Shown here: positions 1-64,000 of the stretch, in pieces | How positions within the stretch are numbered: the stretch's first letter is position 1 | Layout of the letters: each line of letters opens with the position of its first letter | Source: an uncultured Ectothiorhodospiraceae bacterium | Lineage (GTDB): Bacteria > Pseudomonadota > Gammaproteobacteria > Nitrococcales > Nitrococcaceae | Length of the DNA stretch: 64,000 nt | Direction: 5' to 3' | Assembly: GCA_913056385.1 (NCBI GenBank) | Contig: CAJXND010000001.1 | Span: 101,129 to 165,128 of the forward strand | The notes under the pieces: model-generated | Databases searched by the model: none | What the model was told of the DNA's origin: nothing | What the model saw: the letters and a program-made list of their open reading frames with translations, nothing else | Position numbers and translations under genes: made by a program

Positions 1-3000
1 GGCGGAATGCCGAATACGGCATCCACGTCCGGCCGTGCCGCCGGCTGGACGAACTGACGCGCGTAGGCATTGAGGGATTCCAGATAGCGGCGCTGGCCCT
101 CGTTGAAGAGGATGTCGAAGGCCACCGTGCTCTTGCCCGAGCCGGACAGGCCCGTGATCACGGTAAGACGGTCCTGCGGAATCCGCAGATTGATGCCGCG
201 CAGATTGTGCTCCCGTGCGTTGCGGATCTCGATGGCCCGCGGTTCGGCCGTCACCGGCTGTGACACGCCGGCTGCAGTCGGCTCGGGCAGGGGCCCATCC
301 GCCACGCCATCGCCGCGATAGCGTTTCAGTGCCTCGCCGGTATGGCTTCCGGCGATCGTCATGACCGCCCCGGGGGTTCCCTCGGCCACCAGTCGACCAC
401 CGGCATCGCCGCCCTCGGGCCCCAGATCCACCAGCCAGTCGGCGGCGAGCATGACATCGAGGTTGTGCTCGATGAGGATGACCGAATGTCCGGCCTCGAT
501 CAGCCGCTCAAGGGCGGTGAGGAGGACGCGGATGTCCTCGAAATGCAGCCCGGTGGTGGGTTCATCGAAGAGGAACAGCTTGTGCCCGCCGCCCCGCTTG
601 CGGGCCTTGGCCAGGTGACCGGCGAGCTTCAGGCGCTGGGCCTCTCCGCCGGACAGCGTCGGGACCGGCTGTCCGAGTTGCATGTAGCCGAGGCCCACCG
701 CGGCCAGCGGTTCCAGTCCGCGGAGGATGTCCGGCTGGTCGGCAAAGAAGGCACGGGCCTCCTCAACGGTCATCTCCAGGCACTCGGCGATGGAGGCGGG
801 CGGCCGGTCGCAGCCCGGGGCCGGGGCAATGCGCACCTCCAGAACGGCGTCGCGATAGCGGCGTCCGTCGCAGGTGGGGCAGCGCAGATAGACGTCGGAG
901 AGGAACTGCATCTCGACATGCTCGAAGCCGTTGCCACCACAGGCCGGACAGCGGCCGGCCCCGGCGTTGAAACTGAACGTGCCGGCGGTATAGCCGCGCT
1001 CCCGGGCAAGCGGATCGCGGGCGAACGCCTTGCGGATCGGGTCGAAGGCCCCGACATAGCTGGCCGGATTGGAGCGCGTGGTGCGGCCGATGGCCGACTG
1101 ATCCACCAGGACAACCTCGTCGATGCCCTCCGCGCCCTGGATGGCCGTATGGTCGCCGGGTGGATCGACCACCTCGCCCATGGCCTTGCGCAGTCCCCGG
1201 TAGATGATGGACTCGAGCAGCGTGGACTTGCCCGAACCCGATACGCCGGTGAGACAGACCAGCCGATGCAGGGGCAGGCGCACATCGATGCCGCGGAGGT
1301 TGTGCTCGCTGGCGCCCTCGATGGTGAGCCACCGGTCCGGCGTGCCCCGGTCCATGCGTCGATCGGCGGCCTCGACGCGGCGGCGTCCCTGCAGATAGGC
1401 GCCGGTCAGCGATGTCTCATCCCTGAGAAGCGCGGCGGGTGAACCGTTGAAGACAATGTCGCCGCCATCACGGCCGGGCCCGGGGCCGATATCGATGATG
1501 CGGTCGGCGGAATGCATGATATCGGGGTCATGTTCGACCACGAGCAGGGTGTTGCCGGCATCGCGCAGCCGATGCATGACCGAGGTGATGCGCTGGATAT
1601 CCCGGGGATGCAGTCCGATGCTCGGTTCATCCAGCACGAACAGGGTATTGACCAGTGAAGTGCCGAGGGCCGTTGTCAGGTTGATGCGCTGCACCTCCCC
1701 CCCCGACAGTGTCCGTGACTGTCGATCCAGCGTCAGATAACCCACGCCGACCTGCTGGAGAAACCCCAGTCGTGCTCGAATCGCCTCCAGAAGCAGTGGA
1801 ATGGCCTCGTCCAGGGGGGCGGGGAGGGACAGCTGCTCGAAGAACCGCCCGGCACGTTCCAGTGGCAGGCTCATCAGGTCGTGTACATTGAGGCCCGGCA
1901 GCCCCTGGAAGACCGATTCCTGCATCGACATGCCGCGCGGACGGTGTCGCTCGGCGGGCGGCACAGCCAGGGCCGCCTCATCATGGCCGCCCAGGCGCCA
2001 GAGCAGCGCCTCGGGCTTGAGGCGTGCGCCCTCGCAGTCCGGACACAGGTCATAACTGCGATACTTGGACAGCAGCACGCGCACGTGCATCTTATAGCTC
2101 TTCGACTCCAGCCAGTCGAAGAAGCGACGCACGCCGTACCACTGGCCCCGGCCGCCGCCCTCGCCCTCGATGACCCAGTCGCGGTCCGCCGCCGGCAGAT
2201 CCTGCCAGGGGATGTCGGTGGCAACGCCGTGGCGGCGGGCATGGCGGATCAGGTCCTTCTGACACTCCGCGGACTTGCCCGACTGCCAGGGGCGGATGGC
2301 GCCACCGGCCAGGGTCTTGCGCGGGTCCGGAATGACCAGGCCGTAGTCGATGCCCATGATGCGGCCGAAGCCACGGCAGGTCTCGCAGGCGCCCATGGGC
2401 GAGTTGAACGAGAAAAGGCTCGGGCTCGGGTCGCGGTAGTGCCGATCGCAGTCGGCGCAGTGCAGCGCCTGTGAGAATCGATGCTCGCCAATGGGCTCGC
2501 GCTGGTCATCCAGCTCGATCACCACCAGATGGCCACGGCCGTGCTGAAAGGCTGCCTCGGCGGCCTCGATGAGCCGATCGCGCCGGGATTCCTCCACCCG
2601 GATGCGGTCCTGGATGACGCGCAGACGGCCGTCCGGCTGATCGCTGACGCGGGTGTAGCCCTGTCGCGCCAGCAGGCCGCGAATCTCGCTGCGGTCATAG
2701 TTCTCGGGGATGTCCACATCGAAGGCGACCACGGCCCGCGCACCCGGGCAGCGTTCCCTCAGTCGCTGATAGACCCCCTCGGCTGTATCCCGCGTCACGG
2801 CCCGCCCGCAACCACCGCAGTAGAGCTGCGCTCCGCGGGCAAACAGCAGCTTGAGATGGTCATTGAGTTCGGTCATGGTTCCCACGGTGGAGCGGGAGGT
2901 GCGAACCGGGTTGGTCTGATCAATGGCAATGGCCGGCGGGATCCCTTCCACCCGATCCGTGGCGGGACGGTCCATGCGATCAAGGAACTGCCGGGCATAG

Positions 3001-3182
3001 GGTGAGAACGTCTCGACGTAGCGGCGCTGGCCCTCGGCGTAGATGGTGTCGAATGCCAGGGAGGATTTGCCGGACCCCGATACCCCGGTGATGACCGTGA
3101 ACTCCCCGGTGGGCAGATCCAGATCCAGGTTGCGCAGATTGTTCTGGCGGGCACCGCGGATGCGGATGGTGGAGTCACTCAT
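1..3182 (-). CDS. uvrA: Excinuclease ABC subunit UvrA, double-length form, truncated by left window edge
   Basis: Manual minus-strand translation from ATG at 3182 (MSDSTIRIRGARQNNLRNLDLDLP...GVSGSGKSSLAFDTIYAEGQRRYVETFSPYARQFLDRMD), LSGGEVQ near 1700, second Walker A GVSGSGKSTLLES, LSGGEAQ; frame stays open past codon 940 into a third NBD (GLSGSGKSTVAFDILFNEGQRRYLESLNAYARQF). Not in the ORF track because it runs off the window. Confidence 0.93.
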   Translation of the reverse strand, partial: MSDSTIRIRGARQNNLRNLDLDLPTGEFTVITGVSGSGKSSLAFDTIYAEGQRRYVETFSPYARQFLDRMDRPATDRVEGIPPAIAIDQTNPVRTSRSTVGTMTELNDHLKLLFARGAQLYCGGCGRAVTRDTAEGVYQRLRERCPGARAVVAFDVDIPENYDRSEIRGLLARQGYTRVSDQPDGRLRVIQDRIRVEESRRDRLIEAAEAAFQHGRGHLVVIELDDQREPIGEHRFSQALHCADCDRHYRDPSPSLFSFNSPMGACETCRGFGRIMGIDYGLVIPDPRKTLAGGAIRPWQSGKSAECQKDLIRHARRHGVATDIPWQDLPAADRDWVIEGEGGGRGQWYGVRRFFDWLESKSYKMHVRVLLSKYRSYDLCPDCEGARLKPEALLWRLGGHDEAALAVPPAERHRPRGMSMQESVFQGLPGLNVHDLMSLPLERAGRFFEQLSLPAPLDEAIPLLLEAIRARLGFLQQVGVGYLTLDRQSRTLSGGEVQRINLTTALGTSLVNTLFVLDEPSIGLHPRDIQRITSVMHRLRDAGNTLLVVEHDPDIMHSADRIIDIGPGPGRDGGDIVFNGSPAALLRDETSLTGAYLQGRRRVEAADRRMDRGTPDRWLTIEGASEHNLRGIDVRLPLHRLVCLTGVSGSGKSTLLESIIYRGLRKAMGEVVDPPGDHTAIQGAEGIDEVVLVDQSAIGRTTRSNPASYVGAFDPIRKAFARDPLARERGYTAGTFSFNAGAGRCPACGGNGFEHVEMQFLSDVYLRCPTCDGRRYRDAVLEVRIAPAPGCDRPPASIAECLEMTVEEARAFFADQPDILRGLEPLAAVGLGYMQLGQPVPTLSGGEAQRLKLAGHLAKARKRGGGHKLFLFDEPTTGLHFEDIRVLLTALERLIEAGHSVILIEHNLDVMLAADWLVDLGPEGGDAGGRLVAEGTPGAVMTIAGSHTGEALKRYRGDGVADGPLPEPTAAGVSQPVTAEPRAIEIRNAREHNLRGINLRIPQDRLTVITGLSGSGKSTVAFDILFNEGQRRYLESLNAYARQFVQPAARPDVDAVFGIP

Positions 3183-5201
3183 CGTCGGTCCTCAGGCTTT
3201 GTGCGAGCAGTTGGCGCAGCCGGGCAATCGCCTCGCGGCGCCCGGATAGTCCGGCCATCCGGGCCATGGTCGTCGCGTCGTGGGGCCGGTCCACCGCGGC
3301 ATCCAGCAGCGCCCGGTCAGCGCCGCTGAAGGCCCCGGTGCCGTGCGCCGCCCACCGCGCCAGCGCACCATGGCTATCCAGCAGCGGCCGATGGCCGAAG
3401 GCAAAGGCCTCAAGATCGGCCCGGTCCACCGCGGCTGGATCGCAGGGTGCCGGCAGGCCGCTCTGCAGGCGGGCGGCCATTTCCGGTGTCAGATCGCGCA
3501 GACCGTGGGCGAGCTGGTCGGGCAGGTGCACAGCCAGCCGCTGACGGGCCTGTGCCAGAAGCTCGTCTCCGCGCTCATTCAGGGCCTGCATCAGGATGAC
3601 CGCATGGGTCCCGCTGCGTGCATCGCGGCGGTTGCCCACCCTTGCCGGCCGGAATCCGCAGGCGAGCCAGAAGTCTAGCACCTCGGCGGTCATCCCGAAG
3701 CTGGTGCCAAGCCAGTCGAGCCCGTTATCCATGGCGTCCTCTCGAGCGGCCTCCACCAGCGCCCGGCCGATGCCGGCACGCCGACAGTCCGGATGGACCG
3801 CGATGCGCTGGATACGCATTCCCTCACGGGTCGCGGCATCGATGATGCCGGCGTGGAATGTCAGTGACTGGGCGATCAGGTGACCGGCCGGTCGGCGTCG
3901 GCCGGCGTGAATGTGCCGGCTCAGCGCCGGCTCCAGTCCGCCCTCGACGCGGGCAGCGAGGATTCCGATGACGGCGCCCCCATCACGGGCCAGCCAGATC
4001 CGCATGGACGGGTCATCCAGCAGCTGGCGCAGGTCCCGGGGGCGGGTCTGGTAATGCCCGGCAACCAGAAGGCCGAAGGCATCGGCCAGATCCTCCTCTC
4101 TGTCCGCCAGATCGGCGGCCATGACACGCTCGACCGTCGGGGCGGCCACTCTGCCATGCGGCCGCGGATCGGTATCCAGGAGCAGGAGCCTGTCGATCAG
4201 CACCTCAAGGGGGTCGTCCGGCGCCCAGCGGATGGGTCGCGAGAGTTTCATGTGCCGGAACGCCCGCGGTCGGGTGGCCAGGGTCTCCGCCAGCCTGACG
4301 ATCAGGCCACGGCCGCTGCCCTCATAGCCGTGCACGGTGCCGGTCATCACACAGCGGGGGTTCTCCTCGATCAGCCGTGCCACCAGCGGGAGGGGCAGTG
4401 CGGCCGCCTCGTCGATGAGCAGCAGTGACGGGTCCGGCCGGACATCCTCGGGCGCAAGGAAAACCGGGGGCGTACTCCCGGCGCTGGCCAGTGCCGTGGC
4501 GGCGGCGGATCGGGAGGGTGCCGTGAGCCGGATGCTGCGTCCGTCGCCGTGGGCACGCACGGCGAGGCCCAGTGCGGCCGACTTGCCGCGCCCGCGATCG
4601 GCGGTGATCAGCAGGGTTGCCGCGCCGTCAATCCGCATCATGTCGATGATCGCCTCAATGACCTGCCTTTGCGCCGCAGTGGGTTCAACCGGGGCAGTGC
4701 CCATGCGTGCGTCGCCGGTCGGGCGGGGCAGCGTCCTCATGTCGTCATCCGCCGTCTGCCGCCGGACCACCGGCGAGGCGGCGAGATGCCGGATCAGTCG
4801 GGCGATGAATGCCGATCCCGCCGGGGCGGGGCGGACACCCTCGCTCAACAGTAAGGTCAGGGCGGGATCCGGGTTGGTTGGCCAGTCCCCGGCCGGTGGC
4901 GAGAGCAGCAGGCAGTGACCGCCGCCGCGGATCGCTCCGGCGAGTGCGCCGAGATCATCCGGATCGAAGCCGGCGTGCGCGTCGATGACCCCGGCGTCGA
5001 GTGTTCGGCCCAGGAGCGATCGACCCTGACCGGCAGGGACTGCACGAACCTCCCCCGGGCCGGTTTCGCCGTCATCTCCCGCGGTCGTCCCGATCCAGCC
5101 GACGGTTTCGGGGCGGTGGTCTGCCAGCAGATCCAGCGCCTGCTGCCGGCATCCGGCCGACGTGCCTTCGATCCAGAGCAGCTCGCGGGACCGGTCGGAC
5201 A

Positions 5202-5205
<4 letters not shown>
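3175..5205 (-). CDS. tmcA: tRNA(Met) cytidine acetyltransferase TmcA (helicase + GNAT domains)
   Basis: 676-aa ORF; Walker-like LLITADRGRGKSAALGLA, VMTGTVHGYEGSGRGLIVR, LSRPIRWAPDDPLE, GNAT motif RRAGIGRALVEAA; 8-bp overlap with uvrA start. Confidence 0.92.
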
Positions 5206-7046
<1,841 letters not shown>

Positions 7047-7086
7047 CCCGCCAGTCTAACGCATGACTTGACGGCCCGGCGGAATT

Positions 7087-7091
7087 GGAGG
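7087..7091 (+). promoter_or_regulatory. Shine-Dalgarno (GGAGG) for the leucine leader peptide
   Basis: GGAGG 7 nt before ATG 7099. Confidence 0.7.
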
Positions 7092-7098
7092 TTAACTC

Positions 7099-7191
7099 AT
7101 GGCCATGATGACGGAATCCAGCAATCGTCCCGCCACCGTGCTTCTCCGCGGCCTGCTCCCCGGGCTGCTGCTGCGCCACGCGCGCAGTTAA
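7099..7191 (+). CDS. leuL: Putative leucine leader peptide, MAMMTESSNRPATVLLRGLLPGLLLRHARS
   Basis: 30-codon ORF with good SD, 7 Leu within residues 15-25, directly upstream of leuA; below the track's length cutoff. Confidence 0.8.
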   Translation: MAMMTESSNRPATVLLRGLLPGLLLRHARS

Positions 7192-7222
7192 TAAAACCCC
7201 ACCCCAGACAATCTGATTCCCC

Positions 7223-7259
7223 TGCAACCGCCATCAACGGCGGTATCCGGCCCGTTGCA
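7223..7259 (+). promoter_or_regulatory. Nested stem-loop in the leuA leader, TGCAAC-[CGCC-ATCAAC-GGCG]-N11-GTTGCA
   Basis: Perfect complementary arms 7223-7228/7254-7259 and 7229-7232/7239-7242; ends 5 nt before the leuA GGGAG. Confidence 0.5.
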
Positions 7260-7272
7260 TGACAGGGAGCGC

Positions 7273-8979
7273 ATGACGATGCTCGATGACCCAAGCCGTA
7301 AATATCAGCCTTTCCGTCCGATCCGGCTCCAGGACCGGCAATGGCCGGACCATACGATCACCCGGCCGCCGGTCTGGATGAGCACCGATCTGCGCGATGG
7401 TAACCAGGCGCTGTTCGAACCCATGGATGTCGGGCGCAAACGCGCGTTGTACGACTGCCTGGTGGACGTCGGTTTCAGCGAGATCGAGGTGGGTTTTCCG
7501 TCCGCCTCGCAGGCCGATCATGACTTCGTCCGTCATCTGATCGACAGCGATGCGATTCCCGAGGGCGTCTGGATCGAGGTGCTCACCCAGGCGCGGCCGG
7601 AGCTGATCGAGCGCACCTTCGAGGCCGTGGCCGGCGCGCCCCGCGTGATCATCCATGTCTACAACGCGACCTCGCCGGTGTTCCGCGAGGTGGTGTTCCG
7701 GCAGAGCGCCGAGGGCGTCCAGACAATGGCCGTCGAGGCGGCCCGGCAGATCCGCGACCTGGCCGCCGGGCGTCCCCGGACGGCCTGGCGCTTCCAGTAC
7801 AGTCCGGAGACCTTCAGCACCACCGAGCCGGCGTTCGCCCTGTCCGTGGTCGACGCCGTGACGGCGATCTGGGAGGCCTCGGCGGATGCGCCGGTGATCA
7901 TCAACCTGCCGGCTACCGTGGAGATGGCCTCACCCAACGTCTACGCTGATCAGATCGAGTGGATGCACCGGCATCTCGCCCGTCGGGAGGGGATCGTGCT
8001 GAGCGTCCATCCGCACAACGATCGGGGGACCGGTGTCGCGGCGGCGGAGCTTGCCCTCATGGCGGGTGCCGACCGGGTCGAGGGCTGTCTTTTCGGTAAC
8101 GGCGAGCGGACCGGCAACGTTGATCTCGTGACCCTCGCGCTCAATCTCTATACCCAGGGCGTGCATCCCGGGCTGGACTTCTCGCGTATCAACGACGTGC
8201 TGCGCACCGTCGAGCACTGCACCCAGATCCCGGTCCACCCACGGCATCCCTATGTCGGCGACCTGGTCTTCACGGCATTCTCCGGATCCCACCAGGACGC
8301 CATTCGCAAGGGCTTTGCCGTACAGCCGGAAGATGGGCTCTGGTCAGTGCCTTACCTGACGATCGACCCGCGCGACCTGGGACGCAGCTATGAGTCGGTG
8401 ATCCGGGTCAATAGCCAGTCGGGCAAGGGAGGCATGGCCTACCTGATGGAGCAGGCTTATGGCGTGACACTGCCGCGGCGGCTGCAGGTGGAATTCTCGC
8501 GGGTGGTGCAGGCGCATATGGATGCCGGTGGCGGCGAGGTGGCCGCCGAGACCCTCTGGGAGATCTTTGAACGCGAGTATCTGCGCCTGGAGACGCCCAT
8601 CCACTATATCGGCCACAGCCTGTTCGATGCCGGCGAACGCCAGGGCCTTCGGCTTCGCATCCGGCGGGATGGGGAGGTCGTTACCCTGAACGGCTTTGGC
8701 AACGGGCCCATCGATGCACTGCTGGATGCCCTGGGGAGCCCGGTGCGAGTCCAGCACTACGAGGAGCATTCCCTCAGCCATGGTTCCGATGCCGGCGCGA
8801 TATGTTTCATGGAGCTTGCCGCAGAGGGCATTGACGGCGATGTCTACGGTGTCGGCATGGATGCCAATATCGTCACCGCCTCGGTGCGCGCGGTCTTGAG
8901 CGGCATTAACCGAATGGCGTCTCAGGCGCCGGCGGTACTCGGCAACGCCGCCAGTGTGGCGAGGAATGCCTCGCCATAG
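7273..8979 (+). CDS. leuA: 2-isopropylmalate synthase
   Basis: [98 protein letters not shown] 7273 preferred over TTG 7255 because GGGAG lies at 7265-7269. Confidence 0.95.
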
Positions 8980-10748
8980 CGCTCCAGCTTGCGCGCCCCG
9001 ACGCCGGGCAGGTCGGCGAATTCGGCCAGGTTCGCGGGGCGCTGCTCGAGCATGGCGAGCAGCGTTGCATCATGAAAGATGACGTAGGGCGGGACGCCCT
9101 CGTGCTCGGCAAGGCGGCGACGCTCCGCGCGCAGGGCGGCCCAGGTATCGGGGTCGACGGCCACGTCGGCCGCGGCGATCCGCATTCGTGGCTGCGCCCG
9201 CCGGCCGGGCAGGTCCTCGCGCAGCGACAGCCCGGCCTCGCCCCGTAGCAGTGGGCGGCAGGCCTCCGCCAGACGCAGGCCACCGTGGCCCTCGGGGTCC
9301 GGTTCGAGGTAGCCGTGTGCCAGTAGCTGCCGGGTGATGGACTGCCAGGTGGCCCGAGGCAGATCGGTGCCGATGCCGAAGGTGCTCAAGCGCTCATGGC
9401 CGCGCTGGCGGAGACGCTCGTTGCCCTCGCCGAGCAGTACGTCGATGACATGGGCGGCCCCGAAGCGTTGTCCGGTTCGGTAGACGCAGGACAGCAGTCG
9501 TCTCGCCGGATCCGCGGCCTCCCACGTGCGGGGTGGATTCTGGCAGTTGTCGCAGTTGCCGCAGCGGTCCGGATAGTCCTCGCCGAAATGCGCCAGTAGT
9601 GTGGGCCGGCGGCACTGGCTTGTCTCGCAGAATGCGAGCAGCGCCCCCAGGCGCTGTTGTTCACGGCGCTTGTGTCCGGCGCCGGCCTGCGACTCGGAAC
9701 TCATCTGGCGGATGCGATAGATGTCCTGCAGACCGTAGACAAGCCACGCCTCTGCCGGTAACCCGTCCCGACCGGCCCGGCCGGTCTCCTGATAGTAGGC
9801 CTCGAGCGTCTTGGGCAGGTCGAGATGCGCGACAAAGCGGACATCCGGCTTGTCGATGCCCATGCCGAAGGCCACGGTGGCCACCATCACAAGGCCATCC
9901 TCGCGCAGGAAACGGGACTGGTGATGCTGCCGGAGGGCCGACTCGAGACCGGCATGGTAGGCAAGCGCCGGGATACCCCGAGCGTTGAGCCAGTCGGCGA
10001 TCTGCTCGGTCGCCCGGCGTGACATGCAGTAGACGATCCCGGATTCGCCGGCATGACGCTCGCGGATGAAGCGCAGCAGCTGCTCCCGGGGCCGGTCCTT
10101 GAGCCCGACTTCATAGCGGATGTTGGGCCGGTCGAAACTCGAGACGAAGACCCGGGCATCGGCGGGCAGTAATCGCTGGCGGATCTCCTCGCGGGTGCGC
10201 TGATCGGCCGTCGCCGTGAGGGCCACACGTGGGACGCCGGGGAAGCGGTCGCCAAGGATGTCCAGCTGCAGATACTCGGGCCGGAAATCATGGCCCCACT
10301 GCGAGACGCAATGCGCCTCGTCGATGGCAAACAGCGCGATCCGGATGCCGGAAAGGCGCTGCAGGAGGTCGCCGCCGAGCAGTCGCTCCGGCGCCACGTA
10401 GAGCAGATCGAGTTCCTCGGCCTGCAGTGCGCGCTCGATATCGAGCCGTTCCTCGATGGAAAGGCTCGAGTTCAGTGCGGCGGCGCGGACACCCTGCTGG
10501 CGCAGGGCGGCCACCTGATCCGACATGAGGGCGATCAGCGGCGAGACGACGATGGCCACGCCCTCGCGCAGGAGCGCCGGGATCTGGTAGCACAGCGACT
10601 TGCCGCCACCGGTCGGCATGAGCACCAGGGCATCGCCACCCGCAGCGATACAGTCGATGACTTCGCCCTGCTGGCCGCGGAAGCGCGGATAGCCGAATAC
10701 CTGCTCGAGCACGGCCCGAGCGGCCGTGCTCCCCTGCGATGCCGTCAT
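8922..10748 (-). CDS. recQ: ATP-dependent DNA helicase RecQ
   Basis: 608 aa; [56 protein letters not shown]-like C-terminus. Confidence 0.95.
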
Positions 10749-10770
10749 TTGCGCCTTTCTACTCGCCCGG

Positions 10771-11415
10771 TCAGTTGTCGCGGGTGAGGTCGAGAACGAG
10801 TTCCGTGCGGCGGTTGGGCGCCAGGCAAGCGATCAGCGCCTCGCGGCCCTGGTCATCGGCGCATTCAACGACCGGATCCGCTTCACCCACCCCGGTGGCC
10901 CGAATGCGGGCATCATCGAGCGCAGTCAGGCTCTCCAGGTAGTCGGCCACGGCATCCGCCCGCGCCTGCGACAGATTGCGGTTGTAGGCCTCGCTGCCCA
11001 GTCGGTCGGTATGGCCAATGGCCTCCACCTCGGTGATCTGCCAGTCGGAACCGATGTCACCAATGGCGGCACGGACCGCGTTCCGGCCGCGCGGACTGAG
11101 CTCGGCCGAATCGAAAGCGAACAGGACTTCGGAGCGGATCTCGCGGATCTGTTCGGCTTGCTCGGCGGGTTCAGCGGCGCTCGAGGACTCGTCATCCATG
11201 GCGGCCTGGTCATCGGCTACCGGGTCACCGCAGGCCGGCGTGGGTTCGCCGGTGCGTGTGGGATCGCGCCAGCACAGGCCGTCCTCGTTGCGCCAGGGCT
11301 GCCCCTCGGCGTTGGTCCAGGCCGGGTGATAAGTGGTCTCGGCGGTGGCGACGGGCGCGGCCAGCGTCAGCAGGAGGCCGGCGATGAGCAGGCTTTTCCA
11401 GGGGTAGTGCGTCAT
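10771..11415 (-). CDS. OmpA-family (OmpA C-terminal peptidoglycan-binding domain) envelope protein
   Basis: Signal peptide [42 protein letters not shown]...[31 protein letters not shown]. Confidence 0.85.
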
Positions 11416-11474
11416 GAGCGGATACCGTCCGGTTGGAAGTGGATCTCCATGATATCGCCGTCATGCCCCGTAAG

Positions 11475-14400
11475 TCAGTGGAAATCGCGCGACCGGGTCT
11501 GCAACTCTCCCAGCAGGTGGCTGTGATCCTCGAGACGGCCGGCGATCAGGTGGCAGACATCGCCGCGGCGCTCCCATATGCCCACCACGCCGAGCAGTCG
11601 GGCGCTCACCACCAGTGATCGCTGGCGCGCAGCCAGATCCTTCCAGATCACGACATTGGTGCTGCCGGATTCGTCTTCCAGTGTCAGAAAGACCACGCCA
11701 CCGGCGGCGCCGGGTCGCTGCCGGTTGATCACCAGCCCGGCCGCCCGGGCAATTCGACGATGCTCCGTCCGTGCCAATTCGCAGACGGGGCGATAGCCGC
11801 TGCGTCGTAGCCGGTTGCGCAGCAGCGCCAGGGGGTGTCGGCCCAGCGTCAGTCCAAGGCTGCGATAGTCCCCCAGCAGATCCTCGGCTTCCGAAGGGGC
11901 GGGCAGCGCCGGCGGTGTCTCGGTCCCGGGGGCGGCGTCCAGTAAAGGGCCACGCGCCTCGATCCCGAGCACCTGCCACCATGCCTGACGCCGATGTCCA
12001 CCAATCCCGGCCAGGGCACCGGCATCGGCGAGTGCGCGCAGATTCCCGCGATCGAGCCCGGCGCGATGAGCCAGGTCGCCGATGTTGCTGAACGGCCCGT
12101 CCGTTTCGCGGCTCCGGCAGATACGCTCTGCCGCGGCCCGGCCGAGGCCACGGATCAACCGCAGGCCGAGGCGCAGGGCGGGCCGTCCGGATGCGTTGCC
12201 CTGATCAGGCTCGAGGCTGCAGTCCCAGTCGCTGTAACGGATATCCACGCCGTGCACCACGACACCGTGGGCGCGGGCATCCCGGACCAGCTGCGCCGGG
12301 GCGTAGAACCCCATGGGCTGGCTGTTGAGGAGGGCGCAGACAAAAACCTCGGGGTAGTGGCGCTTGATCCAGGCAGAGACATAGACGAGCAGGGCAAAGC
12401 TGGCGGCATGGGATTCCGGGAAGCCGTACTCGCCAAAACCGCAGATCTGCTCGAAGACCCGCTCGGCGAATGCGGGTGCATAGCCCCGCTTGGCCATCCC
12501 CTGAAGCAGCCGCTCGCGGAACGGGCCGAGTCCGCCCCGTTTCTTCCAGGCCGCCATCGCCCGACGCAGGGAATCCGCCTCCCCGGGGGTGAAGCCGGCG
12601 GCCACCACGGCCAGCTGCATGACCTGCTCCTGGAAGATGGGCACGCCGAGGGTGCGCTCGAGCACGCCGCGAACCTCGTCACTCGGGTAGTCCACTGCCT
12701 CGCTGCCCTCGCGGCGCCGCAGGTAGGGGTGGACCATGTCGCCCTGGATGGGGCCGGGTCGGACGATCGAGATTTCGATCACCAGATCGTAGAAACATGT
12801 CGGCCTGAGTCGCGGCAGCATGGCCATCTGCGCCCGCGACTCCACCTGGAAAACGCCTACTGTGTCGCCCTGGCAGAGCATTGCGTAGACGGACGGGTCC
12901 TCGGCCGGGATGTCCGCCAGCGTCAGACGGCGGCCGTGATGCTGTTCGATGAGCGCCAGGCTCCGGCGGATGGCGCTCAGCATGCCCAGGGCCAGGCAGT
13001 CGACCTTGAGCAGTCCCAGGGTCTCCAGGTCATCCTTGTCCCACTGGATGATGCTGCGTCCGGCCATGGCCGCGTTTTCGGTGGGGACCAGCTCGCTGAG
13101 CGGCCCCCGGCTGATCACGAATCCCCCGACATGCTGTGACAGGTGGCGCGGGAATCCGAGCAGCTCACGGGTGAGGGTGAGCAGGCGGTGGACCACCGGG
13201 TTCTGCGGATCGAATCCCGCCTCGCGCAGACGATCGTCGTCAATCGCCCGGCCGTCCCACCACTGCATGCTGCCCGCCAGCCGGTCGACCTGATCCCCAT
13301 CCAGCCCGAGCGCCTTGCCCACATCCCGCAGCGCGCTGCGGGGCCGATAGCTGATGACGGTGGCGGCCAGCGCTGCACGATGCCGGCCGTACTTGCGGTA
13401 GATGTACTGGATGACCTCCTCGCGGCGATCGTGCTCGAAGTCGACATCGATATCCGGCGGTTCGTTGCGCTCGCGGGAGATGAAGCGCTCGAATAGCAGG
13501 CTGGAGCGGGCAGGATCCACGGCGGTTATGCCCAGGCAGTAGCAGACGCTCGAGTTGGCGGCGGAGCCGCGCCCCTGGCAGAGAATGCCCTGACGTCGTG
13601 CGAAATCGACGATATCGTGCACCGTCAGGAAGTAGGGCTCGTAGGCCAGATCCTGAATCAGTTGCAGCTCGTGTTCGATGCTCTGGCGCACGCGTTCGGG
13701 GACCCCCGCCGGCCATCGCCGGTCGGCCCCGGTTTCCACCAGATGGCGTAGCCAGCTCGCGGGGGTATGCGTCGTCGGCACCAACTCTTCCGGATATTCG
13801 TAGCGCAGCTCGTCCAGGGAAAACCGGCAGCGCTCGGCGATATCCACTGTCTCGGCGAGCATGGCCGCCGGGTAGTCCCGGCCCAGGCGTTTGCGGGGGC
13901 GTAGATGCCGCTCGCCATTGCAGGCGAGTGCGTCGCCAAGCGTGCCCACCGGCTGCCCATGGCGAATGGCGGTGAGGGTGTCCTGCAGGGCGCGTCTCCC
14001 GCGCCGATGCATCAGAACGCCGCCGCTGGCCACCGCCGGCAGGCGATAGCGGTCGGCCAGCGCCTGGCAGTGGCCGAGTCGTTCGCGATCACGGCCGTCA
14101 TGCCGGATCTGCGCCGTCAGCCAGCTGCGTTTCGGAAAGATCCGGCGAAGCCATTCGATGTCGCCCTCATCGATGTCGGGTTCTGTCACGAGCAGGGCAA
14201 GGCAGCCCGGGATGCCATCCTGCAGGTCTGTGCGTTCAAGCCGATAGTGGCCCTTTTCCGCCTGACTCCGGCCCAGCGCAATGAGCGCGGAGAGCCGGCC
14301 ATAGGCGTAGCGGTCGGGCGCCAGCAGGACAAGATGCAGGCCGTCCGTCAGGCGGAACTCACTACCCACGATCAGTCGGACGCGGCGCTCACGGGCGGCC

Positions 14401-14570
14401 GCATGGGCCCGGACCACACCGGCGAGGGAGCATTCGTCGGTGATGGCCAGTGCCTCGTAGCCCAGCTCATCGGCCCGCCTGATCAACTCCTCGGGATGGG
14501 ATGCGCCCCGCAGGAAGCTGAAATTGCTGACACAGTGAAGCTCGGCATAGGCCGGCATCGTTGAATCCAT
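11475..14570 (-). CDS. dnaE2: Error-prone DNA polymerase DnaE2
   Basis: MDSTMPAYAELHCVSNFSFLRGASHPEELIRRADELGYEALAITDECSLAG (PHP domain), RGSAANSSVCYCLGIT, NEPPDIDVDFEHDRREEVIQYIYRKYGR. The track's 1346-aa ORF extends too far upstream, out of frame through the EamA gene. Confidence 0.95.
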   Translation of the reverse strand: MDSTMPAYAELHCVSNFSFLRGASHPEELIRRADELGYEALAITDECSLAGVVRAHAAARERRVRLIVGSEFRLTDGLHLVLLAPDRYAYGRLSALIALGRSQAEKGHYRLERTDLQDGIPGCLALLVTEPDIDEGDIEWLRRIFPKRSWLTAQIRHDGRDRERLGHCQALADRYRLPAVASGGVLMHRRGRRALQDTLTAIRHGQPVGTLGDALACNGERHLRPRKRLGRDYPAAMLAETVDIAERCRFSLDELRYEYPEELVPTTHTPASWLRHLVETGADRRWPAGVPERVRQSIEHELQLIQDLAYEPYFLTVHDIVDFARRQGILCQGRGSAANSSVCYCLGITAVDPARSSLLFERFISRERNEPPDIDVDFEHDRREEVIQYIYRKYGRHRAALAATVISYRPRSALRDVGKALGLDGDQVDRLAGSMQWWDGRAIDDDRLREAGFDPQNPVVHRLLTLTRELLGFPRHLSQHVGGFVISRGPLSELVPTENAAMAGRSIIQWDKDDLETLGLLKVDCLALGMLSAIRRSLALIEQHHGRRLTLADIPAEDPSVYAMLCQGDTVGVFQVESRAQMAMLPRLRPTCFYDLVIEISIVRPGPIQGDMVHPYLRRREGSEAVDYPSDEVRGVLERTLGVPIFQEQVMQLAVVAAGFTPGEADSLRRAMAAWKKRGGLGPFRERLLQGMAKRGYAPAFAERVFEQICGFGEYGFPESHAASFALLVYVSAWIKRHYPEVFVCALLNSQPMGFYAPAQLVRDARAHGVVVHGVDIRYSDWDCSLEPDQGNASGRPALRLGLRLIRGLGRAAAERICRSRETDGPFSNIGDLAHRAGLDRGNLRALADAGALAGIGGHRRQAWWQVLGIEARGPLLDAAPGTETPPALPAPSEAEDLLGDYRSLGLTLGRHPLALLRNRLRRSGYRPVCELARTEHRRIARAAGLVINRQRPGAAGGVVFLTLEDESGSTNVVIWKDLAARQRSLVVSARLLGVVGIWERRGDVCHLIAGRLEDHSHLLGELQTRSRDFH

Positions 14571-14575
14571 CACCC

Positions 14576-15502
14576 TCAGCCGTCCGGCTGACGCTGAGCC
14601 CGGGGCAGTGTGAGCAGGACGACCGAACCCGTCAGCAGGATGGCGCCGAACAGTCCGTAGGTGCCCAGCGCCTCGTCGAGTATCAGCCAGGCCAGCAGCG
14701 CCGCACCCAGCGGCTCCAGCAGCACCAGGATGCTGGAGACGGTGGCGGTGGTATGCCGCAGTCCATTGAAGAAGAACACGTACCCCAGCGTGGTCGGGAT
14801 CAGCGAAATGTAGAGCAGCGCCGGGACGGCGATGGCAGCACCCTCCAGCACGGGTGCAAAACCACTCCACAATGCCAGGGGGAGCATGGTCACCGCGCCG
14901 ACCCCGAATCCGAAGGCGGCGCTCTGCATAGGATGGACGCGTCCGGCGGCATGGCGGCCGATCAATGTAAAACCGGCGTAGAAGGCGGCGGCGGCCAGTG
15001 CGAGGCCGATCCCCGTCCACAGACCCGAGCCGAGTTGCAGCGCCTGGGGTGAAATCACCAGCAGGGCGGTGCCGGTGATGGCGATCAGCATCGCCGTCAG
15101 TATCCGACGTGTCAGGGGCTCGCGGAGCAGGATAGCCGCGAGCAGCGCCACCAGTACCGGCGCCAGGCACAGCGTGATCAGTGTGGCGAGTCCGGCGCCG
15201 ATCATTTTGACCGAGGCCAGATAACCCACCTGGAATCCGGTCTGCGCGAGTCCAAGGCCGATCAGCCAGCGGCGGTTGCCGGCCGGCAGTTTCATGAATT
15301 CGCTGCCCTGATAGAGCAGGCCGAGCAGCATGAAAAGCGGGGAAGCAATGACAAACCGGATGAAGGCCACGGTAAGCGGAGAGATATCCGTCTGCTCGAA
15401 GAGAATACGGGAGACGATGCCGGTGGTGCTCCAGAGTGTCGCGCCAATGGCAACCAGAAGCATGCCCCGGGTGGCATGGGAAGTGTGGGCCGGCGTCGAC
15501 AT
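14576..15502 (-). CDS. EamA/DMT-family transporter
   Basis: MSTPAHTSHATRGMLLVAIGATLWSTTGIVSRILFEQTDISPLTVAFIRFVIASPLFM; two EamA-like repeats, multiple TM segments, LEPLGAALLAWLILDEAL. Confidence 0.87.
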   Translation of the reverse strand: MSTPAHTSHATRGMLLVAIGATLWSTTGIVSRILFEQTDISPLTVAFIRFVIASPLFMLLGLLYQGSEFMKLPAGNRRWLIGLGLAQTGFQVGYLASVKMIGAGLATLITLCLAPVLVALLAAILLREPLTRRILTAMLIAITGTALLVISPQALQLGSGLWTGIGLALAAAAFYAGFTLIGRHAAGRVHPMQSAAFGFGVGAVTMLPLALWSGFAPVLEGAAIAVPALLYISLIPTTLGYVFFFNGLRHTTATVSSILVLLEPLGAALLAWLILDEALGTYGLFGAILLTGSVVLLTLPRAQRQPDG

Positions 15503-15542
15503 GGCGCGGGAGCATACGATATTCGAATATATAGCGGGCATT

Positions 15543-16994
15543 TCAGGCGAAGATTCCGTGCAGGTACCAGCGCCGCTGCCCACGCCGGTCCCGGAAAATC
15601 CAGATCCGCTGGCCCTGACGGGTCCTTGCGCGATAGTAATCGCGGGTGACGTCATGGCCGTCCCACCAGCCGGTCTCGATGCGCTCCGGACCATCCTCCA
15701 GCAGTAACGGCCTCGCCTCGTACTCCGGTTTCCCCTGCGGGCTTTTCAACGGGACAGGCTGCTTGAGTAGCCAGCACGGACGCGCAACGGTGGCCGGTAT
15801 GGTCTTTTGCTGAACAGCGCTTCCGGGTGGGTGATAGGCCCAGGCTTTCTCCGGGCGATGCTCCGCGTGTACGGCCAGCCTGTGCACCCGGGCCTCGCCC
15901 AGCCGGCTATTGAGGGTTTCGATCAGGCGATGCCAGTCCTCGGTGACGTTGCGATCATGGCCTTCATCGAGCAGATCAAGGGCGGTGCTGGTGCCCGGCA
16001 TGGGGTGGAAACGTCCCGCCCGCAGATGGATGGCGACCACGTCGCCGGACAGGGTCAGTCCGTCCAGGCGCCGATCCAGCAGCCACTTGAGATGACCGGC
16101 ATCCCGGCAGGGTGCCAGGACCCCGACGGGTAGCAGTGTGGGACGGCCCTGGCGATGATGCAGGGCGAAGCGCAGTCGCCTGATACCGGCATCGCGGCGT
16201 CGCAGGCTGATGCAGAGCTCATCGACAAGCCGCTGCAGCTCGGGCCGCAGCATATCGATGTCCGTAGCGGCCTCCAGCAATTGCAGCTGACGATCGAAAC
16301 GCGCCGGGGGCTGCCAGTTCTCGCGCGGGTCAGGGCGCTCGCCATGGGCTCGCTGTAGCATCTCCAGCAGCCCCCGTCCCAGGCGCCGCGTGGCGCCCGC
16401 TCTCGGCAGGGCACGAATGTCGCCGATGGTTTCGCAGCCAAGGCCCTGCAGGGCAGCCGTTACGCGCTGCTCGACAGGCAGAACGGCGATCGATAGCCCG
16501 CCGAGCCGCGGGGCCAGTGTTCTGCGTGCGGTGACAGGCGTCTCGTCGCCGGCGCGGGCCAACAGCCATGCCGCTGTCGGGGTCGGGGCAATGCCCATGG
16601 TGGCCCGATGGCCGAGTTGTCGGACGCCTTCCAGAATCCCCTGTCGCAGCGGCTCCAGTCCCTGGAAATAGCGCAGGCTGCCTTCGATCTCGAGCAGTAG
16701 CGCGGCGGGTGCCTGGAGGCTGACCCTCGGGCTGAAGCGACCTGCCCAGGTGGCGAGTCGCTCGAGGGCATGCCGCTCCCGTTCCGGGTCGCGCACATGG
16801 TGATGGCCATGTGCGACCAGTGCCCGGGCGGCCGTCGGTGTCATGTCCGGTTGAATGCCATGACGCCGGGCCTGGTGATTGCAACCGATGATCCGACCGG
16901 CCTCGCTGACGAACAGCGGTTGTTCAGCGTCCTGGCCACCGCTGAAGCATTCAACGGGCAGATGGAAAAAATGCAGGCACAGCCAGAGCATCAC
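15543..16994 (-). CDS. imuB: Y-family polymerase-like protein ImuB
   Basis: 483 aa; MMLWLCLHFFHLPVECFSGGQDAEQPLFV lacks the N-terminal catalytic Asp of active Y-family polymerases, as usual for ImuB; between imuA and dnaE2. Confidence 0.88.
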   Translation of the reverse strand: MMLWLCLHFFHLPVECFSGGQDAEQPLFVSEAGRIIGCNHQARRHGIQPDMTPTAARALVAHGHHHVRDPERERHALERLATWAGRFSPRVSLQAPAALLLEIEGSLRYFQGLEPLRQGILEGVRQLGHRATMGIAPTPTAAWLLARAGDETPVTARRTLAPRLGGLSIAVLPVEQRVTAALQGLGCETIGDIRALPRAGATRRLGRGLLEMLQRAHGERPDPRENWQPPARFDRQLQLLEAATDIDMLRPELQRLVDELCISLRRRDAGIRRLRFALHHRQGRPTLLPVGVLAPCRDAGHLKWLLDRRLDGLTLSGDVVAIHLRAGRFHPMPGTSTALDLLDEGHDRNVTEDWHRLIETLNSRLGEARVHRLAVHAEHRPEKAWAYHPPGSAVQQKTIPATVARPCWLLKQPVPLKSPQGKPEYEARPLLLEDGPERIETGWWDGHDVTRDYYRARTRQGQRIWIFRDRRGQRRWYLHGIFA

Positions 16995-17027
16995 GATTCA
17001 CTCAGTGCATACCGAAGTGACGCGCTC

Positions 17028-17702
17028 TCAGCCTTCCAGCGGCAGCGGCTGCTGTGCCCGAACGGGGGTTGTCGACCAGGTGTCCAGTTCGATGGTATCG
17101 GTCGGTATGCCGCGGCACTTGAGGATACGGATATCCAGACGCTGGCCACTGCTCTCGCCCAGTGTCAGCCGCAGGGCGGCCGGTGATCGTTCACTGGCGG
17201 CCGTCTGGCTGCGGAACAGCAACCCCATGCTGTTGCCGGATTCGGCGGCCAGCTGCAGCCGGCGCAGGCTGCGATCATCGCAGCGGCTTGGCCAGGCCAG
17301 GACGGCCGCGCAGGTGCCGCTGCGCAGGGCCTGCTCCACGGACCACAGGGCCTGTGGCGAGTCGGCGGGATGGATGATCAGAAGCCGTGACAGGTCGATG
17401 CCCTGGGCTGCCAGCGCCGGTGCATAGGGAACGAATGGCGGCGCGATCATGGCGATCCAGCGACCGCCACGGGAGAGTCGGGCGAGGGCGGGCATTACCA
17501 GGCGCAGTTCACCGATGCCATGCTCGTCATGCAGGATTTCGGTCAGTGCGCCGCCGGGAAAGCCGCCGCCTGGCAAGGCGCTGTCGAGCGCCGAGAATCC
17601 GCTGGGTACATGCGAACCAGCGGGATGGGCCGGGGATGGATGCCGTGCACTGGCGCGCCAGATGCCGGGTTGTTCGAGCAGCTGATCAATGGCCTGTTCC
17701 AT
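17028..17702 (-). CDS. imuA: ImuA, RecA/SulA-like cell division inhibitor family
   Basis: PSGFSALDSALPGGGFPGGALTEILHDEHGIGELRLVMPALARLSRGGRWIAMIAPPFVPYAPAL; synteny lexA-imuA-imuB. Confidence 0.87.
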   Translation of the reverse strand: MEQAIDQLLEQPGIWRASARHPSPAHPAGSHVPSGFSALDSALPGGGFPGGALTEILHDEHGIGELRLVMPALARLSRGGRWIAMIAPPFVPYAPALAAQGIDLSRLLIIHPADSPQALWSVEQALRSGTCAAVLAWPSRCDDRSLRRLQLAAESGNSMGLLFRSQTAASERSPAALRLTLGESSGQRLDIRILKCRGIPTDTIELDTWSTTPVRAQQPLPLEG

Positions 17703-17727
17703 GATGAACCTCTTGTCGATGCGAACG

Positions 17728-18357
17728 TCAGAGCCCGGAGCGGATCACGCCCACGCCAATGCCCTCGATGGCGAGGTCATCCTGACGCAGGTCCAGTTCG
17801 ATGGGCTCGAAGTCGGGGTTTTCCGGGAGAAGCCGGACAAGATGACCGGTCCGGGAGAAGCGTTTGACGGTGACCTCGTCGCGGATGCGGGCCACCACGA
17901 CCTGGCCCTCGCGAACTTCGGCAGTCCGGTGCACGGCGAGCAGGTCGCCATCGAGAATACCGGCGTCACGCATGCTCATGCCGCGGACCCGAAGCAGGTA
18001 GTCGGCGCCCGGCGAGAAAAGACCGGCGCTCACCTGATAGTGCTGATCGATATGGGCCTCGGCCAGCAGCGGACTGCCGGCCGCGACCCGGCCGACCACC
18101 GGGAGGCCGGGCTCCTCGACTTCGTCGCCATCGGCGAGGCCGGAAACGTCGATCAGACGAATGCCGCGCGAGGCACCGGGCTGGAGCGTAATGAAGCCCT
18201 TGCGGGCGAGGGCGCGCAGATGCTGCTCGGCGGCATTGGCCGAGCGAAAGCCCAGTTCCGCGGCGATCTCGCTACGCGTTGGAGGGTAGCCGGTGTTTGC
18301 CAGGAATCGCCGGATGAGGTTGAGAATCTGTTCCTGGCGAGGTGTCAATGCATTCAT
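17728..18357 (-). CDS. lexA: LexA repressor
   Basis: [50 protein letters not shown]; cleavage region [10 protein letters not shown]; catalytic [22 protein letters not shown]. Confidence 0.96.
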
Positions 18358-18386
18358 GATGTAACTGCCGATGACAAGACGATTGA

Positions 18387-18402
18387 CTGTTAATCTATAC
18401 AG
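18387..18402. promoter_or_regulatory. LexA (SOS) box CTGTTAATCTATACAG
   Basis: Exact CTGT-N8-ACAG match, 30 bp from lexA ATG and 45 bp from relA ATG. Confidence 0.85.
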
Positions 18403-18446
18403 TACTGTATGGATGTTCAATACCCGCAGGCGGTAGAATTGACTGC

Positions 18447-20663
18447 ATGGTGAAAGTGAATGACAGCCCGACCGTCCGGCGTCCCGGTGATCAGTCCGTT
18501 GATCAGTGGCTCGATGCCATGCCGGTGCGGCTTGCCGAAGGCGAGCGCGAGCGTCTGGCCGACGCCTGGCGCTATGCCCGGATGCACTACGGTGACCACA
18601 CCCGTTCTCTGGGTGATCGGCGTTTCGATCATGCGGTGAGCGTCGCCGATATCCTTGCCGGGCTGGAGCTCGACGCGGATTCGCTGATCGCCGGTCTCCT
18701 GCATGATTTGCCCGCCTGTGACGGGCCGGATGTCACGACAATTGCCGAACAGGCCGGCGGGACCGTGGCCAGTCTGGTCGACGGCTGTCTGCGCATGGGG
18801 CAGGTCAGTCGTCTGCATGCCGCCGGGACGCCGGATAGCGAGGGCCGGCGGGCCGAAGCGCTGCGCAAGATGCTGCTGGCGATGGCGCGGGACATCCGCG
18901 TGGTCTTCCTCGTGCTCGCCGAGCGACTGCACGACATGCGGGTGCTGCGCGCGTTGCCCGAGGCCGATCAGCAGCGGATCGCGAGAGAGACGCTGGACCT
19001 CTATGCCCCGCTGGCCAATCGCCTGGGTATCTGGCAGATCAAGTGGGAGCTGGAGGACCTTTCCTTCCGTTATCTCGACCCCGACAGCTACAAGCGCATC
19101 GCCCGCCTGCTGGCCGAGAAGCGCGTCGATCGTGAGCGTTTCATACAGACCATGAAGTCGCGCATCGAGGAACATCTCCGCGAGGCGGGGCTTGATGCCG
19201 AGGTGACCGGTCGGCCCAAGCATATCTACAGCATCTGGCGAAAGATGCAGCGCAAGGGGCTGGGGTTCGACGAGCTGTTCGACCTGCGTGCCCTGCGGCT
19301 TCTGGTGAACAGTGTCCCCGCCTGCTACGCGGCCCTGGGCGTCGTCCACAGTCTCTGGCAGCCGATCCCGCGGGAGTTCGATGACTACATCGCCAGCCCC
19401 AAGGAGAACGACTATCGATCGTTGCATACCGCCGTGGTGGGCGATGGCGGGCGGCCGGTGGAGATCCAGATACGCACCCGGGAGATGCATGAGCAGGCGG
19501 AGCTCGGTATAGCCGCCCACTGGCGCTACAAGGAGGGGCGCGGCGAGGATCCGGATTTTGACGCCCGCGTGGCCTGGTTGCGCAAGCTGCTCGAATCGCC
19601 GCCGGACAGTGATGCCGATGACGACCTCATCGACCGTTTCCGGGCCGAAGTGTTCGAGGACCGGGTCTACGTCATCACGCCGAAAGGGGACGTGGTGGAC
19701 CTGCCGCGCGGCACGACGCCGCTGGACTTTGCCTACACGGTGCATAGCGAGATCGGCAACCACTGCCGCGGTGCGCGGGTCAACGGGCGCATGGTGCCGC
19801 TGACGCGGCCGTTGCAGAACGGCGATCAGGTCGAGATTCTCACTGCCCGCAATGCCCGGCCCAGCCGTGACTGGCTCAATCCCGCGCTCGGCTATCTCTC
19901 TTCCCCCCGTGCCAGGGCCAAGGTCCGTGCCTGGTTCCGTCAGCAGAACCAGGACAAGACCGCCGAGCTCGGCCGCGAGTTGCTCGCCCGCGAGCTCCAT
20001 CGTCTGGGGCTGGAGGACGTCAATCTCGAGGAACTCGCCGGACGATCACGGTTCCCGCGCCTGCCGGAGTTTCTGGCGGCAATTGGCCGCGGGGACATCA
20101 CCGGCGGGCAGATCGCGAGCCTGTTGCAGGACCGTCTGCTTCCGGCGGAGCCGAGTGGAAGCGAGTCACTACTGCGCGGCCGCCGCGGCAACGCATCGAA
20201 GTCGACCCGGCCGCAGGACGATGTCAGCATCTACGGCGTCGGCAACCTGATGACCCGTATTGCGCGGTGCTGTCAGCCGACGCCTGGTGATGCCATTCTG
20301 GGTTTCATCACCCGTGGCGAGGGGGTCACCATCCACCGCGCCGACTGCCCCAATGTCCAGCGTCTACAGGAAACGGCATCCGAACGCCTGATCGATGTGA
20401 GCTGGAGCGCCCGCACCGCGCGGCTCTACCCGGTGGATATCATCGTGGAGGCCTATGACCGGCGCGGTCTGATCCGCGATATCTCTTCGCTGCTGAACAA
20501 CGAGGGCATCAACGTTACGGCGGTGAATACCCGCACCGATCCGGATGACCAGGTGGCACGCATGGCGATCACCGTCGAGGTCGGCGATGTCGATCAGTTG
20601 AGCCGGATCATGCAGCGCATGGCGGGGCTGCGTAATATCCGTGATGTCCATCGCGCGGTCTGA
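18447..20663 (+). CDS. relA: RelA/SpoT-family (p)ppGpp synthetase (RelA-like)
   Basis: 738 aa; [61 protein letters not shown] domain [31 protein letters not shown]-terminal ACT; degenerate HD (HDLPACDG). Confidence 0.93.
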
Positions 20664-20667
20664 GGCC

Positions 20668-22335
20668 ATGCCGCGCCGCCCGCTGACCGCCCTCCTGGCC
20701 TGGCGCCTGCTGGTTATCGCGGTCGTGCTGATTTCCGGTGTCAGCGGGGTCGCCGTCGCGGCACCGACAGCATGTGGTGAGGCCGGTACCACGTCCATTG
20801 CCCGGATCCGTGGCCTGGACGGCCCGCCCGTTGCGGAGGGCGAACAGGTGACCGTGGAGGCGACGGTCACCGCAAGCTTCCCCGGGGATCGCGGCCTGAA
20901 CGGCTTTTACCTCCAGTCGCGTCAGCCGGCGGCCGCGATTTTCGTTTATGCGCCCGATCTTGATGCCCGGAATGCACCGCGGCCGGGGGAGCGCTGGCGG
21001 GTCGAGGCCCACACCGGCCGCTACCGGGAACAGATTCAGTTGGAGAGGCTCGAGTCCACGCGGTTCTGCGGTGCCGGAGCGGTCCGTCCGGCCGTACTCG
21101 ATCCCGACCGCCCCGACGCCTACTCCGGGTTGCGGGACCGGCTCGTCACGATCCCCGGCCCGCTGCATGTCGCGGAGGTCTACAACCTCGGGCGCTATGG
21201 CAGTCTCGCGCTTGCCCGGGGTGGGCGGCCGTTTCACCCCAATAATGGCGTCGAGGGAGGTCGCCGGATTGATCTGCTGCTGGATGATGGAAGCTACCGT
21301 CGCGACCCAAGACCCGTGCCACATACGGATGCAGGCGGAGTGCGGCGTGCCGGGGATCGTGTCGGGCCGATCACCGGCATTCTGGCGCATGCGTTCGGCC
21401 GCTGGCGGATTCATCCCGTGGCGGATCCGGACTTCGCGGCAGCCAATCCACGATCACCAGCGCCGCCAGCGCATGCGGGCCTGCGGGCGCTGCAGCTGAA
21501 CCTGCGCAATTATTTCATTGACCGGGATGGTCGCGGCCCCCCGACCGAGGCCGGTTTTGCCCGCCAGCGCGAGAGACTGCGGCAGGTGATTCGGCGGCTG
21601 GACGCCGATCTGCTGGTGCTGCATGAGATCCAGAATCATCCGGCCGCCGTCGAGAATCTACTGATGTTTCTGAATGCCGATCAGCCACCCGCGAAACGCT
21701 ACCGTCAGACGCTTGACGCGCGAAGCGAGGCGGTCATTCGCAGCGTTTTGCTGTATCGGCCGCAGCAGCTGGCCCTGGTGGACAGTGGGCGACACATGGC
21801 CGACGTGCACCCGCGTGATCCGGTCACCGGGCGATTCCGGACGGACTCCGGCGAGGTACTGCGCGTCGTGGCGGCGCATTTCAAGTCCCGGGGTGGATGC
21901 CCGGATGCCGGTGATGTCGATCGGGGGGCGGGCTGCTGGGCCGAGCGGCGTCTGCACCAGAGCCGGGTATTGATCGACTGGCTGGGTGAGACGCAGCCAT
22001 CGGGGGGCAGTGCGGCAGCGCCGACCCTGATCCTTGCCGACTTCAACGCCTATGCACGGGAGGCCGCCATCACGGCATGGCGTGATGCCGGTTTCGTCGA
22101 TCTGCTGGCACGGGCATTACCACCCGATCAGCGCTACACCTACAACTATCGCGGGCTGGCCGGTTACCTCGATCATGCACTCGCCACACCATCGTTGCTG
22201 TCGCGGCTTGATGGCGTGCATATCTGGCATATCAATGCCGACGAGCCGGCCTACCTGGGCCGTGAGGCGGCGGGTATCTGGCGATCATCGGACCATGATC
22301 CGATGGTCGTCGACCTGGACGGGGCTGCCCCCTGA
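20668..22335 (+). CDS. Secreted endonuclease/exonuclease/phosphatase-family nuclease
   Basis: Signal peptide MPRRPLTALLAWRLLVIAVVLISGVSGVAVA; OB-like N-terminus; LQLNLRNYFIDRDGRGP, LLVLHEIQNH, LILADFNAYARE, SDHDPMVVDL. Confidence 0.85.
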   Translation: MPRRPLTALLAWRLLVIAVVLISGVSGVAVAAPTACGEAGTTSIARIRGLDGPPVAEGEQVTVEATVTASFPGDRGLNGFYLQSRQPAAAIFVYAPDLDARNAPRPGERWRVEAHTGRYREQIQLERLESTRFCGAGAVRPAVLDPDRPDAYSGLRDRLVTIPGPLHVAEVYNLGRYGSLALARGGRPFHPNNGVEGGRRIDLLLDDGSYRRDPRPVPHTDAGGVRRAGDRVGPITGILAHAFGRWRIHPVADPDFAAANPRSPAPPAHAGLRALQLNLRNYFIDRDGRGPPTEAGFARQRERLRQVIRRLDADLLVLHEIQNHPAAVENLLMFLNADQPPAKRYRQTLDARSEAVIRSVLLYRPQQLALVDSGRHMADVHPRDPVTGRFRTDSGEVLRVVAAHFKSRGGCPDAGDVDRGAGCWAERRLHQSRVLIDWLGETQPSGGSAAAPTLILADFNAYAREAAITAWRDAGFVDLLARALPPDQRYTYNYRGLAGYLDHALATPSLLSRLDGVHIWHINADEPAYLGREAAGIWRSSDHDPMVVDLDGAAP

Positions 22336-22406
22336 GGCCCGGGGAGCGACAGCGCTGTAATCGACTGCTAATCTTGTCACTGATGTGAAAACGCCGGGAG
22401 CGCTTG

Positions 22407-23198
22407 ATGGAGCAGGCGGCCATCGAATTGCGGGGCATCAAGAAGCGATTCGGTGAACTAGAGGTTATCAAGGGCATTGATCTCGCCGCGAGGCGGGGTG
22501 AGGTCATTGCGCTGATCGGTACCAGTGGTTCCGGCAAGAGCACGCTGTTGCGATGCATTAACCTGCTCGAGGCGCCTGACGAGGGTGAAATCATTTTCGA
22601 TGGTGAAGCCCTTGATCTGAAACGGGGGCGTGACGGCACCCTCCATGCTGCCAACCGTGAGCAGATCACCCGCCTGCGTGCCGGCATCGGTTTCGTCTTC
22701 CAGAATTTCAATCTCTGGCCGCATATGACGGTGCTGGACAACGTGATCGAGGCCCCTGTTCACGTCCTTGGCATACCGAGGAAACAGGCACTCGCCGAGG
22801 CGGAAACACTGCTCGAGAAGGTCGGGCTGGCCGAAAAACAGCGGACCTATCCAGCGTTTCTCTCTGGCGGCCAGCAGCAGCGCGCGGCCATTGCCCGTAC
22901 GCTGGCCATGCATCCGGCCGTGATCCTCCTCGATGAGCCCACCTCCGCGCTGGATCCGGAACTCGTGGGCGAAGTGCTGGGCGTGATCCGCCAGCTCGCC
23001 GAAGAGGGCCGCACCATGCTCATCGTCACCCATGAAATGCGCTTTGCCCGGGATGTTGCCCACCGGGTGGTGTTCCTGCATGCCGGGCGTATCGAAGAGG
23101 AGGGGCCGCCTTCCCGTGTATTCGGCAATCCGCGCTCGGAGCGTTGCCGTGCCTTTCTTGCCACGCATCTTGCTGAACCACAAGGAGAATCCAACTGA
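22407..23198 (+). CDS. Polar amino acid ABC transporter, ATP-binding protein
   Basis: IALIGTSGSGKSTLLRCINLLE, FLSGGQQQRAAIARTLAM, VILLDEPTSALDPELV. Confidence 0.92.
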   Translation: MEQAAIELRGIKKRFGELEVIKGIDLAARRGEVIALIGTSGSGKSTLLRCINLLEAPDEGEIIFDGEALDLKRGRDGTLHAANREQITRLRAGIGFVFQNFNLWPHMTVLDNVIEAPVHVLGIPRKQALAEAETLLEKVGLAEKQRTYPAFLSGGQQQRAAIARTLAMHPAVILLDEPTSALDPELVGEVLGVIRQLAEEGRTMLIVTHEMRFARDVAHRVVFLHAGRIEEEGPPSRVFGNPRSERCRAFLATHLAEPQGESN

Positions 23199-23935
23199 TG
23201 TTCCGTCAACTCTCTGCCATGTTGATCGGCGTACTGCTCGCCACTCCGGTGTTCGCCCAGGACACCATCCGAATCGCCACCGAGGGTGCCTATCCTCCCT
23301 TCAACTTCATCGACGCCTCCGGCGAGGTGAAAGGTTTCGATGTCGAAATCGCCAATGCGCTCTGCGAAGAGATGGACGCCAACTGCGAGCTGGTCACCCA
23401 GAACTGGGATGGCATCATCCCGGGCCTGATTGCCGGACGCTACGACGCCATCATTGCCTCCATGTCCATTACCCCCGAGCGCCAGGAAGCGGTCAGCTTC
23501 AGCGAGCCTTACTATTCCAACAAGCTGCAGTTCATCGCGCCCGGGGACAGCGATTTCGGGCCCGGTGATGCGGCCGGCAGTGCGATCGGTGCACAGCGTG
23601 CGACCATTGCCGCGCAATGGCTTGAGGAAAACGTACCGGACGCCGATATCCGTCTCTACGACACCCAGGAAAATGCCTACCTGGACCTGGAGAGTGGACG
23701 CCTGGACGCCGTGCTTGCCGATGTCTACGTGAGCTATGAGTGGCTCGACAGTGACGAGGGCGCGGCCTACGAGTTCAAGGGCGACCCGGTCTACAACGAT
23801 GACAAGATCGCCGTGGCGGTGCGCAAGGACGACCAGGTCCTGGCCGAGCGCTTCAGCGAGGCCATCGAGGCCATCCGTGCCGACGGGACCTATCAGGCCA
23901 TCAACGGCAACTACTTCCCCTTCGACATCTACTGA
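23198..23935 (+). CDS. Amino acid ABC transporter substrate-binding protein (Lys/Arg/Orn/His type)
   Basis: Signal peptide; DTIRIATEGAYPPFNFIDASGEVKGFDVEIANALCEEM...LVTQNWDGIIPGLIAGRYDAIIASMSITPERQEAVSFSEPYY. Confidence 0.92.
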   Translation: MFRQLSAMLIGVLLATPVFAQDTIRIATEGAYPPFNFIDASGEVKGFDVEIANALCEEMDANCELVTQNWDGIIPGLIAGRYDAIIASMSITPERQEAVSFSEPYYSNKLQFIAPGDSDFGPGDAAGSAIGAQRATIAAQWLEENVPDADIRLYDTQENAYLDLESGRLDAVLADVYVSYEWLDSDEGAAYEFKGDPVYNDDKIAVAVRKDDQVLAERFSEAIEAIRADGTYQAINGNYFPFDIY

Positions 23936-23953
23936 TCAGGCGGGCGGCTGCGC

Positions 23954-24646
23954 ATGGATCTCCAGGGATTTGGCGCGCAGCTCGCCTCGGGCACCTGGAT
24001 CACGGTGCAGCTGGCGCTGGCCAGCATGGCCTGCGCCGTGGTCCTGGGTCTGCTCGGGGCCAGCGCCAAGACCTCGGGGCTGACCCCACTGCGCTGGCTC
24101 GGGACGGCCTATACCGGCATGGTACGGGGCCTGCCCGAGCTGCTGGTGATCCTGCTGGTCTATTTCGGGGCGGCCATGGTCATCAACCAGGTCGCCTCGG
24201 CCTTCGGTTACACCCAATACATCGAGCTCTCGCCGTTTGTCGCCGGTGTCATCGCACTGGCGTTCAACTATGGGGCCTACATGACCGAGGTGTTCCGGGG
24301 TGCGCTGGCCACCATTCCCAGAGGGCATACCGAGGCGGGCATGGCGCTGGGCATGGGGCGCCTGCGGATCTTCCGTCGCATCGTTCTGCCGCAGGTCTGG
24401 CGGGTGGCGTTGCCGGCCAGCGGCAATATCTTCCTCGCCCTGCTCAAGGATACTGCCCTCGTCTCGGTGATCGGTCTTGAGGACCTTATGCGCGAAACCG
24501 CCATCGCCGTGGGTTACAGCAAGCAGCCCTTCACGTTTTACCTGGCGGCCGCCTTCATCTATCTGGGTCTCACAGCGGTGGCGACCCTGGGCATTCACTG
24601 GCTCGAGCGTCGCACCACGCACGGCATGAGGACGCTCAGCGGATGA
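23954..24646 (+). CDS. Amino acid ABC transporter permease (HisQ type)
   Basis: GTWITVQLALASMACAVVLGL; MTEVFRGALATIPRGHTEAGMALGM. Confidence 0.9.
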   Translation: MDLQGFGAQLASGTWITVQLALASMACAVVLGLLGASAKTSGLTPLRWLGTAYTGMVRGLPELLVILLVYFGAAMVINQVASAFGYTQYIELSPFVAGVIALAFNYGAYMTEVFRGALATIPRGHTEAGMALGMGRLRIFRRIVLPQVWRVALPASGNIFLALLKDTALVSVIGLEDLMRETAIAVGYSKQPFTFYLAAAFIYLGLTAVATLGIHWLERRTTHGMRTLSG

Positions 24647-25329
24647 ACTGGCAGGTCATGATCGACAGCTTTCCGGCACTGGCCGAGGGTGCCCTGATCA
24701 CCCTGGAGCTGGTGGTGATCTCGGGGATCCTCGGGGTGCTGCTGGCGGTGCCCATGGCCATGGCAAGGGTGTCTCCGCGTCCCTGGTTGCGGGCGCTGCC
24801 GCTGGCGCACATCTACTTCTTCCGCGGGACTCCGCTGCTGGTGCAGATCTATCTGGTCTACTACGGGCTGGGCCAGTTCGAGGCGGTCCGTGACTCGGTG
24901 CTCTGGCCCTATCTTCGCGAGGCGTACTGGTGCGCCATCATCGCCTTTACCCTGAACACCTCCGCCTACACGGCGGAAATCCTCCGGGGTGCCATCCAGT
25001 CGGTGCCGCGTGGCGAGGTCGAGGCGGCGGAGACGGTCGGCATGAGCCCGGCGCTGATCTGGCGGCGTATCCGGTTGCCCCGGGCGTTTCGCATTGCCCT
25101 GCCGGCGTACAGCAACGAGGTCATCCTTATGCTCAAGGGCAGTGCGCTTGCCAGCACGATTACCCTGATGGATCTCACGGGGGTGGCGAGGACCATTATC
25201 GCGCGGACGTATACCCCTGTGGAGCTGTTCCTCGCCGCCGGTCTGCTCTACGTCGTGCTGGCCTTTCTCATCCTCGGTGGCTTCCGCCTGGTCGAGCGGC
25301 GCCTCAATCGGCATCTGCAGCCCGGCTGA
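24643..25329 (+). CDS. Amino acid ABC transporter permease (HisM type)
   Basis: YFFRGTPLLVQIYLVYYGLGQFE; AYTAEILRGAIQSVPRGEVEAAETVGMSP; 4-bp overlap with preceding gene. Confidence 0.9.
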   Translation: MNWQVMIDSFPALAEGALITLELVVISGILGVLLAVPMAMARVSPRPWLRALPLAHIYFFRGTPLLVQIYLVYYGLGQFEAVRDSVLWPYLREAYWCAIIAFTLNTSAYTAEILRGAIQSVPRGEVEAAETVGMSPALIWRRIRLPRAFRIALPAYSNEVILMLKGSALASTITLMDLTGVARTIIARTYTPVELFLAAGLLYVVLAFLILGGFRLVERRLNRHLQPG

Positions 25330-25945
25330 GCGCGGCCGCCGCCTCGCCGGACCAGGGCAGTCGGACTCCCTCTCCGGTCGCCGCGGGCAGGAGCCCGCGA
25401 TATCGCGGGTCGGTGACCCATTCGAGACGTGTCCCGAAGATCCGGAATCCGGCGTGCTGGTAGAAGCCCACCGCCTCCGCCGAATCCTCGCTGCAGGTAT
25501 GCAACCAGATGCGTCCGGCTCCCATCGACAGGGCACCGGCGAGGGCGGTACGCATCAGCCGTCCCCCCAGCCCCCGGCCCCGGGCGCCGGGTGTCAGGCC
25601 AAAGTGCAGGATTTCCGCGTCGAGCGGATTGCGATACACCAGTTCACAGAAGCCGGCCAATTCGCCATTGGCATCAATCCGCCAGCAATGCCGTGCAGGA
25701 TCCGCGAGGTCGGCGGCGATGCGGGCCTCCCCGATGGCCAGTCGGCCGTACCACAGCCAGGGGTTGCCCACGCGGTGATAGGCGTCGAGGTAATCATCGG
25801 GCCCGGGGCTCCAGGGCGCCGCGGGTTCGGCCGGTGGCGTCAGCGCCCTCGGCCATTGCTCGAGGAAAACGACCCGCGAGCTGTAGGCGTAGCGCGCATG
25901 GTCGTACGTCCGCGAGAACAATGGCAGGCGGTCAATCATGTCCAT
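25304..25945 (-). CDS. GNAT-family N-acetyltransferase
   Basis: LTPGARGRGLGGRLMRTALAGALSMGAGRIWLHTCSEDSAEAVGFYQHAGFRIFG; 26-bp 3' overlap with the permease gene. Confidence 0.8.
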   Translation of the reverse strand: MDMIDRLPLFSRTYDHARYAYSSRVVFLEQWPRALTPPAEPAAPWSPGPDDYLDAYHRVGNPWLWYGRLAIGEARIAADLADPARHCWRIDANGELAGFCELVYRNPLDAEILHFGLTPGARGRGLGGRLMRTALAGALSMGAGRIWLHTCSEDSAEAVGFYQHAGFRIFGTRLEWVTDPRYRGLLPAATGEGVRLPWSGEAAAALSRAADAD

Positions 25946-26053
25946 CAGGCCAGTATAACCAAGCCGTCGCATCCGGTATTGTTGACACGCAACCTTGCCG
26001 GGCTGGTACCGTGCCCATTCGTCAAATCAAGCCCCTAGCGGATGGAGTCAGGA

Positions 26054-26614
26054 ATGTTGAAAGGTAACCTGCGCGGTCAGGCGATGCGCATCTTCACGGC
26101 GCTGGTCTGCGTCGCCGCACTTTCCGGTGGCGTGCAGGCGCAGAATTCCGGGGGGCAGGCAGCCGCAGAGCAGCAGGAGTTGCAGCAACTGCAGCAGACG
26201 CTCAGCGCCATCCGCCAGCAGGCCATGGAGGAGAACCCGGGACTGCAGGAGCGTCAGCAGGTTCTCCAGGATCAGATGATGTCGCGCATGCGCGACGAGG
26301 GTGTTGACCCGCGCGAGGACGTCAAGCGCCTGCAGGACATTGCCCGCGACCTGCGCGGCGGCGAGGTGGCCGAGGAACAGCGTGCAGGTCTCATGGAGGA
26401 GTACCAGAGTACCCGCGAGGCACTCCTCGATGCGCGTCGGGCCGCCATGCAGGATGAACGGATCAAGAATTCCCAGCTCGAGCTGCAGGATGACCTCGTC
26501 AGCGCCATGACCGAGCAGAATGCCGACGTACCGGAGATGATCGACCGTTTCGAGACACTGCGCTCGGAGATGGCCGGCCGCGGTCGCTCCGGTTCGGGCC
26601 AGATGACCCGCTGA
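26054..26614 (+). CDS. Hypothetical secreted Gln/Glu-rich coiled-coil protein
   Basis: Signal-peptide-like MLKGNLRGQAMRIFTALVCVAALSGGVQAQ, then predicted helical EQQELQQLQQTLSAIRQQAMEE; no family recognised. Confidence 0.6.
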   Translation: MLKGNLRGQAMRIFTALVCVAALSGGVQAQNSGGQAAAEQQELQQLQQTLSAIRQQAMEENPGLQERQQVLQDQMMSRMRDEGVDPREDVKRLQDIARDLRGGEVAEEQRAGLMEEYQSTREALLDARRAAMQDERIKNSQLELQDDLVSAMTEQNADVPEMIDRFETLRSEMAGRGRSGSGQMTR

Positions 26615-26640
26615 ACGGCCGGGCAGGGGGCATCGGGGGT

Positions 26641-27036
26641 ATGGATCTGACGCTGGGGACACCATCGCTGCTGTTCCCGGCGGTCTCCCTGCTCCTGCTT
26701 GCCTATACCAACCGCTTTCTCGCTCTTGCTTCCCTTATCCGGGACCTGCAGGCCCAGTATTCGAGCACCCAGCGCCACAGCCTGCTGCCGCAGATCGATA
26801 ATCTTCGTCGTCGCGTCCACCTGATCCAGTACATGCAGGCGAGCGGCGCCGCCAGCCTCCTGTTCTGCGTGGCAAGCATGTTTCTGATCTTCGGTGGAAT
26901 GGTCGTCACGGCCCGCTGGCTTTTCGGGGCCAGCCTCGTGCTCATGATGCTGTCGCTGGCCCTCTCGGTGCGCGAGATCTGGATATCCGTGAAGGCACTC
27001 GATATCCAGCTCTCCGAGATGGAGTCCGATCAGTGA
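26641..27036 (+). CDS. DUF2721-like membrane protein
   Basis: PAVSLLLLAYTNRFLALASLIRDLQAQY...QIDNLRRRVHLIQYMQASGAASLLFCVASMFLIF; pattern resembles DUF2721. Confidence 0.65.
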   Translation: MDLTLGTPSLLFPAVSLLLLAYTNRFLALASLIRDLQAQYSSTQRHSLLPQIDNLRRRVHLIQYMQASGAASLLFCVASMFLIFGGMVVTARWLFGASLVLMMLSLALSVREIWISVKALDIQLSEMESDQ

Positions 27037-28106
27037 ACGCCTCGCTGGGGCCGTTGCTGCCCACCGAAGACCCGCGCCAGTCGCTGCGCGTCCGTCGTTT
27101 CCTTCTGGCGGCCACCGTCTATGCGCTCACCGTGGCGCTGATGGGGCTGTATGTCCGACAGGGGCTGTTATCGATCCGGGAATGGCAGCTCCTGAGCCTG
27201 GTGATCCTGCTGGTCAATGCGGGGCTTTACGCGCTGTTGCGCAGCGGTCGCAACGAGCGTTTCGGCGATCCCAGCCTCACCGGCGTTCAGATGTTCCTGG
27301 TCTGCCTGATCATGGGGCTGACCATGTATCTGCTCGATGGCGGCCGCGGGGGGCTGCTGCTGCTGTTCCTGGTGCTGCTGATGTTCGGGGTGCTGCGACT
27401 CAATGCCCGCCAGTTCACCGCCCTCGGCGGCTTTGCACTGATCTGCTATGCCATCGCCGTGGGTGCGGTTTGGCAGCAACGCCCGGACGACTTCAACGCC
27501 CAGGTCGAGTTGCTTCACCTGGTGGCGCTCAGCACGCTGGTGCCATGCGGTGGGTTCTTTGCCAGCCATATCAGCCGCTTGCGTCGACTGCTGCGGGAAC
27601 GCCAGATCGACCTGCAGCGTGCCCGCGAGGAGGTGCATGACCTGCGGGTGCTCGATCCCCTCACCGGCATCAGTAACCGCAGCGCCATCATTGCCTTCCT
27701 TGACCAGGAGAGGCAACGCGCCGAGCGGCTGGGACAGCCCCTCTCGGTGCTGCTGCTCGATCTGCGGCAGTTCAAGCGCATCAACCGGGAGTTCGGCCAT
27801 CGCACCGGTGACGAAATCCTGCGTGAGGTGGCCCGGCGCCTCCGCCGCTGTGTCCGCGACATCGATGGTCTCGGACGTTACGGCGGCGAGGAATTCCTCA
27901 TCGTTCTGCCGGATACGCCGGTGGAGGACGCTCGTCAGCTCGGCGGGCGACTCACCGAATGCATCCAGGGTCAGCGGTTCCCGCAGTTGCCGGCACGCCA
28001 GCGGATGTGGTGCGCCATGGGTATCAGCCCGGTACTGGAATCGGATCAGGATATCTGGCAGGTCATCGAGCGGGCACGCGCTGACAGCGAGTCGACCGAG
28101 ACCTGA
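27033..28106 (+). CDS. Membrane-anchored diguanylate cyclase (GGDEF)
   Basis: About 6 TM segments then DPLTGISNRSAIIAFLDQE...GRYGGEEFLIVLPDT; RxxD I-site (RDID) 5 residues before GGEEF; GTG start in GTGA overlap. Confidence 0.9.
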   Translation: MNASLGPLLPTEDPRQSLRVRRFLLAATVYALTVALMGLYVRQGLLSIREWQLLSLVILLVNAGLYALLRSGRNERFGDPSLTGVQMFLVCLIMGLTMYLLDGGRGGLLLLFLVLLMFGVLRLNARQFTALGGFALICYAIAVGAVWQQRPDDFNAQVELLHLVALSTLVPCGGFFASHISRLRRLLRERQIDLQRAREEVHDLRVLDPLTGISNRSAIIAFLDQERQRAERLGQPLSVLLLDLRQFKRINREFGHRTGDEILREVARRLRRCVRDIDGLGRYGGEEFLIVLPDTPVEDARQLGGRLTECIQGQRFPQLPARQRMWCAMGISPVLESDQDIWQVIERARADSESTET

Positions 28107-28119
28107 GGAGGGGGAGCCG

Positions 28120-29649
28120 ATGGGCAGCAAGGAAGCCGGCAGGGGTGCACCCGCGATCGAGGCGGCGGAGGTGGCGGCCGTTGACCTGGGGTCGAACAGT
28201 TTCCACATGATTATCGCCCGACCCGAGGACAACGGGCTCAGGATGGTCGACAAGCTGCGCGAGTCGGTTCGCCTCGCCGCCGGTCTCGATGCCGACAAGC
28301 GGCTTTCCAGAGAGGCCCGGGCGCGGGCTCTGGGCTGCCTTGAGCGTTTCGGACAGCGTGTCCGGGAATTGCCGGCGGGTTCGGTACGCGCGGTGGGGAC
28401 CAATACGCTGCGGCAGTCCCGCAATGCCCGTGGCTTCCTCCGGGAGGCCGAAACCGCCCTGGGTCATCCCATCCAGATCGTCTCGGGTTACGAGGAAGCG
28501 CGCCTCATCTACCTGGGGGTGGCCCACAGCATCGCCGATGACGAGGACCGTCGGCTGGTCATGGATATCGGCGGTGGCAGTACCGAGTTCATCATTGGCG
28601 AGCATTTCATCCCGCGCGAGATGGAAAGCCTGCATATGGGTTGCGTGAGCGCCACCCGTCGGCATTTCCCCGATGGTGCAATCACCGAAGAGCGCCTTCG
28701 CAAGGCTGAAATCGCCGCCCGTCGTGAGCTCGAACCGATCGCCGACCGTTACCGACGTCTGGGCTGGGACCGCGCCATCGGCGCATCCGGCACCATCCGG
28801 GCCATCGAACGATGCCTGCGGACCAATGGCTGGACGGATAACGGCATCGATCCGGCCGGTCTTGATCGCCTGCGTCGGGCCCTGGTCAAGGCGGGGCATG
28901 TGGACCGTCTCAAGCTGGATGGCGTCAACGCGGATCGCGCGGACGTCCTGCCCGGCGGGTTCGCCGTGCTCATGGGCGCCTTTCGCCAGCTCGGCCTGAC
29001 CCGCATGGAGGCCGCGGACGGTGCCCTGCGTGAGGGGCTGCTGTTTGATCTGATCGGCCGCATCCGTCACGAGGATGTGCGCAGTGCCAGCATCCTCGCC
29101 ATGGCGCGGCGCTATCACGCCGACGCCGATCAGGCACGTCGCGTGGCCACCCTTGCGGAGTACCTGCGTGCCGAGGTGGCCAGGGACTGGTCACTGGACG
29201 GGGACACGGCCCGGGACATGCTGGGCTGGGCGGCGCAGGTGCACGAGATCGGTCTGGACATCTCTCACAGCCAGTACCACAAGCACGGCGAATACATCGT
29301 CCGTCACAGCGATCTGGCGGGCTTCTCCCGCGAAGAGCAGCGGGTGCTGGCGACGCTGGTCCGGGCCCACCGGCGCAAATTCCCCCGTGGTGTCTTCCGT
29401 GATCTTCCGGAGGACTGGCAGAAACCGGCCATGCGGCTCGCCGTGCTCCTGCGCATTGCCGTGGGGCTGCACCGTGCCCGCAGCGACGAGCCGCTGCCGG
29501 CGGTTGACCTGCACGCCTCCGGCCGCAAGCTCACCCTCGTGTTCCCGGCGCGCTGGCTCGACGACCATGCACTGGTGGAAGCGGACCTGGGCGAGGAGGC
29601 CGCCTATCTGGACGGAGCCGGCCTTCGCCTGCAGGTCGAGCGGTCGTGA
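28120..29649 (+). CDS. ppx: Exopolyphosphatase Ppx/GppA
   Basis: VAAVDLGSNSFHMIIARPEDNGLRMVDKLRESVRLAAGLD; VMDIGGGSTEFIIG; HD-like HEIGLDISHSQYHKHGEYIV. Confidence 0.93.
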   Translation: MGSKEAGRGAPAIEAAEVAAVDLGSNSFHMIIARPEDNGLRMVDKLRESVRLAAGLDADKRLSREARARALGCLERFGQRVRELPAGSVRAVGTNTLRQSRNARGFLREAETALGHPIQIVSGYEEARLIYLGVAHSIADDEDRRLVMDIGGGSTEFIIGEHFIPREMESLHMGCVSATRRHFPDGAITEERLRKAEIAARRELEPIADRYRRLGWDRAIGASGTIRAIERCLRTNGWTDNGIDPAGLDRLRRALVKAGHVDRLKLDGVNADRADVLPGGFAVLMGAFRQLGLTRMEAADGALREGLLFDLIGRIRHEDVRSASILAMARRYHADADQARRVATLAEYLRAEVARDWSLDGDTARDMLGWAAQVHEIGLDISHSQYHKHGEYIVRHSDLAGFSREEQRVLATLVRAHRRKFPRGVFRDLPEDWQKPAMRLAVLLRIAVGLHRARSDEPLPAVDLHASGRKLTLVFPARWLDDHALVEADLGEEAAYLDGAGLRLQVERS

Positions 29650-31728
29650 TCAGATGCCCTCGCCATAGCCTTCCAGCAGGGCCGTCTGGGCGCTGACCGG
29701 CGCTTCGGCGTCCCCCGGTACAAGGCGGCGGTACTCGCCGTCGGCATCCAGAATCCAGGCCTGGGTATTGTCGGCGAGATAGGTCTGCAGATCCGCGATG
29801 ACCCGATCACGCAATTCGCTGTCCAGTAACGGAAAAGCGGTTTCCACCCGCCGGAAGAAGTTACGTTCCATCCAGTCCGCGGAACTGCAGAAAAGCTCCG
29901 GGTCGCCGTCGTTGGCGAAGTAGAACACCCGGGTGTGCTCCAGGAATCGGCCGATGATGGAGCGCACCCGGATATTGTCGCTCACGCCGGCCACGCCCGG
30001 CCGCAGGCAGCACATGCCACGCACGATCAGGTCGATCTGCACACCGGCCTGCGAGGCGGCGTAGAGCGCGCGGATCACCTTGGGTTCCACCAGCGAGTTG
30101 ACCTTGATGATGATCCGCCCGCTGCGGCCTGCCTCGGCGTGGGTCCGTTCACGAGTGATCTTCTCGATGACGCCGGGATGCAGCGTAAAGGGTGATTCCA
30201 GCAGATGGCTCAGCGCCGAGACCTTGCCCAGGCTGGTCAGCTGCAGGAAAACCCGATGGATATCCTCGCCGATGGCGCTGTTGGCGGTAAGCAGGCCATA
30301 GTCGGTATAGAGCCGGGCGGTGCGCGAGTGGTAGTTGCCCGTGCCGAGATGTACGTAGTGGCGAAGGCGACGGCCCTCGCGTCGCACCACGAGCATCATC
30401 TTGGCATGGGTCTTGTGGCCCACCACGCCATAGACGACATGGGCACCGGCTTCCTGCAGCCGGTTGGCCAGGCCGATGTTGGCCGCCTCGTCAAAGCGGG
30501 CGCGCAGTTCCACGACAACGGTGACCTCCTTGCCGGCGCGCGCCGCGGCCACCAGGTGATCCACAACCGCCGAGTCGGGGCCGGTCCGGTACAGGGTCTG
30601 CTTGACGGCCAGTACGTCCGGATCCTGGGCCGCCTGGCGCAGCAGCTCCACCACCGGGGCGAACGACTCGAACGGGTGATGCAGCAGGACGTCACGCCGA
30701 CGCATGACCTTGAAGATATCGCCGCCATGGCTGAGCTCGGTGGGCAGTCCGGGGGTGAATCCCGGGTACTTCAGGTCCGGTCGGTCGACCAGGTCGCAGA
30801 CCGCCAGCAGCCGGTTCAGGTTGACCGGTCCATTGACCTGGTAGAGGGCCTCCGGCTCGAGCTCGAATTCCTCGAGCAGGAAGCTCGCCATGTGTTCGGG
30901 GCAGTTGGCCGCCACCTCGAGCCGGACCGCGTCGCCGTAGCGTCGCGAGGGCAACTCGCCCTCCACCGCCCGCAGCAGGTCGTCCACTTCTTCCTCGTCA
31001 ACGTAGAGGTCGGAGTTGCGCGTGACCCGGAACTGGTAGCAGCCGGTGGCGTTCATCCCCGGAAACAGGTCGGTGACATGGGCATGAATGATCGACGACA
31101 GGAAGACGAAGTCGTAGGGGGCGCTGCCATCCAGTTCCGCGGGCAGCTGGATGATTCGGGGCAGGGCCCGGGGGGCCTGCACCACGGCCATGCCACTGCT
31201 GCGGCCGAAGGCATCCTTGCCCTCCAGCGAGACGATGAAGTTCAGGCTCTTGTTGAGCACCTGCGGGAACGGATGGGCCGGGTCCAGGCCGAGGGGACTC
31301 AGGATGGGAAGGAGTTCGGTCTCGAAATAGCCCCGGATCCAGCTCTGCTGATCCGCAGTCCATTCGTTGCGACGCAGGAAGCGGATACCGGCCTTGGCGA
31401 GCGCCGGTGTGACCTCGTCGTTGAGCAGGCGGTACTGTTCCTCGACGATGGCATGGGCCCGCTCGCTGATCTCCCGCAGTACCTGCTGCGGCGTGCGATT
31501 ATCCGGGCCGCTCTGACCGACGCCCATCTCCCGGGCCTGCCGCAGACCGGCCACACGGATCTCGAAGAACTCATCCATGTTGGAGCTGGCGATGCAGAGA
31601 AACTTCAACCGCTCCAGCAGGGGGTTGGTCGTATCGGCCGCCTGGGCCAGTACCCGGCGATTGAACTCCAGCAGGCTGAGCTGGCGGTTGAGATACAGGG
31701 CGGGCTGGTTGAGATCGTCGGCTTCCAT
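29650..31728 (-). CDS. ppk1: Polyphosphate kinase 1
   Basis: LYLNRQLSLLEFNRRVLAQA; DVLLHHPFESFAPVVELLRQAAQDPDVLAVKQTLYRTG; HYVHLGTGNYHSRTARLYTDYGL. Confidence 0.96.
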   Translation of the reverse strand: MEADDLNQPALYLNRQLSLLEFNRRVLAQAADTTNPLLERLKFLCIASSNMDEFFEIRVAGLRQAREMGVGQSGPDNRTPQQVLREISERAHAIVEEQYRLLNDEVTPALAKAGIRFLRRNEWTADQQSWIRGYFETELLPILSPLGLDPAHPFPQVLNKSLNFIVSLEGKDAFGRSSGMAVVQAPRALPRIIQLPAELDGSAPYDFVFLSSIIHAHVTDLFPGMNATGCYQFRVTRNSDLYVDEEEVDDLLRAVEGELPSRRYGDAVRLEVAANCPEHMASFLLEEFELEPEALYQVNGPVNLNRLLAVCDLVDRPDLKYPGFTPGLPTELSHGGDIFKVMRRRDVLLHHPFESFAPVVELLRQAAQDPDVLAVKQTLYRTGPDSAVVDHLVAAARAGKEVTVVVELRARFDEAANIGLANRLQEAGAHVVYGVVGHKTHAKMMLVVRREGRRLRHYVHLGTGNYHSRTARLYTDYGLLTANSAIGEDIHRVFLQLTSLGKVSALSHLLESPFTLHPGVIEKITRERTHAEAGRSGRIIIKVNSLVEPKVIRALYAASQAGVQIDLIVRGMCCLRPGVAGVSDNIRVRSIIGRFLEHTRVFYFANDGDPELFCSSADWMERNFFRRVETAFPLLDSELRDRVIADLQTYLADNTQAWILDADGEYRRLVPGDAEAPVSAQTALLEGYGEGI

Positions 31729-31797
31729 CGCGCTTTATCCTTCTGACTCCCCTCAGAGGGTAGACCAGGATGATTGCCGGCGCATTACGGCCGCGCG

Positions 31798-32223
31798 TCA
31801 GTCGCTCAGTTGCTCGCGGAACCGCGGCGGCGCATTGGCGGGTCGGCGGCGCTGGTAGTCGAAGCAGATGATGCCTGTTCGGGCGCGGGCGACTTCCCGG
31901 CAATCGGCCCGCCGGGTCAACCGGTAGAAGAAGTCGCAGCCCCGTCGATGGAATGCCGCGGCACCGATGTCGATATCCAGGCAGTCTCCCGCAAAGCCCT
32001 CCGCCCGGAACCGGATGGCGGCATCCGCCACCACCAGCCCCACGCCGCCCACATCACCCTCGCCCAGACCGAGCGATGCCAGCCATGCAGCGCGCGCCTC
32101 CTGGCAGTAAATCAGGACGCGTTCATTGCCCATGTGCCCGCCGTGGTTGATGTCGGTGACCCGGATGATCAGCGAGTGGCGGTATGGCAGGGTTTCCGGC
32201 AGATCGATGCGTTCCCGGGCCAT
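31798..32223 (-). CDS. Acyl-CoA thioesterase family (4HBT hot-dog) protein
   Basis: SLIIRVTDINHGGHMGNERVLIYCQEARAAWLASLG. Confidence 0.78.
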   Translation of the reverse strand: MARERIDLPETLPYRHSLIIRVTDINHGGHMGNERVLIYCQEARAAWLASLGLGEGDVGGVGLVVADAAIRFRAEGFAGDCLDIDIGAAAFHRRGCDFFYRLTRRADCREVARARTGIICFDYQRRRPANAPPRFREQLSD

Positions 32224-32232
32224 GCGTGTCGC

Positions 32233-33630
32233 TCAGCTCACCCGGTTGTAGCCGTTGAGCGCCGCCACCCGGTAGCCCTCCGCCATGGTCGGGTAATTGA
32301 ATGTGGTGTTCATGAAATAACGCAGCGTATTACCCGGCGCCGGCTGAGCCATGATGGCCTGGCCGATATGGACGATTTCCGCGGCCTGGTCGCCGAAGCA
32401 GTGGATGCCGAGCAGCTCGAGGGTCTCGGCATGAAAGAGGATCTTCAGCATACCCACCGTCTGCCCGGAGATCTGGGCCCGCGCCAGGTCCTTGAAAAAG
32501 GCGTGGCCCACCTCATAGGGCACCCGGTCGTCGGTGAGCTCCCGCTCGGTCCGGCCGACGGAGCTGATCTCGGGGATCGTGTAGATACCGGTCGGCACAT
32601 CGTGCGCCAGGCGGTAGTCGCAATCGCCCTCGAGCATGTGCGTGGCGGCATAGCGTCCCTGGTCGTAGGCGGCGCTGGCCAGGCTGGGGTAGCCGATCAC
32701 GTCGCCCACCGCATAGATGTGCGGCCGAGTCGTCTGGAAGTCCTCGTTGACATCGATCTGCCCCCGGCTGTTGGGCACGATGTCGAGGGCCTCGAGGCCC
32801 ATGCCATCGGTGTTGCCAGTGCGGCCATTGGCCCAGAGCAGCAGATCACCACGCAGGCGTTTGCCCGACTTGAGTGCCAGCGTCACGCCCTCGTCGTCGG
32901 CCTGGATGCGCTCGTACTCCTCGCGGTGCCGGATCAGCACACCATGCTCGCGCAGGTGATAGGAGATGGCGTCGGAGATTTCGTCATCGAGGAACGCAAG
33001 CATTCGGTCGCGGGTGTTGATCAGATCCACCTTGACCCCGAGCCCGCGGAAGATCGATGCGTATTCGCTCCCGATGACACCGGCGCCGTAGATGATGACG
33101 CTGCGCGGCGTGTGATCCAGCTCCAGGATCTGGTCACTGTCGCGGATGCGGTCATGATCGAAGTCGACGTCGGCCGGGCGATAGGGCCGGGAGCCGGTGG
33201 CGATCAGGAAATGCCCGGCGCTGAGCCGACTGGCGCGCCCGTCCGGGCCGGTGAGCTCGAGGGTGTGGGCATCCAGGAAGCGGGCCTTACCCTGCAGGAC
33301 AGGGACGTCGTTTCTGAGGTAGAAGCGGCTGCGCAGCCCCACCTGCTGCTCAATGACCTGACGGGCATGGCGCAGCATGGTCGGGAAGGAGAGGTGCCTC
33401 GGCTCGCCGGCCTCACGGAAGAGCGGAGAGCTGTTGTACTCCATCAGCCGTCGGACGTTGTGACGAAGCGCCTTGGAGGGAATCGTTCCCCAGTGGGTGC
33501 AGCCGCCGCCCACCTCGCGATGGCGCTCGATCATGGCGACGCGCTGACCGCCCTTGGCCAGTTTCATGGCGGCGCCTTCGCCCGCCGGTCCGCTGCCGAG
33601 CACAAGGGTGTCGAAGTGTTGATCGCTCAT
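32233..33630 (-). CDS. sthA: Soluble (Si-specific) NAD(P)+ transhydrogenase
   Basis: [63 protein letters not shown]. Confidence 0.93.
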
Positions 33631-33767
33631 GGCGTCCGCTCCGAGATAAAGCGCCGATGATACCAGCCATGCCGCCGCCTCGCCTTTAAGAAGGGGGCTC
33701 GCTGGTTTATTTTAGCGGGCCGGAATTAAAGAACGCATTTCACAAACATCGTGACGAGGATGAGGCA

Positions 33768-35945
33768 ATGACGGAGCGCGTGCAGGTGGCAGGGTTGCAG
33801 GTGGCGAAGCCACTCCATGAGCTGATCGGCAGGGAAGCCATTGCGGGTACCGGAGTGGACGAGAAGGCCTTCTGGCAGGGCCTGGCGGGCATCGTCGCCG
33901 AACTGGGGCCGCGGAACCGGGCACTGCTAGAGCGCCGCGAGACGCTGCAGACGCAGATCGATCAGTGGCATCGCGACAATCCGGGCCGGCATACCGATCC
34001 CGCCTACCGGACCTACCTCGAGGAAATCGGCTATCTCCAGCCGGAAGCGGAGGATTTACAGGTCTCTACGGCCAATGTCGATGCCGAGATTGCCGAAGTG
34101 GCCGGCCCGCAGCTGGTGGTCCCGGTCAATAACGCGCGGTATGCCCTCAACGCCGCGAATGCCCGCTGGGGCAGCCTCTACGACGCACTCTACGGCACGG
34201 ACGTCATCCCCGAGACCGAGGGGCTGGCGCGCGGGCCGCAGTTCAACGCCGAGCGTGCCCGGCATGTCGTGGCCTGGGCTGCCGCGTTTCTGGATGCCAG
34301 CTTTCCGCTGGCGGCCGGATCGCATGCCGATGTCAGTGCCTATCGGGTGGAGCCGGGTGACCCGGTCTACACGCTCCGTGTGACCCTCGCCGATGGCGGA
34401 GAGACAGGGCTCGCCGACAACGATCAGTTCGCGGGTTTCTCCGGTGACGCCGCCGCGCCATCAGGCATTCTGCTCCGTCGCCATGGGCTGCATGCAGAGA
34501 TCAGCATCGACGCCGAGGATCCCATCGGCAGGCACCATCCGGCGGGTGTGCGTGACGTGATCATGGAGTCGGCGCTGACCGCCATTCAGGACTGTGAGGA
34601 TTCGGTGGCCGCGGTGGATGGCGAGGACAAGACCCTCGTCTACGCCAACTGGCTGGGCCTGATGCGCGGTGATCTGGAGGAGCGCTTCTACAAGCAGGGG
34701 CGGGAGGTGGTTCGCACCCTCAACCCCGATCGCCATTACACCGGTGCCGACGGTCAGCCGCTGACGCTGCAGGGCCGAAGCCTGATGCTGGTGCGCAACG
34801 TCGGCCATCTGATGACAACGCCGGCGGTCCTGGATGCCGAGGGCAACGAGATTCCCGAGGGTTTTCTCGATGCGCTCTGCACCTCGCTCATCGCAATGCA
34901 CGATCTCCAGCGCGATGGAGGGAACAGTCGCACGGGCAGTGTCTACATCGTCAAGCCGAAGATGCATGGCCCCGAGGAAGTGGCGCTGACGGTCGAGCTG
35001 TTCGCCCGGGTCGAGCAGATCCTCGGCCTGCCGGAGAATACGCTCAAGGTCGGGGTGATGGACGAAGAGCGCCGCACCACGCTCAACCTCAAGGCCTGCA
35101 TTCGCGAAGCGCGGGAGCGGCTTATTTTCATCAATACCGGCTTCCTCGATCGTACCGGCGATGAAATCCACACCAGCATGGAAGCCGGCCCGATGATCCG
35201 GAAGGCGGCCATGAAGCAGTCGCGCTGGCTCAACGCCTACGAGGACTGGAATGTGGACAACGGGCTTGCCTGCGGACTCCCGGGGCATGCACAGATCGGC
35301 AAGGGCATGTGGCCCATGCCCGATCGGATGGCGGACATGGTCGAGGTGAAGATCGGGCATCCGCGCGCCGGCGCCAACTGCGCCTGGGTGCCGTCACCCA
35401 CTGCGGCCACCCTGCATGCCACCCACTACCATCAGGTGGACGTGCGCGAACGGCAGGCGGCGCTCGCCGGGCAGTCGCGGGCAAGCATGGAAGATCTGCT
35501 GACCATTCCGGTGGCCGAGGATACGGACTGGACGGAGACCGAAATCCGCGAGGAGCTGGAGAACAATTGCCAGGGCATCCTTGGTTACGTGGTTCGCTGG
35601 ATCGATCAGGGCATCGGTTGCTCGAAGGTGCCGGACATCAACGATATCGGCCTGATGGAGGACCGCGCCACGCTGCGGATCTCCAGTCAGCATATCGCCA
35701 ACTGGCTATACCATGGGATCGTGAGCGAGGCGCAGGTGGTGGATGCCATGAAGCGCATGGCCGCCGTCGTGGATCGGCAGAACGCGGACGACCCCACGTA
35801 TACACCGATGGCGCCCGGTTTCGACGGCATCGCTTTCGAGGCGGCCTGTGATCTGGTGTTCAAGGGCCGCGAGCAGCCCAGCGGCTATACCGAACCGCTG
35901 CTGCACGCCCATCGTCGGGCGCTCAAGGCGGCGCAGGGCGGATAA
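33768..35945 (+). CDS. glcB: Malate synthase G
   Basis: [102 protein letters not shown]. Confidence 0.96.
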
Positions 35946-35984
35946 CCGCCGCTTCACGGTCGCCGGATGCGTCCGGCGCCCATG

Positions 35985-36015
35985 AAAAAGCCCGGCCATG
36001 TGGCCGGGCTTTTTT
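35985..36015. terminator. Bidirectional Rho-independent terminator between glcB and acnA
   Basis: AAAAAGCCCGGCCATGTGGCCGGGCTTTTT: strong GC stem with A-tract and T-tract on either side, between convergent genes. Confidence 0.93.
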
Positions 36016-36064
36016 CGTCCAGAACTCGCGACGCGGCAGAGGGCGCCGCCCCGCGATGATCGGC

Positions 36065-38815
<2,751 letters not shown>

Positions 38816-38947
38816 GACTTCCTCCCGAAATCGTCGTGCGCGCAAGGCACCTCTGTTTTAGTGGGCTTTTCACCCGGTTTCGCGGCCCGAATTCTACATG
38901 ATGCAGCGCCGCAATGGGATGCCCCGAGTTGCCCTGCATCAACCGCG

Positions 38948-39565
38948 TCACGTCTCTGCGAGCGCCGCCTGAGCCGATTCGATCACCCTCCGCCGCCCGA
39001 GGACAAGTCGCAACCGGCCACCGCCATTGAGCTGCCACAGGCCGGCGGCGCGGATGGCCGCCAGCAGAAGGCTGCGAATCAATGCCGCATTACGGGCATC
39101 CTGCAGGTAGACCGCATGGCCCTGCACCAGGATCCGCGGCCGTAGCGGGCTGATGTGCTCACTGTAGAGATCGGCGAGGTTGTGGATGACGCTGTCATGC
39201 ATGAGTTCGCCGAAATAATCCGCCTGGGCGCGGGCGCGATCGAGCCCCCGCGCCAGATCCTGCAGGCGCTGCATGTCGCGGCGCAGCCGTCTTTCGAGCT
39301 GCATGACACTGATCAGGTAGCGGGTCAGGTGCATGGCGGCCGGCTGGGTCAGGTGCCCGATCACATCGCGCAGGCCCGGATCCAGTGCCCCGGGGTCGCC
39401 GTAGAGTTTCTCGACCGAGCCCTGGTAATCGCCCAGTAGTCCGGTGATGCAGGTCTCCGTGCGATTGCGGTCATTGCGGCCGTGTTCGGCGATGCTCCGG
39501 ACCTCGCCCAGCGCCTGGAATACGGCCCCCAGCGCCAGCGCCCGTTCTTGTTCAGGCTGCGCCAC
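38948..39565 (-). CDS. hflD: High frequency lysogenization protein HflD homolog (DUF489)
   Basis: ALALGAVFQALGEVRSIAEHG...DPGLRDVIGHLTQPAAMHLTRYLISVMQLERRL; downstream of mnmA as in many gammaproteobacteria; GTG 39565 chosen by position. Confidence 0.85.
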   Translation of the reverse strand: MAQPEQERALALGAVFQALGEVRSIAEHGRNDRNRTETCITGLLGDYQGSVEKLYGDPGALDPGLRDVIGHLTQPAAMHLTRYLISVMQLERRLRRDMQRLQDLARGLDRARAQADYFGELMHDSVIHNLADLYSEHISPLRPRILVQGHAVYLQDARNAALIRSLLLAAIRAAGLWQLNGGGRLRLVLGRRRVIESAQAALAET

Positions 39566-40673
39566 TGACCAGGCTCCGTTCCACCGGCAGGCGCTCGTCG
39601 ATGATCCCGCCACCGAGACAGCGCTCGCCGTCGTAGATCACCACGGACTGGCCCGGCGCCACGGCACGCTGCGGGTCGTCGAATATCAGCTCCCGACGCC
39701 CATCCGCGCAGGGGGCGAGCCGGCCCGGCTGATCCGGCTGCCGGTGGCGTAGTCGGGCGGTGCAGCGAACCGGCCGGTCAGGCCCTCGACCATCGACCCA
39801 GTGCCAGTCACCGGCCAGAAGTCCGTGGCTCATCAGTGCGGGGTGGTCAAGGCCCTGGGCGACTATCAGGCGATTGCCCGTCATGTCCTTCCCGGCGACA
39901 TACCATGGTAGCCCGGGGCGGTCGGCCCGGCCGCCGAGATTGAGGCCGCGGCGCTGGCCGATGGTGTAGAAGGCAAGGCCCTCATGGCGTCCGACTTCAT
40001 CCCCCTCGACGGACACGATCGGACCGGGGCGGCGATCAATGTAGCGCGCCAGGAATGCCTGGAAGTCGCGTTCGCCGATGAAGCAGATTCCCGTGCTGTC
40101 GGCCTTGTTGAAATTCGCGAAGCCCGCGGAGTCGGCCATTGCCCGTACCTGCGGCTTTGTGAGCCCGGCCAGCGGGAAGATGGCCGCCTCGAGCTGTTCT
40201 TGATCGAGCGTGTACAGAAAGTAGGTCTGGTCCTTGTTGGCATCGGCGGCGCGCGATAGCGTTCTTGCTCCGGGCGCTCCGCCGATGGCGGCGTAGTGAC
40301 CGGTGGCCACTCGATCGGCACCGAGGCGCCGTGCATGGTCGAGGAATGCGCGGAACTTGATGCGCTGGTTGCAGAGGATATCGGGATTGGGCGTGCGCCC
40401 GGCCCGGAATTCCCGCAGGCAGTGCTCGAAGACTTCTTCGCGGTAGGCGGCGGAGAAGTTGGCCCGATGCAGCGGGATGCCCAGAACCTCCGCGACCTGA
40501 CGGGCATCGGCGTAGTCGGCCTCTGCCGAGCAGTGAGTCTCGGTGTCGTCGTCCTCCCAGTTTTTCATGAACAGGCCCTCGACGCGGTAGCCCTGCTCAC
40601 GCAGAAGCCAGGCGCCGACCGCCGAGTCGACGCCGCCCGAGAGGCCAACGATGACGCGTGAATCCCTATCCAT
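39552..40673 (-). CDS. mnmA: tRNA-specific 2-thiouridylase MnmA
   Basis: RVIVGLSGGVDSAVGAWLLREQGYRVEGLFMKNWEDDD; GRTPNPDILCNQRIKFRAF; TGICFIGERDFQAFLARYI. Track ORF over-extended across clpS antisense. Confidence 0.95.
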   Translation of the reverse strand: MDRDSRVIVGLSGGVDSAVGAWLLREQGYRVEGLFMKNWEDDDTETHCSAEADYADARQVAEVLGIPLHRANFSAAYREEVFEHCLREFRAGRTPNPDILCNQRIKFRAFLDHARRLGADRVATGHYAAIGGAPGARTLSRAADANKDQTYFLYTLDQEQLEAAIFPLAGLTKPQVRAMADSAGFANFNKADSTGICFIGERDFQAFLARYIDRRPGPIVSVEGDEVGRHEGLAFYTIGQRRGLNLGGRADRPGLPWYVAGKDMTGNRLIVAQGLDHPALMSHGLLAGDWHWVDGRGPDRPVRCTARLRHRQPDQPGRLAPCADGRRELIFDDPQRAVAPGQSVVIYDGERCLGGGIIDERLPVERSLVSGAA

Positions 40674-40689
40674 GGAATGAAGGATAACA

Positions 40690-40718
40690 TTGGCGATTGC
40701 CCGTCGACCTTTTAGAAT
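40690..40718 (+). promoter_or_regulatory. Sigma70-like promoter for clpS-clpA (TTGGCG-N17-TAGAAT)
   Basis: -35 at 40690-40695 and -10 at 40713-40718 with exact 17-bp spacing. Confidence 0.55.
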
Positions 40719-40766
40719 CGGGCAGGCATCCCCATCTTGTTGATACCGGCCCCGGGACGTGCGGTG

Positions 40767-41087
40767 ATGAGTGAAGAGAACGATCCGAAACGCGACGACG
40801 ATCTGTCGGTCGAAGAGGCGAAGCCGAGCGTCAAGCAGCCGCCGCTCTATCGCGTCGTCCTCCTCAATGACGACTACACGCCCATGGAATTCGTGGTAGA
40901 GGTGTTGCAGACGTTTTTCCGGATGGACCGGGACCAGGCCACGCAGGTCATGCTCCATGTCCACACCCGCGGCAAGGGGGTCTGCGGCGTATTCAGCCGC
41001 GACATTGCGGAGACCAAGGTCGATCAGGTCAACGACCATGCCCGCGAGAACGACCACCCGCTCATGTGCACGATGGAGCCCGCATGA
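40767..41087 (+). CDS. clpS: ATP-dependent Clp protease adaptor ClpS
   Basis: [61 protein letters not shown]. Confidence 0.95.
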
Positions 41088-41145
41088 GCCGGAACCGACC
41101 CGGGACGGCCCGGGTCAAACCAACAGGATTTCAGGTGAGAAGCTG

Positions 41146-43416
<2,271 letters not shown>

Positions 43417-43422
43417 ACCGGC

Positions 43423-43641
43423 TCAGCGGGCACGGTAGACGATTCGGCCCTTGTTGAGGTCGTAGGGAGTCAGTTCCACGGTGACCTTGTCACCACGCAG
43501 GATGCGGATGTAGTGCTTGCGCATCTTGCCGGAGATGTGGGCCGTCACGGTGTGACCATTCTCCAGCTCGACGCGGAACATTGTATTGGGCATCACCTCG
43601 GTGATGGTGCCCTGCATCCGGATATTTTCTTCCTTCGCCAT
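43423..43641 (-). CDS. infA: Translation initiation factor IF-1
   Basis: [72 protein letters not shown]. Confidence 0.98.
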
Positions 43642-43714
43642 TCAGCCTCTCTCTTATGGCCGTAAAAGCGGGGATTCTACCGGAGCCCGGGGCGTTCACC
43701 AATAACTCCGCGCG

Positions 43715-44437
43715 CTAATCGCTCGGGGTCCAGCCCTCGGGTGACAGGCGCTCGTGCGGCCGGAAGCCCGTTTTGTAGTCCATGCCCGGGCAGCCGCCAA
43801 TCCAGTATCCAAGATACAGCCAGTCACGCTGCCGCCGCCGGGCCTCCTCAATCTGCAGGAGAATGGCCAGGGTGCCCAGACCCCGCCGGACGGCATCAGG
43901 CTCGTAGAAGGTATACACCGCCGAGAGGGCACCGCCGGTGTCATCGGTCACCGCCACGCCGAGTAGCTCGCCACCGGGTCGCTGGCGCAACTCGATGAAT
44001 TCCGTCGGACACCAGCTGGCGGTCAGGTATTGCCAGTACAGGTCGGGGTCGGCCTCGTCCATACCGCCGCCCGGGTGACGCGCGGTCACGTAACGGTTGT
44101 AGAGGTCGAAATGCTCGGGCCGGTAGCGGAAGCCGACGTTGACTGGCTCGATATCCGCATTGTCGCGCAGGCACCGGCGATGCCGACGCCTTGGCCGGAA
44201 CCGCGCCACGGGAATGCGCAGACTCTGGCAGGCATGGCAGCCGGGACAGGCCGTTCGATAGATGTGTTCCCCGCCACGCCGAAACCCCTGGGCGAGTAGT
44301 TCGTCGTAGAGGGCCGGGCCCGGCGAGAGGCGCGGGTCGACGAAATCGAACTGCGAGGGCCGGTCGTGCAGGTACGGACACGGGCGATAGCCGGTGCCGA
44401 ACAGCCGGATTCGCCGGATGCCGCGGGCCTCAGTCAT
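43715..44437 (-). CDS. bpt: Aspartate/glutamate leucyltransferase / arginyl-tRNA-protein transferase (Bpt/Ate)
   Basis: CPYLHDRPSQFDFVDP...QGFRRGGEHIYRTACPGCHACQSLRIPVARF...WLYLGYWIGGCPGMDYKTGFRPHERL. Confidence 0.92.
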   Translation of the reverse strand: MTEARGIRRIRLFGTGYRPCPYLHDRPSQFDFVDPRLSPGPALYDELLAQGFRRGGEHIYRTACPGCHACQSLRIPVARFRPRRRHRRCLRDNADIEPVNVGFRYRPEHFDLYNRYVTARHPGGGMDEADPDLYWQYLTASWCPTEFIELRQRPGGELLGVAVTDDTGGALSAVYTFYEPDAVRRGLGTLAILLQIEEARRRQRDWLYLGYWIGGCPGMDYKTGFRPHERLSPEGWTPSD

Positions 44438-45179
44438 CGCCCCGCTCCCCGGTGACCGCATCGCGGGAGATGTCCAGTTGCCAGGGACCGGTCCGCGTCG
44501 GCTGGCGCTGGCTGGCAGCCAGCGCCAGCAGGAAGCGTTTGCGGGGGATCTGTTCGGCACCCATGCTGAGCAGGTGAGCGGTGGGCATCTGGCAGTCGAG
44601 GAAATGGAAGCCCCAGGCGCCGATCTGCCGCATCAGCCACGCCATGGCGATCTTGCTGCCATTCGGCGTGCGACTGAACATGGATTCGCCGAAAAAGGCG
44701 CCCCCCAGCGATACCCCGTAGAGGCCGCCGACGACCGCGCCTCCCCGCCAGACCTCGATGGAGTGGGCAAGCCCTGCGACGTGAAGGCGACTGTAGGCGG
44801 CCTGCATGTCCGTGGTGATCCATGTGCCCAGCTGATCCGCACGGGGCTCGGCGCAGGCCGCCACCACGGCGTCGAAGGCGGTATCCAGGCTGATCCGGTA
44901 GTCATCCCGGCGCAGCGCGCGGCGGAGCGATCGGCTGATATGAAAACCGGAGGGCGAGATGATCGCGCGGGGATCCGGGCTCCACCAGAGGATCGGCTCC
45001 CCCGGCGAGAACCACGGGAAAACCCCGGTTCGATAGGCAGCCTCGAGTCGCCCGGGTGAGAGTGACCCACCGATGGCGAGCAGGCCGTTGGGCTCCGCGA
45101 GGGCGGTCTCGGGATCCGGCAGCGGCGTGGTCTCGTCATCAGGCGTCAGCCAGGGAATCGGCAGCAGGGCGTCAGTCAC
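44430..45179 (-). CDS. aat: Leucyl/phenylalanyl-tRNA--protein transferase
   Basis: EPNGLLAIGGSLSPGRLEAAYRTGVFPWFSPGEPILWWSPDPRAII; VYGVSLGGAFFGESMFSR-like LYGVSLGGAFFGESMFSRTPNGSKIA. GTG start at 45179. Confidence 0.94.
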   Translation of the reverse strand: MTDALLPIPWLTPDDETTPLPDPETALAEPNGLLAIGGSLSPGRLEAAYRTGVFPWFSPGEPILWWSPDPRAIISPSGFHISRSLRRALRRDDYRISLDTAFDAVVAACAEPRADQLGTWITTDMQAAYSRLHVAGLAHSIEVWRGGAVVGGLYGVSLGGAFFGESMFSRTPNGSKIAMAWLMRQIGAWGFHFLDCQMPTAHLLSMGAEQIPRKRFLLALAASQRQPTRTGPWQLDISRDAVTGERGDD

Positions 45180-46329
45180 GGGGGAGCTGCTCCAGGACTT
45201 CCTGCCGGTACGGGCCCTCGACGGTGAGGTCATGCGCATAACGGGCCACCGCCGGGCGCTCGCGTTCGAGGAAGTCGTCCACCGCGGCGCGGAACTGCGC
45301 ATCGCGCAGGTAATGGGCCGAGTGCGTGAGCACCGGCAAAAAGCCCCGCGCCACCTTGTGTTCGCCCTGGGCACCCGGCTCGAAGCGTGTCAGGCCATGC
45401 CGGATGCAGTAGTCAATGCCCTGGTAGTAGCAGGCCTCGAAGTGCAGCCCGTCGTAGTCCCTGGCGGCACCCCAGTAGCGCCCGTAGAGGGTATCCCCGC
45501 TGCGCAGGCAGATCGCGCCGGCGACCGGCTCGCCACCCTCTTCGGCCACGAACAGCACGACGCGGTCGCCCAGCGTCTCGCCAAGCTCGATGAAGCACTC
45601 GCGCGTGATGACCGGCAGGTTGCCGTGGGCATGGAAGGTGTCCTGGTAGAACCCGTGCAGGGCATCCCACAGCGCCGGGCTGGCCTCGTCGCCATGCACG
45701 GTCCGCAGTACCAGGCCCTGTTCCGTGACCCGGCGGCGTTCGCGGCGGATGTTCTTGCGCTTCTTTGCACTCAGTCCGGCGAGGAAGTTGTCGAAGTCGG
45801 CATAGCCGGCGTTGCGCCAGTGATACTGGCAGCCCTCGCGGCGGGCATAATCCGCCTCTTCCAGCACCGCCATGTCGGCCTCTTGCGCGAAAAGCCAGTG
45901 CACCGAGCTGATTTCCATTGCGTCGGCCATCTGCCGGGCGCCATCGGCGAGCGCATGGCGCAGTCCCTCGGCGGGATAGTCGGGGTTCAGAAGCATGCGT
46001 GGCCCGTTGACCGGGCTGTAGGGAACCGCGATGACCAGCTTGGGATAGTACGCCAGGCCGTTGCGCTCGTAGGCGTGGGCCCAGGCGAAGTCGAAAACGA
46101 ACTCGCCCCAGGAGTTGCCCTTGATGTAGGCGGGCGCGGCGGCCGCCAGGGTTCCGTCGTCCTCGAGCAGCAGATGGTAGGGAATCCAGCCGTTCTCGCG
46201 GGACACGGCGCCATGGCGCTCCAGCGCATCGAGAAATTCATGGCGCAGGAACGGGTTGTCGGCCCCCTGCAGCGCATTCCAGCGCCCGGGGTCGATCTCG
46301 CGTATTGCCGGTATCGCTCTGAGTTGCAT
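45172..46329 (-). CDS. GNAT/FemAB-like protein (DUF482 type)
   Basis: NPFLRHEFLDALERHGAVSRENGWIPYHLLLEDDG...GNSWGEFVFDFAWAHAYERNGLAYYPKLVIAVPYSPV. Confidence 0.82.
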   Translation of the reverse strand: MQLRAIPAIREIDPGRWNALQGADNPFLRHEFLDALERHGAVSRENGWIPYHLLLEDDGTLAAAAPAYIKGNSWGEFVFDFAWAHAYERNGLAYYPKLVIAVPYSPVNGPRMLLNPDYPAEGLRHALADGARQMADAMEISSVHWLFAQEADMAVLEEADYARREGCQYHWRNAGYADFDNFLAGLSAKKRKNIRRERRRVTEQGLVLRTVHGDEASPALWDALHGFYQDTFHAHGNLPVITRECFIELGETLGDRVVLFVAEEGGEPVAGAICLRSGDTLYGRYWGAARDYDGLHFEACYYQGIDYCIRHGLTRFEPGAQGEHKVARGFLPVLTHSAHYLRDAQFRAAVDDFLERERPAVARYAHDLTVEGPYRQEVLEQLPRD

Positions 46330-46414
46330 GCCTCGACAGACCGCAGATGGCGTCGTGAAGTGCCCGGGATCATCCCGCTGCTAAAGGTCAGGCGCCTACT
46401 GTACACTCAGCGCC

Positions 46415-48760
46415 ATGGCAGGCAAGACAACAGCCCGGCAGCCCGTGACCCCCATCAGCCAGCAGATCGGCCGAATGCTCCGAGAGGCGGCTCTGCTGCT
46501 GCTGATGGCGGTGGCGGGGTTCCTGATGCTGGCGCTGGTTACCTACAACCCCGCCGATCCGGGCTGGAGCCATTCCGGTCCGGCGGCCGGGCTCAGTAAT
46601 GCCGGGGGCGTCGTGGGCGCCTACTGGGCGGATCTGAGTCTCTACCTGTTCGGTTATCTGGCGTTTCTCTTCCCGGTGTTGATCGGGCTGCTTGCCACGC
46701 TGGTCTACCGCTGGCAGCGCCGCGACGGCGAGGTGCACTGGGGCGTGATCGGCCTGCGGGTGTTCGGCTTCGTTCTGACGCTGCTGGCCGGCGCGGCGCT
46801 GGCAAGGCTGCACGTGGAGCCGGTGGCCGGGACCGTGCCGTTGAGCTCCGGCGGTGTGCTGGGCAATCTCGTCGGCGACCAGATCAGGGAGGCATTCAGT
46901 TTCACCGGCGCCACGCTGCTGGCGCTGGCGGTGCTGCTCGCCGGCGTGACGCTGTTTACCGGGCTTTCCTGGATTGCGCTCATGGATCAGCTCGGGCATT
47001 TCATCCTCGCCCAGGGCAAGTCCCTGGCGCTTCTGCGCGGCTGGGTCCACGATCGGGTGATGGCCCGGCGTGCGCGTCGCGAACGTGAGGCGGCCCGGCG
47101 CGAAGAGAGCCGCCGGGCGCGCAAGCGGCAGAAACCGGCCATCGCGCCGCCGGCGAAGGAGGCCCGACCGAGCGAGAAGGCGCGTCAGGAACAGCAGATC
47201 CAGCTCTTCGAGAAACCACCGGCGCCCGGGGAGCGCCCGCCGGTGTCGCTGCTCGATGCGCCCAAGGCCGAGCAGCCCGGCTATACGCCGGAGGCCCTGG
47301 AGGCCATGTCCCGCCTGGTCGAGCACAAACTGCGCGATTTCGGCGTCGAGGTGGAGGTGGTCGCCGTGCAGCCCGGCCCGGTGATCACCCGCTTTGAGCT
47401 CAAGCCCGCGGCCGGCGTCAAGGTGAGCCAGATCACCAATCTCGCCAAGGACCTGGCCCGTGCGCTGTCGGTCACGGCGGTCCGCGTTGTCGAGGTCATT
47501 CCCGGCAAGTCGGTGGTGGGGCTGGAGATCCCCAACGAGCACCGCCAGGTGATCGCCCTGTCGGAGATCATTCGCTCCGAGGCCTTCGACAAGGCCGCAT
47601 CGCCGCTGACGCTGGCCATTGGCAAGGACATCGGCGGTTATACCCAGGTGGTGGATCTTGCCAAGATGCCGCACCTGCTGGTCGCGGGCACCACCGGCTC
47701 GGGCAAGTCGGTGGGCATCAACGCCATGATCATCAGCCTGCTCTACAAGAATGGTCCCGAGCAGGTCCGCACTATCATGATCGACCCGAAGATGCTGGAG
47801 CTCTCTGTCTATGACGGCATCCCGCATCTGCTCGCGCCGGTGGTGACCGACATGAAGGAAGCGGCCAATGCCCTGCGCTGGTGCGTTGGCGAGATGGAGC
47901 GACGCTATCGCTTGATGGCCAGCCTCGGTGTGCGCAACATCGGCGGCGCCAACCGCAAGATCCGCGAGGCCCGGGAGCGGGGTGAGCCGCTCACCGATCC
48001 GCTCTGGCGCGCGCCGGAAGGACGGGTCGAGCCTACCCTCGACGGCCAGGGCGAAGTGCCCCACGCACCGGTGCTGGAACCGCTACCCTACGTCGTCGTG
48101 GTCGTGGATGAATTCGCCGACATGATGATGATGGTCGGCAAGAAGGTCGAGGAGCTCATCGCCCGGCTGGCGCAGAAGGCCCGCGCCGCCGGCATTCATC
48201 TCGTTCTGGCCACCCAGCGCCCGTCGGTGGATGTCATTACCGGCCTGATCAAGGCGAATATCCCCACCCGAATGGCCTTCCAGGTATCGTCCCGTGTGGA
48301 TTCGCGGACGATTCTCGACCAGATGGGGGCGGAATCGCTGCTGGGCCATGGCGATATGCTCTATCTGGGGCCGAGCAGCCGCGGCATTCCCGAGCGGGTC
48401 CATGGTGCGTTCGTATCCGATGCCGAGGTGCACCGGGTCGCCGAGCACCTCAAGCAGAGTGGCGAGCCGGAGTATGTCGATGGCATCCTCGATGAAAGCG
48501 AAGGCGAGGCCGCCGCGCTGGGGGCCTTGCCCGGGGAAATGAGCGCCGGCGGCGGCGAGTCGGATCCCCTCTATGACCAGGCGGTCCGTATCGTCACCGA
48601 GACCCGCAAGGCATCCATTTCCGGTGTCCAGCGACGGTTGAAGATCGGCTACAACCGGGCGGCAAGGCTGGTCGAGGAGATGGAGGCGGCGGGTATCGTC
48701 GGCCCGCTGCAGGCCAATGGCTCGCGCGAGGTCATCGCGCCACCACCCCCCGGGGATTGA
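46415..48760 (+). CDS. ftsK: DNA translocase FtsK
   Basis: N-terminal TM domain; [67 protein letters not shown]-terminal gamma (winged-helix) domain. Confidence 0.96.
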
Positions 48761-48762
48761 AC

Positions 48763-49431
48763 ATGATGCGGACGCGCCTCTGCCTGGCCATGCCGGTTTT
48801 CCTGATCGTCGTCGTCCTGCTGGCCGCGGTGTCCGTGGCACGGGCGGCCGGGCAGGAGGGCAATACGCAGGCCGGGGACGACGGGCCGATCGCCCGCCTG
48901 ACCCACTATTTCGAGTCCGTTGAAACACTCGCCGGGGCATTCCGTCAGACCACCCGCGCCGAGACGGGCGAGGTGATCGAGGAGGCGACGGGGCAGTTCG
49001 TCATGGCCCGTCCGCAGCGGTTTGTCTGGGACTATCAGACCCCCTGGGAGCAGCTCATCGTCTCCGACGGGGAGAAGCTCTGGGTTCATGACGTGGCGCT
49101 CGAGCAGGTCGTGGTCCGACCCTTGGAGGAGGCGCTTGGCGTGGGGGCCGCGCAGCTGCTGAGCGGTGACCTGTCACGACTCGAGGAGAATTTCTCCCTC
49201 ACCGCCGGTGGTGAGGACGTGGTCATCCTGCGGCCGACCGATCCGGCCTGGGATTTCCAGCGGGTGCGGCTGGAGCTGGAGGAGGGGGTTCCGGTCTCGA
49301 TCACGGTGGAGGATGGCCTTGGGCAGCGGGTCGAGGTTGTCCTGCGTGACCTGACGTTGAATCCCGAAGTGAGCCCCGGCCGCTTCCGGTTCGACCCCCC
49401 CGCCGGCGCCGATGTCATGCAGGGGTCATGA
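48763..49431 (+). CDS. lolA: Outer-membrane lipoprotein carrier protein LolA
   Basis: Signal peptide; [55 protein letters not shown]. Confidence 0.9.
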
Positions 49432-50726
49432 TCGATCGAAGTCGTCCGCTGGCGGATCGCATGCGCCCCCGGACGCCGGCGGAGTTCGTCGGCCAGACCC
49501 ATCTGCTGGGGCCGGGCCGCCCCCTGGGCGAGGCGCTTGCCGCCGGCAGGCCCCACTCCATGGTGCTCTGGGGGCCGCCGGGGACCGGCAAGACGACGCT
49601 GGCACGCATGGTGGCCGCGGCGGCGGAGGCCGAGTTCCTGACCCTCTCGGCGGTCATGGCCGGCGTCAAGGATATTCGCGAGGCGGCGGCTCGCGGTCAG
49701 AGCAACCGGGAGGCGGGGCGGCGCACCCTGTTGTTCGTCGATGAAGTGCACCGGTTCAACAAGGCCCAGCAGGATGCCTTTCTCCCTTATATCGAGGACG
49801 GCACGTTGCTTTTCATCGGGGCCACCACCGAGAACCCCTCCTTCGAGTTGAACAACGCGCTCCTCTCCCGGGTGCGGGTCTATGTCCTGCGCGCGCTGGA
49901 GGCCGAGGATATCGGCCGGTTGATTGATGCCGCCATGACCGATGCCGAGCGCGGTCTCGCCGAAGACGGGCTCGTGCTGGCGGATGACGCCCGCGATGCG
50001 CTCACGCGGCTCGCCGACGGTGATGCCCGGACCGCACTCGGTCTCCTGGAGGTGGCTGCCGACCTTGCCGGCGATGCCTGCCGGATCGACCTGGCCCTGA
50101 TCCGCGAAGCGGCCGCCGGCGGGCGTGCGCGTTTCGACAAGGGCGGAGACGCCTTCTACGATCTGATCTCGGCGCTGCACAAGTCCGTTCGCGGCTCCGC
50201 TCCAGACGCAGCGCTCTACTGGTATGCGCGCATGCTCGATGGGGGTTGTGATCCGCTCTACATCGCACGGCGGGTCGTGCGCATGGCCTCGGAGGATATC
50301 GGCAACGCCGATCCGAGGGCGCTGCAGGTGGCACTGGATGCCTGGCAGGCGCAGGAGCGACTGGGCTCGCCGGAGGGTGAGCTTGCCATCGCGCATGCCA
50401 TCACCTACCTCGCCGCCGTTCCCAAGAGCAATGCGGTCTACCGCGCCTTCAATGCCGCCATGGCCGACGCGCGAAGCCGGGGTTCGCTGGAGGTGCCCGT
50501 CCATCTGCGCAATGCGCCGACCCGGCTGATGAAGTCTCTCGGCTACGGGCATGACTACCGTTACGCCCATGACGAGCCGCATGCCTATGCCGCGGGGGAG
50601 ACCTACCTGCCCGATGCACTGGCCGGCACGCGCTACTACCAGCCCACTGATCGCGGCCTGGAGAAGCGTATCGCCGACCGGCTCGACTGGCTCGCCCGGC
50701 TCGACGAGGCCGCCCGTCACCGTTAG
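49428..50726 (+). CDS. rarA: Replication-associated recombination protein RarA (MgsA)
   Basis: [85 protein letters not shown]. Confidence 0.95.
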
Positions 50727-50789
50727 GCGCTTCGATCGGCCATCGGATTCGCGTACACTCCCGCCGTTTCGCGAGCGAGGAATCGGCCG

Positions 50790-51173
50790 ATGGCCTTCTT
50801 CGGTGAATGGACGGCGGTTGCCGCCGGTGGTGCGCTGGGGGCCTTGATGCGTCACGGCGCCACCATGGTGGCGGCCCAATGGCTGCCCCGCGGGTTCCCC
50901 TGGGGCACCCTGGCCGTGAATGTGCTGGGCAGCCTCCTCATGGGCGTCGCTTTCGTGCTGCTGGTTGAACGCGGCCTCGTCGCGCCCGCCTGGCGGGTGT
51001 TTTTCACCGTGGGTCTGCTGGGTGCCTTCACCACGTTCTCGGCGTTCTCGATGGACGCCCTCGCGCTGTTCGGCACCGGCGCCACGGCAAGGGCGATGCT
51101 CTACATACTGGCCAGCGTGGCGACCTGCCTGGCCGCTGCCCTTGCGGGTATCATGTTGACCCGAAATCTCTAG
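50790..51173 (+). CDS. crcB: Fluoride efflux transporter CrcB
   Basis: GGALGALMRHGATM...FPWGTLAVNVLGSLLMGVAFVLL...GLLGAFTTFSAFSMDALAL. Confidence 0.93.
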   Translation: MAFFGEWTAVAAGGALGALMRHGATMVAAQWLPRGFPWGTLAVNVLGSLLMGVAFVLLVERGLVAPAWRVFFTVGLLGAFTTFSAFSMDALALFGTGATARAMLYILASVATCLAAALAGIMLTRNL

Positions 51174-52858
<1,685 letters not shown>

Positions 52859-52879
52859 CGCCCGGACCTTCCGGCACCC

Positions 52880-53551
52880 CTATCGGGCCGCCGGTTGCAG
52901 CGTGATGCGGCCATCCGGCCCCAGCACCCGGCGTTGCAGCCAGGCCAGCAGCAGACCGTAGGCGGGCAGGAAGAGCACCGCGGAAATCAGGATCTTCGAG
53001 GCGTAGTCCACCGCCGCGATTTCCGGCCAGTTCGCCGCCATGAAGGGGTCGGGGCTGTTGTAGAAAGCAATGGCGAAAAACGCCACGGTGTCGGCCAGGT
53101 TACCGAACAGCGTCGATACCGCCGGTGCCACCCACCAGCGGGCCGCCTGGCGCAGCCGGTCGAAGATGTGGATGTCGAGCAGCTGGCCGAGTGCGTAGGC
53201 CATGAAGCTGGCGGCGGCAATGCGGCCGACAAAGGTATTGAGGCTGAGCAGCGCGTCGGCGCCCTGGAAGCTGCCCTGCTGAAAGAGCACGCCGAGCAGA
53301 TAGGAAATCAGCAGCGCCGGGCCCATGGCGAAGAAGATGATCCGCCGCGCCGCCATCTTGCCGAACGTCCGCACGGTCAGATCCGTCGCCAGGAAGATGA
53401 ACGGGAAAGAGAAAGCGCCCCAGGTGGTGTGCAGCCCGAATAGCGTGATCGGCAGCTGCACGAGATAGTTGCTGGCGGCGATGATCGTGATATGCGCGCC
53501 GGCCAGCCAGAGCAGGGCGCGCCGGTACTGTGCGGGAGTGATGGTTTTCAT
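52880..53551 (-). CDS. yhhQ: Queuosine precursor transporter YhhQ family
   Basis: ITIIAASNYLVQLPITLFGLHTTWGAFSFPFIFLATDLTVRTFGKMAARRIIF; SLFGNLADT-like STLFGNLADTVAFFAIAFY. Confidence 0.87.
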   Translation of the reverse strand: MKTITPAQYRRALLWLAGAHITIIAASNYLVQLPITLFGLHTTWGAFSFPFIFLATDLTVRTFGKMAARRIIFFAMGPALLISYLLGVLFQQGSFQGADALLSLNTFVGRIAAASFMAYALGQLLDIHIFDRLRQAARWWVAPAVSTLFGNLADTVAFFAIAFYNSPDPFMAANWPEIAAVDYASKILISAVLFLPAYGLLLAWLQRRVLGPDGRITLQPAAR

Positions 53552-54917
53552 GGGCGCGGAGTATAACAGCACCGGCGGCGGGGTTCGCCCCGTTCAGGCC
53601 CGGCGCCGGGTCTGGGCCCTTGCCTGGCCGCTGATCGTCTCCAATATCACGGTCCCGCTGCTGGGGCTGGTGGATACCGCCGTGGTGGGGCATCTGCCGG
53701 ACAGCCGCTATCTGGGCGGTGTCACACTGGGCGCGATGCTCTTCAGTTTCCTCTACTGGGGGTTCGGTTTCCTGCGCATGGGCACGACCGGGCTGACCGC
53801 CCAGGCCCTGGGGCGCGACGACAGCGATGACATCATCCGACTGCTGGGCCAGAGCCTGATGCTGGCCTTCGTCATCGGCATCGCGCTGATTGCCCTGCAT
53901 CCATTGCTCATCCCGCTCGGCCTCCATCTGCTGGATGGCAGTGCGGCGGTAACCGCCGAGGCTGATATCTACGCCCGCATCCGGATTGCCAGTGCGCCCG
54001 CCGTGCTTGCCAACTACGCGCTGATCGGCTGGTTTCTCGGGCGGGGCTACAGCCGCGTGACGTTGCTGCTGATGGTCATCAACAACAGCGTCAACATCGT
54101 GCTCGATCTGGTCTTCGTGGTCGGCCTCGGCATGACCACCGCGGGTGTGGCACTGGCAAGCGTGCTGGCCGATTACGCGACCCTGGCCAGTGGCATCGGG
54201 CTGGCGTTTCTGGCCTGGCGTGGCTGGGGCTGGCGCCGGGTATCCGGGGTCTTCGCGGACATGGCCGGCTACGGCCGCCTTCTGTCGGTGAATCTCGCGC
54301 TGTTCATCCGCACCCTGTGTCTGCTCTTCGCCTTCGCGTTCTTCCACTCCCGGGGTGCCCAGCTCGGTGATGTCACTCTGGCTGCCAATGCCGTGCTGCT
54401 GCAGTTCGTGCTGCTCGCCTCCTACGGGCTGGATGGTTTCGCCCATGCCACCGAATCCCTGGTGGGTCAGCGTATCGGTGCCGCCGATCAGCCCGGCTTC
54501 CGGTCGGTGGTGCGGGCGGCCACCGAATGGTCGCTGGTCACGGCGGGAGCCGTCAGCCTCGGGTTCGCGCTGGGCGGTGGGGTGTTGATCGATTTACTGA
54601 CCGATCTGCCGGCCGTTCGCGAGACGGCCGATCGATTCCTCCCCTGGATGGTGGCGATGCCGCTGCTGGCCGTCGGGAGTTACCTGCTGGACGGGTTGTT
54701 CATCGGCGCGACCCGGACGCGGGCCATGCGGGATACCATGATCGCCGCGGTGCTGCTTTTCTACCTGCCTGTCTGGTGGCTTACCCAGTCGCTGGGCAAC
54801 CACGGGCTCTGGCTGGCGTTTGTCAGCTTCACCGTGGCGCGCAGCCTGTTGCTCGGCGCGGTTTTCTGGCGTGAATGGCGCCGCGGCAGCTGGTTTGCCG
54901 CGACGGGCACCGCCTAG
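53550..54917 (+). CDS. MATE-family efflux transporter (DinF-like)
   Basis: RVWALAWPLIVSNITVPLLGLVDTAVVGHLPDSRYLGGVTLGAMLFSFLYWGFGFLRMGTTGLTAQALG. Confidence 0.88.
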   Translation: MGAEYNSTGGGVRPVQARRRVWALAWPLIVSNITVPLLGLVDTAVVGHLPDSRYLGGVTLGAMLFSFLYWGFGFLRMGTTGLTAQALGRDDSDDIIRLLGQSLMLAFVIGIALIALHPLLIPLGLHLLDGSAAVTAEADIYARIRIASAPAVLANYALIGWFLGRGYSRVTLLLMVINNSVNIVLDLVFVVGLGMTTAGVALASVLADYATLASGIGLAFLAWRGWGWRRVSGVFADMAGYGRLLSVNLALFIRTLCLLFAFAFFHSRGAQLGDVTLAANAVLLQFVLLASYGLDGFAHATESLVGQRIGAADQPGFRSVVRAATEWSLVTAGAVSLGFALGGGVLIDLLTDLPAVRETADRFLPWMVAMPLLAVGSYLLDGLFIGATRTRAMRDTMIAAVLLFYLPVWWLTQSLGNHGLWLAFVSFTVARSLLLGAVFWREWRRGSWFAATGTA

Positions 54918-55990
54918 GGGGAGAGCAGGGCATCCAGACCGTGCAGTAGCGCGTCGTTCTGTTCGGGGGTGCCGATGGTGATGCGAAGGCAGTCGGCGAG
55001 CCGCGGCGTTTCGAAATGCCGGACCAGGATGCCGCCCGCCTTGAGGCCGCGGTAGAGGTCTGCCGCCGAATGCCCGCGCCCGTCCGGCACCCTTGCCAGG
55101 CAGAAATTGGACTGGCTGTCCGGAATGCCGAAACCTCGTTCACGCAGGGCATTGATCAACCGCAGGCGTTCCGCCCTGACCGCCTCCCAACTGGCCCGCG
55201 CCGTGGCCTGGTCGGCAAGCGCGGCGGCACCCAGGGCGTCGGCCACGGCATCCACGCTGTAGCTGTCCCGGGTCTTTCGGGCGATGGGCCCGATCAGTCC
55301 GGATGGACCGATCCCGTAGCCCAGGCGCAGCCCGGCCAGGGAATAGCCCTTGGACAGCGTGCGCAGGATCATGAGGTTGTCGTGCCGCTGGATGAGCCCG
55401 ACGAGATCGTGACCCGGGTCGGTGAAGTCCACGTAGGCCTCATCGACCAGCAGTACACCGTCCAGGGCGGCCGCGATGGCGCTGACGGCATCGGCGTCCA
55501 GGAGCCGGCCGCTCGGCGCATGGGGATTGACGAGCAGGGTCAGGGGCACGCCGGCGGCATTCAGGCGCGAGGCAAAATCCGCGGGCAGGGACCAGTCATC
55601 ATCCAGTTCCACCGCATGCACCGGGCTGTCATGGATGGCCGCGAGGACCGGGTAGAGCGAATAACTGGGCTCGGCGACGCCGATGGGCGCACCGGGCGGG
55701 ACGAAGGTGGTAATGGCAAGCCGAAGCAGCTCGTCGCCGCCATTGGTCGCGACAAGCTGATCGGGTCCCACGCCGTGCAGTCGGGCCGCCTCGGCGAGAA
55801 AACCTGCGGCGGTCGGCGAGGGGTAGCGGCGCAGCGCTTCCGGTGCGATGGCAGCGAGCGCCGACATCACGGCCGGAGAGGGCGGCCAGGGGTTTTCGTT
55901 GGTATTGAGCTTGAGGACCCCGGTGTCGGTGGGCTGCTCACCCGGCGTGTAGCCGGCCATCCGTCGAATGTTGTCGCGCTCGTAGGTCAT
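54914..55990 (-). CDS. hisC: Histidinol-phosphate aminotransferase
   Basis: LKLNTNENPWPPSPAVMSAL...RRYPSPTAAGFLAEAARLHGVGPDQLVATNGGDELLRLAI; LRTLSKGYSLAGLRLGYGIG. Confidence 0.92.
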   Translation of the reverse strand: MTYERDNIRRMAGYTPGEQPTDTGVLKLNTNENPWPPSPAVMSALAAIAPEALRRYPSPTAAGFLAEAARLHGVGPDQLVATNGGDELLRLAITTFVPPGAPIGVAEPSYSLYPVLAAIHDSPVHAVELDDDWSLPADFASRLNAAGVPLTLLVNPHAPSGRLLDADAVSAIAAALDGVLLVDEAYVDFTDPGHDLVGLIQRHDNLMILRTLSKGYSLAGLRLGYGIGPSGLIGPIARKTRDSYSVDAVADALGAAALADQATARASWEAVRAERLRLINALRERGFGIPDSQSNFCLARVPDGRGHSAADLYRGLKAGGILVRHFETPRLADCLRITIGTPEQNDALLHGLDALLSP

Positions 55991-56120
55991 GGGTGGATGA
56001 TACCCCGACGGACGAAGGCAAGTCAGCGAAAGGCGGGTCATGCGGCTGAAAAACGGCACTCATCGGCGTATTATGTGGACGAAATAAGTCCTGTTCCCTC
56101 ACTGTCGGGAGAGTCGCGCC

Positions 56121-57818
56121 TTGGCTGTCTCCGCTCACTCCCTGCCGCTGTTCACCCGCATGGCCCTGGCGGCCCGCCGCGCCGGTCTCTGGCCGTTGAT
56201 GATGGCGGTGATTGCGCTGTTCGTCGCGTTGCCGGTCCTGACCGTTCTCGGGCATGTGTTCGTGCCGGCACCGGAGATCTGGTCGCACCTGGCCAGCACC
56301 GTTCTGCCCCGCTATCTGGTGAATACGGCGGGCCTGGCCTTGGGGGTCGGTATTGGCGTGCTGGTCATGGGGGTCGGAACGGCCTGGCTTGTGGTGATGT
56401 GCCGTTTCCCGGGACAGCGCATCTTCGAGTGGGCCCTCCTGTTGCCACTGGCGGTGCCGACTTATGTCATCGCCTACGCCTATACCGATTTCCTGCAGTT
56501 CTCGGGGCCGTTGCAGACGCTGCTCCGGGACACCTTCGGCTGGGGAACGGGCGACTACTGGTTTCCGCCGGTGCGGTCGCTGGGGGGTGCCATCGTGCTG
56601 CTGTCACTGGTGCTGTATCCCTACGTCTATCTGCTCACGCGGGCGGCATTCCTCGAGCAGTCGGTCTGCGTGCTCGAGGTGGGGCGAACCCTCGGTCGGG
56701 GGCCCTGGAAGCTCTTCGGCACCATCGCCGTGCCCCTGGCACGGCCGGCCATCGCCGGTGGTGCGGCGCTGGCGCTCATGGAAACACTCAACGAGTTCGG
56801 TGCGGTGCAGTTCTTTGCCGTGGATACCTTCACCACGGGCATCTATCGAACCTGGTTCGGCCTCGGCGAGCGTACCGCGGCGGCGCAGCTCGCCGGCGTG
56901 CTGCTGCTCTTCGTCCTCGTGCTCCTGCTGCTTGAGCGGGTCTCGCGCGGCAAGGCGCAGTTCTTCCACACCTCCAGTCGCTACCGCGAGCTGCCGCAGT
57001 ATGAGCTCGCCGGGCTGCGTCGCTGGCTCGCGGTGATCGGCTGCGGTCTGCCGGTGGTCCTGGGTTTCCTGATTCCGGCGGTGTTGTTGCTGGAGATGAG
57101 CCTGACGGCCGGCGATCAGCAGTTCGGCTGGTCGTTCCTACCCTATGTGTTCAACAGCATCAGCCTTTCCACCATTGCCGCGCTGGCGGCCGTCGGGCTG
57201 GCGGTGCTGCTCTCCTACGGCGTGCGCCTGGCGCCGTCGCCGCTCACCCAGGCCGCGGTGCGGGTCTCGGCCATGGGGTATGCCATTCCCGGCGCAGTCA
57301 TCGCCGTGGGGATCCTGATCCCGCTGGGCTGGATGGATCAGCAGCTCTACGCGCTGCTCCGTGGCGAGTTCGGCTGGAATGTCGGGCTGCTGCTGACCGG
57401 GACCGGCTTCGCGCTGGTCTACGCCTATCTGGTGCGCTTCCTTGCCGTGTCCTACAACGCGGTGCAGGCCAGTCTGACCAAGGTGACGCCGAGCATGGAT
57501 GCCGCCTCGCGGACGCTGGGCAAGACCGCCGGTGGCACCCTGCGGCGGGTGCATGCGCCGATCATGCGGGGGAGCCTCCTGGGCGCTGGGATCCTGGTGT
57601 TCGTGGATGTGATGAAAGAGCTGCCGGCCACCATCATCCTGCGACCTTTTGATTTCACCACCCTGGCGGTCCGGTCCTACGAGCTGGCCTCCGACGAGCG
57701 CCTCAGTCAGTCGTCGACGGCGTCATTGGCCATCGTGCTCGTGGGTATCGTTCCGGTGATGCTGCTCAGTCGAGCGATGCGTCGATCCCGACCCGGTTAC
57801 AGCGAGCCCGGCGGCTGA
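56121..57818 (+). CDS. Iron(III) ABC transporter permease (FbpB/SfuB type)
   Basis: 565 aa, two permease halves; PLAVPTYVIAYAYTDFLQFSGPLQTLLR; LMETLNEFGAVQFFAVDTFTTGIYRTW; DVMKELPATIILRPFDFTTLAVRSYELASDERL. TTG start assigned by track. Confidence 0.9.
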   Translation: MAVSAHSLPLFTRMALAARRAGLWPLMMAVIALFVALPVLTVLGHVFVPAPEIWSHLASTVLPRYLVNTAGLALGVGIGVLVMGVGTAWLVVMCRFPGQRIFEWALLLPLAVPTYVIAYAYTDFLQFSGPLQTLLRDTFGWGTGDYWFPPVRSLGGAIVLLSLVLYPYVYLLTRAAFLEQSVCVLEVGRTLGRGPWKLFGTIAVPLARPAIAGGAALALMETLNEFGAVQFFAVDTFTTGIYRTWFGLGERTAAAQLAGVLLLFVLVLLLLERVSRGKAQFFHTSSRYRELPQYELAGLRRWLAVIGCGLPVVLGFLIPAVLLLEMSLTAGDQQFGWSFLPYVFNSISLSTIAALAAVGLAVLLSYGVRLAPSPLTQAAVRVSAMGYAIPGAVIAVGILIPLGWMDQQLYALLRGEFGWNVGLLLTGTGFALVYAYLVRFLAVSYNAVQASLTKVTPSMDAASRTLGKTAGGTLRRVHAPIMRGSLLGAGILVFVDVMKELPATIILRPFDFTTLAVRSYELASDERLSQSSTASLAIVLVGIVPVMLLSRAMRRSRPGYSEPGG

Positions 57819-57834
57819 CCCGCCGCCGGGGTCA

Positions 57835-58974
57835 TCAGATCGGAAAGACGAAGGTCTGGCTGGGGTCCAGATGGATATTGATCGGATCGTCCCGCTCGGG
57901 CAGAAACACGCCGGGCATATGGGCATGCATGTGGAATTCGTCATTGCCCTGATGCACGCACAGGTGGATGAAGCTCGCGCCGCCGAGCAGCCGTGACATC
58001 AGTACATGGCTGCCGCTGTGATCGCGGGGTCCGTCGCGGCTTTCCACCTGGAGGGCCTCCGGTCGGATCAGGACCTGAACGGCTGTTCCGTCGGCCAGAT
58101 GGCTGGCATCCACCGGTCCCACCGGGGTTTCCACCCGGCCGTCGGCCACGATCCCGCGCACCTCGTTGACGTCCCCGAAAAAGCGCACGACGAAGGGATC
58201 CTGCGGGTTGCAGTAGATCTCGGTGGGGTTGCCCTGCTGGACAATCCGCCCGTCACGCATCACGGCGATGCGATCAGCCATGAACAGGGCTTCTTCGGGG
58301 TCATGGGTGACCAGCAGGGTCGCGGTACCGTTGCGCTTGAGCAGATGCAGCGTGTCGTCCCGGATCCGGTCGCGCAGCCGGGCGTCGAGGCCGGAGAACG
58401 GTTCGTCCAGCAGCATGATCCGGGGCGAGGGGGCCAGTGCCCGTGCCAGCGCCACGCGTTGTTGCTGGCCACCCGAGAGTACATGGGGGAAGCTCTCGGC
58501 GAATGGCGCCAGTCCGAGCTGCGCGAGCAGTGCCCGCGAGCGCTGCTCCCGCTCCCGTGCCGATACCTTGGGCAGGCCGAAGCCGACGTTGTCGAGCACG
58601 CTCAGGTGCGGGAAAAGCACTGCATCCTGGAAAACCAGGCCGACATGACGTTGTTCCGGCGGTGTCCACACGCTGGAGCCGGAATCCGACATTAGCTGGT
58701 TGCCGATCCGCACGCGCCCCCGCTGGGGACGCTCCAGACCGGCTGCAAACCGCAGCAGGGTGGTTTTGCCGCAGCCCGAGGGGCCGAGCAGGCAGAGCAG
58801 TTCCTCGGGCTCGACACTCAGATTGATGTCATCGGCCGCCGTGACGGTGTCGAAGTCGTGACTGATTTCCTCCAGCTGCAGCGCCTCGCCGGCCGGGGCC
58901 GGGCATGGCGCCTGTACAGCGGCGACGCCGCCGGCGGGAAACCGCGAAACCAGGCTCTGTTGCTCTGCGCTCAT
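57835..58974 (-). CDS. Iron(III) ABC transporter ATP-binding protein (FbpC type)
   Basis: LCLLGPSGCGKTTLLRFAAGLERP; LSGGQQQRVALARALAPSPRIMLLDEPFSGLDARLRDRIRDD. Confidence 0.88.
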   Translation of the reverse strand: MSAEQQSLVSRFPAGGVAAVQAPCPAPAGEALQLEEISHDFDTVTAADDINLSVEPEELLCLLGPSGCGKTTLLRFAAGLERPQRGRVRIGNQLMSDSGSSVWTPPEQRHVGLVFQDAVLFPHLSVLDNVGFGLPKVSAREREQRSRALLAQLGLAPFAESFPHVLSGGQQQRVALARALAPSPRIMLLDEPFSGLDARLRDRIRDDTLHLLKRNGTATLLVTHDPEEALFMADRIAVMRDGRIVQQGNPTEIYCNPQDPFVVRFFGDVNEVRGIVADGRVETPVGPVDASHLADGTAVQVLIRPEALQVESRDGPRDHSGSHVLMSRLLGGASFIHLCVHQGNDEFHMHAHMPGVFLPERDDPINIHLDPSQTFVFPI

Positions 58975-59007
58975 GAGCGTGAGTTTCCGTCATTGGGCGG
59001 CGTTTTT

Positions 59008-59026
59008 GCAAGCGATTCTCATTGGC
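59008..59026. promoter_or_regulatory. Putative Fur box
   Basis: GCAAGCGATTCTCATTGGC; reverse complement matches 12 of 19 positions of GATAATGATAATCATTATC (hand count); adjacent to TTGACG-N17-TTGAAT promoter for the binding-protein gene. Confidence 0.6.
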
Positions 59027-59065
59027 GCTTGACGCCGGCCGGCCGGTTCGGTTGAATACGCTCAA

Positions 59066-59084
59066 GATGCGAATGGTTCGCATC
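59066..59084. promoter_or_regulatory. 19-bp perfect inverted repeat GATGCGAA-TGG-TTCGCATC, candidate operator
   Basis: 8-bp arms, 3-bp spacer, 35 bp upstream of the iron-binding protein ATG; Fur-box length. Confidence 0.5.
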
Positions 59085-59119
59085 CGCATTTAAATTGGTG
59101 GAATTTCAAGGAGACGATC

Positions 59120-60145
59120 ATGGCGAAGATGACCCGCGGGACGGCAGTGCTGCTGGGGGTGGGCCTGGCCGCCGGGGCCGGCGTGGCCGGTGCGCAGACG
59201 CTGAACCTCTATACCGCCCGTCACTACGATTCCGACGAGCAGTTGTACAGCGCCTTCGAGGATCGCACGGGCGTGGAGGTGAATGTCCTCCAGGGCGATT
59301 CGGATCAGCTGATCGAGCGCATCGAGCGTGAAGGCGAGGCGAGTCCTGCGGATGTCTTCATGACCGTCGATGCCGCCCGCCTGCGACGGGCCGAGGAGGC
59401 GGACATACTGGCGCCGGTGGAATCCGAGGTGCTGGTGGAGCGTATTCCCTCGGAGCTGCGGCATCCCGATGATCTCTGGTTCGGACTGAGCGAGCGGGTT
59501 CGGATCGTCTACTACGACACCGAGGTCTATGACGAGCCGCCGCTGGAGCGCTACGAGGAACTCGCCGATCCGCGCTTCGAGGGCGAGATCTGCATCCGCT
59601 CCTCCAATAATGACTACAACCAGTCGCTGGTTGCCTCCCTGATCGAGGCCAACGGCGTCGAAGCCACCGAGCAATGGGCCGAAGGGCTGGTCGACAACAT
59701 GGCTCGCACGCCGCAGGGCGGCGACACGGATCAGATCCGTGCCGTGGCAGCCGGCGAGTGCAGCATTGGCGTGGGCAACCACTACTACTGGGTCCGCCTG
59801 GCGCTGTCGGATGACCCGGCGGATCAGGCCGTCGCCGACCGCGTGGGCATGATCTTCCCCAACCAGGATGGTCGGGGTACCCACCGCAACATCGGTGGTG
59901 CCGCCATGGTGGCCGGTGCGCCGCATCCCGAGGCGGCCCGCGAGTTCCTCGAGTTCCTGGTCTCGGACGAGGCCCAGAAACTGTTCTCCGCCGGTAACAA
60001 TGAATTCCCGGCAGTCGAGGGCGTTGATCCCGTCGCGGTGCTGGAACCCTATGTGGACTACACGCTGGATGATCTCAACGTCGCCGTTCTCGGTGAGAAC
60101 AACGCCGAGGCCGTGCGCCTGATGGATCGGGCGGGCTGGCGTTAA
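59120..60145 (+). CDS. Iron(III) ABC transporter substrate-binding protein (FbpA/FutA type)
   Basis: TLNLYTARHYDSDEQLYSAFEDRTGVEVNVLQGDSDQLIERIEREGEASPADVFMTVDAARL; GEICIRSSNNDYNQSLVASLI; NIGGAAMVAGAPHPEAAREFLEFLVSDEAQ. Confidence 0.93.
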   Translation: MAKMTRGTAVLLGVGLAAGAGVAGAQTLNLYTARHYDSDEQLYSAFEDRTGVEVNVLQGDSDQLIERIEREGEASPADVFMTVDAARLRRAEEADILAPVESEVLVERIPSELRHPDDLWFGLSERVRIVYYDTEVYDEPPLERYEELADPRFEGEICIRSSNNDYNQSLVASLIEANGVEATEQWAEGLVDNMARTPQGGDTDQIRAVAAGECSIGVGNHYYWVRLALSDDPADQAVADRVGMIFPNQDGRGTHRNIGGAAMVAGAPHPEAAREFLEFLVSDEAQKLFSAGNNEFPAVEGVDPVAVLEPYVDYTLDDLNVAVLGENNAEAVRLMDRAGWR

Positions 60146-60175
60146 TTCGCAAGACTTTCCTCCCTTGGATTGATT

Positions 60176-60211
60176 GGCCGCGGTCGGGTGCGAACCCCGC
60201 CGCGGCCTTTT
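60176..60211 (+). terminator. Rho-independent terminator after the iron-binding protein gene
   Basis: GGCCGCGG...CCGCGGCC followed by TTTT. Confidence 0.8.
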
Positions 60212-60250
60212 CTGTCCCAGAGCCATGGATGTGGCGAAAGGGAGAGCGAG

Positions 60251-61063
60251 ATGACGATACCGGTCCTGATTGTCCTCGGCGTACTGGCCGCCATCGTCGT
60301 TGCCTCCTTCCGGGTGTTCCGGGAATACGAGCGGGCGGTGGTCTTCCTGCTCGGACGCTTCTGGAAGGTGAAGGGGCCCGGCCTGCGCCTGGTCATTCCC
60401 GTCATTCAGCAGGCCGTTAAGGTCGATCTGCGGCTGATTACCCTGGATGTGCCCTCCCAGGACGTGATCTCGAAGGACAATGTCACCGTCAAGGTCAACG
60501 CGGTGCTCTATTTCCGGGTCATGGATCCAGAGCGCGCGGTCATCCATGTCGAGGATTACTACGCAGCGACCAGCCAGCTGGCCCAGACGACGCTGCGCTC
60601 GGTTCTGGGCAAGCATGATCTCGACGAGATGCTCTCCGAACGCGACCGGCTCAACGCCGATATTCAGGAAATCCTCGATACCCAGACCGATGCCTGGGGC
60701 ATCAAGGTGGCCAATGTCGAGATCAAGCATGTCGACCTTGATGAGTCGATGATTCGGGCCATTGCCCGCCAGGCCGAGGCGGAGCGTAACCGCCGTGCCA
60801 AGGTCATCCACGCGGAGGGTGAGTATCAGGCGTCCCAGCAGCTTCTCCAGGCGGCCAACGTCCTCGCCGAGAACCCCCAGGCCATCCAGCTGCGTTATCT
60901 GCAGACCCTGAGTGACATTTCCATTGACAACGCCTCGACCATTGTCTTTCCTGTTCCGATGGACATGCTCAAGGCACTGGGCCCCGGCGCGCTGCAGACT
61001 GGCGGTGCACCGCTCAGTCCGGCTGGCCATGCCCCGTCGGGATCCCCGTCGGATGACGCCTGA
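60251..61063 (+). CDS. Slipin / stomatin-like SPFH-domain protein
   Basis: [68 protein letters not shown]. Confidence 0.92.
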
Positions 61064-61970
61064 CCCGCCCCTGCGCGATGCCGAACAGGACGTTATTACG
61101 GCGTTCCTTGATGCCCTGTGGATGGAGCGGGGGCTGGCCGATAATACGCTGAGCGCCTATGGCAGTGACCTGCGGGGGTTCGCCCGTTGGTTGGCGAGCC
61201 ATAGTGGCGCCGCGCTGTTGGCTGCGGATCGTGCCGATGTGATGGCCTATCTCGCGGCTCGCGTCTCGCAGGGGAATAGCCGGCGCAGCAGTGCCCGGCT
61301 GCTGTCGAGTCTGCGTCGCTTTTATCACTACCAGCTCCGCCAGGGCGCCGTCTCCATCGACCCCACTGCCCGTGTGGAATCGCCCAAACCCGATCGACCC
61401 TTGCCGGACGCTCTAACGGAGGCCGAGGTTGAGCGGCTGCTGAATGCGCCGGATACCGATTCGCTGATCGGACAGCGGGACCGCTGCATGCTCGAGGTGC
61501 TCTATGCCACCGGCCTGCGGGTCTCGGAGTTGGTGGGGCTGCGCATGGACCAGGTCAATCGCCACCAGGGCGTGGTGCGGGTGACCGGCAAGGGCGGCAA
61601 GGAGCGACTGGTGCCCCTCGGGGAATCGGCGCTGGATGCGTTGTCGGATTATCTGAACACCGTGCGGCCGCATCTGGCCCGTGGGGCATCGGACGCGGCC
61701 GTCTTTACCACCCGTCGCGGCGTCCGCATGACACGCCAGGCATTCTGGTACCGGATCCGCGACCATGCCCGGACGGCGGATATCACCAAACCCCTCTCAC
61801 CGCATACGCTGCGGCATTCATTTGCCACGCATCTGCTCAATCACGGGGCGGATCTCCGTGTCGTGCAGTTGCTGCTCGGCCACACCGACCTGTCGACCAC
61901 CCAGGTCTACACCCACGTGGCGAGGGCAAGGCTGCAGGCCCTGCACGCCGAGCATCACCCGAGGGGGTGA
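61053..61970 (+). CDS. xerD: Site-specific tyrosine recombinase XerD
   Basis: [61 protein letters not shown] 61053; track ORF over-extended. Confidence 0.93.
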
Positions 61971-62294
61971 TCAGCGCTCCAGGTGCTGCAGCTTGTCCGG
62001 CTTGCCATCCCACTCCTCGGCATCCGCCGGCGGATCCTTCATTTCGGTGATCACCGGCCACTTCTGCGCCAGCTCGGCATTGAGTTCCAGGAAGTGCTCC
62101 ATCTCCCGGGGCAGGTCATCCTCGGAGTAGATTGCCTCTGCCGGGCATTCGGGCTCGCACAGCGTGCAGTCGATGCACTCATCGGGATCGATGGCGAGGA
62201 AGTTGGGCCCCTCGTGGAAGCAGTCCACGGGACAGACTTCGACGCAGTCGGTGTACTTGCATTTGATGCAGTTTTCAGTGACGACGTAGGTCAT
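61971..62294 (-). CDS. fdxA: Seven-iron ferredoxin FdxA
   Basis: [62 protein letters not shown]. Confidence 0.96.
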
Positions 62295-62303
62295 CGTTGA
62301 CTC

Positions 62304-62372
62304 CGGTAATCGTCGGTTGATTGGGCGCAGAGCCTAGGCCTGCGACGTGCGCTCATCAACCTACGGTTGCTG
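62304..62372. repeat. Long imperfect hairpin in the mutS-fdxA intergenic region
   Basis: Core GGTTGAT(T)GGGCGCA/TGCGCTCATCAACC (62315-62329 / 62348-62361), outer extension CGT/ACG and beyond to 62304/62372. Confidence 0.6.
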
Positions 62373-62399
62373 TGGTTTGGGGGCCGGCGTGGTGTTGCT

Positions 62400-64000
62400 T
62401 CACTCGAACAGACGTCGCAGTTCGTAGACAAGCGCGTGGGCCTGCCGTGGCGTGAGGTCATCCGGGTCGATGCCGGCAATGCGCGTCATGATGGCCTCCG
62501 CCGTCGGGTTCTCTGCGGCGGGTGGGGGAGCAGGCTCGGGCGTGGATACCGGTGCGCCGAAGAGCGACAGCTGCGGGGCCGCGGGCTCGCTGGCCTCGAG
62601 CCGGGCGAGCTTGGCCCGGGCGGTATCCAATACCGGCGCCGGCACACCGGCCAGGGCCGCGACCTGCAGACCATAGCTCTGGCTGGCCGGGCCATTGCGC
62701 ACGCTGTGCAGGAAGACGATTCGCTCGCCATGCTCGACCGCCTCGAGGTGGACGTTGCTCGCGGCCGGGTACTGCTCGGGCAGTGCGGTCATCTCGAAAT
62801 AATGGGTGGCGAAGAGCGTGAAGGCGCCGATCCGCTCGCAGAGTGCCTCGGCCGTGGCCCAGGCGAGGGCGAGGCCATCGAAGGTGCTCGTTCCCCGGCC
62901 GATTTCGTCCAGCAGCACCAGGCTTTCCCGGGTGGCGTTGTGGAGGATGTTGGCGGTCTCCGTCATTTCCACCATGAACGTGGACCGTCCGCCGGCCAGA
63001 TCATCGGAGGCGCCGATGCGGGTGAATATACGGTCGACCGGTCCGAAGCGGGCGGCAGCGGCCGGAACGAAGCTGCCGATGTGCGCCATAAGCGTGAGCA
63101 GGGCGATCTGGCGCATGTAGGTGGACTTGCCGCCCATGTTCGGCCCGGTGATCACCAGCATCCGGCGCTGGTCATCAAGATGGATGTCATTGGGGATGAA
63201 GGGGCTCTCGATGCTGCGCTCCACCACCGGATGGCGGCCGGCGGTGATCTCGATACCGGGCGTGCTGTCGAGTATCGGGCGGGTATAGTCCAGTGCCTCG
63301 GCGCGCTCGGCGAGGGCGCCGAGTGCATCCAGTTCGGCGAGCGCCCGGGCCAGGTCGAGAATCCGGTCGAGCCGCTCGCGCAGCCATTCGACCAGCGCTT
63401 CATACAGGGCCTTTTCACGCGCCAGCGCGCGCTCCCGGGCGGAGAGCACCTTGTCCTCGAATGTCTTCAGTTCCGGGGTGATGTAGCGTTCCGCACCTTT
63501 CAGGGTCTGGCGGCGGATATAGCGCGCCGGCGCCTGCTCGCTCTGTCCGCGGCTGATCTCGATGTAGTAGCCGTGAACGCGGTTGTAGCTCACCTTCAGA
63601 CTGGACAGCCCGGTCGCCTCGCGCTCGCGGGCCTCAAGATCGGTCAGAAAGCCGTCGGCGTTACGCGACAGGGCGCGGAGTTCATCCAGTTCGGCATCGT
63701 GGCCGTCGGCGATGACACCGCCGTCGCGGACCACCACGGGTGGCTGCTCGATAATGGCGCCCTGCAGGGTCTCCGACAGTTCCGGTCGTGGTGCGGCGTG
63801 ATCGGCCAGTGCCGAGAGCCGATGGTCGCTGAATCCGGCGAGGGCCTGCTCGAGGGCCGGCAGGGCAGCCAGCGTGTCGCGCAGACCGGCAAGATCCCGC
63901 GGTCGGGCCGATCCCATACCGATCCGCGCGGCAATCCGCTCGACATCCGCGCAGCCACGCAGGACCTCGCGCAGGGTCGTGCTGCCCCGGTCGAGGAGCG
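62400..64000 (-). CDS. mutS: DNA mismatch repair protein MutS, truncated by right window edge
   Basis: [76 protein letters not shown]; frame open to 64000, N-terminus outside window. Confidence 0.96.

Follow-up and report, generated by a model that had tools for sequence, protein, structure and literature searches.

The closest described counterpart of the locus studied here is the actinobacterial LEU element, in which a leucine leader ORF precedes leuA, its leucine codons pair with the leuA Shine-Dalgarno sequence (SD), and a pseudoknot is conserved (Seliverstov et al. 2005, PMC1262725). The leuA leader of Streptomyces lividans, LeuL1, is 15 amino acids long, leaderless and without a terminator (PMC8079986). 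Mutations in the leuA leader of S. coelicolor did not fit classical attenuation; they also count against a reading by SD masking. The enterobacterial leuLABCD leader (Rfam Leu_leader) and LeuL of Epsilonproteobacteria (PMC3847290) are peptides of ∼28 amino acids encoded before leuA, with leucine codons near the C-terminus; the former acts by transcription termination, and the same has been proposed for the latter. Control of the next gene by a leaderless small ORF, with elongation as the amino-acid sensor, is represented by the polycysteine attenuators of mycobacteria (Canestrari et al. 2020, as cited in PMC9031893) and by trpL of Sinorhizobium meliloti (PMC7298713), the outcome in the latter being transcription attenuation.

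The stretch of DNA analyzed here (the window; 64,000 nucleotides of a gammaproteobacterial genome of 1.95 Mb, G000) resembles the LEU element in having a leader ORF with a run of leucine codons before leuA and no intrinsic terminator. The leucine-codon region pairs with the leuA SD in the minimum free energy (MFE) fold, to a degree that in this genome alone is not beyond chance. As in S. lividans, the leader is probably leaderless, judging from promoter geometry. The host is a gammaproteobacterium rather than an actinobacterium, the leader sequence differs from that of S. lividans, and helix positions shift between species of the window's group. The system would work like the LEU element by likeness of design rather than by demonstrated descent. 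An earlier note on this DNA had remarked that an SD-masking leucine leader would be a departure from known systems, which overlooks the LEU element. In contrast to leuLABCD and LeuL, the leuA locus of the window has no terminator or Rfam match and its leader is probably leaderless; the mycobacterial ORFs and trpL concern another amino acid, other genes and other lineages. No description of the proteobacterial system was found in the literature searched, most subscription journals, including earlier surveys of proteobacterial attenuators, being outside its reach. The proteobacterial variant appears to be new, the leucine-leader kind as such being already known. If correct, it would extend leaderless, translation-level leucine leader control, so far known mainly from Actinobacteria, to Proteobacteria. 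The features are listed in Table 1.

Table 1. Features of the leuA locus in window positions, and loci of the second leader in related genera
Feature	Position	Strand	Remarks
-35 box TTGACG, leader/leuA promoter	7068-7073	+	TTGAC[GT] aligned in 5/5 genus members, N18 to -10 box; most leader-bearing relatives alike
-10 box TTAACT	7092-7097	+	Ends 7 nt before ATG 7105; predicted transcription start site (TSS) on or beside that ATG
Leucine leader peptide ORF MMTESSNRPATVLLRGLLPGLLLRHARS	7105-7191	+	28 codons; probably leaderless; kept in L001-L005 and L100-L105 and at betaproteobacterial loci
Alternative anti-SD segment GUGCUUCUC	7138-7146	+	V-L-L codons; ribosome there lowers predicted SD opening cost; equivalent segment best in G002
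Anti-SD segment GCUCCC + CGGGC, from the earlier note	7155-7165	+	MFE fold; helix/position comparison
Hairpin P2 at leader end, CUGCGC...GCGCAG	7170-7188	+	Nearly invariant in genus and family
C-rich, G-poor, rut-like stretch after leader stop	7192-7226	+	15 C and 3 G in 35 nt; CCCUG at 7220-7224 can pair with the SD
Hairpin P3, ACCGCC-AUCAAC-GGCGGU	7227-7244	+	No U-tract; same place in 5/5 genus members and most family members
GCCCG	7250-7254	+	Second partner of 7161-7165; not fully kept in G002
leuA SD AGGGAG	7264-7269	+	9 nt before ATG 7279
leuA, 2-isopropylmalate synthase, long TIGR00970 form	7279-8979	+	566 aa; NCBIfam TIGR00970 above cut-off, E 1.8e-228
Second leader ORF with hairpin (related genera)			L025, L031, L033, L044, L083, L100-L105, L114, L119, L124, L138 and others

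The leader ORF and its promoter

An ORF encoding MAMMTESSNRPATVLLRGLLPGLLLRHARS at 7099-7191, with 7 Leu in residues 15 to 25, had been proposed as a leucine leader in the earlier note, and this frame was confirmed. Fourteen genomes of the genus were searched. The form of leuA found in the window was present in five, all of which had the leader ORF, with the peptides MMTESSNRPATVLLRGLLPGLLLRHARS, MLTDFNHRPSIVLLRGLFPGLLLRRARS, MSMTINNLARLLRSLGLLAGLLLRRARS, MIRVNINDSRSLLGSLPLRLLLRLARS and MRIRSAQRRLLSRGLPLGLLLRLARS. The leader was also found in six further family genomes, as well as at many beta- and gammaproteobacterial and some alphaproteobacterial loci. Its typical ending was GLLLR.ARS before the stop codon, with related endings in other genera, including betaproteobacteria. 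Comparison of the upstream regions found the run of Leu codons kept, as the earlier note had expected of a true leader, both in the family and in 5/5 of the genus genomes that carry this form of leuA. A short ORF with a cluster of Leu codons before a leucine gene, kept in relatives, is the general mark of a leucine leader peptide, and the presence of such a peptide upstream of leuA is near certain from sequence comparison. That the frame is short, and that the fold of 7060-7300 was not unusually stable (z -0.65), would suit a chance ORF without function, but frame, Leu runs and C-terminus are conserved across many genera, in the same position ahead of leuA. By this conservation the ORF is more than chance, and a functionless frame is hardly credible.

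A conserved promoter, TTGAC-N18-TTWACT, ended 6 to 7 nt before the leader ATG in all five genus members. Distances of 6 to 9 nt held across most leader-bearing loci and dominated even with the promoter sought over 160 nt, in a survey that was partly circular because the choice of loci included the promoter score. Leaders picked by the ending LLLR.[AP]R alone nearly all had the promoter layout; at L031 and L044 it was seen in one scan only and was absent from the open scan. The GGAGG at 7087-7091, previously taken for the leader SD, sits in the spacer between the two promoter boxes; it is absent from the other four genus members, none of which has an SD before the leader. Since the promoter and ATG 7105 are conserved in 5/5 members and the GGAGG and ATG 7099 are not, the leader more likely starts at ATG 7105, and the SD and start first assigned to it are probably wrong. 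From the spacing of the promoter it follows that the leader is probably leaderless, with ATG 7099 likely upstream of the predicted TSS. A TSS downstream of 7099 had been named in advance as evidence against the proposal; as predicted from the promoter, it tells against the assigned start and SD and leaves the leader itself standing.

Predicted pairing of the leader with the leuA SD

We give about an even chance to a leucine-sensing leader peptide that controls leuA mainly at translation, by masking of the SD, a reading built on sequence comparison and modeled folds. Transcription would start at or beside ATG 7105, as the conserved promoter spacing suggests, and the leader would be translated as a leaderless mRNA. 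With leucyl-tRNA plentiful, the ribosome would reach the stop codon at 7191, and one or both anti-SD segments could then pair with the leuA SD and hinder initiation, as folding and the species-matched complementarity suggest. When leucyl-tRNA runs short, the ribosome would stall at the leucine codons and cover these segments, and the SD would open. Lower translation of leuA may in addition expose the message to Rho.

The complementarity on which the earlier note had based this model was found as described: GCTCCC (7155-7160) matches GGGAGC (7265-7270), and CGGGC (7161-7165) matches GCCCG, giving 11 pairs with a 10-nt bulge, and this helix appeared in the MFE fold of the window. In the closest relative, G002, that exact helix is weakened, and the predicted partner of the SD is leader segment 32-41. 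Controls were made by resampling the leader codons with the peptide fixed; against these, the window alone was not beyond chance (helix, P = 0.31; SD occlusion, P = 0.066). Leucine codons are C/U-rich and SDs are purine-rich, so complementarity between leader and SD comes cheaply.

The best contiguous leader/SD helix measured 7 bp in the window and likewise in G007 and G009, 9 bp in G006, and 10 bp, G-U pairs included, in G002. In G021, the closest relative of the genus, leucine codons form a perfect helix of 12 bp, GCUCCUGUCCGG/CCGGACAGGAGC, with the next SD. Most of these best helices fall inside the leucine clusters or between them, ∼30 to 50 nt upstream of the leader stop codon. Their positions shift between species, and hence there is no column-by-column covariation. 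In the genus, the helices were modestly better than those of codon-resampled leaders (P = 0.04). When SDs were permuted among the species of the genus and G021, 5 of 720 permutations did as well as the true pairing, with ties counted because three SDs are nearly identical. When the ribosome was placed on the stop codon, occlusion of the SD exceeded that of the controls in the genus (P = 0.006) and with G021 added (P = 0.001), as did opening of the SD on stalling (P = 0.02 and 0.003, respectively). For all 11 genomes together, the combined P was only 0.03 to 0.05.

With a ribosome on the Leu codons, the predicted cost of opening the SD fell from ∼14 to 4 kcal/mol in G006, from ∼11 to 5 in G009, and from ∼10 to 1 in G021. 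The switch was smaller in the window (∼7 to 4 kcal/mol; 6.8 to 0.7 with the ribosome at the V-L-L codons of its second, alternative anti-SD segment), since the SD there has a further pairing partner in the C-rich spacer. It was small in G002, and no switch was predicted in G007 or in 5/6 family members outside the genus. Unrestricted leader-SD duplex energies did not exceed those of codon-resampled leaders (combined P = 0.37), since large bulges dominate them, and the contiguous-helix and SD-opening measures were adopted after this result was known. With tests chosen post hoc and few genomes, the result for SD masking is therefore suggestive only. Of the model put forward earlier, the leucine leader peptide is strongly supported, and relief of SD masking by stalling is moderately supported, with switches in G006, G009 and G021 and none in G007.

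Hairpins, the C-rich stretch and other mechanisms

The absence of a terminator between leader and leuA, noted earlier by eye, was borne out by a scan of 6980-7400, which returned 0 terminator-like sites; attenuation by an intrinsic terminator was rejected on this finding. A classical attenuator like that of enterobacterial leuLABCD would account for a leucine leader peptide of the usual size before leuA, but it would need a hairpin with a T-tract, and in none of the genus members does P3 come with a U-tract. Rfam gave no match at E ≤ 1 in window positions 6000-8000, and relatives gave none or only tRNAs. Such an attenuator is very improbable.

Attenuation by Rho would be compatible with the lack of an intrinsic terminator: Rho would load on the C-rich, G-poor stretch that is conserved directly after the leader stop (C exceeds G over these 35 nt in 59/64 loci) and terminate before or within leuA, unless a stalled ribosome altered the RNA structure. 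A comparable suggestion has been published for mycobacterial cys leaders. The Leu codons, however, are upstream, and a ribosome halted there would leave the C-rich stretch exposed in both states, so this model needs an extra switch, and we regard it as rather unlikely. The same post-stop stretch resembles an anti-SD or rut sequence across the 64 loci and often contains CCUCCUG in betaproteobacteria.

Conservation is stronger for the hairpins P2 and P3 than for the SD helix, and most family members are without an SD switch. The leader could thus act through other alternative RNA structures or through a protein that binds P2/P3, as a protein has been proposed for the LEU element, the SD complementarity being incidental. 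Against this stand the species-matched leader/SD helices, the excess SD occlusion in the genus plus G021, and the lack of a candidate protein; we consider it unlikely. The sequence of P2 is nearly invariant, and its covariation therefore cannot be scored. A strict DNA pattern for this leader-end hairpin matched two leuA loci and three chance coding sites in 369 genomes.

The second leader ORF and the leuA gene in relatives

Related genera have another small ORF between the first leader and leuA; it ends at, or runs through, a hairpin that follows a conserved CGACUG. This second leucine leader ends in LRLxxG[CR][QR]A, has a hairpin of 11 bp, and is located ∼40 to 170 nt upstream of leuA. In an alignment of 24 sequences, 96.6% of cells pair and 6 of the 11 pairs change on both sides; the covariation score exceeded that of 500/500 shuffles. 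Among 369 genomes of the class, nine matched a covariance model of the hairpin, eight of them directly upstream of leuA; the ninth match (G229) was on a contig other than that of leuA, which in this genome lies at the edge of its contig. The hairpin is absent from Rfam and, in the genomes searched, was found only next to leuA. If the observations hold, a strongly covarying RNA precedes leuA in many proteobacteria and is open to direct test in cultivable strains.

The window and L001-L005 lack the second leader and its hairpin. From the leader stop to the next start, be it that of leuA or of the second ORF, the distance was 79 to 91 nt in 11/11 genomes. The simplest reading of these positions is that the window's genus lost the second leader and that leuA now stands behind the former SD position of that ORF, which would mean that this small-genome lineage has kept only one leader of a two-leader system. 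Tentatively, and with somewhat under an even chance, type-2 proteobacterial leuA may have an undescribed leucine-responsive leader RNA, made up of a leaderless leader and a second leader with the covarying hairpin, of which the genus would have lost the latter while the first leader came to switch the SD directly.

The start of leuA is most likely ATG 7279 rather than 7273, because G002 lacks the 7273 codon and the SD spacing fits 7279. At its other end, leuA (+) overlaps a RecQ-like helicase gene (-) tail to tail by ∼58 nt (8922-8979). A second isopropylmalate-synthase-like gene, 33 to 35% identical, was found in 14/14 genus genomes (L006-L014; L016, G000:C3:64848-65576), the leader-controlled form being additionally present in only 5/14. 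Contigs labeled as cyanobacterial metagenome-assembled genomes (L049, L057 and L064) also have this form of leuA, preceded by similar elements, which suggests either transfer with the gene or misbinning.
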